Below, piece by piece: positions 1 to 64,000 of a stretch of DNA of 64,000 nucleotides. The notes beneath the pieces were generated by a model. It was given only the letters and a program-made list of their open reading frames with translations. It did no database searches and was not told where the DNA came from. The position numbers and the translations under genes were made by a program. Source of the DNA: an uncultured Prochlorococcus sp. (GTDB taxonomy: Bacteria > Cyanobacteriota > Cyanobacteriia > PCC-6307 > Cyanobiaceae); contig CABYNZ010000002.1 of NCBI GenBank assembly GCA_902520485.1, positions 26,879-90,878 of the forward strand. The letters are read 5' to 3'. Each line of letters begins with the position of its first letter. Position 1 is the stretch's first letter.

Positions 1-2
1 TC

Positions 3-275
3 GTCACTTCAATTCTTGATAGGTTTTTAGAGATTTACCGAGAAAATAGTAATATTGCTTTGGCAACTGTTACTTCTGCAGTCGAGCTTACTGATGAACA
101 GAAAGGTTTAATTACCAAAAAGATCATCAATATTGCTGGAACAGAAAAATTAGAACTTGTAACTAAAATCGACCCATCTCTTATTGGTGGTTTCGTTGCC
201 AGTGTAGGATCAAAAGTAATTGATGCTTCCCTTGCTTCACAAATTAGAAAACTTGGTTTATCTCTTTCCAAGTAA
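3..275 (+). CDS. atpH: ATP synthase F1 delta subunit, C-terminal part (truncated at window start)
   Basis: Open frame from the window edge; ...KKIINIAGTEKLELVTKIDPSLIGGFVASVGSKVIDASLASQIRKLG resembles delta C-terminus; directly upstream of atpA. Confidence 0.93.
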   Translation, partial: VTSILDRFLEIYRENSNIALATVTSAVELTDEQKGLITKKIINIAGTEKLELVTKIDPSLIGGFVASVGSKVIDASLASQIRKLGLSLSK

Positions 276-293
276 CTTTTAAATCAACCTTAA

Positions 294-1823
<1,530 letters not shown>

Positions 1824-1841
1824 ATTTATTTAGGAGATACA

Positions 1842-2792
1842 ATGGCAAATCTTAAAGAGATTAGAGATCGAATCGTTTCCGTTAAAAATACAAGAAAAAT
1901 AACGGAGGCCATGAGACTTGTTGCAGCTGCAAAAGTTAGAAGAGCTCAAGATCAAGTTCTTAAGAGTAGACCTTTTGCAGATAAACTTGCACGGGTATTA
2001 GAAAATATTCAATCTAGAGTACAATTTGAGGCTGTCGACTCTCCTCTATTATCCAAGAGAGAAGTAAATAGCATCACCTTGGTTTGCATAACTGCGGATA
2101 GAGGTTTATGCGGTGGTTACAACACAAATATAATAAAAAAGGTAGAAATAAGATATGCAGAATTAGTCAAACAAGGGTATCAGCCAAATTTAATTTTGGT
2201 AGGAAAGAAAGCTATTGGATATTTTCAAAATAGAAAGGATAGATATGTAATTAAAAGTACTTTCAAAGAACTAGAACAGGTACCTACAGTCAACGACTCT
2301 GAGGGAGTTACAAATGAAATTTTAGCTGAATTTCTCTCAGAAAATTCTGATAGGGTGGAAATTATTTACACTAAATTCATCACTTTAGTTAGCTGCGCCC
2401 CTGTTGTTCAAACACTATTGCCACTTGACCCTCAAGGAATTGCTGAGGAAAATGATGAAATTTTTAGGTTGACTACAAAAAATAGTAAATTACTTGTTGA
2501 AAAATCAAATATTGAAAAAAGTGATTCAGAAAAGTTACCATCAGATATTGTTTTTGAACAAAGTCCTGATCAACTATTAGATTCTTTATTACCATTATAT
2601 TTACAGAATCAGGTACTAAGAGCTCTTCAAGAGTCGGCAGCTTCAGAACTCGCTTGCAGGATGACTGCTATGAATAATGCTAGTGATAATGCTAAAGAAC
2701 TAGCAAGTACTTTGAATCTAACCTATAACAAAGCCAGACAAGCAGCTATTACTCAAGAAATATTAGAAGTTGTAGGAGGTTCTGCAGTTTAG
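1842..2792 (+). CDS. atpG: ATP synthase F1 gamma subunit
   Basis: MANLKEIRDRI...ITEAMRLVAAAKVRRAQ; cyanobacterial-type insertion; follows atpA. Confidence 0.98.
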   Translation: MANLKEIRDRIVSVKNTRKITEAMRLVAAAKVRRAQDQVLKSRPFADKLARVLENIQSRVQFEAVDSPLLSKREVNSITLVCITADRGLCGGYNTNIIKKVEIRYAELVKQGYQPNLILVGKKAIGYFQNRKDRYVIKSTFKELEQVPTVNDSEGVTNEILAEFLSENSDRVEIIYTKFITLVSCAPVVQTLLPLDPQGIAEENDEIFRLTTKNSKLLVEKSNIEKSDSEKLPSDIVFEQSPDQLLDSLLPLYLQNQVLRALQESAASELACRMTAMNNASDNAKELASTLNLTYNKARQAAITQEILEVVGGSAV

Positions 2793-2808
2793 CAATAAGA
2801 TTTAGGAT

Positions 2809-3135
2809 ATGCCTGAATACAATATCAAAGTTCAATTTGAGCAAAAGACTTTTAGTTTTTTATGTTCTGAAGATCAAGATATTATTTCAGCGGCAAAAAT
2901 AAATGGAATAGATTTACCAAGTAGTTGTTGTTCAGGAGTTTGTACAGATTGTGCATCCATGATATTGGAAGGATCTGTAGATCAAGAAGATGCTATGGGA
3001 TTGAATGATGATTTGAGGGAAAAGGGCTTTGCACTTTTGTGTGTAGCATATCCCAAGTCAGATTTGAATATTGTGATTGGTAAAGAAGTCGAAGATGATT
3101 TATATAATGATCAATTTGGTAAATATCAAAAATGA
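2809..3135 (+). CDS. 2Fe-2S ferredoxin
   Basis: CCSGVCTDCASMI...LLC iron-sulfur motif. Confidence 0.9.
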   Translation: MPEYNIKVQFEQKTFSFLCSEDQDIISAAKINGIDLPSSCCSGVCTDCASMILEGSVDQEDAMGLNDDLREKGFALLCVAYPKSDLNIVIGKEVEDDLYNDQFGKYQK

Positions 3136-3323
3136 AATTAATTTCAGTTGAATATTATTTAGATTGGCCAGTGTCAATAAAATTAAAAAATTTAAGGAAA
3201 TTTATCATTGCAAATTTAGAAAAAAAAGGTGATTTAATTCGATGGTCAATTGTTGATATTCAAAATTCTATTGACTCTTTTGGAACAAAAAAACTTAAAA
3301 TTAAAGCTGTCTTATCTAATTAA
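3132..3323 (+). CDS. small conserved hypothetical protein
   Basis: ORF overlapping ferredoxin stop (ATGA). Confidence 0.6.
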   Translation: MKLISVEYYLDWPVSIKLKNLRKFIIANLEKKGDLIRWSIVDIQNSIDSFGTKKLKIKAVLSN

Positions 3324-3350
3324 AAAATATAAATTGAAAAATTTTTAATA

Positions 3351-4409
3351 ATGGAAAATTCACCAACAATATTTATTGTTCCAACTGGTATTGGTTGTGA
3401 ATTAGGGGGTTTTGCTGGGGATGCACTTCCTACCGCTAAATTATTAGCATCGGCAAGTGGATGTTTAATTACTCATCCAAATGTTATGAATGGCGCTACT
3501 CTTTCTGAAAAAGATAAAAATATTTTTTATGTTGAAGGTTATAGTTTAGACCGACTTGCTAAAGGAGAAATCGCTTTAAAAAGAGTAAAGCAACAAAAAA
3601 TTGGGATAATTTTTGATTCAGCCATTGAAAAAAAAATATTAGTAAGACATTTACAAGTTGCTGATGCATGTGTTTCTACTTTAGGCATTAATGTTCATTC
3701 TTATGTGATAACACAAAAGCCATTAAACATAGTTATTGATTCTGATTCTTCAAAAATCAGTTGTGGCACAATCGAAAATCCTGACACTCTAATTGATGCT
3801 GGAAAATGTTTAATAGAAAAAGGAGTGACGGCAATAGCAATTGTGGCGAAATTTCCAGATGATTCAGATTCTTTAGAAACGAATATCTATCGAGAGGGGA
3901 ATGGGGTTGATCCTATTTCTGGAGTCGAAGCAGTTATTAGTCATTTAATAAGCAAACTTTTAAAAGTTCCCTGTGCTCACGCACCTGCTTTAAATCCAAT
4001 TGAATTGAATGAAAAATTAGACCCTCGTGCAGCTGCAGAAGAAATAGGATACACCTTTTTACCATCAGTACTGATTGGGTTAAGCAATGCACCTGACATC
4101 GTTGAATTGCCTTCTAAAAATGAATCAATCTCACTACACCCTGATCAGATTGAATCTATTGTTGTTCCAAATGGTGCACTTGGTGGAGAAGCAGTATTAG
4201 CAGGGATTGAAAAAGGTTTAAATATTATCTCTGTAAAAAATCAAAATACATTAAAAGTGACAAATGAGTTTTATGATTATCCCAATCTTTTTGAAGTGGA
4301 TAATTATTTAGAAGCTGCAGGCATAATTCTTGCTATCAAAAAAGGTATCAACCTGGATTCAGTTAAAAGACCTTTAAAAAAAATCCAACAGTGTTCTTAT
4401 AATGACTAA
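3351..4409 (+). CDS. conserved protein, DUF3326-like
   Basis: Long ORF; IVPTGIGCELGGFAGDALP N-terminus typical of the cyanobacterial family. Confidence 0.75.
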   Translation: MENSPTIFIVPTGIGCELGGFAGDALPTAKLLASASGCLITHPNVMNGATLSEKDKNIFYVEGYSLDRLAKGEIALKRVKQQKIGIIFDSAIEKKILVRHLQVADACVSTLGINVHSYVITQKPLNIVIDSDSSKISCGTIENPDTLIDAGKCLIEKGVTAIAIVAKFPDDSDSLETNIYREGNGVDPISGVEAVISHLISKLLKVPCAHAPALNPIELNEKLDPRAAAEEIGYTFLPSVLIGLSNAPDIVELPSKNESISLHPDQIESIVVPNGALGGEAVLAGIEKGLNIISVKNQNTLKVTNEFYDYPNLFEVDNYLEAAGIILAIKKGINLDSVKRPLKKIQQCSYND

Positions 4410-6103
4410 TAAGATATTGCTATGGGAACTCTCCAGTCACTTCCCAATGATTGACTGCTTAGTTTTAAGATTGGAGGAGCTTGCTTTCTTTTAAATTCCG
4501 CTTTTTTTATGAGTGAGATAATTTTTAAAATTAAATCTTTTTTATAACCATCTTCTTCTAGTTGTTGTAAATCTTTTTTCTCTTCAATAATTCCTTTAAG
4601 AATATTGTCTAAAATAGAATAAGGCGGGAGAGAATCAGTATCTAATTGATCAGGACCTAATTCGGCACTTGGAGCTTTCGTACGTATATTTTCTCCAATT
4701 ATATCTACATTAGTATTTAACATATATGATTTTCTATGATTAATTGAATCTTCACTATCAAGCCAATTGCATAATTTAAAAACATTAGTTTTATATAAAT
4801 CCCCAATTACCGATAATCCTCCATTCATATCACCATAAAGTGTGCAATATCCTACAGCAAGCTCTGATTTATTTCCTGTTGAAAGTAATAAATGCTTTTC
4901 TTGATTTGCTAAAGCCATCAGAAGCGTTCCTCTGATTCTTGATTGAATATTTTGATTTGTTATTTCAGCCATCTCGAAAGATATGGTATTTATAAAAGAT
5001 TCTTCAAAAGAGCTCATCAAATTTTCAATTGGAATGCTATTGAAATTTATTTTTAATCTTCTCGCTAAATCTTTCGCATCACTCTTTGAATGAGATGAGC
5101 TCCACTTAGAAGGCATTGAGACGCAATATATATTATTACTCCCAAGAGCAGCTGTAGCAATTGCTGAAACTAGTGCTGAATCAATGCCACCACTTAGTCC
5201 AATTAAAGCTGTTTTAAAATCGCATTTTTGAGCATAATCCCTAACACCAAGGACTAATGCATCAAAAATTAATGACATCTCAGACTTTTCAATTTTATTT
5301 TTTTGAGGATTTGTTTGCTCAATATCCCAACTGGTGAGGTCTTCTGAAAAAGCTTTTAATTGTTTAATTTTAGATCCATATTTGTCAAGAATAAAACTAT
5401 TTCCATCAAAAATTAAATTATCATTTGCTCCAATCTGGTTTACATATATCAGCGGCACTCGAAGATATTTGGCAGCAAAACTGGAAACTTTGGATCTTAG
5501 CTCTAACTTTTTGAAGGTATATGGGGAGGCCGATAAGTTAATTAAGATATCAACTTTTTTTTGCTTTAAATCAAAAATAGGATTCTTTTTATGAATTCCT
5601 CTACCTTCTATATTTTTGTTGACCCATAAATCCTCACATATAGTAAAACCAAGTCGCCATGTTTTATTATTAATTACTTTTGTTAATACGGAAACTTTTT
5701 CTTCTGATCTAAAGTATCTTTTCTCATCAAATACTTCATAGGTGGGAAGAATAATTTTACGAGCAATTATTTTCCACTTACCGCTCTCAAGCAATGCAAT
5801 AGAATTATAAAGATTTGGGAAAAAAGAATCATTTATTAACTCAGCTATCCCTACTGTTATACTCAACTTTCCATATTTTTTATTAATGTCTAAGGCTAAT
5901 TGGTCAAGAATTTGATATTGATTTTTGATTAAATTTTTTTTTAAAAGTAGGTCATTTGCTGGATATCCCCATAGTGATAATTCTGGAGTAAGAACTAAAT
6001 CAGCAGAAGTTGAGCTAGCTTTAGAAGCAGTACAAAGTATTTTTTTTGCATTACCTTCTAAATCACCAACAACTGGATTAATTTGAGCAAGTAAGAACTT
6101 CAT
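4406..6103 (-). CDS. nadE: glutamine-dependent NAD+ synthetase
   Basis: Nitrilase-like N-terminus plus SGGIDSAL ATP-pyrophosphatase motif. Confidence 0.96.
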   Translation of the reverse strand: MKFLLAQINPVVGDLEGNAKKILCTASKASSTSADLVLTPELSLWGYPANDLLLKKNLIKNQYQILDQLALDINKKYGKLSITVGIAELINDSFFPNLYNSIALLESGKWKIIARKIILPTYEVFDEKRYFRSEEKVSVLTKVINNKTWRLGFTICEDLWVNKNIEGRGIHKKNPIFDLKQKKVDILINLSASPYTFKKLELRSKVSSFAAKYLRVPLIYVNQIGANDNLIFDGNSFILDKYGSKIKQLKAFSEDLTSWDIEQTNPQKNKIEKSEMSLIFDALVLGVRDYAQKCDFKTALIGLSGGIDSALVSAIATAALGSNNIYCVSMPSKWSSSHSKSDAKDLARRLKINFNSIPIENLMSSFEESFINTISFEMAEITNQNIQSRIRGTLLMALANQEKHLLLSTGNKSELAVGYCTLYGDMNGGLSVIGDLYKTNVFKLCNWLDSEDSINHRKSYMLNTNVDIIGENIRTKAPSAELGPDQLDTDSLPPYSILDNILKGIIEEKKDLQQLEEDGYKKDLILKIISLIKKAEFKRKQAPPILKLSSQSLGSDWRVPIAISY

Positions 6104-6111
6104 TCGACTAA

Positions 6112-6678
6112 TTAAGTGGATTCATATAAATTATTATTTTTAACAATATCTATTAATGAAGTTGGTAAATTAGAATAATTTAAATTTGACCTGAGCTTAG
6201 AACTTGAAATGTTTGGGATTTTTATGGTTGAAATCTTAAATTTCACTTTATAAGTATCTAACATTTTAAGAGTGTTTGATTCAACAGGATATCCCTCTCT
6301 TAAAATCACTAAAAAATTAACCTCTTCAGTAATTTTATCAAAATTTTTCCAGTAGAAAATATCTTTAATCAAATCGCTACCGATAACAAAATCTAGATTA
6401 TTTAATTCATAAATTCTTTTACATTTTTTAATTGACTCTACTGCCCATTGGCTACTAACACTTTGATTAAACAAAATTTTAGGATTATCTAAATCTTCAA
6501 TAAGAGTTTTTAATAAAAGGCTACGAATTGAGATATCCTCTTTGTGATTTTTGTTAGGGTTGTTACTAACATAACCAATTGTAAAAGCATATATTTTGGA
6601 TAATTCTTCAAGTATTTTTTCATGTCCAATGGTAGGTGGATCTGCACTGGTACCAAATAATGCAATGCTTTTCCCCAT
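6112..6678 (-). CDS. nadD: nicotinate-nucleotide adenylyltransferase
   Basis: ALFGTSADPPTIGHEKI nucleotidyltransferase motif; next to nadE. Confidence 0.88.
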   Translation of the reverse strand: MGKSIALFGTSADPPTIGHEKILEELSKIYAFTIGYVSNNPNKNHKEDISIRSLLLKTLIEDLDNPKILFNQSVSSQWAVESIKKCKRIYELNNLDFVIGSDLIKDIFYWKNFDKITEEVNFLVILREGYPVESNTLKMLDTYKVKFKISTIKIPNISSSKLRSNLNYSNLPTSLIDIVKNNNLYEST

Positions 6679-6685
6679 TTAAGTT

Positions 6686-7927
6686 TTAAGGCAGAACACT
6701 AACAAAATTATTTTTTAAATTTCTATTTGCAAAATAAATATTTATGTGATTAAAAATCTCCGGGTCATTAAAAGTCATATTTTGGATCATAACAGCGGGT
6801 TCTATTAAAGAAGCTTTGCTTCTTATAAATATTTCTTTTGCTGCTAATTTCCCAAGGATTTTTGTTGAATGTACTGCGATTGCTGCTTGAATAATTGCTA
6901 TGGGTCCATAGGGTAATAATGACAGCCCGTTAGTAAAAGGTGCTGTTAATAGAATTACTTTCTTAATAAGGTTGAAAGAGGTATTGACGCCTGCTTGAGT
7001 CACTCCCAAACATAAATTATTAATGGATATATTTTTAAATATTTTTCTTGTAGATTCACCTCTCAACTTAAAGCCGTAAATCTTGCTTAATTCACTAATC
7101 AATGCAGTATCTATTGCGAAACTACCAGCAACATCAAATAAAATAAAAGGATTAAGAGCCACTGCGGATGCCTTTATAGTTGAAAATTTTCCAATAGTTG
7201 ATTGAGCTAATTTCTGCCTTCTTTTCAATCTTTGCTCTTTTATTCGCAGAAATAATTTGTCAGCTAATTGAATAGAATTTAGTGTTAATAATAATTCACC
7301 ATATTTAGTTATTAATTTTGTTATGTAATTTTTAAGATTGTTTTCATTATTAATTATTATTGGAATATTTAAGTCTTTTGGAAGCTTAAATTTTATATTT
7401 TCAATTATTTCTTTTAATTCATTTTTATTAAATAGGTCGATTTTGTTTAGAATTATAATAATTTTTTTCCCATCTTTTATAAAAGAGCTTATTTCTCTTA
7501 ACTCATTTCTATTTAAATCTCCAGAAACTATAAACAAAATAAGGTCTGAATGATTTATAAAAGAGTAAACTTTATCTGGAAATCTAATATTGCAGAAATC
7601 AAATCCTGGAGAATCTAGCAACTCTAAACTATTGAGTGTTTGATCTTTAAGAGGCAAAGTTTCCAATTGTATTGCCTTTGTGGTCCCATTAATAATATCT
7701 GTTTTGAATACATCTTTTTTTAATAAAGAATTTAAAACAGAAGATTTACCTGCACCTGATTTACCATATGCGCCAATTCTTATTTTTTTTTCTTTGAGTC
7801 TTAAAAGTTGTTGATTAAAAGAAATTATTTCTCTATTGAGAAAACTTTTTTCATAATTGGTAAGATTAATAGTCTCCCACCATTTTTTTAAAAGTAAATA
7901 ATTTTCTTTAATTATAAATTGTTTCAT
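6686..7927 (-). CDS. membrane-associated Era-like GTPase
   Basis: GAYGKSGAGKSS P-loop, DSPGFDF, NKID; hydrophobic C-terminal half. Confidence 0.82.
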   Translation of the reverse strand: MKQFIIKENYLLLKKWWETINLTNYEKSFLNREIISFNQQLLRLKEKKIRIGAYGKSGAGKSSVLNSLLKKDVFKTDIINGTTKAIQLETLPLKDQTLNSLELLDSPGFDFCNIRFPDKVYSFINHSDLILFIVSGDLNRNELREISSFIKDGKKIIIILNKIDLFNKNELKEIIENIKFKLPKDLNIPIIINNENNLKNYITKLITKYGELLLTLNSIQLADKLFLRIKEQRLKRRQKLAQSTIGKFSTIKASAVALNPFILFDVAGSFAIDTALISELSKIYGFKLRGESTRKIFKNISINNLCLGVTQAGVNTSFNLIKKVILLTAPFTNGLSLLPYGPIAIIQAAIAVHSTKILGKLAAKEIFIRSKASLIEPAVMIQNMTFNDPEIFNHINIYFANRNLKNNFVSVLP

Positions 7928-8907
7928 GATTTATTTTTCGACCAACCGGCTAATACTGATAACACAGCTTCTGCACCAATAATTCCCACGAATCCCCCGA
8001 ATTCATCTACTACTACTTTCACTCCTTTATGATTCTTGTCAAATTTAGTTAATAATTGATCTGCTTTAATCATTTCGGGAATGTAGTCCACAGGTTCGCA
8101 AATGTCTGATAATAATTTTTTATTTTCCCCATTAATTAATTTTGCCAACATTTTTTCACGCTTTACTACCCCTTGAATTTTGTCAACCTTATCTCCCAAA
8201 ATAACCCACCATGGAGAGCTGTCAGACATTATAATTTTTGATATTTCATCAAGATTTGAAGACCCATGAAGACAAGGTGCCGATACCCTAGGTGTCATTA
8301 AGTCTTTAGCTTTTAAATCATTTAATTGAAAAACCTTAAATATCATTGCCGCCTCATCAGCTTCTATAAAACCTTTCTGACTTCCAATTTTTGCCATTTG
8401 TCTAATTTCTTCTTCATCAGTTGAAATTTCGTTTTCTGCTGTAATCACAGGAAATATCTGTTCAATTAATATTAAAAATGGTCTCATTAGAGTATTTAAT
8501 ATTCTCAAAATAGGAACCGACAGTAAGGCTATTTGAACAGAAAATCTTGTGCCAAGAGCTTTGGGGAGTACTTCTCCAACTAAAACAACTAGTATGTAAA
8601 AAGCTATTGAAAAAAGGGTTAAACCAAAACTGCTATTAATTACCAATGCTCCGTATACTCCTAGTATAAGACTGCCAATTATATTAAATCCGTTATTAGT
8701 AATAGTAATCACAGTGAGTGTTCGTCCAAGATGTTTTCTAAGTTTTAGAAGTTGATTCGCAGAACTTTTTGGCTTTTGTCTAGAGGCAATTTCTAAAATT
8801 CTAATTGAATTTACAGCTAAAAAAGCTGCTTCCACTCCCGAACAACATGCTGATCCAATTAAAATAATTATTATAAGTAAAATTAAAGCGTAAACACTTG
8901 GTTCCAT
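7924..8907 (-). CDS. CNNM/CorC (HlyC-like) CBS-domain transporter
   Basis: CNNM transmembrane region GSACCSGVEAAFLAVN and CBS-like region LMTPRV. Confidence 0.88.
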   Translation of the reverse strand: MEPSVYALILLIIIILIGSACCSGVEAAFLAVNSIRILEIASRQKPKSSANQLLKLRKHLGRTLTVITITNNGFNIIGSLILGVYGALVINSSFGLTLFSIAFYILVVLVGEVLPKALGTRFSVQIALLSVPILRILNTLMRPFLILIEQIFPVITAENEISTDEEEIRQMAKIGSQKGFIEADEAAMIFKVFQLNDLKAKDLMTPRVSAPCLHGSSNLDEISKIIMSDSSPWWVILGDKVDKIQGVVKREKMLAKLINGENKKLLSDICEPVDYIPEMIKADQLLTKFDKNHKGVKVVVDEFGGFVGIIGAEAVLSVLAGWSKNKS

Positions 8908-8981
8908 TAAAATAGTTTAGGTACTAAATCTGTTTTAATTCATTCTTCCATTTATTTTTTAAACACGCCAATACCCAATTT

Positions 8982-10307
8982 ATGTTTAAACCTGACAATA
9001 AAGTTTTTGAAGAAAGAAGAGAAATTTTCCTAAATAAATTAGGTGGAAAAGCTGCTATTATTCCGGGGGCTAATCTGGTAAAGCATCATGCTGATTGTGA
9101 ATATCCTTTTAGACAAGATAGTAATTTTTGGTATTTGACTGGTTTCGATGAGCCAGATGCAATCGCTCTTTTCTTATCACATAAGCCAAAGGGAGAAAGA
9201 TTCATTATGTTTGTAGCTCCTAAGGATGTTATTAGCGAAGTCTGGCATGGATTTAGATGGGGTCTAGAAGGAGCTGAAAAAGAGTTTAATGCAGATAAGG
9301 CTCACTCAATAAATGAATTAAAAGATTTACTCCCAGCTTACATTCATGGTTCTGATGAACTTGTGTTTTCAATTGGTAAGCATCCATCAATTGAGAAACT
9401 AGTTCTTGAGATATTTTCACAACAACTTGAAAATCGCTCAAGATTAGGGATTGGTGCAAATTCTATAAAATCTCCAGAAAACTATTTAAATGAAATGAGA
9501 TTAATTAAAAGTGAATTCGAAATTAAAAGAATGAGAGAGGCTATACAAATTTCAGCCGAAGCTCATGAACTAGTTAGAGAATCTATTTCTTCGAAGAAAA
9601 ATGAAAGACAAATTCAAGGTCTTCTAGAGGGATTTTTTTTGGAAAAAGGGGCGAGAGGACCAGCCTATAACTCTATTGTCGCTTCAGGAGATAATGCATG
9701 TATTTTGCATTACACATCAAATAACTCACCTTTGAAGAAGGGAGATTTATTATTGGTGGATGCTGGCTGCTCACTAACTGATTATTACAATGGAGACATA
9801 ACAAGAACTATTCCAATAGGTGGTAAATTTTCTAATGAGCAAAAAATTATTTATGAAATTGTGTTGAACGCGCAGAAAAATGCTATTCAAAGTGCTGTAA
9901 AGGGATCGAATTCTAGTGCTGTTCATAATGTTGCTTTAACTATTTTGATAGAAGGATTAAAAGAAATTGGGTTATTATCTGGAAGTATTGAAGAGATAAT
10001 TGAGAACCAATCTTATAAACATCTTTACATGCATAGAACTGGACATTGGCTGGGCTTAGATGTTCATGATGTTGGAGCATATAGAATGGGAGATTATGAT
10101 ATGCCATTACAAAATGGAATGATTCTTACAGTAGAACCTGGGATTTATATAAGTGATAGGATCCCAGTCCCTGAAGGACAACCTCTAATAGACGAGAAAT
10201 GGAAAGGTATAGGGATTAGAATAGAAGATGATGTTCTGGTTAAAGAGACAAACCCAGAAGTTTTGAGTATTGCAGCACTAAAAGAAATTTCTGATTTAGA
10301 ATTTTAA
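8982..10307 (+). CDS. pepP: Xaa-Pro aminopeptidase
   Basis: M24 peptidase motifs DAGCSLTDYYNGDITRTIP, HRTGHWLGLDVHD, EPGIYI. Confidence 0.95.
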   Translation: MFKPDNKVFEERREIFLNKLGGKAAIIPGANLVKHHADCEYPFRQDSNFWYLTGFDEPDAIALFLSHKPKGERFIMFVAPKDVISEVWHGFRWGLEGAEKEFNADKAHSINELKDLLPAYIHGSDELVFSIGKHPSIEKLVLEIFSQQLENRSRLGIGANSIKSPENYLNEMRLIKSEFEIKRMREAIQISAEAHELVRESISSKKNERQIQGLLEGFFLEKGARGPAYNSIVASGDNACILHYTSNNSPLKKGDLLLVDAGCSLTDYYNGDITRTIPIGGKFSNEQKIIYEIVLNAQKNAIQSAVKGSNSSAVHNVALTILIEGLKEIGLLSGSIEEIIENQSYKHLYMHRTGHWLGLDVHDVGAYRMGDYDMPLQNGMILTVEPGIYISDRIPVPEGQPLIDEKWKGIGIRIEDDVLVKETNPEVLSIAALKEISDLEF

Positions 10308-10361
10308 AATTTGACTTATCTAGTTAATAGATTTATTTTTTATTAAGTTTAAAGCTCAAAA

Positions 10362-10520
10362 ATGAATAAGTCTGATTCATATGATTCGAAACTATCTCAA
10401 GCAAGAGGTTTAGCTAGCCAGCTCGGCATGTTTGCAGAAGAAAATGATATCCCTAAAGATCTTTGGGATTCATTGGAAGCTACAATTTATAACTTTTATG
10501 AAGTAGCCAATGATAGATAA
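10362..10520 (+). CDS. small hypothetical protein (52 aa)
   Basis: Manual translation MNKSDSYDSKLSQARGLASQLGMFAEENDIPKDLWDSLEATIYNFYEVANDR*. Confidence 0.55.
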   Translation: MNKSDSYDSKLSQARGLASQLGMFAEENDIPKDLWDSLEATIYNFYEVANDR

Positions 10521-10629
10521 AAATCTTTTGAAGAATGATTTATCATTTACTAAATCCAAGAAATTTTGAAAAAATTAATCAAAATGTGACCATAAACTGA
10601 TAAATTATTTATTAAACATAAATAAGTGA

Positions 10630-11106
10630 ATGACTTCATCAGATAAGTTAAATCAAAATTCAACAGAAAAAAACGAAAAAAACAGTGATGCCCCAAAGGC
10701 TAAAAATTCTTCTTCTAATTCAGGAATGATGGGTGCCACTGCTGTATTAGCAGCAGCCACAATTGATGAAGATGGAGTACCTACTGGTTATACTCCTAAG
10801 CCTGACGAAGGAAGGTTCATAATTAAAGTATTGTGGTTACCTGATAACGTTGCTTTAGCAGTCGATCAAATAGTAGGAGGAGGCCCAAGCCCTCTTACTG
10901 CTTATTATTTTTGGCCAAGAGATGATGCTTGGGAAAAATTAAAATGTGAACTAGAGAATAAAGTTTGGATTACAGATAACGAAAGAGTAGAAATATTGAA
11001 TAAGGCTACTGAAGTAATAAATTATTGGCAAGAAGAAGGTAAAACAAAGAAATTAGAAGAAGCCAAATTAAAGTTTCCAGAAGTAACTTTTTGCGGAACC
11101 GCTTAA
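10630..11106 (+). CDS. PSRP-3/Ycf65-family ribosomal protein
   Basis: [18 protein letters not shown]...[22 protein letters not shown]...[23 protein letters not shown] matches Ycf65 pattern. Confidence 0.87.
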
Positions 11107-11109
11107 ATA

Positions 11110-11514
11110 TTAGTTCTTCGCAGCTTGAATTCGAGCCTCAGCTTTCGAAACTTCTTTTAAGGCTTTAATTTTTTCTGGATTTTTTTCATTTTCAGAAAAT
11201 TTGCTTATCGCTAATTTTGCTTCTTTAAGATCTTGTTCAGCATTTTGAACATTAATCTCAGAACCAATTTCAGCATTATTTACTAAAACTATAACTTCAT
11301 CTGATTCTATTTCAGCGAAGCCTCCCATTAGAGCTATTGATTGCCACTGAGAATTCATTCTTAGCCTTAAAACCCCAATATCTATAGCAGTTACTAAAGA
11401 GATATGTCCTGGTAGTATGCCAAGTTGACCAGTAGTACTAGGAAGGATTACTTCTTCAGCCTCTCCTTGATAAACATTTTTGTTAGGAGCTAAAACTTTT
11501 AGAGAAATTGCCAT
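11110..11514 (-). CDS. atpC: ATP synthase F1 epsilon subunit
   Basis: [33 protein letters not shown]; adjacent to beta. Confidence 0.98.
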
Positions 11515-11556
11515 TAATTTAAAATTATTGAAGGTGATATATTTATATTCAAATAT

Positions 11557-13020
<1,464 letters not shown>

Positions 13021-13235
13021 TTATTGTTTGGTGATGAATAGCTGATTTTAAACAGCTCATAATCCGAAAATACTACCACCTCATGGGTAGATTCGTTAAA
13101 TGGGTTCGGCCACCCGCACAGTTTAAGTATGGTTTAATTGCCGCTTTGCAGATTATGTTGTTGATGATACGGATGGGGAATTTCTCTATCCATTTTATGA
13201 CGCAATGCGTCTCAATCATGATCCTCCATTAATTT

Positions 13236-13547
13236 ATGGCAGCTGTTTCACTTACAGTCTCTACAGTAAAACCACTGGGAGATAGAATATTTATTAAAGT
13301 TTCCGCATCTGAGGAAAAAACTGCTGGGGGCATTCTTTTGCCTGATTCAGCTAAAGAAAAACCACAAGTTGGAGAAGTTGCTCAGGTTGGTCCTGGCAAA
13401 CTTAATGACGATGGTTCTCGACAAACTCCAGAAGTGAGTATTGGCGATAAAGTTTTGTACAGCAAATATGCTGGCACAGACATTAAATTGGGGGGAGATG
13501 AATATGTCTTGCTCTCAGAAAAAGATATTTTAGCTGTAGTAAGCTAA
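13236..13547 (+). CDS. groES: co-chaperonin GroES
   Basis: [11 protein letters not shown]...[18 protein letters not shown]. Confidence 0.99.
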
Positions 13548-13571
13548 AATATTTGTTTCAAAAATTATTAA

Positions 13572-15236
<1,665 letters not shown>

Positions 15237-15270
15237 TTAAACAATAGTTATTAAATTGAATTTGTATTAG

Positions 15271-15297
15271 GGGATCATTTTAATGATCCCTTTTTTT
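15271..15297 (+). terminator. Rho-independent terminator after groEL
   Basis: GGGATCATTTTAATGATCCC followed by TTTTTTT. Confidence 0.9.
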
Positions 15298-15306
15298 ATT
15301 CAAATT

Positions 15307-15534
15307 TTATGAAATCCAACCAGCGCTGAGGATAATTGCGAGAGACAAAAATATCACTAAAAAAGTCCAAGTTATTTTGTTTAGAGAGGCTTCCGCACTA
15401 CTTGCACTATTGAACATAGAGCTTCCACTCGCAGCTATTCCGCCCATTCCATCACCTTTAGGACTATGAAGTAAAACTAAGAGAATAAGAAGAACTCCAG
15501 AAACTACCCATATCCAACTAATAATTTGAATCAT
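15307..15534 (-). CDS. secG: preprotein translocase subunit SecG
   Basis: MIQIISWIWVVSGVLLILLVLLHSPKGDGMGG. Confidence 0.93.
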   Translation of the reverse strand: MIQIISWIWVVSGVLLILLVLLHSPKGDGMGGIAASGSSMFNSASSAEASLNKITWTFLVIFLSLAIILSAGWIS

Positions 15535-15557
15535 TCTTTAACAGATTTTTATAAATT

Positions 15558-17180
15558 TTAAACGTGTTGAACGACTTTATTATAACCTTTTAACTCAATT
15601 TCCTGAATAAGTGATTTGCCTGTCATTTCTCTTGGTGTTGGGAGATTTAATAACTGCAATAAAGTGGGAGCAATATCTGCTAAGCCAGCATTCTCTCTTA
15701 AATTAATTTCATTACCCATATTTGGGATTTTTCTTTTCTCACCTTCAATCAAAATTAATGGAACTTTATTTATTGTATGTGCTGTCCATGGTTCTCCTTC
15801 AGGACCTTTCATTACCTCTGCATTACCGTGATCTGCTGTAATAAGAATGCTTCCACCCATTTCTCCAGTAGCATTAACTATTTGTCCTATACATTGATCT
15901 ACTTTTTCTATAGCTTTAATTGTTGCTTCCATGTTGCCTGTATGACCCACCATATCAGGGTTGGCAAAATTGATTACAACAAAAGCATAATTCCCGCTTT
16001 TAATTGCTTTAGAGCAACTAATAGTTAATTCCTCCGCCGACATTTCTGGTTCCATATCATAAGTCGCTACTCTTGGAGATGGAATCAAATGTCTATCCTC
16101 CCCAGGCAAAGGAATTTCAACTCCTCCATTGAAAAAGTATGTTACATGAGGATATTTTTCTGTTTCTGCCGTTCTGTATTGTTTAAGTCCATTTTCTGAA
16201 ACTATTTGGCCTATAAAATTATTGAGAGATTCTGGAGGAAATGCAACTTTAACGGCAAAGTTCGGATCATATTGAGTAAAAGTAACAAAATCTAGATTTG
16301 GTAAATTCTTTCTTTCAAAGTCTGAGAATTCCTTCTCTGAAAGGGATTTGACTATTTGTCTTGCTCTGTCTGGACGAAAGTTAAAGCAAATCAAACTGTC
16401 CCCATCTTTAAGATAGTTTTCAGTGATTCGTATGGGCTCTAGAAATTCATCAGTTATGTTTTTGTCATAACTTTTTTCTATGTAATCCTGAGGAGAAATA
16501 TTTATTTTTTTAATATTTGGATCAGTCAAATTAGCATATGCTTTTTCTGTCCTATCCCATAAAAGATTTCTATCCATTACCCAGTATCTTCCACATATAG
16601 AGGCTATTTCGCCTGTATTAAATTTTTTTATGCATGACTCTATTTGATTTATATATTTAGAGGCACTTTTTGCGGGAGTATCTCTTCCATCAGTAATGAT
16701 ATGAATTGCAACTTTTTTGATGCCATTATCAGATGCCCATTTTATTAAACCTAATAAATGATCAATATGACTATGTACTCCTCCGTCAGAACATAATCCT
16801 GTGATATGCAAAGTAGAGTCATTTTTCTTTAATGAATTAGCCATCTCTTTTAACTCATTAACCAAGCCTAATTGATTATTTTTTACAATATTTGAAATTC
16901 TTACAAGTTCTTGTTGTATTATTCTTCCGGATCCAATGGTAAGGTGCCCTACCTCTGAATTACCCATTTGACCATCGGGGAGGCCTACATCAGATCCACT
17001 AGCGCTTATTAGAGTGTGGGGATAAGCATGCCATAATGAATCCATTATTGGTGTACTAGCACTCTTTATAGCATTATCTGATGGATCTTTTCGGTATCCC
17101 CATCCATCCAGTATTGCAAGTACTACAGGGCTCTGAGGAACACTTAATCTTTTTATATTTTTGCTGCTAATCTTTGACAT
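15558..17180 (-). CDS. gpmI: 2,3-bisphosphoglycerate-independent phosphoglycerate mutase
   Basis: LAILDGWG...[14 protein letters not shown]...TADHGNAE. Confidence 0.97.
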
Positions 17181-17317
17181 ATTTAGATCAAATTCATTTT
17201 TAACTGATCCACCCTTAAATCTAGCTTTAAACCCTACTGTTTAACAATCTATATTTAATATAGTTAGCTTTTGCTAATTTATGAAAATATTGAACGATTT
17301 TAATTAACGATTAAATT

Positions 17318-17854
17318 ATGTCCAATAAAACAAACAGGACAGTAATACTTACTGAAGATGAGCTTAGAAAAACTATCTCACGTTTAACTTCAGAAATTAT
17401 TGAAAAAGTAAAAAAACTGGACAATCTCCTTTTGGTTGGTATTCCTACAAGAGGGATTGATCTGACAAAAGTTCTGGAAAAAGAATTATTCTGTAAGACG
17501 GGTTTAAAAATAAGAAAAGGAACAATTGACCCAACTTTTTATAGAGATGATCAAAATAGAGTTGGAACTCGCCTAATAAAAGCAACTGATATTCCAACTC
17601 CCATTGAGAAAAAAGAAATTCTTTTGATAGATGATGTAATTTACACAGGTAGAACAATTAGAGCTGCGATGGATGCCTTGTATTCATGGGGTAGGCCTCA
17701 AAGAGTGATGTTGTTAGTAATGATAGATAGAGGTCATAGAGAATTGCCTATTCAACCTGACTTTTGTGGTAAAAAAGTTCCAACTAGCAAAAGTGAAAGT
17801 ATTAGTTTACGACTAAATAGTGTTGATAATGAAGAAGGAGTTTTTCTTGATTAG
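17318..17854 (+). CDS. pyrR: PyrR pyrimidine regulator / uracil phosphoribosyltransferase
   Basis: PRPP motif LLIDDVIYTGRTIRAAMDAL; GIPTRG. Confidence 0.95.
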   Translation: MSNKTNRTVILTEDELRKTISRLTSEIIEKVKKLDNLLLVGIPTRGIDLTKVLEKELFCKTGLKIRKGTIDPTFYRDDQNRVGTRLIKATDIPTPIEKKEILLIDDVIYTGRTIRAAMDALYSWGRPQRVMLLVMIDRGHRELPIQPDFCGKKVPTSKSESISLRLNSVDNEEGVFLD

Positions 17855-17861
17855 CTTTCTT

Positions 17862-19430
17862 TCAGAAGATATTTCCTAAATTATGTTCTCCTAGAAATTC
17901 GTCTTTAATATCAAAACATTTAACTAATAAATCTGCTTCTTTAGTAATTTTGAAGAAAAGTTTTAAGTTGTCTTCTCCAATATTAGATTTATTTTCTAGT
18001 TCGATTTTGAGTGGCTTTTTATCCCATTTTTTAACTTCTTCTTCACTTTGAATCTCGGATAATTTTGGTAATCCATTTTCAAAAATCACATCATATTTCA
18101 TATCTTTTCTTGTTTCTCCAATAATTATTTCAAATATTTTCTGATTATTTTTACTTGCTTGAAGAATGAGTTTAAATGGGTTTTCAGTTGGCCATGTTTG
18201 ACCTTTGCAAAAAATAGGATGCCAAAAGTGTTTTTGTTCCCTTTTGTTAAATAATCTTATAGATATTCCTTTGTTTAATATGTCTTTAATTTTTACCCCA
18301 GGGGTCATTGCTAAAGCTCCCAAAGCTATTGATTCAATAGGAGGTGGAGACTTTATTTGAATTTTTGAAATTTTTTTTGTTATCCATTCTTTAATTAATG
18401 GTATTTGAGTTCCTCCACCAACCAAAACAATTGCATTTAAGTCATCAACTGTGCAAAATTTGCCTCTTGCCTGATTTAATAAATCTTTGAGTAAAGAATT
18501 AAGGTGATTTAGAAGATTATTTTCAATGAGTATTTTCTCAAATATTTCTTTACTTAGGTAAAATTCACTTTCTTGATTTTGTTCAGAAAATAATTTTATT
18601 GGATATTTATTTTCATATTTGATTACAGATGTGCTGAGTTTACATTTTATTTCTTCTGCCTTTAAAAGATTAGTAACATTATTATTACCTGGAATAAAAT
18701 AATCAACTATCCATTGATCAATATCTTTCCCACCAATTTTTGAGCCTGTTTTTCCAATTATTTCAGCACACCTTATTTTTTGTTTTGAAATTGAGCTTAC
18801 ATCATTACCTTTAAATTTTAATAGTTCAGCTATTGGACCAGATTTTCCTTCTCCTCCCTCTATTTTGACTATATTCATATCGACTGTACTTCCTCCAATA
18901 TCTAATGTCATAATTTTTGAGCCAAATGGTACATTTATTCCTAAACTTGCCGCAGTAGGCTCATCAACAAGGGCTATTTCATCTACAGATATTTCCTCGC
19001 AAAGGTTAACTAACCATTCTCTGTATCCCTTATATGTATCTATTGGAGCAGTTAAAACAAGTCTTTTGATCTCATACTTGTGCGGAATGTTTGCCCACAA
19101 AATTTGAAAAAATTTTTCGCCACATTCATTAGGGTTTAAGATATATTTTTGGTTAATTTTTTCAATAGAATTTCCGATTAATCTTTTAAAGTTCGAGTGA
19201 AAAAATAAATCAGAATTTGAGTTATCCCTCATCTCTAGAGCACCAATACCAATTTTTGTAATCTTTGAAGGTTCCTCAAACCAAACTGCTGTAGGAATAA
19301 CTCCTGGAGACGATGTAATATTCGGTATTTCAACTAAAACAGAATTTATATCTTTTTGATCTTGAAAAGCAACAACAGTATTAGTGTTTCCTAAATCGAT
19401 AGCAAGTGTTCCAGATAAGCTTTCTTCCAT
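17862..19430 (-). CDS. divergent Hsp70 (DnaK-like) protein
   Basis: AIDLGNTNTVVAF, LVDEPTAASLG, VLVGGGTQIPLI; lacks a canonical substrate-binding domain. Confidence 0.85.
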   Translation of the reverse strand: MEESLSGTLAIDLGNTNTVVAFQDQKDINSVLVEIPNITSSPGVIPTAVWFEEPSKITKIGIGALEMRDNSNSDLFFHSNFKRLIGNSIEKINQKYILNPNECGEKFFQILWANIPHKYEIKRLVLTAPIDTYKGYREWLVNLCEEISVDEIALVDEPTAASLGINVPFGSKIMTLDIGGSTVDMNIVKIEGGEGKSGPIAELLKFKGNDVSSISKQKIRCAEIIGKTGSKIGGKDIDQWIVDYFIPGNNNVTNLLKAEEIKCKLSTSVIKYENKYPIKLFSEQNQESEFYLSKEIFEKILIENNLLNHLNSLLKDLLNQARGKFCTVDDLNAIVLVGGGTQIPLIKEWITKKISKIQIKSPPPIESIALGALAMTPGVKIKDILNKGISIRLFNKREQKHFWHPIFCKGQTWPTENPFKLILQASKNNQKIFEIIIGETRKDMKYDVIFENGLPKLSEIQSEEEVKKWDKKPLKIELENKSNIGEDNLKLFFKITKEADLLVKCFDIKDEFLGEHNLGNIF

Positions 19431-19528
19431 ATGAAATTATTTAAATCAATTAAGTTCTTTTTGTAATTTATGTTTTGAAATGGTCGAATAAATTGTAAAA
19501 TACATTTTATAGTAAGAAATCTTTTTTA

Positions 19529-19765
19529 ATGAACATATCTAACAATGCAGGAATTGATTCTAATGAGCTTGCAAAGAGAGGTGAGAGCTTGATAAGAAAA
19601 TCAACTAATAGATATTTAACTACAGTGAAAATTGCTTTCAGAGCTAAACAAAGACGTTTTGATGATTTTGATGGCTTATTGGAAGAATCAACTATTAAAC
19701 CCGTTCAAAGGTCAATTATTGAACTAAGTGATGAGCAAGATCAACCAGATTTACTACCAGGCTAA
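19529..19765 (+). CDS. rpoZ: RNA polymerase omega subunit (cyanobacterial)
   Basis: [33 protein letters not shown]. Confidence 0.78.
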
Positions 19766-19767
19766 TT

Positions 19768-20139
19768 TTGGTAAAACACCAAAAAAGATGGAGATTACTT
19801 AAAGATTTAAAAAAAGGCAAATTTTGCTTTTTGATTGGTGTAGACAATTGGTCAATCGAGTTACAAAAAAGTGAATTCAATTCTCTGTACCTTTTACTCT
19901 TAAGAATTAATGAACAACTATTAGTTATCAAAGATGAACTAATGGATGAAGAATCTATTAGTTTAGAATTAGAACAATTACCTTGGTATATTTACTTAGA
20001 AGGGGAAAAAAATGAATGGAGCTTAAGGTTTGTTTTTGAAAGTCAAGATCAAACTAGATCCTTCGAAATGTATTGGCCGATACCAATAGCACAAAATTTA
20101 TTTTATGAAATAAAAAAAATGTGGGAATCAATGGATTAG
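19768..20139 (+). CDS. DUF1818-like conserved protein
   Basis: WRLLKDLKKGKFCFLIGVDNWSIELQKSEF; start codon TTG; immediately after rpoZ. Confidence 0.75.
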   Translation: MVKHQKRWRLLKDLKKGKFCFLIGVDNWSIELQKSEFNSLYLLLLRINEQLLVIKDELMDEESISLELEQLPWYIYLEGEKNEWSLRFVFESQDQTRSFEMYWPIPIAQNLFYEIKKMWESMD

Positions 20140-20191
20140 AAGATAAATAAAATTGGAAATTTTAGAAAAAATTTCCCCTTCCCAAAAAAAA

Positions 20192-20255
20192 TTTTTCACA
20201 GCTTTTCCACAGTATTTTTTTAAAAAATATCTGATGATCTAAACCATGTGGAAAA
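20192..20255. promoter_or_regulatory. Cluster of DnaA-box-like sites (cyanobacterial TTTTCCACA type)
   Basis: TTTTTCACA at 20192, TTTTCCACA at 20203, inverted TGTGGAAAA at 20247. Confidence 0.4.
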
Positions 20256-20452
20256 CTTCTGATTTTATATAAATCTTTATATTTAAGTAAGATTTAAATT
20301 TACAAAATTGATTTCCATGACTCCCCTATTTATTACTGAATTCTCATTATTCTATAACCTGAGACTGTCTCTTAATAATGCTTGTTGACGATTCAGTAAT
20401 TTTGGAGAAAACTACATCTTGTAGATTTAAATTCAAATAAAGTTTTTCCAAT

Positions 20453-20704
20453 ATGCAAGAGTTAAATTACGACAAAAATCCAAAAGTTTCAAATCATAAA
20501 GATGAAGTTATAAGTTTCAAATGTGAACTTCAAGAAAATCTTCAAAAAGCTATGAAAGAATTCGTTGAGGATCATCCTAACTGGGATCAATACAGAATAC
20601 TACAAGCGGCCATAGCAGGATTTTTGATGCAAAAAGGATTTCAAAATAGGGATTTAACGAGGCTTTATATTGGCAATATGTTTTCAATGAATTTTAAGGA
20701 TTAA
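20453..20704 (+). CDS. DUF2811-like conserved protein
   Basis: ISFKCELQENLQKAMKEFVEDHPNWDQYRILQAAIAGFLMQKGF. Confidence 0.75.
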   Translation: MQELNYDKNPKVSNHKDEVISFKCELQENLQKAMKEFVEDHPNWDQYRILQAAIAGFLMQKGFQNRDLTRLYIGNMFSMNFKD

Positions 20705-20711
20705 AAATTTT

Positions 20712-21206
20712 TTATATTTTTTCTAGTAGTATTTTTGCAATATCATTTCTGACAGGTAATATAGATAACCTATTTCCTTTTTTTACGACTAATAACTCAT
20801 TCTCATTAAATAAAATCTTTAATTCAGGTAAACTTAAAATCTTATCTGATTTAAATTTATATTCTACTTTTACACAATCCCACCTAGGATTATCAGGTTT
20901 CGATTTTGGATCAAAATATTTTGAATCTTGATCAAATTGAGTAGGATCAACAATATTTAGATCTATTACCTCCATAAGTCCAACAATACCTGGGGGCTTA
21001 CAATTCGAATGATAGAAAAAAATTTTATCTCCTTTATTCATTTTTCTCATAAAATTTCGAGCCTGATAATTTCTTATTCCATCCCATAAAGTTACACCGT
21101 CATTTTTTAAAGTATCTATGCTATATGCATCAGGCTCACTTTTCATTAGCCAGTAATTAGGTTCAGTCATATCAATAAGTCTTGGGAAATAGGGGTTGCT
21201 AGTCAT
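20712..21206 (-). CDS. EVE-domain protein (true start may be internal Met at MTEPNYW)
   Basis: YWLMKSEPDAYSIDTL...LWDGIRNYQARNFMRKM..GDKIFFYHSNCKPPGIVG. Confidence 0.92.
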   Translation of the reverse strand: MTSNPYFPRLIDMTEPNYWLMKSEPDAYSIDTLKNDGVTLWDGIRNYQARNFMRKMNKGDKIFFYHSNCKPPGIVGLMEVIDLNIVDPTQFDQDSKYFDPKSKPDNPRWDCVKVEYKFKSDKILSLPELKILFNENELLVVKKGNRLSILPVRNDIAKILLEKI

Positions 21207-21458
21207 TTGCTAGTCACTATGACACTTCGTTAGTTGTCCTATGACTAGCTGAATAGATATCTTTTATAAGAATATCGCATGATTTTAATAAGAAACAGAT
21301 CGCTAGACACTCAAAAATAAAATTTTAAACAGACCCGTTGAACCCTGATAGATGTATTAAATTTTCAAGGATAAAAAGGGTTCATCTTGATACATTTCAA
21401 GTCAAAATGACTAGCAAAATTGTAAAAAGTGACTAGCAAGAAATACTGAAGCTAGTCA
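21198..21458. repeat. Six copies of octamer TGACTAGC/GCTAGTCA
   Basis: Copies at 21198, 21209, 21242, 21408, 21430, 21451 (both orientations). Confidence 0.75.
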
Positions 21459-21511
21459 TATCGATAGTTAGAGCTTCAAGTGCATACTTCTATAAAGAGT
21501 ATTCAGCTATT

Positions 21512-21739
21512 TTAAGCCGCTTCTGGAGTAAATATTCTGCTGTTCTCTCTCCAATATCTACATCCCTTAATTAGATGATCGCCTTGAGGGATAAGCTTTT
21601 GATGAAAGGGACAAGTAAGGATGGTGACACAAGAACTTGTCGTGCTGTACCTGAAGTGATTGCAAGTAATACATATCTTCCGTCGTTTTCTTACTAATAT
21701 TTCGTCCTCTAGATAACCCCATTCCTGCCAGTCCTCCAT
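21512..21739 (-). CDS. Cys-rich small protein, copy A (ORF track start 21778; MEDWQEW start more likely)
   Basis: CITCNHFRYSTTSSCVTILTCPFHQKLIPQGDHLIKGCRYW; near-duplicate of the ORF at 23766. Confidence 0.7.
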   Translation of the reverse strand: MEDWQEWGYLEDEILVRKRRKICITCNHFRYSTTSSCVTILTCPFHQKLIPQGDHLIKGCRYWRENSRIFTPEAA

Positions 21740-21746
21740 AGTAATA

Positions 21747-21762
21747 TAGTACAAGTGTACTA
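21747..21762. promoter_or_regulatory. Putative LexA (SOS) box upstream of copy A
   Basis: TAGTACAAGTGTACTA; fits cyanobacterial RGTACNNNDGTWCB. Confidence 0.6.
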
Positions 21763-21965
21763 ATATTAATAGCATCAAAATTAGCTATTGGTCAACAATT
21801 AGTTCTGGAGGGGGCTATGGGGGGATAAGTCCTTATTCGAAGGTATATTTCATTGCCTCAGACATTTTTGTCATTTTTTATAGATTCGAACATTGTATTA
21901 ATATTCATTGCTTTTATTGAAGAAAAAATATTATTAAATTAATATTTTAAAAATATATCAAGAAT

Positions 21966-23327
21966 TTGAATATTTCTAAGCAAAACATAATAATCCTAAG
22001 TTTTTTATTGCTTGGTTTTAATCAAATTTTTGCGGATAAATCTTATTCAGTAGAAATTAATTGTGAGTCGCCTGTTTGGAAGAAAAATGATAGATGTAAA
22101 GGTGAAAATTTATATAAAAGATTAGAGAAAATAGATGAAGAAACTGGTTTAAAAGTTGTAGAAATCGAAAAGGATATTGATTGGAAAAAGAAAAACACTA
22201 AAATACCTTTCTCAAGAATTGTTAAAAGGGTTTCAAAACTCGATGGCAGTTATGAATTAGCAGTTTTTGACAGAGATAAAAAATCAGACTTTAGCACAGG
22301 TTTTACTGAGTCATATGTAACTAAATGGACTGGATCATATTTAAAGGGGGTGTATATGAGTTCAGGTGGATGCGGTTTCTGGACTTGTACTTATACCGCT
22401 CAGGCTTTTTATGATTTCCCCAATAATATAGAAATTTATATAAATGAGAGAAAGTTTAATCTGTTTGGTAATAGTGGACAATTTTCTTTACCACAGTCTT
22501 TCATTAATACTTTAAAAAAAGGGGACGAGAGCACAAAAATAAACCTTAAGGTTAAAAGTAGTGTGGGTAATAAGACTATTCCAATAGGGGAAAAAACGGT
22601 TGCCTCTTTAATAGATTTCTACAGTAAAAGTATTAAAAACTGGAACTTGCCTAAAGTTGCAATACTTCCTCAAAAAGTTTCTAAAACGAAACTTGATACT
22701 GAAGAAATTGCAACATTGACATTACCATCAGTCGTTAAATTAAAAAATGCAAATGGTAGTGGAAGTGGATTTTTTATTAATAAGGAAGGCTTGATTTTAA
22801 CTAATAGACACGTAGTTGTTGGCGGTGATAAAACATTTCAGATTATTTCTAATGATGGGATGAAAGTAGAAGGAGAAGTGGTTTATGTTGATAGGAATTT
22901 AGATTTTGCCTTAGTTCAATCTAAAAATTCAGATAAGGTTAAACCTCTGCCAATGTGTTATCTAAAATATCCAAATCCTGGTCAAAACGTTGTGGCTCTA
23001 GGTTCCCCTTTAGGCTTGGCTGGTACTGTAACAAGAGGAATAGTAAGTGCAATTAGATATCCAACTGGAGAAGTTCTTGGAGATTTCGCACCAAATTATG
23101 TAACTTTAATTCAAACAGATGCTTCAATTAGCCCTGGAAATAGTGGAGGACCTTTAGTTAATAATAAGGGAGAAGTTATTGGAATTAATACTTTCAATGT
23201 ACCTGGAGGAGGATCTGCTCAAAACCTTAACTTCGCTATTTCTATAGTTGATATTTTAAATGAATTAAATATTCAGAAACCTTATGCTCAGCAAAAATTA
23301 AATATTTGTGGAAATTTACCTAATTAG
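21966..23327 (+). CDS. secreted trypsin-like (HtrA/Deg-type) serine protease, no obvious PDZ domain
   Basis: Signal peptide; NRHVVV (His), DFALVQ (Asp), ISPGNSGGPLVN (Ser); start is TTG. Confidence 0.85.
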   Translation: MNISKQNIIILSFLLLGFNQIFADKSYSVEINCESPVWKKNDRCKGENLYKRLEKIDEETGLKVVEIEKDIDWKKKNTKIPFSRIVKRVSKLDGSYELAVFDRDKKSDFSTGFTESYVTKWTGSYLKGVYMSSGGCGFWTCTYTAQAFYDFPNNIEIYINERKFNLFGNSGQFSLPQSFINTLKKGDESTKINLKVKSSVGNKTIPIGEKTVASLIDFYSKSIKNWNLPKVAILPQKVSKTKLDTEEIATLTLPSVVKLKNANGSGSGFFINKEGLILTNRHVVVGGDKTFQIISNDGMKVEGEVVYVDRNLDFALVQSKNSDKVKPLPMCYLKYPNPGQNVVALGSPLGLAGTVTRGIVSAIRYPTGEVLGDFAPNYVTLIQTDASISPGNSGGPLVNNKGEVIGINTFNVPGGGSAQNLNFAISIVDILNELNIQKPYAQQKLNICGNLPN

Positions 23328-23528
23328 AATTTAGGTAATTTTCCAAATACATACTTTTTTGATGAGTGTGGGTTGAAGTTTTTCTTTGGGGTTTGTTTTG
23401 AGTGTTATTTGTACCTCCAAGGTTAAAAAGCTTATTGGTACCTTACCAGTACACCAGCTGTAACAATACTAATAGCAATTATTTGCAGCTAAAGTTTGGT
23501 AAGGCATACATATTTAACTTTTCAGTTT

Positions 23529-23711
23529 TCAGCTTATCCAGGGCTTATTGAGAATGGATTTATTCAAATTAAAGGTCATTTCTTGAGCTCCTTTCATACA
23601 TCCTCCTGATGGGTAGCTGATAACTTTTTTTGATATCGCACCAATAGCAATAGCTAAAATTCCAATACCTAATATAGCTTTTGATCTATTACTTGCAAGA
23701 AGAGATTTCAT
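23529..23711 (-). CDS. small hypothetical membrane protein
   Basis: AILGIGILAIAIGAISKKVISYP hydrophobic segment. Confidence 0.45.
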   Translation of the reverse strand: MKSLLASNRSKAILGIGILAIAIGAISKKVISYPSGGCMKGAQEMTFNLNKSILNKPWIS

Positions 23712-23765
23712 TAGAAGTTTGTAAGTGCCTTTATGATAGAAGCGATTAATTTTGTTCTGTGGATT

Positions 23766-23993
23766 TCAAGCGGCTTCTGGGGCAAAGATCCTACTGTTCT
23801 CTCTCCAGTATCTACATCCCTTAATGAGATGATCACCTTGAGGAATAAGCTTTTGATGAAAGGGACAAGTAAGGATGGTGACACAAGAACTTGTCGTGCT
23901 GTACCTGAAGTGATTGCAAGTAATACATATCTTCCGTCGTTTTCTTACTAATATTTCGTCCTCTAGGTAATCCCATTCCTGCCAGCCCTCCAT
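23766..23993 (-). CDS. Cys-rich small protein, copy B (ORF track start 24020)
   Basis: MEGWQEWDYLEDEILVRKRRKICITCNHFRYSTTSSCVTILTCPFHQK; near-identical to copy A. Confidence 0.7.
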   Translation of the reverse strand: MEGWQEWDYLEDEILVRKRRKICITCNHFRYSTTSSCVTILTCPFHQKLIPQGDHLIKGCRYWRENSRIFAPEAA

Positions 23994-24000
23994 AGCTATA

Positions 24001-24016
24001 TGGTACAAGTGTACTA
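24001..24016. promoter_or_regulatory. Putative LexA (SOS) box upstream of copy B
   Basis: TGGTACAAGTGTACTA; fits RGTACNNNDGTWCB. Confidence 0.6.
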
Positions 24017-24175
24017 ACATTTATAGCAACTGAAAAGGGTATGAGTCAACAAGTTTTTTATTAGAAAGCAACTAAACTCTTATGCTCTTTTCGAGCTGAT
24101 TTTAAACTTTAGAAACTCCTTAAATTAAATTTAACTTTAGAGATAGATTTTTAAATTAGTTATCACTTTTATGTT

Positions 24176-25981
24176 GTGTCTGATTTTAACGAAGTTGTTT
24201 CAAGAAGAAAATTTCTTCAGGGTTCATTTGCTATAGGAATAGGTGCTTTTGCTGCTGCCACTATTCCAAGCAAAGCAATTGGATTTGGTTCAGACTTTAA
24301 TGGCATTAGTTTTACACCTTTAGCAGCCAATAGTAAAGATACAATTACTGTCCCAAAAGGTTTTAGTTGGCATACGGTTGCAGCTTGGGGTGATCCATTA
24401 TGGAGCGGAGCCCCTGAATTTGATCAGCAAACAAGAGGAACTGGGGAGTCGCAAGAACTATCATTTGGAGATAACAATGATGGAATGAGTCTTTTTGAGG
24501 TTAATGGCAAGTCAGTACTTGCAGTCAATAATGAATACTGTAATAGAAAAATAATTTATGGTAACCGTGCTAGTGGGCTTCCTGAAACACCTGATGATGT
24601 TAGAAAAGGCATGGCTGCACATGGAGTATCGATTTTTGAAGTTGCACAAAAAGGTAGGAAGTGGGAAATAGTTAAAGATTCTCTTTATAACAGAAAAATT
24701 ACTGCAGATACGAAAGTGGCTATAGACGGACCGGCTGCAGGCCATCCATTACTTAAAACAGATGAGGATCAAACAGGCAAATTAGCAAGAGGTACATTTA
24801 ATAATTGTGGTAATGGCAGAACTCCCTGGGGAACTTATTTAGCTTGTGAAGAGAATTTTCACGGTTATTTCTCATCTCCATCAGACCCTAATGCAAATCT
24901 GTCAGCAGATTTGAAAAGATATGGGGTTAAAACAAAAGATTGGGGTTACAACTGGGTTATGAATCAGGATAGATTTGATGTTGTAAAAAATCCGAATGAA
25001 ATTAATAGGCATGGTTATATTACTGAAATTGATCCCTCTAAGCCACAATCAATGCCAAGGAAACAGACGGCAATGGGTAGATTTAAACATGAAAACTGTG
25101 AAGTTGTTGTCTCCAAGAATGGTCAAGTTGTTGCCTATATGGGAGATGATGAAAGAGGAGAGCATCTATACAAATTCGTTTCAAAAGGAAAGTACATAAA
25201 AGGAGCTGCATCAAATTATGATCTATTAACGGAAGGTGATTTATTTGTGGCGATTTTTAATGAGAATGGAACCGGGAGATGGGTTAATTTAAAAGAATCG
25301 GGAATGAGCGATTCAGATATTAGTATTTTCACAAGGATGGCGGCAACCCAAGTTGGTGCAACAACTATGGATCGACCTGAATGGGTGGCTGCAAATCCTA
25401 ATAAAGTGGAGGCGTATTGTGCCTTAACTAATAATAAAAATAGAGGTGTTAAACCTAATCAACCTGTTAATGCAGTTAACCCAAGAGTCGAAAATCCATA
25501 TGGTCAAATAGTTCGATGGACTCCTGACAATAATGAACATGCCGCTGACGGGTTTAAATGGGATTTATTTGCAATGGCTGGTAATCCTGTTGTTGGAGAA
25601 GGTTTAATGAAGGGCTCTGAAAATATTACGAAGGATAATATGTTTAATTCACCTGATGGAATCGCATTTGATTCAAAAGGTAACTTATGGATACAAACTG
25701 ATGGTAAATATACTAATCAAGGAGCCTTTGAAGGAATGGGTAATAACCAAATGTTATGCGCAAATCCTAGGACAGGTAAAATTGACAGATTTTTAGTAGG
25801 TCCTAAAGAGTGTGAAATCACTGGTATCACATGGAGTAGTGATAAAAAGACTATGTTTGTAGGAGTCCAGCATCCAGGTGAAAATAATCCTGACAAATGT
25901 CACTTTCCTGATGGTGGGAGCTCAGTACCCAGATCGGCTATTGTTGCAATCAGCAGAAATGATGGCAAAACAATTGGCTGA
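24176..25981 (+). CDS. PhoX-like (DUF839) alkaline phosphatase with Tat signal
   Basis: SRRKFLQGSFAIGIGAFAAATIPSKA Tat leader; GTYLACEENFHGYF and GRFKHENCEVV. Confidence 0.85.
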   Translation: MSDFNEVVSRRKFLQGSFAIGIGAFAAATIPSKAIGFGSDFNGISFTPLAANSKDTITVPKGFSWHTVAAWGDPLWSGAPEFDQQTRGTGESQELSFGDNNDGMSLFEVNGKSVLAVNNEYCNRKIIYGNRASGLPETPDDVRKGMAAHGVSIFEVAQKGRKWEIVKDSLYNRKITADTKVAIDGPAAGHPLLKTDEDQTGKLARGTFNNCGNGRTPWGTYLACEENFHGYFSSPSDPNANLSADLKRYGVKTKDWGYNWVMNQDRFDVVKNPNEINRHGYITEIDPSKPQSMPRKQTAMGRFKHENCEVVVSKNGQVVAYMGDDERGEHLYKFVSKGKYIKGAASNYDLLTEGDLFVAIFNENGTGRWVNLKESGMSDSDISIFTRMAATQVGATTMDRPEWVAANPNKVEAYCALTNNKNRGVKPNQPVNAVNPRVENPYGQIVRWTPDNNEHAADGFKWDLFAMAGNPVVGEGLMKGSENITKDNMFNSPDGIAFDSKGNLWIQTDGKYTNQGAFEGMGNNQMLCANPRTGKIDRFLVGPKECEITGITWSSDKKTMFVGVQHPGENNPDKCHFPDGGSSVPRSAIVAISRNDGKTIG

Positions 25982-26031
25982 GGATAGGTACTTTACCTGA
26001 AATTTGACTTTAGCAATAGAAAACGACAAGT

Positions 26032-26352
26032 TTATTTGCTCTTCAAAAGGATAGCTCTTGCTTTATTCCATCTATACTCAAAAGACTCTTCTCTACTTGA
26101 TTCTTCTATCTGATTTCCATACTCATCTACACCGTTGTAGTACACGTCTAGAACGTACTCTACAAAGGGTTCAAGGGCTTTCCTTCTCTTTGATATAACA
26201 AGCTTGCTGAAGTCATCTATAGACTGCTGTAGCTTGTCTCTTTGTAGGTTATGGATCCATGAGGAACCTTGGTGATGGTAGATAAGAACCTTTACTAAAT
26301 CTTCATAGTCAAGCCAAGGGTGTGCTTCTTTTATTTGTTGTATTCTGTCCAT
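26032..26352 (-). CDS. hypothetical protein
   Basis: 106-aa ORF with balanced composition. Confidence 0.6.
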   Translation of the reverse strand: MDRIQQIKEAHPWLDYEDLVKVLIYHHQGSSWIHNLQRDKLQQSIDDFSKLVISKRRKALEPFVEYVLDVYYNGVDEYGNQIEESSREESFEYRWNKARAILLKSK

Positions 26353-26610
26353 TTGTTTTAAGTTTTAACTGTTAGTTATCTATGTGTGGTTTTCGTGGGG
26401 TGGTACGGGGGCAATGTGACCGTGCTACTTCCTATATATGTCCAAAGAAATTTCCTTTAAAAATTTACGGATACAACCTTTCTATCGCTTCTTTCTGTTC
26501 TTTCTTTTTTATCTCTTCAGCATCTAATACAGGGCAGGTATTTTGATTCAGAGATAAGAGGAAAGTGCTTTTTTTGAATAGTTTGAAAAGTGGTGGGAGG
26601 AGTTGGAGTT

Positions 26611-27006
26611 TCAATTTTTATTGTTAACTAATCCATAAATACATAAAAGAGGATTCACTATTAAAACAATCCAAAAAGGCGGAGGAGGTCCTCCATCAAC
26701 AATTGTCCCAGCGTTAAAAGTATTGAATAGAGCTACTGCTAAAAAACAAAACATCAAAGCTAATTCACCTGATAAAACTTTTCTTAAAGAGGCTTTATCT
26801 TTTATAGAACTGCAAATAATCAATAAGAAACCAATTCCCAAATTACTAGCTGCTACAACATCTGCAGTACCCCTAACAAGAAGCAATGTTTCACTTGAAG
26901 CGTCGCCTGCTATAGTTTCCACTGAAAAAATAAGTAGAAAAATAATTAAAAATCCCAACAGGAAATGAAGGGCTCCGGTAGTTTTTAAAATATTTTTTAA
27001 CTTCAT
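26611..27006 (-). CDS. hypothetical membrane protein
   Basis: Four hydrophobic segments. Confidence 0.65.
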   Translation of the reverse strand: MKLKNILKTTGALHFLLGFLIIFLLIFSVETIAGDASSETLLLVRGTADVVAASNLGIGFLLIICSSIKDKASLRKVLSGELALMFCFLAVALFNTFNAGTIVDGGPPPPFWIVLIVNPLLCIYGLVNNKN

Positions 27007-27053
27007 AAAAAAAGGAGTTATTTGCCCCTTATTTTAGATCAACTGTCAATCAA
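27004..27053 (-). repeat. Leader repeat copy 1
   Basis: minus strand: ATTGACAGTTGATCTAAAATAAGGGG..ACTCCTTTTTTTATG. Confidence 0.6.
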
Positions 27054-27116
27054 TTAAATTATCCCATGGCTGAGATTTCTTCAGCAAGTTGTTTATTTCT
27101 TAGAATTACTTCTTCA

Positions 27117-27518
27117 TCATTTTAACAAAGAAGCTATAACTGCTGCATGCCCCCCAAAACAAAATCCAACAATTGAGATTTTCTTTTTTGGATATTTTTC
27201 TTTAACCCAATTTAGTGCTGCAGAAATATCTTTAATAATATTTTTTGAAGTGGTTAAATTTTTATGATGTCTGCTTAATTTCAAGTCTTCTTCGCTGTAT
27301 GCTAAATCTAATTTTGGAGCTGTTCTTCCGTAAAGGGGTAAGGCTAATACAGGTACATTTTGTTTGGCTAATTTTTCAGAAAAACTCCTTATCCAGTGAT
27401 TTATCCCAAACACCTCGGGTAAAACTATAGATATATATTCACACTCATCACCTGAATCTACCCACCAAGATCTAAGAGGTAAATCACCACTATAAATGTT
27501 TGTCCATTGACCTTTCAT
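27117..27518 (-). pseudogene. Dienelactone-hydrolase-like protein, probably C-terminally truncated
   Basis: VGFCFGGHAAVIASLLK* ends just after the nucleophile elbow. Confidence 0.6.
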
Positions 27519-27545
27519 TTGAAATTACATAAAAAGTTTGTTTCA

Positions 27546-27592
27546 GAAAAAAGAGGCTTATTTATTCTTATAGGTTAGATCGATTGTCAATG
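27546..27592 (-). repeat. Leader repeat copy 2
   Basis: minus strand: ATTGACAATCGATCTAACC....GCCTCTTTTTT. Confidence 0.6.
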
Positions 27593-27830
27593 TAATTTTC
27601 CTTATTCAATTTTATAAATTAAATCTTAAATTATATAGAGAAACTTATATTGAACTCATTTTTATATAAGTTATATAAATCAAATTAAGTAGTCTTTTTT
27701 ACCAATTGAATATACCTGTTGTTAAATAAATATATTTGTCCTTGAAAAGCTCCTAAAAAATACTTTTTCTTGAAATAAAGATTGACAAGACATTCATAAA
27801 AAAAACTTTTATAAAACATTAACTTCTTTT

Positions 27831-28145
27831 ATGAATATGTTTCTAACCAACAAGACTCGTTTAAAAATTAAGAATATTGTAAAGAGGATTTCATTAGATG
27901 AACCTGTCGCATTAGAAGAAAGAATTTTTGTAGAAAAGTTTGCAAAACATAATTCAACTATATGGACATGGCTTAAGAAAGCTAATAGCTTGAGAAGATA
28001 TGGCAAGCAAAAATCAGATGGAATAAATGGACTCATACAGAATCTTGGCCTTGATGGTTTAGAAACTGAAAATCATTTTGATCCCAAAAATGATGATCTT
28101 GCTGACTGGTTCAGTGGATCTCCTGACTGGGTGAGAAGGAGCTAA
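27831..28145 (+). CDS. conserved hypothetical protein
   Basis: 104-aa ORF; DDLADWFSGSPDWVRRS. Confidence 0.65.
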   Translation: MNMFLTNKTRLKIKNIVKRISLDEPVALEERIFVEKFAKHNSTIWTWLKKANSLRRYGKQKSDGINGLIQNLGLDGLETENHFDPKNDDLADWFSGSPDWVRRS

Positions 28146-28171
28146 TTACCCTTAGTTTAAAATCAATTAAA

Positions 28172-28342
28172 TTAATAATGAAAAAAGGGAACTTCCTCAA
28201 TTTGTCTTGGAGCATAATCACAAATTCCGAATTGCATACATTCCACTTGAGCATCAGTTAGTTTTCTCTCAATTGAAAACGAATCTAACAAAACACCAAA
28301 TACATGTTGAATTTTATTTTTAATTAGATTTCCGTAAGTCAT
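28172..28342 (-). CDS. small hypothetical protein (56 aa)
   Basis: MTYGNLIKNKIQHVFGVLLDSFSIERKLTDAQVECMQFGICDYAPRQIEEVPFFHY*; AGAGG-type SD. Confidence 0.55.
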   Translation of the reverse strand: MTYGNLIKNKIQHVFGVLLDSFSIERKLTDAQVECMQFGICDYAPRQIEEVPFFHY

Positions 28343-28532
28343 AATTAACCTCTTTTTTTTAGAAGTTATTTAGTATGAGTTATATTCAAGAATCAAGAAT
28401 TTTAATACCTAAAATACAAACTATAAATTAATCTTTTTTAAAATATTTCACTAAATTAATAATCAGTATTTTTGCTCTAGGAAATTTTAATTAAAAACTC
28501 TAAGTTAGACCCACTGATTGAGGTTTAACTTC

Positions 28533-28646
28533 ATGAGTACTTACAAAACGAAATACTTTAAAAACACAAAAAAGATCAATAACACTCTTTGGTTGGATAA
28601 ATTAATTAATCAACTTGAAAAAAAATCAAAGGGAGTTTGTTCATGA
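28533..28646 (+). CDS. microprotein, WLDxLIN family copy 1
   Basis: MSTYKTKYFKNTKKINNTLWLDKLINQLEKKSKGVCS*; stop overlaps next ATG. Confidence 0.5.
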   Translation: MSTYKTKYFKNTKKINNTLWLDKLINQLEKKSKGVCS

Positions 28647-28807
28647 ATACATTTAGAAATAAACAATTCAAAAATGAATTAGATCCCAAGTATGCCTTCT
28701 ATGGTTGTCTTCGTAGTTGCGAAATTAAGAGTAATACTGAAAAGTCTCTTGAAGAATGCGTCGAAAATTGTGAACCTAGATTATTACCAGAGAATCTTGA
28801 TAGCTAA
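28643..28807 (+). CDS. microprotein with twin CX3C motif
   Basis: MNTFRNKQFKNELDPKYAFYGCLRSCEIKSNTEKSLEECVENCEPRLLPENLDS*. Confidence 0.6.
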   Translation: MNTFRNKQFKNELDPKYAFYGCLRSCEIKSNTEKSLEECVENCEPRLLPENLDS

Positions 28808-28884
28808 AAATAGGAATTTAAACTCTATTCAATAACTATTTTGACCTTATAGAGTTTTTATATAGATTTAAGGAGGGTAATCTT

Positions 28885-29043
28885 ATGACCAACCTCGCAA
28901 TTGCGCTACTTCTTCTAATTATAATTTTAGTTAATTTTGGAGCGATCCTTACCGCTAAAATTTATTCACAATCACTAAAAGAAATTCAACGTAAGAGAAT
29001 ATTTTGTAGAGAATCTATAAGTAACCCATATTGTGTTTTTTGA
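28885..29043 (+). CDS. single-TM microprotein
   Basis: AAGGAGGG SD; MTNLAIALLLLIIILVNFGAILTAKIYSQSLKEIQRKRIFCRESISNPYCVF*. Confidence 0.6.
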   Translation: MTNLAIALLLLIIILVNFGAILTAKIYSQSLKEIQRKRIFCRESISNPYCVF

Positions 29044-29110
29044 TAAATTAATTCCAAACTAATAGATCTCAAACTAGAGATCTAATATTAAAAGTTAAAG
29101 TCCGCCAAAA

Positions 29111-29218
29111 CTAAAAATAAGGTGTATATGGTACTTCTGTTTTTAATGAATCTCCGTAGTAACTTTCAGCTGACTTTACCAAGATCCAATAAATGAAATT
29201 TAGAAATGATTTTTCCAT
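29111..29218 (-). CDS. microprotein, MEKxxxNFxYW family copy 1
   Basis: MEKSFLNFIYWILVKSAESYYGDSLKTEVPYTPYF*. Confidence 0.55.
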   Translation of the reverse strand: MEKSFLNFIYWILVKSAESYYGDSLKTEVPYTPYF

Positions 29219-29442
29219 AGGAATATCTATACCCTTTTCTTATTCAAATCAGAATTTAAAATAAAAACATCGTAGAAAATACTTAACTGAAGAGATTTAG
29301 ATTTTCTTAGTTAATTTGTGTTGGTTAGGTTTGTATGAAATGCTACTAAAGCTTGTCTTATCAACCAATTTGGTAATATTGCTTATTGATTCCTGTAATT
29401 TCAAAAGATATATTAAATGGATAATCTAAATATAAGAAATTT

Positions 29443-29559
29443 ATGAGTACTCAAAAAAGTCAAAGCCATAAAAGACAAGAGCAAAATAATACAGAATGGT
29501 TAGATGAATTAATCAATAAAATTGAAAATATGAAAAATAAAATATCTAATACTTTTTAA
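29443..29559 (+). CDS. microprotein, WLDxLIN family copy 2
   Basis: MSTQKSQSHKRQEQNNTEWLDELINKIENMKNKISNTF*. Confidence 0.5.
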   Translation: MSTQKSQSHKRQEQNNTEWLDELINKIENMKNKISNTF

Positions 29560-29616
29560 CTAATTATTTCTTCTATCATTTATTCCGTATTGATAATGTA
29601 GTTAAGTACAAAAAAG

Positions 29617-29940
29617 TTGATTATGAAAAATTTTATACTAATAATAGTCTCTTTATCTTTCTTATCTTCTTGCAGTAATGACAAAGATTTTTTTCTCACT
29701 AAGGGGAACGCTTTGTTAAGTTGCGGAGGTAAATCTCGTATTATCGAAAATGATAAAGAAGAGATAATTAATACTGAAGTTAAGGATTTAAGAGATGGAA
29801 TTGGTAAATACGTTGAATTTACAGTTGTTGAGACTGATAAAAAAGGAGGCAAATATAGGATTATTAATTGTTTCCCAAGTGAAGAACCACAAGATTCAAT
29901 AATAAAAACTGTTAAAACAAATTATAAATTAAGTAATTAA
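29617..29940 (+). CDS. small lipoprotein (internal start 29623 also possible)
   Basis: FILIIVSLSFLSSCSND lipobox. Confidence 0.7.
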   Translation: MIMKNFILIIVSLSFLSSCSNDKDFFLTKGNALLSCGGKSRIIENDKEEIINTEVKDLRDGIGKYVEFTVVETDKKGGKYRIINCFPSEEPQDSIIKTVKTNYKLSN

Positions 29941-29968
29941 AAGTTATTTAAAAATAATTAGCTTACCT

Positions 29969-30832
29969 TTAAGATGCGATTTTTGATGATTTGATAATTT
30001 CCCATGCTTCTGATGCGGTATCTGCATATTGGAAAAGATTTAAGTTTTCATCTGAAATTAATCCAAGATCAGCTAGATATTCGAAGTTAATTATCTTATT
30101 CCAATAATCTCTACCAAAAAGTATGATCGGGATTTTAGTTTTCATTCCTGTTTGACAAAGTGTCAATAGTTCAAATAATTCATCTAGTGTTCCAAAACCT
30201 CCAGGAAAAAATACAGCAGCTACTGATCGCATGACAAAATGGATCTTTCTTAATGCAAAATAATTAAACTTAAAGCAAAGACCGGGAGTTATAAAAGCAT
30301 TTGGGATTTGTTCATTAGGCAGACTGATATTTAACCCTATAGATTTACAATTTGCTTCAAATGCACCTCTATTAGCAGCTTCCATAATTCCTGGCCCCCC
30401 ACCTGTCACAATCACATGAGAATTACAGTTTTTATTTTGATTACTAATTGAAGCAAGTTTAGAAAACTCCCTTGCGGATTGATAGTAATGACTCATAAGA
30501 AGCAAATTTTCTAATCTATTTAAATTACGTTTTAAAAGTATCGATTTAGGATTTTTTTTAAGCAACTCTTCTATATTTTTAAGTCTCTTTTTTATATTTG
30601 CTTCTTCTGTAATGCTTGCGCCTCCAAAAATAATTATTGTTGAAAGAATTTTATTTTCTTCAAGGATTAAATCTGGTTTAGTAATTTCAAGAAGCATTCT
30701 GACTCCACGCATTTCATTTCGGCTAAGTAAACCAATATCTTCGTGAGCCAATTTATAAGTATCAGAATTAATAATTAAATTCAGGTTTTTTAAATTATTA
30801 ATAGGGTATATATGTTTTTTCATTTCAAACAA
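29969..30832 (-). CDS. LOG-family (TIGR00730-like) protein
   Basis: VIVTGGGPGIMEAANRGA, FFPGGFGTLDELFELLTL. Confidence 0.88.
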   Translation of the reverse strand: MFEMKKHIYPINNLKNLNLIINSDTYKLAHEDIGLLSRNEMRGVRMLLEITKPDLILEENKILSTIIIFGGASITEEANIKKRLKNIEELLKKNPKSILLKRNLNRLENLLLMSHYYQSAREFSKLASISNQNKNCNSHVIVTGGGPGIMEAANRGAFEANCKSIGLNISLPNEQIPNAFITPGLCFKFNYFALRKIHFVMRSVAAVFFPGGFGTLDELFELLTLCQTGMKTKIPIILFGRDYWNKIINFEYLADLGLISDENLNLFQYADTASEAWEIIKSSKIAS

Positions 30833-31343
30833 GAGTTTTAACTTTTCTTTCTAGAGGATTAAAATAGACTCTTTTGATTTTGTTATTTTCGTAAATCCAA
30901 TAAACAGGCGGACTTTTTCTTGCCTTAATTAAATTAATTTTGTCTAACTTTTGAGGGGTAAATTCTTTAGAAGGATCAAAAAATTTATCTCTCTTGGGTT
31001 GGTTTAAAACAATACTACCTTCTTTCCCTGAGATAGATCTGTGATAAGTTCCTACAGGAATTTCTAATGCTCCCATAGATCTATTTAAATAAATCACATG
31101 ATGAGGTTCATCCCAGGAAGGATTTATTAAAACAAATGTCCTTTCTCCAGTGATAACTAAATTGTGGTCAATTTGATGATTGTGAACGTAATATTGCTCA
31201 TCTTTTAAATCATCTGGAGGAGATATAGCTTCTCCAGAATGGATCACAACATCAGAACCATTAGAACTATCTATGCCTGCATCGAAGAATGTGACTTTTG
31301 GAGTCTCTCTAAAAATATTTATTGGGAAGAATCTTAATTCCAT
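30825..31343 (-). CDS. cupin-like conserved hypothetical protein
   Basis: ORF overlapping the LOG gene; YVHNHQIDHNLVITGERTFVLINP. Confidence 0.6.
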   Translation of the reverse strand: MELRFFPINIFRETPKVTFFDAGIDSSNGSDVVIHSGEAISPPDDLKDEQYYVHNHQIDHNLVITGERTFVLINPSWDEPHHVIYLNRSMGALEIPVGTYHRSISGKEGSIVLNQPKRDKFFDPSKEFTPQKLDKINLIKARKSPPVYWIYENNKIKRVYFNPLERKVKTLV

Positions 31344-31422
31344 AGTGCTAACTCCCTTTTAGAAAATTTATAAATACTAATAAAAATTTATTTACTTTTA
31401 AAAAACAGCTATTTAATTTTTT

Positions 31423-31569
31423 TTAATTGCAACAAACCAGGCAATCTTCTTGATTTGGATAATCTATACATTCTTTATTTAAAATTTCTTCTAAAAAATC
31501 TACTTTTTTAACATAATCAAGATCTTTTAATTTTTTGTTTGGAACCGTGAACTGAGTTTGTAGTTTCAT
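31423..31569 (-). CDS. microprotein with C-terminal Cys tail, copy 1
   Basis: MKLQTQFTVPNKKLKDLDYVKKVDFLEEILNKECIDYPNQEDCLVCCN*. Confidence 0.6.
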   Translation of the reverse strand: MKLQTQFTVPNKKLKDLDYVKKVDFLEEILNKECIDYPNQEDCLVCCN

Positions 31570-31584
31570 TTTCTATTCTCCTAA

Positions 31585-31686
31585 TTAATACTGTTTTTTG
31601 AATCCATTCCAAGTTTGAGAAAACCTTAATCCCAGATAAGAAATTAAAATTGTCCAAAATAAAATTTCTATACCTAAATTAGTCAT
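31585..31686 (-). CDS. single-TM microprotein
   Basis: AAAGGAGG SD; MTNLGIEILFWTILISYLGLRFSQTWNGFKKQY*. Confidence 0.6.
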   Translation of the reverse strand: MTNLGIEILFWTILISYLGLRFSQTWNGFKKQY

Positions 31687-31772
31687 TTGCTTGGCCTCCT
31701 TTCTTTCTGATTATTCTTTAGTACGGGTATTATGTAAAAATCAAGCGTAAGAATACCTAAAAGTTAAAGTTT

Positions 31773-31925
31773 TTAATCACAAAAAATCTTGCAATGATTG
31801 TTACTCGGATGTTCTGTACATTCATTATTCCAATAAGCTTCAATTTTTTTGAGCTTATTATCAAATGAAAGGTCTTTTTTATCCAAATTAATTTCTTGGA
31901 TAGTAAATGTGTCATTTAGTGCCAT
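31773..31925 (-). CDS. microprotein with C-terminal Cys tail, copy 2 (ORF track start 32030 is probably too far upstream)
   Basis: AAAGGGG SD; MALNDTFTIQEINLDKKDLSFDNKLKKIEAYWNNECTEHPSNNHCKIFCD*. Confidence 0.6.
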   Translation of the reverse strand: MALNDTFTIQEINLDKKDLSFDNKLKKIEAYWNNECTEHPSNNHCKIFCD

Positions 31926-32291
31926 AAGACTTACCCCTTTACTACAACTATGTTCTAATTCATTTGAATAGTAAATTTCAAGTTTTATGTGTGCGGTAAG
32001 AGGAACAAAATTGTACGGATTAAGGATCAAAAAAAAATCTCAAATTATAAATAATTGCAAGGAAAATATCTTCAAAAAATTTATTCCAACTTTATAAAAA
32101 TTTGTATAAATTTTGCTAGAAATTTTATTCTTTTAATACCTTCTTATGTCTGCTAGTATCTATCATTCATCTAATCTATCTGCATATTCTCTTAAAATCT
32201 CAACCATCTTTTGATGTGGAATTTTTTGTCGATATTCTCTAAAAAATCAAAAAATTTATCTAATTAATCTTTATTGGAAAAGATATAAAAA

Positions 32292-32387
32292 TTAGCGTCT
32301 CATTTTAAAAGTAAAGTATGCAAACCCACCAAGCAATAAAAGACTTACAACCCCATAAGAAATCGCTATGCCGTAGATGTAAGTCAT
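32292..32387 (-). CDS. TM microprotein (3rd gene of coupled operon)
   Basis: MTYIYGIAISYGVVSLLLLGGFAYFTFKMRR*; ATGA overlap with upstream gene. Confidence 0.6.
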   Translation of the reverse strand: MTYIYGIAISYGVVSLLLLGGFAYFTFKMRR

Positions 32388-32524
32388 TTATTTATAAAGA
32401 CATAAGCAGAATATAAATAAACTAAAAAAACTCCAATAGCTATGGAACTTCCATAAATAAGAAAGTTCCAGAATCTATATAATTTAGGTTTTTTAAATTC
32501 TTTTTCTTCTTCTTTAGTAATCAT
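32384..32524 (-). CDS. TM microprotein (2nd gene)
   Basis: MITKEEEKEFKKPKLYRFWNFLIYGSSIAIGVFLVYLYSAYVFINK*; ATGA overlap. Confidence 0.6.
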   Translation of the reverse strand: MITKEEEKEFKKPKLYRFWNFLIYGSSIAIGVFLVYLYSAYVFINK

Positions 32525-32637
32525 TTATTTTCTTTTTCTTTTCTGGCAGCATTACCTTTTGCTCTTAATACCAAAGTGATCGTAAGGGCAGTGCTTAATA
32601 TCACAGTATCAATTAATAGGTGCGGGGAAATATTCAT
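32521..32637 (-). CDS. TM microprotein (1st gene)
   Basis: MNISPHLLIDTVILSTALTITLVLRAKGNAARKEKENK*. Confidence 0.55.
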   Translation of the reverse strand: MNISPHLLIDTVILSTALTITLVLRAKGNAARKEKENK

Positions 32638-32696
32638 CAGCTGCAAAGAGAAATAAGAAGAGTCATTATCTTTTCAGCAATAAATCTATTAAACAT

Positions 32697-32742
32697 TAAA
32701 AAAGAGGGATTTATCCCTCTAAGTTTAGATCGACTGTCAATC
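32697..32742 (-). repeat. Leader repeat copy 3
   Basis: minus strand: GATTGACAGTCGATCTAAACTTAGAGGGATAAATCCCTCTTTTTT. Confidence 0.65.
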
Positions 32743-32789
32743 ATAGTCTACTTAACCTTTTTAGCTTCTCTAAAAAAACAGTATTTTAT

Positions 32790-32945
32790 TTAGCCAGAGC
32801 AAGAGAAGGCACCTGCAAGAATATTTTTAAAAATTGGTGCTTGACCCAAGGCATACAAAAAGAAAGTTGATGATGCGAGAGTAATAGCTATTTTAGAAGC
32901 CCTGTTAACTTTCAATTTTGAGACTTTTGCAAATGCAGAGTCCAT
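32790..32945 (-). CDS. small hypothetical membrane protein (51 aa)
   Basis: MDSAFAKVSKLKVNRASKIAITLASSTFFLYALGQAPIFKNILAGAFSCSG*. Confidence 0.55.
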   Translation of the reverse strand: MDSAFAKVSKLKVNRASKIAITLASSTFFLYALGQAPIFKNILAGAFSCSG

Positions 32946-33021
32946 TTGTTCTTTAATTTATTGATCTTATAATAGCTGCAAAAATTAAATATTCAGCATC
33001 AATATTTACCAAAGAATAATT

Positions 33022-33237
33022 TTATTGCTCCTTTTTCTTAGCTTGTATTTTTACTAGCTCAAATTCTTTTTTAGAAACTATTCTGATTTTGTATGCTGGA
33101 TATCTTGTTTTCCACCATTTATTGATCGAAATAGCTACTCCTTCTAAATTTTGGGTACAAATATTGACCCATAGAGTTTTAGTTTCAATTTCTTTGTAGA
33201 ATTCCCAACTTGTAGGTGAAGCCATTAAAAAACGCAA
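33022..33237 (-). CDS. conserved hypothetical protein
   Basis: ASPTSWEFYKEIETKTLWVNICTQNLEGVAISINKWWKTRYPAYKIRIVSKKEFELV. Confidence 0.6.
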   Translation of the reverse strand: MRFLMASPTSWEFYKEIETKTLWVNICTQNLEGVAISINKWWKTRYPAYKIRIVSKKEFELVKIQAKKKEQ

Positions 33238-33550
33238 ATGAAAAAATTCAATAAATTATGGGAAATGGTCCATAAGCTAAAACTTTTGTTTTTTAATGAA
33301 AGGATTTAGTTGAAGATATAGAGTTTTCATTAAGTGGTAATAAAAAACTTTAAACAAAAAATTTACATCACTTTCACCTTCTAGGAAAGTATTACTTTAA
33401 TTTTATAACTAGTTTAAATTAAAAAATATCTCCGCAAAGAAGGGGCCAAAAATTGACCCCTCTTGGTGAAACTCTTCCAAACAAACACCATTAAAATCTT
33501 ACTCTGAAAGTTGCAAAGTTAAACAAATTAACAAAATCAAGATTAACAAT

Positions 33551-33760
33551 TTATGCGGCCTTTTTAAAAGGGTTCATATTCCTTAAAAAGTTATTACTTT
33601 TGCGGGTACTCATTTTTCTATATCTTTGATTTATATCCAGGATATACTTTCTAGCTTTCTTATCACTTTCAATTTTCTTTTTTCGAAGACGTAAAGCCCT
33701 TAAATCTTCTATGGACATGAGGCCATCATCTTCATTGAAATTTAAATGATCAAATTGCAT
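33551..33760 (-). CDS. small basic hypothetical protein
   Basis: 69-aa ORF. Confidence 0.5.
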   Translation of the reverse strand: MQFDHLNFNEDDGLMSIEDLRALRLRKKKIESDKKARKYILDINQRYRKMSTRKSNNFLRNMNPFKKAA

Positions 33761-33888
33761 CAGCTTAAGAAATTAAGTTTCTTCTTTAAGTGCAAGATTA
33801 ACAACCTTATCTTTATTTGCAATAGAGATAATTAACCAACTTAACTCAAATTAGTTATTCAATTTTCAGAAACCTATGAATTTAAGTA

Positions 33889-34005
33889 TTAAAAACTTTT
33901 GATTGAATTAGATGGAACCTTTACAGATACAAATGATTCTCCATAATGAGATTCGGCTGATCTTATCAGTAACCAGTAAAAGAAATTTACTAAAGCTTTC
34001 TCCAC
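33889..34005 (-). CDS. microprotein, MEKxxxNFxYW family copy 2 (GTG start)
   Basis: (V)EKALVNFFYWLLIRSAESHYGESFVSVKVPSNSIKSF*; paralog of 29111..29218. Confidence 0.5.
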   Translation of the reverse strand: MEKALVNFFYWLLIRSAESHYGESFVSVKVPSNSIKSF

Positions 34006-34149
34006 GAGGATTTAGTAACTAATTTAAATAAACTCATCATTTTTGTAATAGCAATATACAAAATAAATTTATTACGCAATCAAGATATTTACCTCATAAA
34101 GCATACTTGCATATTATCTAAGAAAAATTTGCACTCTCAGGCTTTAGGC

Positions 34150-34200
34150 AGCGGACTAAATCCTCGTGGAGTATTGGACTTTAGCCCGCTCTATTTTTTT
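34150..34200 (+). terminator. Stem-loop plus T-tract, possible 3' end of a small RNA
   Basis: AGCGGACTAAATCC...GGACTTTAGCCCGCT then TATTTTTTT. Confidence 0.5.
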
Positions 34201-34398
34201 AGCAAAAGAAAAATAGCACTGCAAGGTAACTAGATCTCCAATTTTTATATTTGGCTCTGAATAAGCTAATTGAGCAAGAGCATCTGAGCATATGTTGGTG
34301 TTTTTTATTGTATAAATTTGCTAAAAAACTTTTGTTATAACAATGGCTTCAGTATTTTTGCTCATTGATATATTCATTCTTAAATAATATTATTATTG

Positions 34399-34515
34399 AT
34401 GCTTAAAGAAGGTTTAATTTTGAAAAAAATAATTAAATTTTATAAAATGCTCAAGAAAAGAATCTATATTCTTAATGCAGAGACTGAATTGAAATTTATA
34501 TTGGAAAATAAGTAA
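34399..34515 (+). CDS. small hypothetical protein
   Basis: MLKEGLILKKIIKFYKMLKKRIYILNAETELKFILENK*; TAATG overlap with next ORF. Confidence 0.4.
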   Translation: MLKEGLILKKIIKFYKMLKKRIYILNAETELKFILENK

Positions 34516-34661
34516 TGGGATTCCCACATTGCCCTATTTGTGTAGTTCTAGCATTTGTTTCAGTTTTTATGGGAGTTACTCGTAGTTATATGTTTTATAT
34601 TCTTGTTCGGGAGTTTATGAGAGCCGAATCTACTTTTAAATTGAAGTTTAGTTCCTATTAA
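34515..34661 (+). CDS. small hypothetical membrane protein
   Basis: MGFPHCPICVVLAFVSVFMGVTRSYMFYILVREFMRAESTFKLKFSSY*. Confidence 0.5.
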   Translation: MGFPHCPICVVLAFVSVFMGVTRSYMFYILVREFMRAESTFKLKFSSY

Positions 34662-34709
34662 TTGTTGACATCTAAGTATAAATACTTTATAAATAGATTG
34701 TAGTGAATA

Positions 34710-34797
34710 CTACAAAATCGTCCGATCTACCATCTGATAGACCGCAGTACGACTCAAGCCATAGGACGGGGACTTGAGCAAGTTCAGGAGCTGCATC
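34710..34797 (+). promoter_or_regulatory. Structured, relatively GC-rich leader
   Basis: CTCAAG...CTTGAG inverted repeat at 34753..34778 with intervening CCATAGGACGGGGA. Confidence 0.4.
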
Positions 34798-34899
34798 ATG
34801 GTAAACATGTATTTCAATGGAAAGTCATTCGTATATTGTAGAAAACAAGAAGAAAAGATTATAAAGCTTACTTATAGGGGATCTATTTACTTAAGATAA
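34798..34899 (+). CDS. DUF4278-like microprotein
   Basis: MVNMYFNGKSFVYCRKQEEKIIKLTYRGSIYLR*; LTYRGxxY motif. Confidence 0.45.
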   Translation: MVNMYFNGKSFVYCRKQEEKIIKLTYRGSIYLR

Positions 34900-35285
34900 G
34901 ATTTTTAATTTCTTTTTTAAAAAGTTTGCAGATTTATTGAAGTTTTTGGATTAAGTATTTATAAATACTTTATAAGAAGAACTTATAATCAATATATTTT
35001 TTGCCTATTTAAAAATTTATATATTCGTATATTTAGTAACTAGAAATTAATCTTAAAAAAATTAATTTGTAATTAGATTTTTAGAAGGTTATGCAACCTA
35101 TTTCTGAGGAACTTTACAAAAAAATAGTTGAGAGTTCTAAAAAATGAGTAAATTACTAATTGCTTTATTGGCTTTAGATATAGGAGTTAGTCTGTCTAAA
35201 GTTTTTATTTTTACCTGAAAATTAAATCACTTAGCATAAAAGAAGCAATTGTTTTCTAAAATAAGAAATAGTTACTGGGTATTAT

Positions 35286-35375
35286 TTATTTTATAAAATA
35301 CAAAATTAAACCAACAAAAGAACTTCCTACAAGTAGTAGCACCATAAAAAGTGCTATTAACTTTGCTAATCCCAT
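35286..35375 (-). CDS. single-TM microprotein (29 aa)
   Basis: MGLAKLIALFMVLLLVGSSFVGLILYFIK*; overlaps the upstream gene end. Confidence 0.45.
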   Translation of the reverse strand: MGLAKLIALFMVLLLVGSSFVGLILYFIK

Positions 35376-35752
35376 AAAGATAAATCCGAATTTCCTGTAG
35401 ATCTTTGCATCCAGTGAATTTTCCAAATATTATTTAATTTTTTAAAAATTGACGTAACTGTTGGTAAGTCATCATTAGGCGTCCCTTTATAAGAAAATTT
35501 TGAACCTAGTGTAAAAATGCACATTACTATATTTTCGCTTAAAAATTCGAATCGGTGAATTTTAGTTATTTCTGCCTTTTCTTGAACAATTTCATCAGTA
35601 ATCATTTGTTCGAAACCTTTTGCATCTATAGGATTACCACTCGGCCTTATGAATAAAAAATCTTGAGTCGCATTATTAACAAAAAATGAGGCCATTTTTT
35701 TTGGATTAGCAAAATCATTTAATAATGAAATTATTGTTTCTTTATCATTCAT
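35366..35752 (-). CDS. SnoaL/NTF2-like protein
   Basis: 128 aa; PKKMASFFVNNATQDFLFIRPSGNPIDAKGFEQMI...TSIFKKLNNIWKIHWMQRS. Confidence 0.6.
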   Translation of the reverse strand: MNDKETIISLLNDFANPKKMASFFVNNATQDFLFIRPSGNPIDAKGFEQMITDEIVQEKAEITKIHRFEFLSENIVMCIFTLGSKFSYKGTPNDDLPTVTSIFKKLNNIWKIHWMQRSTGNSDLSLWD

Positions 35753-35797
35753 AAAAAAAGGGACGTAACTCTTCTAGTTTAGATTGACTGTCTAAAA
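35752..35797 (-). repeat. Leader repeat copy 4
   Basis: minus strand: AGACAGTCAATCTAAACTAGAAGAGTTACGTCCCTTTTTTTATG. Confidence 0.55.
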
Positions 35798-36036
35798 TGT
35801 ACAAATCGAAATGTAATGATTCTAAAAAAAATTCGTTAAGATGTTTGAAATAATTAGATTTTAATGTAAATCATGATCAATTCATTAAACAAATTATTGC
35901 CAGTTGGCAAAAAGGTCAAAAAATATTTACCTTTCTTTATTGGATTTAAATTACTTACATTTACGGGTTTTCTTACTTATATAATGAATCGATAAATGAT
36001 ATTTCCTTCATAAAAAACTAATTAATTTAATTTGTA

Positions 36037-36231
36037 GTGAATAAAAAAGAACGAATCAAAAGGATCAAATCTATGTCTAGTAGTGAAAGACAAGAATTGA
36101 TCATAAAGAAGATGAAAGCAAAAGGTATAGAGGTAGGTAGTGGAGTCCCTGATAAAAAATATAATAGTCAAGAAGTTTTTGAATTAATCCAAATTGCAAA
36201 TTGCTTCCCAGAATTGAGAGATAAAAAATAA
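36037..36231 (+). CDS. small hypothetical protein
   Basis: 64-aa ORF, GTG start. Confidence 0.5.
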   Translation: MNKKERIKRIKSMSSSERQELIIKKMKAKGIEVGSGVPDKKYNSQEVFELIQIANCFPELRDKK

Positions 36232-36262
36232 AAAAATATATGGATTCACTTGATTAATCCAT

Positions 36263-36643
36263 TTATTTTGGCTCCCTTAACGCAGAAATAATTATTCCAC
36301 CTATCAATCCAAGGTTCATTAGCACTGCTCTTTGATGGAAAGGGAATACATGAAATATTAAAGTTGTCGGGATAAGAAAAAGTAATAAAAAAACCGAACC
36401 AATTTTTTGATTTACTCCAAATATAAAAAATCCAGAACCTAATATAAGACATATAATCGCCCCTACTAGAAGAATAGATGAAATTGGTTCAGGAATACCT
36501 TTTGAAGAAATATATTCAACTGTTTTTTCAAAACCAAATATTTTTCTTGGTATGGCTGTAATAAATATTGTGGAAATTAATACTCTTGAAAAAAAATCGA
36601 AAAAGGATTGGACACTTCTATTTTTTAAAAAAGAATTCTTCAT
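36263..36643 (-). CDS. DoxX-like membrane protein
   Basis: FFSRVLISTIFITAIPRKIFGFEKTVEYISSKGIPEPISSILLVGAIICLILGSGFFIFG. Confidence 0.75.
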   Translation of the reverse strand: MKNSFLKNRSVQSFFDFFSRVLISTIFITAIPRKIFGFEKTVEYISSKGIPEPISSILLVGAIICLILGSGFFIFGVNQKIGSVFLLLFLIPTTLIFHVFPFHQRAVLMNLGLIGGIIISALREPK

Positions 36644-36838
36644 AATTTAATTATAAGAAAAAATTTTTATTTTTTTAAAAATAATTAATTTGACTTAAAT
36701 ACTTTTAAGTTTTTCAAAGTTAAGAAATTTTTTATTTGATAGTGAGACTATTTTCTGAATTATTTTCAAAATAATAATTATTAAATATTTCTTTCCTATT
36801 TAAATTAATGCCTATTTGCAAGTTAGTTCTAATGAAAT

Positions 36839-36994
36839 TTATTTTGACTTTCTTGTGCCACCGTAAGAATAATTTTTGTGTTTAGAAATTATATTCCAAC
36901 ATTCTTTGCAACAAAAAATCCAGTCTTCATGAATTATGGATTTAACTCTATAATGGATTTTATCTGGTTTTTGACATAGATCACACTTTTTCAT
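36839..36994 (-). CDS. small Zn-finger-like protein
   Basis: MKKCDLCQKPDKIHYRVKSIIHEDWIFCCKECWNIISKHKNYSYGGTRKSK*. Confidence 0.65.
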   Translation of the reverse strand: MKKCDLCQKPDKIHYRVKSIIHEDWIFCCKECWNIISKHKNYSYGGTRKSK

Positions 36995-37337
36995 TAATCT
37001 TTAAATTTGTCAAATAAATTTTAGATAAGAAAAAGTATGATTTAAAACATTCACGAAAAGGTTTTTATCGTGTCATTATGAATTAGCACTCCGCACATCC
37101 TGAAGCAAAGCAGTGGTATTGTTGAGTGCGATTATTTTTGATTGCAAGATAAAAATTTTCTAATTTTTATTAAATATTTTTAAAGTATGTTTATTATTTC
37201 ATTAAATTATTTGAGCTATTTTTTTTGATTTAATTTTAAAGAAATTTTTGGATTATACAACCAAATTAGAACTTTAAAAAGAAACTCACGAATCTCTTTT
37301 AAATGATTTTAATATAATTTTATTAGGGTTTTAAATT

Positions 37338-37481
37338 ATGAACATTTATTTATTTTGGATATTATTTTTAGCACTATGGGCAATAGTTCCCTTAATGATC
37401 ATTAAAGGTAGAGTAGACGAAGTGCCTAAGATTCAGACTTCACCGAAAGTTAAAGAAAAGAAAAAAGGTTGGTTTAATTAA
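37338..37481 (+). CDS. single-TM microprotein
   Basis: MNIYLFWILFLALWAIVPLMIIKGRVDEVPKIQTSPKVKEKKKGWFN*. Confidence 0.5.
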   Translation: MNIYLFWILFLALWAIVPLMIIKGRVDEVPKIQTSPKVKEKKKGWFN

Positions 37482-37742
37482 GGGTATATCTAATTAAGGG
37501 GTATCTAATTTAGTAAATCTAATCCGAAAAATAATTCTTGAAAATCAAATTAAAGTTTAATTTATCTTTATTTATTAAAAATAAAAAATGATAAATTAAC
37601 TTTTTTATTTTTTTTCTTATAGATAGAACAAAAAATCATGGAGCTACATTATTTACATGTGTTGTTAGATATAAAAAAGATCTGAGAATTTTTTTTGCGA
37701 AAAAATTTTGTTGAAAAATTTTATTATTTATTTTTTAAAATA

Positions 37743-38948
37743 TTAAAAGGAACTTGATTTTCTTAGTAAATAAATTCCACCTCCCAGAGAAATTAAGACA
37801 GGTAACCATGCAGCAATAATTGGTGATAAAATACCTTTTACCCCGAAAGAACTAAATATAAATGACATTACATAATAAATTAATATAAGAATTACGCTCA
37901 ATCCAAATCCCTGACTTTTTGAAGATCTTAAATTAGATTTAGATCCTAGACTGCTTCCTATTAAACCAAAGACTAAGCACGCAAAAGGTAGGGTGAATTT
38001 TTCTTGAATGCGGACTTTAATTCTTCTAATCTCCTTTAAGTTTCCTGTTTTTTTATAAATCTTTTCTGCTTGTATAGCCTGCTTTAAAGTCATTTCAGTT
38101 GCATCCTTGGGCACTTTTGCTAGCTCCATAGGCCCTTCAACAAATGGATATATATATTCTTTAAATTGAATATTTGTTGTTTGTCCACTTGGATCAATTG
38201 AAACAATACTGCCATCAAAAAATATCCAAGAAGAACTTTTTTTGTCAAATCTTCCAGTCTTTGCCTTTAAGATTTGTTGAACATCTTCTCTGGAAAAATC
38301 TAAAACTGTAACTCCCTCCATAATGTTGTTTTCATACCATGAAGCGTAAAATATATGAGTAAGATAAGTATTTATTTTTGTTGGTTTTTTATTTGATGCA
38401 TGTATCCTAGATCCATATCTTGAAAACATAATATTATCTTTTCCTTGTTCGCCGCTAAAAGAACTTCCTATTCCTGCTCTTAGTGTCGTTTCAGCTAATT
38501 TGTTGCTCGTAGGAACTAAATTATCATTAAAGTAAAAAGTTAGTCCTGTCATAAATATTGAGAGAGCAATAGCTGGAGAAATAATTCTTGAAGTTTTTAT
38601 CCCCAATGATTTCAATGCCAACAATTCAGAGTTGCTTGATAATTTTCCATAGGCTAATAATGTTGAAAGTAAAACTGCCATTGGGAATGATAAGACTAAA
38701 AAACTGGGTAAACTAAAAAAAAGAACTTTTAAAGCTAAAAATAAAGGTAAACCAAATTCAACTATTTTCCTTATAAGATCAAACATTACCCCAACAGATA
38801 ATGAAATAACAGTAAAAGCAGAAATTGCAAATATCATGGGGGGTATTATTTGCCCTAATAACCATCTATCTATTAAAGGCAGTAAATACCAAGGAGAAAT
38901 AATTTTATTTATAGTATTTTTAATTAGTGATTGATTTGAAAGTTTCAA
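37743..38948 (-). CDS. LptF/LptG (YjgP/YjgQ) family permease
   Basis: MIFAISAFTVISLSVGVMFDLIRKIVEFG...KFTLPFACLVFGLIGSSLG. Confidence 0.9.
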   Translation of the reverse strand: MKLSNQSLIKNTINKIISPWYLLPLIDRWLLGQIIPPMIFAISAFTVISLSVGVMFDLIRKIVEFGLPLFLALKVLFFSLPSFLVLSFPMAVLLSTLLAYGKLSSNSELLALKSLGIKTSRIISPAIALSIFMTGLTFYFNDNLVPTSNKLAETTLRAGIGSSFSGEQGKDNIMFSRYGSRIHASNKKPTKINTYLTHIFYASWYENNIMEGVTVLDFSREDVQQILKAKTGRFDKKSSSWIFFDGSIVSIDPSGQTTNIQFKEYIYPFVEGPMELAKVPKDATEMTLKQAIQAEKIYKKTGNLKEIRRIKVRIQEKFTLPFACLVFGLIGSSLGSKSNLRSSKSQGFGLSVILILIYYVMSFIFSSFGVKGILSPIIAAWLPVLISLGGGIYLLRKSSSF

Positions 38949-39131
38949 AAGAAATTTATTTGATTTTTACTTTTTTTTTCATTATAAAATATCAATGATT
39001 TAGAAACCAATAAAAGTTGATAGTTAAAAAATAATTTTATTCTCTAAATTTCAATAATAAATGGTAAAACTAATTTATTAACACTTGCAATAAAACAAGA
39101 AATTTGGTTTCTTTAAAAAAAGAGTTAAAAG

Positions 39132-39251
39132 ATGAAAAATAAAACTTTAATAAACGAATGCTGTTGCTTACATTGCCAACAAAAATTCAATCAAATTAGT
39201 AATTCAAGAATGTATTGGGACAAATTAATTTTAAGAAAAAAGCTGGTATAG
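39132..39251 (+). CDS. Cys-cluster microprotein
   Basis: MKNKTLINECCCLHCQQKFNQISNSRMYWDKLILRKKLV*. Confidence 0.4.
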   Translation: MKNKTLINECCCLHCQQKFNQISNSRMYWDKLILRKKLV

Positions 39252-39433
39252 TTTCTCTACTAAATACTCTAAAATTTAAGACTTTCTCTAAACTAGTTAA
39301 TTTAAAATCTATTATTTTTAGAAAAAAAGATAAATTTGTCCGACCTTTAAGACCTTTAGTATTAAGTATTTTTAGATTAATGATATTACTTAACCTTCTG
39401 ATTTTTTTTGTAGATCATATTTTCTCTATTTAA
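39215..39433 (+). CDS. hypothetical protein (TTG start; overlaps preceding ORF)
   Basis: 72-aa ORF with a C-terminal hydrophobic segment. Confidence 0.35.
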   Translation: MGQINFKKKAGIVSLLNTLKFKTFSKLVNLKSIIFRKKDKFVRPLRPLVLSIFRLMILLNLLIFFVDHIFSI

Positions 39434-39619
39434 AAGAAAAAGGATAATCAAAATACAAGATGGAATGAGAATAAAATCTAAGGACATACATTTTTTTAGT
39501 ATATTTTCTATTTAGCAAATAAAAAAATCTTTGGCATTAGTTTCTTTTCTTTAAAATTTTATTAAATATGTCAAAAATTATTTAAATACTTATTTGTTTG
39601 CTTGCTTTTAAAATTGAAA

Positions 39620-39648
39620 GAGCTTGCAAGTATCCCACCGGCAAGCTC
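39620..39648. other. Perfect stem-loop GAGCTTGC-N13-GCAAGCTC
   Basis: Inverted repeat in a gene-free stretch. Confidence 0.5.
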
Positions 39649-39946
39649 ATGACGACCTAGTTAATTCATTTTTTTTGATTTAACCAGCTAAGCACTTCCT
39701 AAATGCTTCTTCTATCTTACTAAGTAAAATTACTCACTGTGAGTATAAATGCTCATTTCCAGTGATTTATCTGCAAATTTGATAATAAAAGGTGATTTAA
39801 TCAAAAATTATGACCTGTTAATTGTTTTTAAGCAGATATGTCACATACTGACCCGTAAAGTAAATACTAAGAGGAAAATTATTAGAAATTTTGGTTTACA
39901 TAAGTTAATACATGTGTTACATTAGTTAACAATTATTATCTTTTTA

Positions 39947-40153
39947 ATGACAAAATCAGGAGTTACAACTGAATCAGGTGGAAGACAGAATATGTTCCCA
40001 TCAGAAACTAGGCCTTATATTGATGAAACTGTGTCTTACGATGGATACCCTCAAAATGCAGAAAAAGTAAATGGTAGATGGGCTATGGTTGGATTCGTTG
40101 CACTATTAGGTGCCTATGTAACAACAGGGCAGATCATACCAGGAATTTTTTAA
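39947..40153 (+). CDS. hli: high-light-inducible (HLI) chlorophyll-binding-like protein
   Basis: EKVNGRWAMVGFVALLGAYVTTGQIIPGIF. Confidence 0.95.
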   Translation: MTKSGVTTESGGRQNMFPSETRPYIDETVSYDGYPQNAEKVNGRWAMVGFVALLGAYVTTGQIIPGIF

Positions 40154-40223
40154 TTACTAAATAACTGTTTTATAAACTTTTTTAAACGATATTATTTAAT
40201 TCTTTTATAAGAGATTTCAAAAT

Positions 40224-40385
40224 TTATTTTAAATTTGAAAATAAGAAAAACCAGATAAACGTTATGGCATTTAGGCTAAATATTACCCCAAGAAATATAT
40301 AAGCGAACTTTTTACCTATGAATGCTGTCTCCGGTTCAAGCTTTACTCTCATTAAATCGTCTAAATATCTCGATAAAGATAGCAT
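40224..40385 (-). CDS. small membrane protein next to the hli genes
   Basis: MLSLSRYLDDLMRVKLEPETAFIGKKFAYIFLGVIFSLNAITFIWFFLFSNLK*. Confidence 0.5.
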   Translation of the reverse strand: MLSLSRYLDDLMRVKLEPETAFIGKKFAYIFLGVIFSLNAITFIWFFLFSNLK

Positions 40386-40565
40386 TAATTAATAAGTAAT
40401 TTTCTATTTTTAAGAAGAATAATATTCAAATTAATATTTTTCTAAAGTATAAATTAAGATCAAAAATTTTTTTATGCTTTTCAGCATACTTTCTTGTTGA
40501 TATAGAATTATTAAATCTCAATTATTAAAGAGTATTTATTATCAATAAAATTTATACAAAAAAAA

Positions 40566-40594
40566 GCCTAATTTAATTTTAAATTAGACTTTTT
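40566..40594 (-). terminator. Hairpin downstream of the hli pair
   Basis: GCCTAATTTAATTTTAAATTAGACTTTTT; T-rich on both sides. Confidence 0.55.
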
Positions 40595-40611
40595 AAAATA
40601 GATAATTTTTG

Positions 40612-40752
40612 CTAGATAAAACCAGGAATAATTTGACCCGTAGTTAAATAGGCTCCAACAAGAGCAATAAAACCTAACATTGCAAATCTACCATTAAGCT
40701 TTTCAGCAATGATTTTTTCTTTTTCGACTATTTTTGGTTCGTTATTTTTCAT
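40612..40752 (-). CDS. hli: HLI protein
   Basis: MKNNEPKIVEKEKIIAEKLNGRFAMLGFIALVGAYLTTGQIIPGFI*. Confidence 0.93.
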   Translation of the reverse strand: MKNNEPKIVEKEKIIAEKLNGRFAMLGFIALVGAYLTTGQIIPGFI

Positions 40753-40859
40753 TAGAACCAGCCTGGAATTATCTGGCCTGTAGTTACGTATGCACCAACT
40801 GCTGCAACGAAACCTAACATAGCCGCCCAACCGTTAAAACGTTCTGCTTCTGGAGTCAT
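40752..40859 (-). CDS. hli: HLI protein (35 aa), TAATG-coupled to the next hli
   Basis: MTPEAERFNGWAAMLGFVAAVGAYVTTGQIIPGWF*. Confidence 0.93.
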   Translation of the reverse strand: MTPEAERFNGWAAMLGFVAAVGAYVTTGQIIPGWF

Positions 40860-41093
40860 TTTTTTGTGTAATTTGTTAACAATTATAACATATTTATTTA
40901 ATAATGTAAAGAAAACTAGAAAAATATCCTTTTTTATCGGGAAATTTTAAAAAATGCTACATATCTGTGTCAAAATATACTTTATAAGTTTTTTATTTTT
41001 GTTCTGATTTTTTTAAATTTAAAAAAAATAAGCTTTTCACCTTTTTTGGGAACTATATCCTCATTTAGAGGTGATTTAAATTAATATATTTTT

Positions 41094-41128
41094 AGAGTCA
41101 GCTAGTAGGGATACAGGCTGACTCTTTT
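41094..41128 (+). terminator. Strong stem-loop AGAGTCAGC-N14-GCTGACTCT-TTTC
   Basis: Perfect 9-bp stem with a T-tail. Confidence 0.6.
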
Positions 41129-41208
41129 CTTTAAAATTTTATTTTTGAATAATACTAGTTTTTAGAATTCAAATAATTGCTATTAATAAATTAGATATAT
41201 ATGAAACT

Positions 41209-41373
41209 ATGTCATTAGCAACTTACTACATGCATTTAATTTTTGGAATGGTTCCGTCTCTAATTAGATATGATTTAATACTCTATATTTTGCCTGCTCT
41301 TACAATTTCAATATTATTCTTTAGCCTTAAAATAATTTTTTTCAAGACTCCTAAATTGAGAAAGGTTAAATAA
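41209..41373 (+). CDS. small membrane protein
   Basis: MSLATYYMHLIFGMVPSLIRYDLILYILPALTISILFFSLKIIFFKTPKLRKVK*. Confidence 0.5.
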   Translation: MSLATYYMHLIFGMVPSLIRYDLILYILPALTISILFFSLKIIFFKTPKLRKVK

Positions 41374-41424
41374 TCAAATATTTTAAAATTATTCTTTTTA
41401 CTGAAGCGCCCAATTTTTTTAATT

Positions 41425-42042
41425 TTGGATAATAGACTTTTTTTTTCGGCAACTCAAAGAAATAGAGACTGCATTGGTGATGTACTATCCAGAATTATAA
41501 AAAAAGGTTCAATATTGGAAATCGGTAGTGGCAGCGGTGAACATGGAGTGGTTTTTCAAAAACGCTTTCCTGGAATAGTTTGGCAAACAAGTGACCCAGA
41601 ATTAGCGCATAGAAAAAGTATAAGTTCTTGGATTGAGTATGAAGACCTAACTAAGATAATGCCCCAGCCTCTTGAGATTGATGTAGAAAAAATTCCTTGG
41701 AAAATTCCATTGAGAATAGCTAATTCTTTGCAAGGAATAGTCTCTATAAATATGATTCATGTAGCAAAGTGGTCTTGTACTGTAGCACTCTTTAGAGAGT
41801 CAGGAAAATTACTCAATAAGGGGCAATTTTTAATTTTGTATGGGCCATTTAAAATTTTTAATAAGCATACAAGTGAAAGTAATTATTTTTTCGAAAATTC
41901 ATTAAAAATGCAAAATGATCTTTGGGGTATTAAAAATCTTAAGGAAGTTTGTGATGAGAGTAAGAAAAATGGTTTTTCTAAAGAGGATATTATTAGGATG
42001 CCTGCAAATAATTTTTCAATAATTTACAGAAAAGTTTCTTGA
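41425..42042 (+). CDS. DUF938 SAM-dependent methyltransferase-like
   Basis: SATQRNRDCIGDVLSRI...ILEIGSGSGEHGVVFQKRFPGIVWQTSDPE. Confidence 0.87.
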   Translation: MDNRLFFSATQRNRDCIGDVLSRIIKKGSILEIGSGSGEHGVVFQKRFPGIVWQTSDPELAHRKSISSWIEYEDLTKIMPQPLEIDVEKIPWKIPLRIANSLQGIVSINMIHVAKWSCTVALFRESGKLLNKGQFLILYGPFKIFNKHTSESNYFFENSLKMQNDLWGIKNLKEVCDESKKNGFSKEDIIRMPANNFSIIYRKVS

Positions 42043-42096
42043 TAAGGAAAATAGAAAGAATATCGATAAGTTTTTAAAATTAATTATATTTTATGA

Positions 42097-42258
42097 TCAA
42101 CCTGATAGTTTTTTGCTCCATTCTTTATGCTTTTGATCTAAATCTGAAATTTTTTCGCCTAAACTCAACTGTTTTTCTAATAATTCAACTTTTGTAAGTG
42201 TTATTATTTCCGAATAAAATTTAATAGGCTGCTTACCATGCAAATTGTCGCCACTCAT
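42097..42258 (-). CDS. small hypothetical protein
   Basis: MSGDNLHGKQPIKFYSEIITLTKVELLEKQLSLGEKISDLDQKHKEWSKKLSG*. Confidence 0.55.
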   Translation of the reverse strand: MSGDNLHGKQPIKFYSEIITLTKVELLEKQLSLGEKISDLDQKHKEWSKKLSG

Positions 42259-42375
42259 AAAATTACTAGATTGTGCATACTTTATAAGATGAAAAAATTT
42301 TTATTGCTAATTCTTTTATATTCTTTTCACATTTGCGCAAATTAATGTGATAAAAAATTGATAATTATTTTGTTT

Positions 42376-43542
42376 TTAATCAACCATTTTGTATGAAGAT
42401 TGCCATATATATCTTCCTCTCTTGATGTCTGACTTAACAGCAACGCAATTGCAAGCAATATTCCATAGAGCTTTGGGTATTGGATCAGGATTAAAAAGAT
42501 ATGCTTTTTTAAAGGCTTTTTTAATTAAGAAAGTTGCCTTTTTTGCATGATAATGAGGGATCGTTGGACATACATGATGAACGACATGGCTAGAACCTAT
42601 ATTATGGTGAAGAAAATTAAGGACTCTACCGTAAGGCCTATCAATAGATAAAAATGCGCCTCTCATAAAGGAAAATTCCGTATTTGAAAGATGAGGTACA
42701 TCCGAATCTGTATGATGAAGCCATGTATAAACTACTAGCCAACAATTAACCACTAATAAAGGGCCAAAATATAGAGCAATTACTGGAAATAATCCATACT
42801 TTAAAACTAAATAAATAATCCCCACTAATGTCAAACCTACCCCAATATCTGATATCCAAACTTTCTTGGCCCATATTGATGGCCATAATGCCTTAGAAAA
42901 TGGTTTAATTGGCCAAAAATGATTTGAAGTGCCATATTTAACACCCCCTGTACTTCCGGAAAGTAAATAAGCAGGCCAGCCAAATATTAGATGTAAAAAA
43001 AGTTGAAGAATTCCATAATTTTTCATACCTAAGGAATTAGCAAACTGTAATTCTTTTTCTCCTCCAACTTTTTCTGTAACTCCATTCCCTTTAATGACCA
43101 AAGGGACGTGAGTTTCTCCATTGGTTATGTTATTTGTGAATCGATGATGAACAGCATGAGAACGCTGCCAAGAAAAGAAGGGAACTAGAAGTAATGAATG
43201 AAGTAAATAACCAGTTAAGGATTCCAAAGTCTTGTTTTTAGAGAATGCTCTATGTCCACATTCATGGGCAATTACCCAGAATCCCATTGCAGTGGTACCT
43301 GATACTAATGAGTAAATAATCCAAATTGGGATCATTTTTGGGGTAAATGGAATAGTTACCCCTATCGCAACTACTAATGATTGAATTAAAGCTGATTGTA
43401 AAAGATACCTCAAGGAAGTTTTGGTATTGCACTTAAAGTAGTGATCTGGGATAACATCCTGAAATTCTTTTATGCTTGGAATATCTTTATCCTCTATTGC
43501 AAGCGCTTGGCCTTTAAGACCTGAAAATTTTATATTTCTCAA
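42376..43542 (-). CDS. acyl-lipid fatty acid desaturase (DesA-like)
   Basis: His boxes HECGH, HAVHH, HVVHH. Confidence 0.92.
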   Translation of the reverse strand: MRNIKFSGLKGQALAIEDKDIPSIKEFQDVIPDHYFKCNTKTSLRYLLQSALIQSLVVAIGVTIPFTPKMIPIWIIYSLVSGTTAMGFWVIAHECGHRAFSKNKTLESLTGYLLHSLLLVPFFSWQRSHAVHHRFTNNITNGETHVPLVIKGNGVTEKVGGEKELQFANSLGMKNYGILQLFLHLIFGWPAYLLSGSTGGVKYGTSNHFWPIKPFSKALWPSIWAKKVWISDIGVGLTLVGIIYLVLKYGLFPVIALYFGPLLVVNCWLVVYTWLHHTDSDVPHLSNTEFSFMRGAFLSIDRPYGRVLNFLHHNIGSSHVVHHVCPTIPHYHAKKATFLIKKAFKKAYLFNPDPIPKALWNIACNCVAVKSDIKRGRYIWQSSYKMVD

Positions 43543-43787
43543 ATTTTTTTGATTAATAATTTTGTTAAATAAAAGTGAATTTATATATACTATTATCCAT
43601 CACAGGATCACATAATCAAAAGAATTTATAGTTTTTTTTCGATAAATTTTGCGATTTTTATTTCATCTTCAAATAAAATTTTTTTTGCAAAACATTTTTA
43701 TTTTATTTTTTTATCACAATCTTTTTATTAATCTATTGAATTCTTTTTATGATGATTGTCTTTGCTATTCTTTAAGATTTAATAAAT

Positions 43788-43919
43788 TTAAAGACCGCGA
43801 ATATACCTCTTAGGTAAACCAGATTGTTTACGCGGCTTTACTAGAATAGGTAAAACAATAACTCCTACAGTAAAAAGACATATTGGAGCAACTACCATCA
43901 ATATAGATTCTAGAGACAT
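43788..43919 (-). CDS. single-TM microprotein
   Basis: MSLESILMVVAPICLFTVGVIVLPILVKPRKQSGLPKRYIRGL*. Confidence 0.5.
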   Translation of the reverse strand: MSLESILMVVAPICLFTVGVIVLPILVKPRKQSGLPKRYIRGL

Positions 43920-44102
43920 GAATTATTTTATGTTTATCAATAAATAGCAGGATTTTTATTTAAAGTCATGCGTATTTATATCTATTTTGTGAGAATAGAT
44001 GCAAAATTTTTATGAATTATTAAGTAAAAAAGAAAAAAAGATTAAAAAATTTCATTTTTTTCATAATTGATCCTATTTACTTAATAGTTTTAAAGTTTAG
44101 TT

Positions 44103-44243
44103 ATGGATGAAGAAAAAAAGTGGATGCTTATGACTTATTATTGTCCAACTCATGGTGATTCAGGTTTAGTAAAACCGATTCAACTATCAAAAAAAGAAAT
44201 TAGTAAAACATTCTTAAAAAAAGGTAGGAGTTCTAAAAATTAA
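44103..44243 (+). CDS. small hypothetical protein
   Basis: MDEEKKWMLMTYYCPTHGDSGLVKPIQLSKKEISKTFLKKGRSSKN*. Confidence 0.45.
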   Translation: MDEEKKWMLMTYYCPTHGDSGLVKPIQLSKKEISKTFLKKGRSSKN

Positions 44244-44504
44244 TTTTTTAAAATAAAATCTAAGAAATTGTGAAAATGTTCTTAATTTTAATAGAAATTT
44301 TGTTAAATAAAATTGCTACCTTACAAAAAATCCCTAAGCTGATTTTTTATCATCAGCATAAATAAAAAGATTGAAAAAGAAATTTTAAAATCTAGTCTGA
44401 CTTCAGATCTTTTAACTTGCAGAGTAATATAAAGTTTTTTTGGGATGATAGTATTAAATTATTTGTGTAATTAATAATTTAAAAATATCTAGAAATAATT
44501 AATT

Positions 44505-44657
44505 TTAAAATTGATCAGAATCGCATGTTAATTCACATTGATTAAGATTATGAGATGATAACTTTTCTAAAATTCTTAACATATCAATTTCCGAAAGCTC
44601 TCCATTAGAGTTCCATTTTAAAGTTGTTTTCCTTTGAGGTGAATTTTTTTTATTCAT
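44505..44657 (-). CDS. small hypothetical protein coupled to twin-CX3C gene
   Basis: MNKKNSPQRKTTLKWNSNGELSEIDMLRILEKLSSHNLNQCELTCDSDQF*. Confidence 0.5.
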   Translation of the reverse strand: MNKKNSPQRKTTLKWNSNGELSEIDMLRILEKLSSHNLNQCELTCDSDQF

Positions 44658-44808
44658 TTTGATCGCCCCCCTTTAAATGAACTTCTAAACAACGAGTAAT
44701 ACATTCTTGATGACCATCCACAATACTGCATTCAGTAATACACTCAAAATATGAATTAATAGAATCTATTTCTGTATTCTGGCTTGAAGAAACAAATGAA
44801 TCATTCAT
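44650..44808 (-). CDS. twin CX3C microprotein
   Basis: MNDSFVSSSQNTEIDSINSYFECITECSIVDGHQECITRCLEVHLKGGDQNE*. Confidence 0.55.
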   Translation of the reverse strand: MNDSFVSSSQNTEIDSINSYFECITECSIVDGHQECITRCLEVHLKGGDQNE

Positions 44809-45097
44809 AATATTATTAGATTTATTTGGAATAGAGATATAGCACGAAATTATGTTCAATAATTTAATTTATTAAGTTAATTAGAAAAAATAAGTATTAT
44901 TAACTAAATTAATTTTGCACTTGGTTTACCTTTCAAAAGGAAGTAATAATTTTCTTTTAGAACAGAAAAGAAAACAATAACTTTATTTTTTAATATTTAT
45001 TTCATAAGTTAATCTTCCAAAAAAAATCAGCATAAAGACTGATTTACTTTTCAGTGATTTAGTTAGATGATAAAAAAGTACACTTTTAGATTTTCAA

Positions 45098-45250
45098 ATG
45101 AAATCAGTAATTAATTGGCTTTCGAAAATGTTAGAGAGTATGGCAAATGCTTTTATGCATCCTTTAAAGAATGACTTGCCTCCATCTATTGGTACTCATG
45201 CATATAGCAATATTCCTCTAAAAAGAAAATTGAGAAGAAGGTTGAATTAG
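45098..45250 (+). CDS. small hypothetical protein
   Basis: MKSVINWLSKMLESMANAFMHPLKNDLPPSIGTHAYSNIPLKRKLRRRLN*. Confidence 0.55.
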   Translation: MKSVINWLSKMLESMANAFMHPLKNDLPPSIGTHAYSNIPLKRKLRRRLN

Positions 45251-45253
45251 GTA

Positions 45254-46360
45254 TTAACTTATTGAAATTAATTTTTCATTTTGATTATCCCAAATAATAT
45301 ATTTGAAGCAGTTTGAAAAATCGCTTAATTTTAAGAACTTTGATTGTTTAAGCAAATGAATATTTGCTTTATGACAAGCTCTTAAGTTGTAGTTCGGGAT
45401 TCTTTCAGAGAGATGATGTATGCTATGGAATGATATGTCTGCTAAAAACCAATTTAGCCAATTCGGGAGATCTAGATTGCTACTACCTAAAATCGCTCCA
45501 TCGATCAGATCCCAATTTTTTGTATTTTTAGCATAAGCATTCGCATAGTTATGTTGCACAAAAAAAACACATATTAAAATTGCTGCTGATAAGGTTAATA
45601 CAATGGAATAAAATGATAAGAAAAAAACTACCCCCAACCATTTACACATAAAAATCCACCCTATTATTACTACTATGTTGTTAATTATTAATTCAAATAG
45701 TTCACTGAAATTATCTCCATAATCAGAATAAGGTGGTTTGACTCTTGAATTAATAGCTAAAAGTTGAGAAATTTCTCTTTTTTTTATTTTTATAAAAGTT
45801 TCTTCCAATATATCTTTAGTAAAATTAAAAATAATAATAATAAGTCCAAATCTAGGTTTTAAAACTAAGTAAAAAAAACCGCCAGGGAAAAGCATCATCC
45901 AGTTTCGACTTACTTTATAAAATATTTGCTCCCTTTTTGTAAGGGAATTATAGTCTTCAAGACTTAAAACATCTATCGGCCCTTTGTAAATTTCCCAATT
46001 TCCATTGTTTCTATGATGAAATGCATGATCTATTGACCATGACTTCTGGGGAATACCATTAACCAAGCCAAGCAAAAATCCAAAAAAGCGATTTAATTTT
46101 CGTTTTGTAAAAAGAGAATTATGACCGCAATCATGCATTAATGAGAATGTTCGAGAAGATAAGAGAGTTAGAAGAACTATAAAAGGTATCAATAGAAATC
46201 CTTTAATCAATGATGAAAAAGGTTGATTTATTATGTTGTAAATGATCAGCCAAATAAAGATTATTGGGAAGATGGTAGAAATAATTTGATAGGAAGCTCT
46301 TATATTATTTCTTTTAAGAAATGGCTTTATTAAAAAATCACCTCTATTTACTTTAAGCAT
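45254..46360 (-). CDS. fatty acid desaturase family protein (second, divergent)
   Basis: His boxes HDCGHNSLF, HAFHHRNNG, HSIHHL. Confidence 0.88.
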   Translation of the reverse strand: MLKVNRGDFLIKPFLKRNNIRASYQIISTIFPIIFIWLIIYNIINQPFSSLIKGFLLIPFIVLLTLLSSRTFSLMHDCGHNSLFTKRKLNRFFGFLLGLVNGIPQKSWSIDHAFHHRNNGNWEIYKGPIDVLSLEDYNSLTKREQIFYKVSRNWMMLFPGGFFYLVLKPRFGLIIIIFNFTKDILEETFIKIKKREISQLLAINSRVKPPYSDYGDNFSELFELIINNIVVIIGWIFMCKWLGVVFFLSFYSIVLTLSAAILICVFFVQHNYANAYAKNTKNWDLIDGAILGSSNLDLPNWLNWFLADISFHSIHHLSERIPNYNLRACHKANIHLLKQSKFLKLSDFSNCFKYIIWDNQNEKLISIS

Positions 46361-46441
46361 ATTTATCTTATTTTTTTGATAGTAACAATTTTTAAAAAGT
46401 ATTGATTATTTTATAGACAATAAAATATTTTAAAAATCATA

Positions 46442-46597
46442 CTAAAGAATAAATTCTTTAGACATAGTTCTCAATTGATCTAAATTTAATCTTTCTAAGT
46501 AATTTTTGAAGTCACTAAGATTTTTAGTAGAGTCAGAATTTTTACTCTCGTAAAGAAGGCTATTAGAAATTAACTCAATAAGATGATCTTTATCCAT
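46442..46597 (-). CDS. small hypothetical protein
   Basis: MDKDHLIELISNSLLYESKNSDSTKNLSDFKNYLERLNLDQLRTMSKEFIL*. Confidence 0.5.
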   Translation of the reverse strand: MDKDHLIELISNSLLYESKNSDSTKNLSDFKNYLERLNLDQLRTMSKEFIL

Positions 46598-46682
46598 AAC
46601 TTCTTATAGACCAAAATTCCTGTTTAAAAAATTAAGGTCTTGAATCCGAGATCATTAACTCATCTTTATTATGAATAATTCT

Positions 46683-46901
46683 TTATAAATTTTTTAAATC
46701 TTGTTCTATTTTTTCTAATCTTTCATTTAATATTTTTTGTTCCTTAATTAAGGCTTTTTTCTTTTCTGCAAGCTCTTTGTTCAAAGGAGAATTGAAATAT
46801 TTTTGGTAAGATACAAAAAAAACTGCTATTGCTACTGCAATGCCAAGAGCACCAATTATTAAAATTGGAGATGAAGGGAAATCGTAAAATGGAATTGACA
46901 A
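46683..46901 (-). CDS. TM plus coiled-coil small protein
   Basis: Hydrophobic N-terminus then Lys/Glu-rich coil. Confidence 0.6.
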   Translation of the reverse strand: MSIPFYDFPSSPILIIGALGIAVAIAVFFVSYQKYFNSPLNKELAEKKKALIKEQKILNERLEKIEQDLKNL

Positions 46902-47108
46902 TTTACTTTACTAAAAACAAATTCTAGCCATTTCATAAACAAAAAAATGAGTAATAAATACTTATTCTTTACGAAGTTTTATGGCTAATTATGCTAGTTT
47001 TTTTGTAAAAAAATAAGGTTTATCTTTAATTTAATTTTAAAAATAAGTAATTTTACAGCTGTCAAAGAATGAATAACTAATAATGATTAAACTAGTAAAA
47101 AATTTTTT

Positions 47109-47426
47109 ATGAAGAAAATCATAAATAAAAAACAAAATAAAAATGAACCATGGTTTAAATGGTTAACGAGAGAACTTAATTCTTATGAAGCTTTTCAAGA
47201 TTTCATATCAGGAAAGAATCCACTAGATGTTGCAGAGGATTTTATTTCTAGAAATAGTATTGCTATTTCAGAAGTTTTCGAAGATTTTGATGAAGAAGAT
47301 AAAGATACACTCGATCAGTTTCTTAAATTAACCGAATGCGAGATGCATGTGTTTAGAATTCTTGAAAAACAAATAGAGTTAAGAAAAAAGGTAAGATTTG
47401 TAGATTTTAAAAAAAGAAAAAATTGA
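47109..47426 (+). CDS. hypothetical protein, paralog of 57870..58136
   Basis: DEEDKDTLDQFLKLTECEMHVFRIL. Confidence 0.6.
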   Translation: MKKIINKKQNKNEPWFKWLTRELNSYEAFQDFISGKNPLDVAEDFISRNSIAISEVFEDFDEEDKDTLDQFLKLTECEMHVFRILEKQIELRKKVRFVDFKKRKN

Positions 47427-47437
47427 GGAGTTAATTT

Positions 47438-47773
47438 CTATATAAGTTTATTTTTCCCATTACCAGTCTTACCAAAGCCTAGCCAGATGAACCACAAGAT
47501 CCATCCTAAGATAGGTATTAAATTAATAAAGATCCATTTCCAATCTTTTCCAAAATCTTTGATTCTTCTTACATCGATAGCTATTTGAGGAATGATACAA
47601 ACTATGCCATAAACATTGAAACCAAACGTTTTTAAAAATATTGGGATAGTTAGGAAAGAAATTATAAGATTCGCTAGTTGAACCAACCACCAGTCCGATC
47701 GAGATGTGAATCCTTTGAAGTCTGTAGCTTTAATCCAAAACTCTTTATATGCGTTTAAAAAGTCATTAAACAT
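47438..47773 (-). CDS. DUF805 membrane protein
   Basis: FKGFTSRSDWWLVQLANLIISFL...RRIKDFGKDWKWIFINLIPILGWILWFIWLGFGKTG. Confidence 0.75.
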   Translation of the reverse strand: MFNDFLNAYKEFWIKATDFKGFTSRSDWWLVQLANLIISFLTIPIFLKTFGFNVYGIVCIIPQIAIDVRRIKDFGKDWKWIFINLIPILGWILWFIWLGFGKTGNGKNKLI

Positions 47774-47841
47774 AAATTAAAAATTCAAAGAATCAAACAT
47801 TATCAATTTAATCTTTAATTTATCAAAATATTATTTATTTA

Positions 47842-48006
47842 CTAAATAGGATCAAATAAATTCATATCATTTGAATCTTGTTTTGAAATCTCATCTTGAT
47901 TTGGTAATGAACAGAATCCGTCTTTGCAAATCATCTTTTCTTTTGCAATAGTTGAAGTTTCTGAGAATATATTTTTGCTATCTTTACCTGAAGATTCTTT
48001 TAGCAT
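47842..48006 (-). CDS. small hypothetical protein
   Basis: MLKESSGKDSKNIFSETSTIAKEKMICKDGFCSLPNQDEISKQDSNDMNLFDPI*. Confidence 0.5.
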   Translation of the reverse strand: MLKESSGKDSKNIFSETSTIAKEKMICKDGFCSLPNQDEISKQDSNDMNLFDPI

Positions 48007-48429
48007 TTATATAAAAAATTAAATCCAATATTAAATTAATAACTCAATTTATTTTTATAAGCAACAAAATTAATATTAATTATTTATTTACTTTTTTTGA
48101 TTTGGCAAGTCTCTCCAAAACAGCGCCATTATATAAATGAATAAAGATATGGAACAAATATAAAGTAAAGAATTTAGATGCATTTTTATTTATTAAAGTA
48201 ATAACAAAGAAGTCCTTTTATAAAAGTGGGATTTCAACAGATTGATAATTTTTTGACTTAGCAATCAAACAAATTCTAGTATTTATTTAAGTTTTTTATG
48301 CTTTTCCCAAACTTTGAGAAGGAAAAGTTTTTAAATTTTTGGAATATATCTTTTTAGTAATTAAAACTTATAAATCTAAGAGTTTTATAAATATAATCAA
48401 ATTCAACATTTTTGAATGTTTATTGTATT

Positions 48430-48570
48430 TCAGGAGCTATCCTTATTTATTTCTGTTAAAGCTCTTCTACCTTCCTTAAGGGTTCTTAAGACGAGCCAGG
48501 TTAGAGAAGAAATCATAAGGATGGTAAGTGTAATTAGAGAAATATGGGTTGTATCAATATTGTTCTCCAA
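48430..48570 (-). CDS. single-TM microprotein (TTG start)
   Basis: (L)ENNIDTTHISLITLTILMISSLTWLVLRTLKEGRRALTEINKDSS*; AAGGAA SD; more plausible than plus-strand ORF 48416. Confidence 0.45.
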   Translation of the reverse strand: MENNIDTTHISLITLTILMISSLTWLVLRTLKEGRRALTEINKDSS

Positions 48571-48608
48571 TTTTTTTAAATTCCTTATGAGTCTTTAATT
48601 CAAAAAAT

Positions 48609-48791
48609 TCAAACGTCTGATCTAGAGTAAGCAGGTATTAGCATTCCACCATCTTGATCGTCATTATTGTCATCATCAAACCCACCCCCCAGAAGTAATT
48701 CAATAATAACAAGTACAGCTACTGGATAAATGCACCATAATATCGCTGTAAAAGGGCTTACTGAGGAAGAAGCTGAGTAAAATTCTGTCAT
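48609..48791 (-). CDS. TM protein with acidic DDxDQDGG tail
   Basis: TAILWCIYPVAVLVIIELLLGGGFDDDNNDDQDGGMLIPAYSRSDV. Confidence 0.6.
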   Translation of the reverse strand: MTEFYSASSSVSPFTAILWCIYPVAVLVIIELLLGGGFDDDNNDDQDGGMLIPAYSRSDV

Positions 48792-49074
48792 AAATTGATA
48801 CTAATCTAAAGAAACAACAATTGTGGATACTCTAGGTAGTAATTTATTCAATATTTCTAAAAATATTTTTTAAAAACTTTTCTCTTTAGCACGAATAGAT
48901 CTTTGGTATGTATTGATATTTTTATTCTTAAAATCAATTTGAATAATAATTTTTTGAACCTACTGAGCAACTAATAATGACATAATGAATCTCGCGATTG
49001 TTATTTTTTATACTTAACCATAATTGTACAATTTTGATTCAAAAACTATTATTTATCTTGATTTTATAAATTCT

Positions 49075-49206
49075 ATGTTTTCTTTCACTTTTGATCCTTT
49101 GGCTGCGATATTTGGTATATCAGGAATTGTAGGCTTCTTTTTCTTCGTTTCTGCTGCTAGGGGAACTTCCAGTATCAATACAAAACCAAAAAAGGAATTA
49201 GATTAG
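49075..49206 (+). CDS. single-TM microprotein
   Basis: MFSFTFDPLAAIFGISGIVGFFFFVSAARGTSSINTKPKKELD*. Confidence 0.5.
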   Translation: MFSFTFDPLAAIFGISGIVGFFFFVSAARGTSSINTKPKKELD

Positions 49207-49270
49207 AACTTATTGTCTCAGAAAACTAAATTGAAATTTTAAATTTAGTTTTTAAAAGGCCTTTTAATTA

Positions 49271-49441
49271 TTACTTATTCCATTGTTTAGAAATAAATTC
49301 AAGAAAATCTTTTAGATCCTCTTCAGGACAATTTGTTTGTTTTTGTAAATCGATGCAAATTTGCTTAATATTTTCAAAGGCCTTTTTTACTATTTCGTTT
49401 TTTTTAATAACCTCAAAATATTCTTGATCAGTAAAAGGCAT
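49271..49441 (-). CDS. small hypothetical protein
   Basis: MPFTDQEYFEVIKKNEIVKKAFENIKQICIDLQKQTNCPEEDLKDFLEFISKQWNK*. Confidence 0.55.
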   Translation of the reverse strand: MPFTDQEYFEVIKKNEIVKKAFENIKQICIDLQKQTNCPEEDLKDFLEFISKQWNK

Positions 49442-49532
49442 AATATTAGTTCCCTTCTTGAAAATTATTTATTAACCATATTTTATCTACATTGACTTAA
49501 CAGTAAAGAAGAAAAAATCTTTTTTCTTGAAT

Positions 49533-49808
49533 TTAGCTACCCAATCGATAATGTTTTTTAATACTTTTGGTTACTTCCCATTCGCAGTTAAGTCCAGCAG
49601 GAAACTCAACTAGATCTCCAGCTTTAATCACGTAAATGTCACCGTTTTGGGTACTTATTTTCGCTTGACCTTCAATAATTAAGCAAATTTCCTTATCATC
49701 GTAATTCCATTTAAATTTGCTTGGATCACATTCCCAAATAGGCCAACTTTTTATTCCATACTGAATTATTACGCTTGCACTACAGGGGGAAGTTATAAGA
49801 ACTTTCAC
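49533..49808 (-). CDS. cupin-domain protein
   Basis: WPIWECDPSKFKWNYDDKEICLIIEGQAKISTQNGDIYVIKAGDLVEFPAGLNCEW. Confidence 0.82.
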   Translation of the reverse strand: MKVLITSPCSASVIIQYGIKSWPIWECDPSKFKWNYDDKEICLIIEGQAKISTQNGDIYVIKAGDLVEFPAGLNCEWEVTKSIKKHYRLGS

Positions 49809-49927
49809 GAAATAGTTCGGATGAGTTTTTTCATTTTACAAATAAAAGAAATATTTATTTTCGAGAATGTGTATTTCTTTACTGTCTTTTATTTTTTTTC
49901 GTTTATCATAAAAAAAATTTCTGATCG

Positions 49928-50062
49928 ATGGACGAGCTTTCTGTATTGTCAATTTCGCTATCTATAGCTTCTTTAGGAATATTTTTTTTATTTTTCGCTT
50001 CAAATGATGATGATGACCAAGATGGAGGTAAGTTGATTAAATCATTAGAAAGAATTAATTAA
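49928..50062 (+). CDS. TM microprotein with DDDDQDGG motif
   Basis: MDELSVLSISLSIASLGIFFLFFASNDDDDQDGGKLIKSLERIN*. Confidence 0.5.
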   Translation: MDELSVLSISLSIASLGIFFLFFASNDDDDQDGGKLIKSLERIN

Positions 50063-50258
50063 TTCCAAGTAAATAAAACATTTAATAGAGATTTATAACC
50101 TATAAAGCCTGCATAAATGCAGCTAAAAAAAATAACATAAACTTCCAATGTTCCTAGTCTTTTTTTCTTTAATGTTTTCATTGCTTTGAGTGTTTATAGG
50201 ATAATTTTATTTAATTTGATTTTTATTAACATGAGTATTTTTTACATTAACTCAGATA

Positions 50259-51131
50259 TTAAAGAATTATTAATGTCAAGCCAAAAAATAAAAAACAAGT
50301 AAAAAATATTATTTTTTTGGTAACTTCTTTTTCCTCAGTATTGGCAAAAAATAAGGAAATTACTGGAGATATGCTTAATAGAGCCCATCCTACTCCTATG
50401 GGAAGGGTTTTAAACACAACTTGTTGTAGAAATATTCCTACATTTGTTCCAAGAAGTATTGAAATAAAAAAACTTTTTTGTTGTTTTTTGTCTATGTTTT
50501 TTAAGAAAAAATTAATCTTAAATCCTTTTAGACTAATTAAAAAAATTATTGCACCTAATAATCTTATTTCAGTTGTAAGGAAAGGAGATAAATTGCTTTG
50601 AAGGAAAACCATCCTTGATAAAAGACCTCCAAGAACAGCACATAAAACTGATAAAAACGGAAAAGCAAAAATCTTAAAGTTATTTTTTTCTGAGAAAGAG
50701 GAGTTCTCCTCTTTAAAATCGTTACCTTTTCTGAGAATTATGAATAGCGAAATCGTTACTATAAGTATTCCAACCCATGATTTAGTTGTTAAATTTTCAT
50801 TAATAAAAAATTCCCCTGATAAAGCTGCCATTAACGGAGAAAGAGTCTCTATAGATAAAGTTTTTCTTGTGCCAATTGTTTGTAGTGACTTTAAATAGAA
50901 AGTATCACCTAAACCAATACCTATTATTCCACTAATTAGTAGGATAAATATGTTTTTCAATTCAGTTGTAGAACTTAGATTGATAAAAGCAGGTATAAAA
51001 ATTAAAAAAGCTATTATATTTTTTATTAAATTAATATCTGTTGATTTATATTTTTGAGTTTGCGAGCGCCAAATAAAGCACGCATATGTCCAAGATGTAG
51101 CAGCTCCAAAAGCAGAAAGGATTCCAATCAA
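50259..51131 (-). CDS. EamA/DMT-family transporter
   Basis: Multiple TM segments; LLISGIIGIGLGDTFYLKSLQTIGTRKTLSIETLSPLMAALSGEFFINE. Confidence 0.83.
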   Translation of the reverse strand: MIGILSAFGAATSWTYACFIWRSQTQKYKSTDINLIKNIIAFLIFIPAFINLSSTTELKNIFILLISGIIGIGLGDTFYLKSLQTIGTRKTLSIETLSPLMAALSGEFFINENLTTKSWVGILIVTISLFIILRKGNDFKEENSSFSEKNNFKIFAFPFLSVLCAVLGGLLSRMVFLQSNLSPFLTTEIRLLGAIIFLISLKGFKINFFLKNIDKKQQKSFFISILLGTNVGIFLQQVVFKTLPIGVGWALLSISPVISLFFANTEEKEVTKKIIFFTCFLFFGLTLIIL

Positions 51132-51268
51132 AACGAATAATTTTTAAAATTTTATTTTATAAATTGAGTAAATGCTAAAAAGAATACATAAATAAGAATC
51201 AAAATCCCTGGTAAGTACTGAATTAGTGATTTGAAATTATTTTTTTTCATATTTTTCCAAAAATTATT

Positions 51269-51505
51269 TTAAACAGTTTTTTTATTTGTAGGGTACAAAC
51301 TCTCTAACTTCTTTCTTCTTTGAACTTTCGCATTAATTCTTTCTTCTTTTTCTTTTTTCTTGATCTCATCATTTATCTTATTTTGTCTATATCCAAACCA
51401 AAGTAGAACCCAAATAACAGAAGTTATTAAAAGAAGAGCAGTATATTGACCAGTCATAGGAAAACTGGCCTCAGAATATTTAACGTAAGAAAAAATTAGA
51501 CTCAT
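51269..51505 (-). CDS. small membrane/coiled-coil protein
   Basis: TM then KKKEKEERINAKVQRRKKLESLYPTNKK. Confidence 0.6.
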   Translation of the reverse strand: MSLIFSYVKYSEASFPMTGQYTALLLITSVIWVLLWFGYRQNKINDEIKKKEKEERINAKVQRRKKLESLYPTNKKTV

Positions 51506-51691
51506 TTTATTAAGTTAAAGCATAAAAATAACGACTGTGTTTATTTTTTTAGAAATTTAAAAATTAGTAAATTGCAAATATTAATTATGTAGTTTTAAAT
51601 TCTTTTATTAATTTTTTTTATTGTTTTTGGACTAATTTTTCATTATAACTACTTGCTATTATCAGATTGAAGCATATTAAATAATAAGTTT

Positions 51692-52924
51692 TTGGAACCT
51701 TTTGATTTAGCTGTTGTAGGAGGTGGTGCAGCCGGTTTTATGACAGCAATAACTGCTGCTGAAAATGGAGTAAAAAGAATAATAATTCTTGAAGGCACTT
51801 CAAAACTTATGGAGAAAGTAAGGATTAGTGGAGGGGGAAGATGTAACATCACTAATGCGACATGGATACCGAATGAACTAATTGAGAATTACCCTAGAGG
51901 TGGAATTCAGCTCTTGGAATCATTTAATCGTTTTGCGGCTGGAGATGTATACGATTGGTTTGAGAAAAAAGGTTTAAAATTAAAAATTGAGGAAGATCTA
52001 AGAGTTTTCCCAGTGTCTAATTCTTCTTCAGATGTTATTGATTGTTTGAGAAAAAGTGCTTTATCAAAAAACGTGGATATATTAACAAAATTTTTTGTAA
52101 AAGAAATTGCAAAAACTCCAGATAATATATTCAATATTTTTAGTCTTAAAAAAGCAAAAGTAACTGCAAAAAATATTATTCTTTCAACTGGAGGTAATCC
52201 AAGCGGATATAAATTAGCTCAAAATCTTGGACACACCATTGTTAAACCTGTACCATCGCTTTTTACTTTTTCCACAAAAGAACCAAATTTGGATGAATGT
52301 AGTGGGGTATCGATAAGGGGCATAGATATAGAAATTAATTTAAACAATAAGAATTTTCAAAATAGAGGCGATTTACTAATAACGCATTGGGGGTTTAGTG
52401 GGCCAGCAGTATTAAAACTTTCATCAATTGCAGCAAGGGAACTTTATAGCCAAAAATATAAATTTAATTTAATCATTAAATGGTCTTCTTTAAGTTATGA
52501 GGATTTAAAAGAAAAAATTAATTATTTAAGATTAAATAAAGGCAAGGTGAATCTTATTAATAGTAGACCTGTTCCACTATTAACAAAAAGATTATGGATT
52601 TTTTTATTAAATAAAATAGGTATTGATAAAGAGAAAAAGTGGGCTGATTTACTAGCGGATGAAAGAGAGAAAATGATAAATATTCTAATGAAGGACAAAT
52701 ATATAATTTCGGGCAAAGGTCCATTTGGAGAGGAATTTGTTACTTCTGGAGGCGTAAAAATTAATGAAGTCAATTTTAAAAGTATGGAGAGCTTAATTTG
52801 TCCAGGATTATTTTTTTCTGGAGAAGTTTTAGATGTTGATGGGATCACAGGTGGATTTAATTTTCAACATTGTTGGACAAGTGGATGGATCGCTGGGATG
52901 GCAGTCTCAAAGTTAAAACATTAA
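51692..52924 (+). CDS. HI0933-like flavoprotein (NAD(P)/FAD oxidoreductase)
   Basis: DLAVVGGGAAGFMTAITAAE, GGGRCNITNA, GEVLDVDGITGGFNFQHCWTSGWIAG; start codon TTG. Confidence 0.92.
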   Translation: MEPFDLAVVGGGAAGFMTAITAAENGVKRIIILEGTSKLMEKVRISGGGRCNITNATWIPNELIENYPRGGIQLLESFNRFAAGDVYDWFEKKGLKLKIEEDLRVFPVSNSSSDVIDCLRKSALSKNVDILTKFFVKEIAKTPDNIFNIFSLKKAKVTAKNIILSTGGNPSGYKLAQNLGHTIVKPVPSLFTFSTKEPNLDECSGVSIRGIDIEINLNNKNFQNRGDLLITHWGFSGPAVLKLSSIAARELYSQKYKFNLIIKWSSLSYEDLKEKINYLRLNKGKVNLINSRPVPLLTKRLWIFLLNKIGIDKEKKWADLLADEREKMINILMKDKYIISGKGPFGEEFVTSGGVKINEVNFKSMESLICPGLFFSGEVLDVDGITGGFNFQHCWTSGWIAGMAVSKLKH

Positions 52925-53040
52925 GTAACAAATCAATAAGTAACAAATCAATAAGTTTATCTTTTTTTTATTAAGTATTAGGAGGAAAAAGTTTTTTGAA
53001 GAAACTTTAATTTTAAAGTTTTAATTATTGGTGAAGATTA

Positions 53041-53790
53041 ATGCAGAATCTTGTATCAAAAAAAGAAGAAGAGGAAAGAAGATTAAAAGCTTTAGCAGAA
53101 TATAGGATTTTGGGAACTAAGCCAGAATCATGTTATGACGATATTACAAAAATTGCTGCTACAACCTGTAATGTGCCTATTTCTTTAATGACTTTGGTAG
53201 ACAAAGATAAACAATGGTTTAAATCCAAAATAGGGTTTCAAATATCAGAAACTAGAAGAGATTGGTCTTTTTGTACACATGCAATAAAAGAAAATAGTCC
53301 ATTAATTATTCATGATGCTTTCCAAGATGAAAGATTTATAAATAATCCATTGGTAACTGGAGACCCCAAGATTCGTTTTTATGCAGGTTTTCCCCTTAGA
53401 AATAGTGATGGTAATAAGCTTGGAACTCTTTGTGTAATAGATAGAAAGCCAGGAAATCTAACTACACAACAATTTAATATTATGGAATTATTATCCAAGC
53501 AAATAGTTTCATTTTTAGAGCTAAGAAAAAAGTCATTAAATTTGCTAGATGCATTGTCTAATTTGCATAAACAGGAAGGGATTCTATCTGTATGTTCATA
53601 TTGCAGAGAAGTGAAAAATAATGAGGGAGATTGGATGCATTTAGAAAAATATCTTTCGAAAATTAGTGACATTAGATTCAGTCATGGGGTTTGTGATAGT
53701 TGTATGGAAAAACACTTCCCAGATGTAATCGAAGTATGGAATAAAAAGGATTTTTTTGAAGATGGCCAGAAAAGGTATTTAGAGTCTTAG
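53041..53790 (+). CDS. GAF-domain protein with C-terminal Cys motif
   Basis: GAF: RRDWSFCTHAIKENSPLIIHDAFQDERFINNPLV...GFPLRNSDGNKLGTLCVID; CSYCREVKNNEGDW. Confidence 0.85.
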   Translation: MQNLVSKKEEEERRLKALAEYRILGTKPESCYDDITKIAATTCNVPISLMTLVDKDKQWFKSKIGFQISETRRDWSFCTHAIKENSPLIIHDAFQDERFINNPLVTGDPKIRFYAGFPLRNSDGNKLGTLCVIDRKPGNLTTQQFNIMELLSKQIVSFLELRKKSLNLLDALSNLHKQEGILSVCSYCREVKNNEGDWMHLEKYLSKISDIRFSHGVCDSCMEKHFPDVIEVWNKKDFFEDGQKRYLES

Positions 53791-53871
53791 ATTTAATATC
53801 TTGCTTTTAAGTTATTAATTTATTTCTAAACAAATTCTTCATTTGGTGGTTAGGATTGTATAAATTTTGAC

Positions 53872-54363
53872 TTGAACATGTTATTAGGAACTTTATTAAC
53901 AGGTGAAATTGCTAAAAGTGCATTAGTAGCATATGTTCATTATTTAGGAATTATTTTGTGTTTCGGTTCTCTTTTGTTTGAAAGATTGACTCTCAAAGTA
54001 GGTCTTAATAGAAATGAGACGATCTCAATGATAATTGCAGATGTAGTTTATGGTTTGGCAGGAGTTGCAATATTAGTCACTGGGATTTTGCGTGTAAAGT
54101 ATTTTGGTCAAGGAGGTGATTTCTATACAGGTAATCCTGTTTTTTGGATAAAGGTTTCTCTTTATATTATTGTGGGATTACTTTCTTTATACCCAACGAC
54201 AACATATATCCTGTGGGCAATTCCACTAAGTAAGAATAAACTACCTGAAATTTCAGAAAACCTAGTGAAGAGGTTTAGACTAATCATTACCACCGAATTA
54301 GTGGGCTTTGCAACAATACCTTTGTTTGCCACTCTCATGGCTAGAGGTGTAGGTTTAGGTTGA
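53872..54363 (+). CDS. DUF2214-like membrane protein
   Basis: AYVHYLGIILCFGSLLFERLTLK; start TTG/ATG ambiguous. Confidence 0.75.
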   Translation: MNMLLGTLLTGEIAKSALVAYVHYLGIILCFGSLLFERLTLKVGLNRNETISMIIADVVYGLAGVAILVTGILRVKYFGQGGDFYTGNPVFWIKVSLYIIVGLLSLYPTTTYILWAIPLSKNKLPEISENLVKRFRLIITTELVGFATIPLFATLMARGVGLG

Positions 54364-54902
54364 AAAATTTATTTTTAGAAAGAAATTGTTTAATAAGTGC
54401 TAACAAAATTTATAGATGGAGTTTAAGTTATAAGATTTCTAAATCTAAAAAAGAGATTATTTTTATTGGTCTAAATCCTTCATTATCAGATGCAGTTTTC
54501 TTGGATAATACAACAAAAAAGATAATTAAAATCTCGAAAAATAATAATTATGGCAAAGTTAAATTAATCAATTTATTTGCTCTTATTTCCAGTAAACCAG
54601 GAAGACTCTTTAATCACAAAAACCCTGTTGGGTATTTAAACAATAATCATATTTATAAAAACTTAAAACACTGGTCTGAAAATAAAAATTGTGATTTATG
54701 GTTAGGTTGGGGTAACAAAGGGAAATTTCTAAATAGAAATAAAAGAATATTAAAAAAAATAATGCAATATAACTCAATCAGAAAAAATAATTTTGATAAT
54801 CCTCTTGGACCGCTTTTAATTAAGAAAACAATCAAAGATAATCCAATACATCCTCTATACTGTTCTGATAATTCCATTCTGAAAGCTTTAAAAACGATTT
54901 AA
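54360..54902 (+). CDS. DUF1643-like protein
   Basis: IIFIGLNPSLSDAVFLDNTTKKII...LWLGWGNKG. Confidence 0.8.
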   Translation: MKNLFLERNCLISANKIYRWSLSYKISKSKKEIIFIGLNPSLSDAVFLDNTTKKIIKISKNNNYGKVKLINLFALISSKPGRLFNHKNPVGYLNNNHIYKNLKHWSENKNCDLWLGWGNKGKFLNRNKRILKKIMQYNSIRKNNFDNPLGPLLIKKTIKDNPIHPLYCSDNSILKALKTI

Positions 54903-54967
54903 TGCAAAGGTTTAAGAGGCAATTAATTTAAACTTATGTTAAAATTACTTTAAGATCCGGTTAAATT

Positions 54968-55096
54968 ATGAGTAACACAAAGCAACTTCAAAAACTTAAA
55001 AACTTAAATGTAAAAGCAGAAAAATGCCTTACAAGAGATGAAGCACAAAAAATATTGACAAAGGCTAATAAGGCTCAGAGTAAAATAAATTTTTAA
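54968..55096 (+). CDS. small hypothetical protein
   Basis: MSNTKQLQKLKNLNVKAEKCLTRDEAQKILTKANKAQSKINF*. Confidence 0.5.
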   Translation: MSNTKQLQKLKNLNVKAEKCLTRDEAQKILTKANKAQSKINF

Positions 55097-55189
55097 ATTT
55101 GATATTTGCTTTTTTTTTAGGAATAATTTATCAAAAAAATTTTACAAATATTTTTCTAATTATTTAGAATTTTTTTATTCTATTTAATT

Positions 55190-55924
55190 TTGATGGTTTT
55201 TAATATTATTAAAATAAGAAAATCCGATGATAGATTTTTATCAAGAAGAGATTGGCTGCATTCAATGCATTCATTTTCTTTCGCAGAGCATAGAGATCCA
55301 AAATGGGATAATTTTGGAAAAATTAGAGTTATAAACGAAGATATTATTTCTCCTAATGCAGGATTTAACACACATTCTCATGCAAATATGGAAATAATTA
55401 CTGTCGTAACAAAAGGAGTGATAACTCATAGAGACTCTTTAAACAATCTTGGAAAAATTCACAAAGATGAAGTACAAGTTATGTCTGCAGGTACAGGAAT
55501 CTCTCATAGCGAGAAGAATGAAGAAAATGAGAACTGTAAGTTGTTCCAGATTTGGATATACCCTCAAAAAGAAAATATCAAACCTCGATATGATCAAATA
55601 TCATTAAATGAAAAGTTGTGGGACAATCTTATTTTTAATTACAAAGACGGCAAAAATAATAAGCTTTTTCTAAATCAAAGTATCTCTTTATGGCGTTGTA
55701 AATATAAGCCAATTAAAGAAAAAAAATTGCCATTAAAAATCGATAAATATAATTGGATACAAATAATAGAAGGTAATCTTTTATTAAAAAGTAAAGACTC
55801 TAATTCAAATATATTTCTCGAATCTGGAGATGGCTTGGGTTTTGAAGTTAATTATTATGATGATGTTTCTATAGATACGGAAAAAAATTTAGATTTTCTC
55901 TTATTTTCGATGCCTTCCTTATAA
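55190..55924 (+). CDS. pirin-family protein
   Basis: SFSFAEHRDPKWDNFGKIRVINEDIISPNAGFNTHSHANMEIITVV...AGTGISHSEKN. Confidence 0.93.
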   Translation: MMVFNIIKIRKSDDRFLSRRDWLHSMHSFSFAEHRDPKWDNFGKIRVINEDIISPNAGFNTHSHANMEIITVVTKGVITHRDSLNNLGKIHKDEVQVMSAGTGISHSEKNEENENCKLFQIWIYPQKENIKPRYDQISLNEKLWDNLIFNYKDGKNNKLFLNQSISLWRCKYKPIKEKKLPLKIDKYNWIQIIEGNLLLKSKDSNSNIFLESGDGLGFEVNYYDDVSIDTEKNLDFLLFSMPSL

Positions 55925-55937
55925 TTTATCAGTTATT

Positions 55938-56252
55938 TTACCCATCAACTCCTTTATTAAATGCATTTAAGGCTTGCAAAGCCATATTAAGGTGAACTTC
56001 CATAGCACCGAGTGCAATTAAAGAATTTGGTGATTTATCTTTTAGTAAATTTTCTTTTCTTTTTGATAAGTCATTAACTAACTTCTTAGTTGAAACTTCC
56101 CAATTGTTGATTAATTCTTCAAATTCTCTTTTTTCAGGGCTTTCTATTTCTGCTAATTCATCAGAAAAATGAGAATCCTTTTGTGCCTTAAGCATCAAGT
56201 AACTTAATTTTTTATGACTTATTGCTTGAGGTAAATTGTTAGATTCACTCAT
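55938..56252 (-). CDS. conserved hypothetical protein
   Basis: 104-aa helical ORF. Confidence 0.6.
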   Translation of the reverse strand: MSESNNLPQAISHKKLSYLMLKAQKDSHFSDELAEIESPEKREFEELINNWEVSTKKLVNDLSKRKENLLKDKSPNSLIALGAMEVHLNMALQALNAFNKGVDG

Positions 56253-56368
56253 TGCTAGTGATTAATTTATAGTCAAAATCTAACTAATTAAGTGAATATT
56301 TGCTAGAGGGTAAACGGTTGTGATGACCGACCTGAAAATTACGAAATGATACTTGAACAAAAAATGGA

Positions 56369-57817
56369 TTAATTAACCTTTAATTTTTCACTTATTAGTT
56401 TCTTGAAATAATCTCCACGCTCTTCATAATTTTTAAATTGATCAAAACTAGAGCATGAAGGTGAGAATAATAATGTTCCGGCCTTATTATTTTGTAAATA
56501 ATGAAAAACAAAATTTAAAAGCTCTTTTAGTTCTGAAAATTCAAAAATATTTTTTTTAAATCCTTCATTAATAAGCGCCATTTTTAGGACTTTTGAGCTT
56601 TCTCCAAAAAGGAAAACACATTTAACTTTTTTCTTTAAAACTTTTATCCACTCACTATATTCATTACCTTTTAATCTACCCCCAGCAATGATTATTATTT
56701 GACCTTCAATTGAACTTATTCCCGCAATAGATGAGTCAAAATTTGTAGCTTTACTATCATTAATGATTTCCAGATTATTATTTTTATAAATTGTTTCCAT
56801 CCTATGGGGTAATTGTTTGTACTTAGATAAAGAATCTTTAATCTTCTTGCCAGATAATCCAACTTTTCTTGCTGCTGCAATTACTAATAAAAGATTTTGA
56901 AGATTATGCATTCCTTTTAAAGAAAAATGTTCAAGTTTGAATAATTTCTTCCCTCTCTCAACAATGTACGCTTTTTCATCTATCCAATAATCGCAATGAA
57001 TAAAATTTGATTTATCGAAACTAGTTGTTATCCAAACCCCTCTTGATAGCGAACTGTAGTGATTTCTTAGGTTTTTATCGTCATAATTATAAATTCTAAA
57101 ATCAGATTTTTCTAACAAGCTTTTTTTTATGTTGAAATAGTTTTCAAGTGTTTTATGTCTTTCAAGATGATCTTCTGTGAAGGTTGTCCATATTCCAATA
57201 TTAGGTTTTACTTCTGGAGATATTTCTATTTGATAACTGCTTAATTCAGCTACAACCCAATCAATTTTTTCATGTTTTTTGGAGTGAGCATACTTACATA
57301 AAGGTGTACCAATATTGCCAGCAAAAGGAGCATATAATCCAGTATCACAGAGTATATGGCTTAGTAGATGAGTAACAGTAGTCTTGCCATTAGTGCCAGT
57401 AATACCTATCCAATTTGTGTCTTTTAAAATTTCCCATGCAACATTAATTTCTCCAATTACTTTAATTCCTTTTTTTTTTAATTCAATAATAGTTATATGG
57501 TCATAAGGTATTGATGGACTTACAACAACAGATTCGATTTCTTTCAAAAAAGGTTGAATTTCTTCAAATACAAATTCTTTATTTAGAGAAACTATGATAT
57601 TAAGCTCTTCTAATGATGTTTTTCTTTCTAAGAATTCTATCCCATCTTTACTTTCCCAAACAATTACTCTCTTATTGATGCTTCGCAAATACTTGGCAGC
57701 CCAAAATCCAGATTTACCTAATCCAATTACAAGATTAATATTTCTTTTACTTGAATGATTATCTATCATTAAATTTATAATTGCATTTATATTAATTGTG
57801 TTTAAAGGGTAATTCAA
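56369..57817 (-). CDS. murD: UDP-N-acetylmuramoylalanine--D-glutamate ligase
   Basis: [53 protein letters not shown]. Confidence 0.96.
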
Positions 57818-57869
57818 TCATGAGATTTTTCTTCAGTATTTATAGTATTCACCCAAGAAAAGTTAATTA

Positions 57870-58136
57870 ATGGAAGATAATACTGCAAAATATTGGTTCT
57901 CTTGGTTTTATGAAAAGTGGGAGAAAAATGCGCCAGGTGAATTAATTGAACAGGGCTTAACTCCGTCTCAGATTGCTGAGCGATTTGTTAACGAAAACCA
58001 TGATAGTTTTATTCAATTGTCAAAAAAAATTGATGAAAAAAATTATGATGCCTTAACAGAATTTATGAAACTCTCAGAGAGTGAATTACATATCTTGAAG
58101 TATTTTCTAAAGTTAGTAAAAATGAAAAATTTATAA
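57870..58136 (+). CDS. hypothetical protein, paralog of 47109..47426
   Basis: DEKNYDALTEFMKLSESELHILKYF. Confidence 0.6.
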   Translation: MEDNTAKYWFSWFYEKWEKNAPGELIEQGLTPSQIAERFVNENHDSFIQLSKKIDEKNYDALTEFMKLSESELHILKYFLKLVKMKNL

Positions 58137-59060
58137 GAAGTTATTAAGTATTTCGAGGCTTTTTTTCCATAAATTTTTTCTTTCTTTTTTATTCATGGCG
58201 AAAGGAGAAGTAGGGGATAGTTTTGGATGACCTCTGAAATTAAATCTAGGACCATAATGATCACCGCCTCTCGCGTCTGGTGAAGTAGCTGCAAAAAGCT
58301 GAGGTAAAGCACCCATTTCAGCAGTTTGAAAAATAGGACTAAATAATTCCAATGAGAATGTTTCTAATGGACCAGGGTTAGGTTTTTGAGCAGTAAAGAG
58401 ATTTGTTTTTGCAATTCCTGGGTGAGCAGCTAAAGAAAGTATATTTTTGTGCTTTAAGTTCTCATTTAGTTCCAAAGCAAACATTACATTTGCCAATTTG
58501 CTATTGGAGTAAGATTCCCATTTGTTGTAATATTTCTCGGCTTTCAGATTTTTCCAACCGACTTTGCCAAAAAATTGTGCTCCGGAAGTCACCGTCACTA
58601 TTCTAGATTCTTCTTTTTTTTCAATAATTGGAAGTAGCTTTAGAGTCAAAAGCATATGAGCTAGATGATTAACTGCAAATTGTATTTCATATCCTTGGGC
58701 ACTAAGAGTTTTAGGCGGATGCATAATGCCTGCATTATTGATTAGTAAATCTAAATTTTCAAAATTATCAAAAATTTTGGACTGAACTTCAAAAATATTT
58801 TTTAAATCTGACAAATCTAATTCTAAAGGTGTAAATAATCCTTCAGGATTAAGACCTTTAAGTTTTTTGATAGTTTGATTAGCTTTTTCAAGTGATCTAC
58901 AAGCTATAACAACATGAGCATTTTTTTCTGCTAAGGCCTTTGCAGTGTAGTATCCAAGACCACTATTCGCACCGGTAATTAGCGCTGTTTTGCCTATAAG
59001 GTTTGGAATATTAGATGTTTCCCAGTTAGAGATTTTAGGTCTTGAAATAGTGGCAGTCAT
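58131..59060 (-). CDS. short-chain dehydrogenase (protochlorophyllide-reductase/retinol-DH-like)
   Basis: TALITGANSGLGYYTAKALAEKNAHVVIACRS; NNAGIM; YSNSKLANV. Confidence 0.92.
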   Translation of the reverse strand: MTATISRPKISNWETSNIPNLIGKTALITGANSGLGYYTAKALAEKNAHVVIACRSLEKANQTIKKLKGLNPEGLFTPLELDLSDLKNIFEVQSKIFDNFENLDLLINNAGIMHPPKTLSAQGYEIQFAVNHLAHMLLTLKLLPIIEKKEESRIVTVTSGAQFFGKVGWKNLKAEKYYNKWESYSNSKLANVMFALELNENLKHKNILSLAAHPGIAKTNLFTAQKPNPGPLETFSLELFSPIFQTAEMGALPQLFAATSPDARGGDHYGPRFNFRGHPKLSPTSPFAMNKKERKNLWKKSLEILNNFL

Positions 59061-59168
59061 TTAGTGATCCTGCAAATTGCTATGGAATTTAACCAAAATT
59101 TAATTACCTTTCCACTGTAAATACTGGAAGTAAGTATCGTGAGCTCTTATTGAAGGTACTATTTAATA

Positions 59169-59918
59169 TTATTTTTCAATTGCATACTGCCATTCGTTAT
59201 TTTGAGATAAACTTTTCTCTCTAAGTAACTGTAATTTCCTACTATTTATTTTTACAACTATCCCATTAGTTGGATATTTCGCAAATATTTTTTTCTCTAA
59301 CCAATTTTTTTTATATATTTGGATTTCGCTTGTATGATTTGTGAAGTAACTGTCAGGGGTGCTAAAGCCACATTTTTTAAGATAGTTAAGGGTTTCGTAT
59401 TGATTAAGTCTTCCATTAAGTATTTGGAAACAGCAAAAGCGGAGACTTTCTCCAATCCCTTTCTTATAATTGAGGTATTTTCTTGTAATTCTTTGGGAAA
59501 TGCCTGCAACTTGGTTTGTAGCGTATAGTTCACCTCTAATTTGAAAATCTCGTTTGATAGGAATACAATCGGGGACATTTTTAATTTGTTTAATTTTGCT
59601 TGAGACATCAAATCCTTTTTTTGTAATAGCTTTATTAAACTTGCCATCAAGATATCTAATTGCAATAGCACAGCCATCAATTTTTGGTTGAATGCTTAAT
59701 CTTGTTTTTGTTAATAAACTTTCCAAAAATTCTTTATAGTTTTCTTTGGCTAATTTTGGCAAAAGTTTATTATTTTTTTGATTAAAGTAGTCAGACTCTC
59801 GATCAACAGGAATAAAGAGCTTTTCAAGTTGCTTAAATGCATTATCCGAAATTATGCCTTCACCTATTCTGTATTGTTCATCAAGATACTTAACATCTCT
59901 CACTAATGAATTATTCAT
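59169..59918 (-). CDS. minimal NAD-dependent DNA ligase-like protein (adenylation domain only)
   Basis: IQPKIDGCAIAIRYLDGKF (KxDG), IRGELYATN, NGIVVKINS, ends NNEWQYAIEK*. Confidence 0.78.
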   Translation of the reverse strand: MNNSLVRDVKYLDEQYRIGEGIISDNAFKQLEKLFIPVDRESDYFNQKNNKLLPKLAKENYKEFLESLLTKTRLSIQPKIDGCAIAIRYLDGKFNKAITKKGFDVSSKIKQIKNVPDCIPIKRDFQIRGELYATNQVAGISQRITRKYLNYKKGIGESLRFCCFQILNGRLNQYETLNYLKKCGFSTPDSYFTNHTSEIQIYKKNWLEKKIFAKYPTNGIVVKINSRKLQLLREKSLSQNNEWQYAIEK

Positions 59919-60194
59919 AATAATTTTGATAAATATTTAAAAACCTTTTAGAAAAAATCATTTAAATAAACATTTGAAAATAAAAATTAGATTTAAAAGT
60001 TATTGACCACTAAATATCCTCCTACGCAGAGAGCGATTTAAGAGTATAAAATGTAAAGCTTTGGAGTTTAAATTAAATACTTCAATCAAACATATTTACT
60101 TACAAGTGAAATAGAAAATTTTAAGGATTAATTTGCAGGCAAATTTTTGAAATTTCTATCAATACAAAAAAAAATTTTTTAAAGTTATCAGAAA

Positions 60195-61349
60195 ATGTCA
60201 ATTTTATCAAAAGCTCAAAATACCTGGGAAAATTTTGCGAAATACAAAATTAATGATTATGCAAAATTAAGAAATTTTGATTTTGGGCCAAATAACGAAA
60301 GTTCAGTTTCAAAATTATCGCCTTTCATTACTCATAGAATTTTATCGGAATATGATCTGATTCATGAGATTAAAAGTAAGTACAAAATCAAAAATTCAAC
60401 TAAATTTGTTGAAGAAATATTTTGGAGAGTTTACTGGAGAGGGTGGATGGAAAATAGACCTAAAGTTTGGCGAAATTTTATTTTAGAAAACAATCTCGAT
60501 TTTGATTATGAGCTATATGAAAGTGCAATTAATGGCAATACAGAAATAGATTTTTTTAATTCTTGGGTCCATGAATTAAAGCAGTACAAATATTTGCATA
60601 ACCATACAAGAATGTGGTTTGCGAGTACTTGGATATTTAATCTAGGCCTCCCATGGCAATTGGGAGCAAAGTTTTTCTTTAAATATCTTTTTGATGGTGA
60701 TGCTGCATCTAATCTCCTTAGTTGGAGATGGGTCGGAGGATTGCAAACGAAGGGAAAGCAATATCTTTTTTCATCATCAAACCTCAGAAAATTTTCAAAT
60801 AATAGATTTAATTCAGAAAAAATAAGTAATCAACAAATTTTTCTTGAAGAACCTAATCAAATACCATTAGAACTTGGGATCTATAAAAATGATATGGATC
60901 CTAAATCAGATTATCTGATTATGTTTGAAAATGATCTGCACCTTGCAACCCTTAAAAATTTACTTCCAAGCTATAAAAAAGTATTTATTATCCTTCTAAA
61001 GAATGAACAAAGACAAATTAAATTGTCTGAATCTGTTTTGAAATTTAAACAAGATTTGGTCTCCGAATTTGTAGAGCAATTTGATAATGTTGAACAGATT
61101 GCTCCAAATTCACTGGAAATTACTTTTAAAAATACTAACGAAATAGACATTATTTATCCTGGAGTGGGAGAAAACTATGATTTCATAACTGAGTTTAAAA
61201 ATATACACAATAAAAAAATTTTTAATCTTGTAAGGGATGAAGATTTATTTGCTTGGAAATTTGCTAAAAAAGGGTTTTTCAAATTTAAAGAAAACATTCC
61301 TAGAATTAATCAGAGAATATTTGAAAATTATTCAAAAAATAATTTTTAA
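60195..61349 (+). CDS. cryptochrome/photolyase FAD-binding-domain-like protein
   Basis: LSPFITHRILSEYDLIHEI...FVEEIFWRVYWRGWMENRPKVW...NHTRMWFASTWIFNLGLPWQLGAKFFFKYLFDGDAASNLLSWRWVGGLQTKGKQYLFS. Confidence 0.85.
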   Translation: MSILSKAQNTWENFAKYKINDYAKLRNFDFGPNNESSVSKLSPFITHRILSEYDLIHEIKSKYKIKNSTKFVEEIFWRVYWRGWMENRPKVWRNFILENNLDFDYELYESAINGNTEIDFFNSWVHELKQYKYLHNHTRMWFASTWIFNLGLPWQLGAKFFFKYLFDGDAASNLLSWRWVGGLQTKGKQYLFSSSNLRKFSNNRFNSEKISNQQIFLEEPNQIPLELGIYKNDMDPKSDYLIMFENDLHLATLKNLLPSYKKVFIILLKNEQRQIKLSESVLKFKQDLVSEFVEQFDNVEQIAPNSLEITFKNTNEIDIIYPGVGENYDFITEFKNIHNKKIFNLVRDEDLFAWKFAKKGFFKFKENIPRINQRIFENYSKNNF

Positions 61350-61484
61350 ATTAGTTGAATTTCTAATCAGAAAGGAATTCATTAGACTACTAAGTATAAA
61401 TACTTAATTAGGGGCGACTTTTGCTGTTTAATCCACGATGGATACTGTGACTAGTTATTTTTACTTAAGGATAATTTTTTTATA

Positions 61485-62036
61485 GTGCTTTCAACAATTC
61501 TTACCAAGTCGTTTAGCAAAGATACTGCTTTATTAATTCTTAGAGTTATAACTGGAACTGTTCTTATTCATCATGGTTATGAGAAATTAGCGAATATAGA
61601 AAATTTCGCTGATGCTTTTGTCAGACCTTTACATCTCCCATTCCCTATATTTTTATCATACATAGCGGCGTTTTCAGAAATTGGTGGTAGTTGGTTACTA
61701 ATTATCGGCTTAGCTACAAGATTCGGAGCTATGGCAATCGTTGGAACAATTTCTGTTGCTATATATCATGCACTTGTTACTTCAGGTTTTAATATTTTCT
61801 TGCTAGAGCTATTACTTTTATATTTCGCTTCTGCAACTTCAATTGCTTTAACAGGTCCCGGTAATTTCTCCTTAGATGAAGTCATTATCAGGATCTTGAA
61901 ATCAGAAGATGAAGATGAAATTATACCTTCAACAAAATCAAAATCTTCTAAGGAAGTTGAAGTCAAAGAAGAAACAAGTAAAGGTGGTTTATTTCAATTT
62001 CTTCAAGCGAACATACTATCAGATACATCAAGCTAA
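61485..62036 (+). CDS. DoxX-family protein
   Basis: LLILRVITGTVLIHHGYEKLANIENFADAFVRPLHLPFPIFLSYIAAFSEIGGSWLLIIGLATRFGA; start GTG. Confidence 0.88.
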   Translation: MLSTILTKSFSKDTALLILRVITGTVLIHHGYEKLANIENFADAFVRPLHLPFPIFLSYIAAFSEIGGSWLLIIGLATRFGAMAIVGTISVAIYHALVTSGFNIFLLELLLLYFASATSIALTGPGNFSLDEVIIRILKSEDEDEIIPSTKSKSSKEVEVKEETSKGGLFQFLQANILSDTSS

Positions 62037-62201
62037 CTTTTTAGGATAAAGACTATTTATCAGTTCTAATCGTTTACGATAACTGTTTCTCTTCTCGAGT
62101 TTTATCTTAATTGTTGCTTCAGTAAGACTTATAAACAGTCCCATAGCAGTCACCCAAGATAAAAAAATAAAGGGGTTCTCTGGAATTTCTGAGAAATTCA
62201 T
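62028..62201 (-). CDS. small membrane protein, convergent overlap with doxX
   Basis: MNFSEIPENPFIFLSWVTAMGLFISLTEATIKIKLEKRNSYRKRLELINSLYPKKLA*. Confidence 0.55.
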   Translation of the reverse strand: MNFSEIPENPFIFLSWVTAMGLFISLTEATIKIKLEKRNSYRKRLELINSLYPKKLA

Positions 62202-62275
62202 ATCAATATTACTTCTTTTTTAAAGCTGACTGATCACTATATGTTTTTCAACCTAAATATACAATTTAGAAATAT

Positions 62276-62827
62276 TTAAGGATTAATTTCAACTTTTGCC
62301 CATTTCTTAATCTTTTCCCAAAGATATCTTTTATGAACAGGATGTTCTAATTTAAGAAGATCTACTGAATCGATTTCAAAATTTAAAACTACAAAGTTTT
62401 CTGACTTGGGTAGATTGGACAATACTTCATGAGCAGATTGCACTTTTGAGGTTATTTTCTCTCCAGGAGATCCCCAAAACCAAGAAGATTTTGATTTGTC
62501 TGATAATAATTCCCAATAATTTTTGTTATCACTTAATTCACGTATTTTTCCTTTGAATCTATATTGTGATTTGGTTTTCAAAAAGAGCCATAATATTTCT
62601 GCATTAGGGTTAGATTTTAAATGCCCAATTTTTTCACTTCTTCTATCTGTAAAAATAATCATTGAATTATCTTTATGCCATCCTCTGAAAACAACTGTTC
62701 TTAATCTTGGCTCGTTTTCTTTGTTAACTGTTGCAAGCTGTATCCATCTATTAGAGGGTGATTTGCCCTCTTTTTTTCTAGCGGATTTTAAATCTTGTCT
62801 CCAACTTGGTAAGTTGTTATCAGGCAT
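62276..62827 (-). CDS. pyridoxamine 5'-phosphate oxidase-like flavin-binding protein
   Basis: RWIQLATVNKENEPRLRTVVFRGWHKDNSMIIFTDRRSEKIGHL. Confidence 0.85.
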   Translation of the reverse strand: MPDNNLPSWRQDLKSARKKEGKSPSNRWIQLATVNKENEPRLRTVVFRGWHKDNSMIIFTDRRSEKIGHLKSNPNAEILWLFLKTKSQYRFKGKIRELSDNKNYWELLSDKSKSSWFWGSPGEKITSKVQSAHEVLSNLPKSENFVVLNFEIDSVDLLKLEHPVHKRYLWEKIKKWAKVEINP

Positions 62828-63437
62828 TTAATTTAGGCAATATGAGACCACTTTTCTTTTTGTATTCTTCGAATGAAGCATATTTTGCTAGTGATTTATC
62901 TTTTTTTATCATTCTTGGTAGAAAAACAATAGAGAAAAATATTGCAAGAATTACTAATGGAATGAAGCTCATTGAAAGTATGGCGAATGATAGATAAATT
63001 AGTATTTCTCCTAGATAATTTGTATTCCTTATATTTTTGAAAAATCCTTCTTTAATTAGATCTTTTTTTAATTTAAGAGAAAAATATTTTTGGGCATCAC
63101 TAGCAAAGTGTAAAAACACACCAATTATATTTATAGATACAGATGCAGCTATTACGATGTTTGGGACAGATTTCTGAGATGAGATAAGAATATATGGAGC
63201 TACCCAGTAACTTCCAAGGAAAATAAACCCAGTAACTGAAGTTAAAAAATTGATTTTTTCTTTAAAATAAGGATCTGGGAATATCTTTTCTTTTAGAAGC
63301 CATAGTAATCCATAAGTACCATGCAGAGCTAAATAAACGAAGGGAGCTATCGTAAAATTATCAAAAAAAATCATAAGACCTATCACTACAAATGCGGTGA
63401 GCCCCTTATGTAGATTAATTATTTGATTAAGTTTCAT
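62820..63437 (-). CDS. membrane protein, DUF1295/isoprenylcysteine methyltransferase-like
   Basis: LIKEGFFKNIRNTNYLGEILIYLSFAI. Confidence 0.65.
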   Translation of the reverse strand: MKLNQIINLHKGLTAFVVIGLMIFFDNFTIAPFVYLALHGTYGLLWLLKEKIFPDPYFKEKINFLTSVTGFIFLGSYWVAPYILISSQKSVPNIVIAASVSINIIGVFLHFASDAQKYFSLKLKKDLIKEGFFKNIRNTNYLGEILIYLSFAILSMSFIPLVILAIFFSIVFLPRMIKKDKSLAKYASFEEYKKKSGLILPKLNA

Positions 63438-63504
63438 TTTTTTTAATAATCTAAAAAATGAAATTATTTTCTGTGGATATAACCTAGGTCGTCAAAAGTT
63501 TTAA

Positions 63505-63576
63505 TGGGCGATACTGGATTCGAACCAGTGGCCACTACCGTGTCGAGGTAGTGCTCTACCACTGAGCTAATCGCCC
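63505..63576 (-). tRNA. tRNA-Val (GAC)
   Basis: GGGCGAT-TA-GCTC-AGTGGTA-GAGC-A-CTACC-TCGACAC-GGTAG-TGGCC-ACTGG-TTCGAAT-CCAGT-ATCGCCC-A cloverleaf. Confidence 0.88.
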
Positions 63577-63625
63577 AAATTGAAGGTTTTTTATTCCCCC
63601 TTATAAGAAAATAGCAGGTTGTGTT

Positions 63626-64000
63626 TCATTTTCTAAGTAATTTAACTTTCCATCGTTCTCTTTTAGTTATTTCTAAATTTAGAATTTCGATGAATCCTTT
63701 ATTTTCAAGTTCTAGTTTGTCGCCAATTTTTAGATTAATAGTTGGCTTATTAACTTTGCTTCCATTTAATCTGAGCATTCCATTTTCTATCCTTTCAATG
63801 ATTTTGGTTCGTGATACCCTAAAGCCAGCTGATGCTATAGCATCTAATCTTGTTGAAGCTTCTACTGTATTGACAAGTTTTTTTGATCTTCCAGAAGGTA
63901 TTTGTAAATCATCTATATTTACTACATTAACTTTTACTTTTACGTCTCTCAAATAAAAAATCTTTTCATCCAGATGATTAATATCTGAATTATCAATTAT
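63626..64000 (-). CDS. S4-domain RNA-binding protein (YlmH-like), 5' end beyond the window
   Basis: S4 fold: STRLDAIASAGFRVSRTKIIERIENGMLRLNGSKVNKPTINLKIGDKLEL; frame open to window edge. Confidence 0.82.
   Translation of the reverse strand: MIDNSDINHLDEKIFYLRDVKVKVNVVNIDDLQIPSGRSKKLVNTVEASTRLDAIASAGFRVSRTKIIERIENGMLRLNGSKVNKPTINLKIGDKLELENKGFIEILNLEITKRERWKVKLLRK

Follow-up and report, generated by a model that had tools for sequence, protein, structure and literature searches.

A 44-nt element found throughout the genus Prochlorococcus is probably both a compact unit of transcription punctuation and the joint at which small-gene cassettes are shuffled in the islands of these genomes. The element is positioned between the stop codon of one gene and the start codon of the next, and its consensus, GATTGACAGTCGATCTAAAATAAGGGGCAATTAGCTCCTTTTTTT, is usually followed by ATG or AATG. 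Four copies of this family lie in the window, the 64-kb stretch of Prochlorococcus DNA analysed here. We infer a promoter, a terminator and a route of recombination from the sequence of the element and of the loci that carry it.

Copies of the element in the window

All four minus-strand copies listed in the preliminary description are present, no more than 2 nt from where it had placed them, and each shows the architecture reported there, namely a tag, a hairpin-like segment and a T-run near small minus-strand ORFs (Table 1). A profile of 21 positions, trained on copies from other genomes, gives exactly four matches above its threshold of 10 in the window; the reversed window yields none. Across 19 island loci (346 kb), the same profile gives 81 matches at or above the threshold, against one in the reversed control. 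A simple 15-mer allowing up to three mismatches matches the window six times where 1.4 matches are expected, and the two surplus matches are chance.

An ATG is found 0-1 nt past the T-run in three of the four window copies. Copy 2 is separated from its ORF by 28 nt, and the ATG behind copy 3 opens a frame of only 19 aa. The 131-aa gene begun by copy 1 is cluster 3 of the right flanks (flank clusters are defined below) and has 11 different left flanks across genomes. The dienelactone-hydrolase ORF is separated from copy 1 by the 3' end of an unrelated gene (ending in NKQLAEEISAMG and a stop codon; left-flank cluster 6), which is a sign of a past junction. The joint at copy 3, between left cluster 0 and right cluster 0, is the one kept between strains. 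At least seven further copies lie in the same genome outside the window (11 in total).

Table 1. Copies of the element in the window and the features adjoining them.
Feature	Position	Strand	Description
Copy 1	27007..27051	minus	Dyad tag GATTGACAGTTGATC; -10-like TAAAAT at 27036-27031
Copy 1, hairpin and T-run		minus	Hairpin AAGGGGC-AAATA-ACTCC(TT); T-run 27013-27007; ATG at 27006 directly adjoining
Gene begun by copy 1	26611..27006	minus	131-aa small membrane-like protein, no family assigned (MKLKNILKTTGALHF)
Copy 2	27547..27592	minus	Degenerate (CATTGACAATCGATCTAACCT), weak hairpin, T-run 27552-27547
Gene 3' of copy 2	27117..27518	minus	Dienelactone-hydrolase family ORF, truncated at 133 aa
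Copy 3	32698..32742	minus	Perfect tag GATTGACAGTCGATCTAAACT; hairpin AGAGGG-ATAAAT-CCCTCT; T-run 32703-32698, then AATG
Putative short ORFs past copy 3	32384..32696	minus	19-aa frame from 32696, then 41-aa and 46-aa frames
Copy 4	35753..35796	minus	TTTAGACAGTCAATCTAAACT, weak hairpin, T-run adjoining ATG at 35752
Gene begun by copy 4	35366..35752	minus	128-aa DUF3804 protein

Range and clustering of the family

The four copies in the preliminary description are part of a much larger, genus-wide family. Scanning related genomes for further copies, as it had proposed, brought them to light, so that the refuting outcome it named, a lack of copies in relatives, did not occur. Tag searches detect the element in genomes named as Prochlorococcus and in each of the 24 other genus members tested, and a sequence-only family model built from 56 copies finds it in all 101 genomes of the window's genus, with 2-27 copies each; genus membership in these counts follows taxonomy labels and records naming Prochlorococcus. 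Sampling across the whole family adds nine more genus members with 9-20 copies apiece; among 191 genomes from other genera, 16 have one or two matches, mostly marginal. One strong copy stands alone in G275, a complete genome of 2.3 Mb from another genus; the T-run there is immediately followed by the start of an ATP-grasp-type gene.

Within Prochlorococcus the copies are concentrated in islands. In two complete genomes, 12 and 11 of the gaps between neighbouring copies are shorter than 10 kb, compared with 1.8 and 2.1 at random. The downstream ORFs are small and accessory and often belong to DUF families (DUF3764, DUF3804, DUF1330, DUF3303). A literature search found no paper on this element. 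In 2006, Coleman and co-workers reportedly noted in Science a 48-bp repeat in Prochlorococcus islands, as a repeat only. The two may be the same repeat, as organisms and islands agree and the size and copy number are reportedly the same. To our knowledge, neither the anatomy of dyad, -10, start in the loop, terminator and start codon nor the permutation of cassettes formed part of that report.

A predicted promoter nested in a predicted terminator

The tag, by far the most conserved part of the element, is a 15-bp dyad, GATYGAC-A-GTCRATC, and the TTGACA highlighted in the preliminary description is half of this dyad. A candidate -10, TAAAAT or TAAACT (TAnnnT), lies 7 nt past TTGACA. We considered TTGACA as a -35 box and rejected it because this spacer is too short, and a search for TTGACA 16-18 nt before the -10 gave no match beyond noise. 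TAnnnT is present in 235 of 258 copies, and its frequency is higher directly before an ORF (138/139) than in other copies (181/205; p=3e-5). The last T of the motif falls at the border of the search patterns or just outside it; even so, it shows 92% conservation in the first set and is present in all 139 copies directly before an ORF. A predicted promoter for the downstream gene, as part of the element, is therefore well supported by TAnnnT, although it is not the TTGACA promoter originally described. The conservation of the tag could instead reflect a DNA-binding protein or a recombinase.

Past the -10 candidate lies a hairpin of 5-7 bp, of two main types, GGGGC/GCTCC and GAGGG/CCCTC. The two arms of a copy pair better with each other than do arms dealt anew among copies (0.68 versus 0.61 and 0.77 versus 0.70 in two geometries), and no shuffle reached the observed value; this comparison replaced an earlier, weak covariation test in which hairpin halves were swapped. 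The covariation is modest because the two hairpin types dominate. The predicted hairpin reaches -4 kcal/mol or lower in 87 of 155 copies, many being weak, and a clear T-run is missing in about 25% of copies. Many copies are decayed.

The element is tightly fitted between genes. A start codon lies 0-1 nt past the T-run in 124 of 196 copies, and an ORF of at least 30 aa (median 94 aa) starts right past the T-run in 139 of 344 copies, compared with 18 of 310 control positions. In about 60% of copies no obvious ORF follows directly, though short peptides may have been missed. On the opposite side, 121 of 325 copies have the end of an open frame of at least 40 codons no more than 30 nt from the tag, compared with 16% of random positions, and in 33 copies the upstream stop codon lies inside or touches the element, as with the TGA of GATTGA.

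Sigma-70-type promoters initiate transcription at an established distance of 6-8 nt past the -10. The hairpin loop begins at just this distance in 137 of the 146 foldable copies, which places the predicted transcription start in the loop. An attenuator, as proposed in the preliminary description, is unlikely from this geometry, because a transcript that starts in the loop cannot form the full hairpin; the hairpin more plausibly terminates the upstream gene. We propose that the dyad and TAnnnT would drive the downstream gene as its promoter, with a repressor or an activator possibly bound to the dyad, and that the hairpin and T-run would act as an intrinsic terminator of the upstream gene. A transcript reading through from the upstream gene would contain both arms and terminate; an mRNA initiated at the element would lack the 5' arm, could not fold the terminator and would escape. 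The leader of the new mRNA would consist of the 3' arm and the U-run (CUCCUUUUUUU), a pyrimidine-rich stretch adjoining the start codon that may serve for S1-type ribosome entry. For strain MED4, pyrimidine-rich leaders have been proposed as sites of S1-dependent initiation (PMC5607370). A start site inside the terminator loop, if true, would pack insulation and initiation economically into 44 bp.

The suggestion that the copies form a small-RNA family finds no support: Rfam has no match at any copy (Yfr20, a tRNA and glutamine-II are its only matches in the window), and the hairpin leads directly into start codons.

Shuffling of cassettes at the element

We clustered the 80-bp flanks to the left and right of 344 distinct copies; a locus was dropped as a duplicate only when the element and some 60 bp of sequence next to it on both sides were identical. 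One left flank, with 28 occurrences, is joined to 24 different right flanks. When a left flank is shared, the right side is non-homologous in 77% of cases at elements; random positions give 18% and gene 3' ends 33%, as counted per anchor with controls from the same loci and with loci treated as independent though the strains are related. Part of this discordance is background, as seen in the 33% at gene ends, because the islands are plastic anyway.

Neighbouring elements have the same orientation in 156 pairs and opposite orientations in 17, and those of the same orientation follow each other at a median spacing of 760 bp, forming head-to-tail arrays in which most units hold one small ORF. For example, seven arrays contain a 348-bp unit with a 102-aa gene (MTAQNFMNVV...), which has at least five different neighbours on the left and at least five on the right. 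Arrays on one contig come largely from single-cell draft assemblies, in which repeats can cause mis-joins; complete genomes show the same arrays. Fifteen cassettes are exactly present in one locus and absent from another, and in these pairs shared sequence switches to unshared sequence at the element. Pairs with a common right gene tend to have a common hairpin sequence, and pairs in which only the left is common do not; since the hairpin sequence goes with the right gene, the switches are placed in or before the tag. Of the three suggestions in the preliminary description, a mobile regulatory cassette comes closest; the element recurs genus-wide at the joints of permuted genes.

Short homology within the conserved tag would allow general or phage-borne recombination to exchange cassettes, and each gene would retain a working stop, terminator, promoter and start after the exchange. 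Recombination of this kind is the simplest route. An integron-like site-specific system, in which a recombinase supplied in trans would act on the GATYGAC-A-GTCRATC dyad and the terminator-like part would be incidental, would likewise fit the head-to-tail single-gene cassettes, their exact presence and absence, a tag conserved far better than the rest of the element, and a crossover in or before the tag. We consider it unlikely. In eight of 18 near-complete genomes with arrays (G015, G054, G075, G209, G250, G303, G002 and G291) there is a single tyrosine recombinase, away from the mapped arrays. Used as a query, this 389-aa protein is found in 52 of the 59 genera sampled in the family, and nearly all of these lack the element. 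Further, a dyad with a 1-nt centre is unlike a tyrosine-recombinase core, and the conserved -10 and the abutment on start codons would be left unexplained. A dedicated integrase is not favoured because the recombinase is family-wide and occurs mostly in genera without the element.

No recombination role at all would be needed if the element were an ordinary promoter-terminator spacer shared by a regulon and copied by the normal plasticity of islands. A dyad beside a -10 has the look of a regulon operator, the small, accessory and often DUF-type ORFs downstream fit this explanation, and the discordance controls indicate that islands are variable without the element too. Yet discordance at elements is four times that at random positions and more than twice that at gene ends in the same loci, and the switches in the presence/absence pairs fall at the element, so that we give this explanation, too, a small chance of being correct. 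A non-autonomous mobile repeat (REP/MITE-like) that transposes itself into intergenic sites would suit short, dispersed, multi-copy sequences found genus-wide and the strong isolated copy in G275, but is very improbable, given that target-site duplications and terminal inverted repeats were not noticed in the copies inspected, that a free transposer would insert in both orientations and not show the strongly uniform orientation seen here, that the position is tied to stop and start codons, and that presence/absence is cassette-sized.

Comparison with known systems

The closest described counterpart is the promoter early stem-loop (PeSL) of T4-type phages, reported to be a composite of promoter and terminator through which modules are shuffled (Arbiol 2010; Comeau 2014; via PMC4503421). 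Judged by these descriptions, the Prochlorococcus element comes very close to PeSL in architecture and proposed role, as a conserved promoter-terminator motif between the small genes of a hyper-variable region. On sequence evidence it unites a promoter and a stem-loop terminator in one short intergenic motif, and its density is high where gene shuffling is intense. It differs from PeSL as described in its location, which is in bacterial chromosomal islands and not in T4-type phage genomes, in its unrelated sequence, and in an arrangement where the promoter half precedes and overlaps the terminator, with the predicted start in the loop and start codons adjoining the T-run. We do not file the element as a PeSL because it is chromosomal and unrelated in sequence.

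Integrons resemble the Prochlorococcus arrays in that promiscuous single-gene cassettes, mostly without function in annotation, are arrayed in one orientation with a short shared element between them. The element differs from attC in being shorter and in carrying a -10 and a terminator-like part. By inspection, neither of the attC boxes RYYYAAC and GTTRRRY is in the 56-copy consensus. No integrase lies at the mapped arrays; in eight of the 18 near-complete genomes the only tyrosine recombinase is the family-wide one, away from them. Tycheposons integrate in association with tRNAs and carry a tyrosine recombinase. They contribute to island plasticity in the same organisms (tycheposons of Prochlorococcus are mentioned in PMC10654061 and PMC10872708). 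The arrays mapped here differ from them in having no nearby recombinase in most complete genomes and in exchanging single genes.

Elements on viral contigs

A 15-mer scan of viral contigs returned 86 stretches, nearly all of them chance matches within genes. Full elements lie beside cyanophage genes on L234 (three elements, beside uvsX, helicase and MazG) and on L292 (beside PhoH); L185 has one element at the contig end and matched no known phage. In L234 and L292 the host/phage joins fall within A/T-rich microhomology, 25-40 bp or so away from the element, and among 160 cyanophage uvsX/phoH loci the element is found only in the L292/L376 contig. Phage records contain no significant match to the element or to three cassette proteins. 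L234 and L292 are likely enough to be chimeric assemblies that we claim nothing from the phage contigs. A phage origin was rejected on the joins lying off the element, its absence from the other uvsX/phoH loci and the failure of L185 to match a known phage. Carriage of cassettes by cyanophages is suggested by two metagenomic contigs that hold host cassettes with the element, and weakened by the positions of the joins and the absence elsewhere.

Implications for Prochlorococcus islands

It is a standing question how the most abundant photosynthetic cell combines a small, fixed genome with a gene pool that is both huge and exchangeable. With a defined 44-nt joint, this question becomes testable and cassette boundaries become predictable. 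The element lets many micro-genes of the islands, and their starts, be annotated; their expression can be treated as that of one regulon, and the route of recombination can be sought. Put tentatively, a cellular genus may possess an integrase-free gene-cassette system, in which a 44-nt promoter nested in a terminator would serve as the universal connector of single small genes that pass from strain to strain by short-homology recombination, possibly via cyanophages.

Joints and flanks of the island repeat

Among the sequences clustered on either side of the 44-nt repeat element, the most promiscuous left partner is left-flank cluster 1, which is joined to 24 different right flanks. This cluster (for example in loci L034, L135 and L155) is a fragment from the 5′ end of a gene for a small secreted protein (MKRLLLAPLY*).

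An EVE-domain-like gene supplies a second dispersed joint in the same islands as the element: its 5′ end (ATGACTGAAGAAAAGTTTTGGCTAATGAAAAGTGAGC, with CCCTTGATAT before it). Truncated copies of this gene start are found in L070, L088, L266, L270, L276, L279, L286, L287 and other loci, and one 20-kb locus carries three of them; the joint was not found in the window. This second joint looks like a gene start that has been duplicated as an attachment site.

Elements on putative viral contigs

In two metagenomic stretches from viral_contigs, cyanophage genes are joined to island cassettes of Prochlorococcus whose elements are intact: uvsX, helicase and MazG in L234:1-6609, and PhoH and exonuclease in L292:1-5696. 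These joins may reflect either real transfer or chimeric assembly. Another putative viral contig in viral_contigs, 85 kb long, carries a near-perfect element where its stored sequence ends (L185:1-100); the adjoining genes match no known phage.

Island identity

The truncated dienelactone-hydrolase ORF is probably a decayed or recombined cassette. Since Yfr20 is a marker of genomic island 5 in MED4 (PMC2518516), the window probably covers that island.

Features located in the window
Feature	Position	Strand	Remark
Dienelactone-hydrolase family ORF	27117-27518		truncated at 133 aa
Glutamine-II riboswitch	34716-34778	+	near array
Yfr20 small RNA	39621-39708	-	near array
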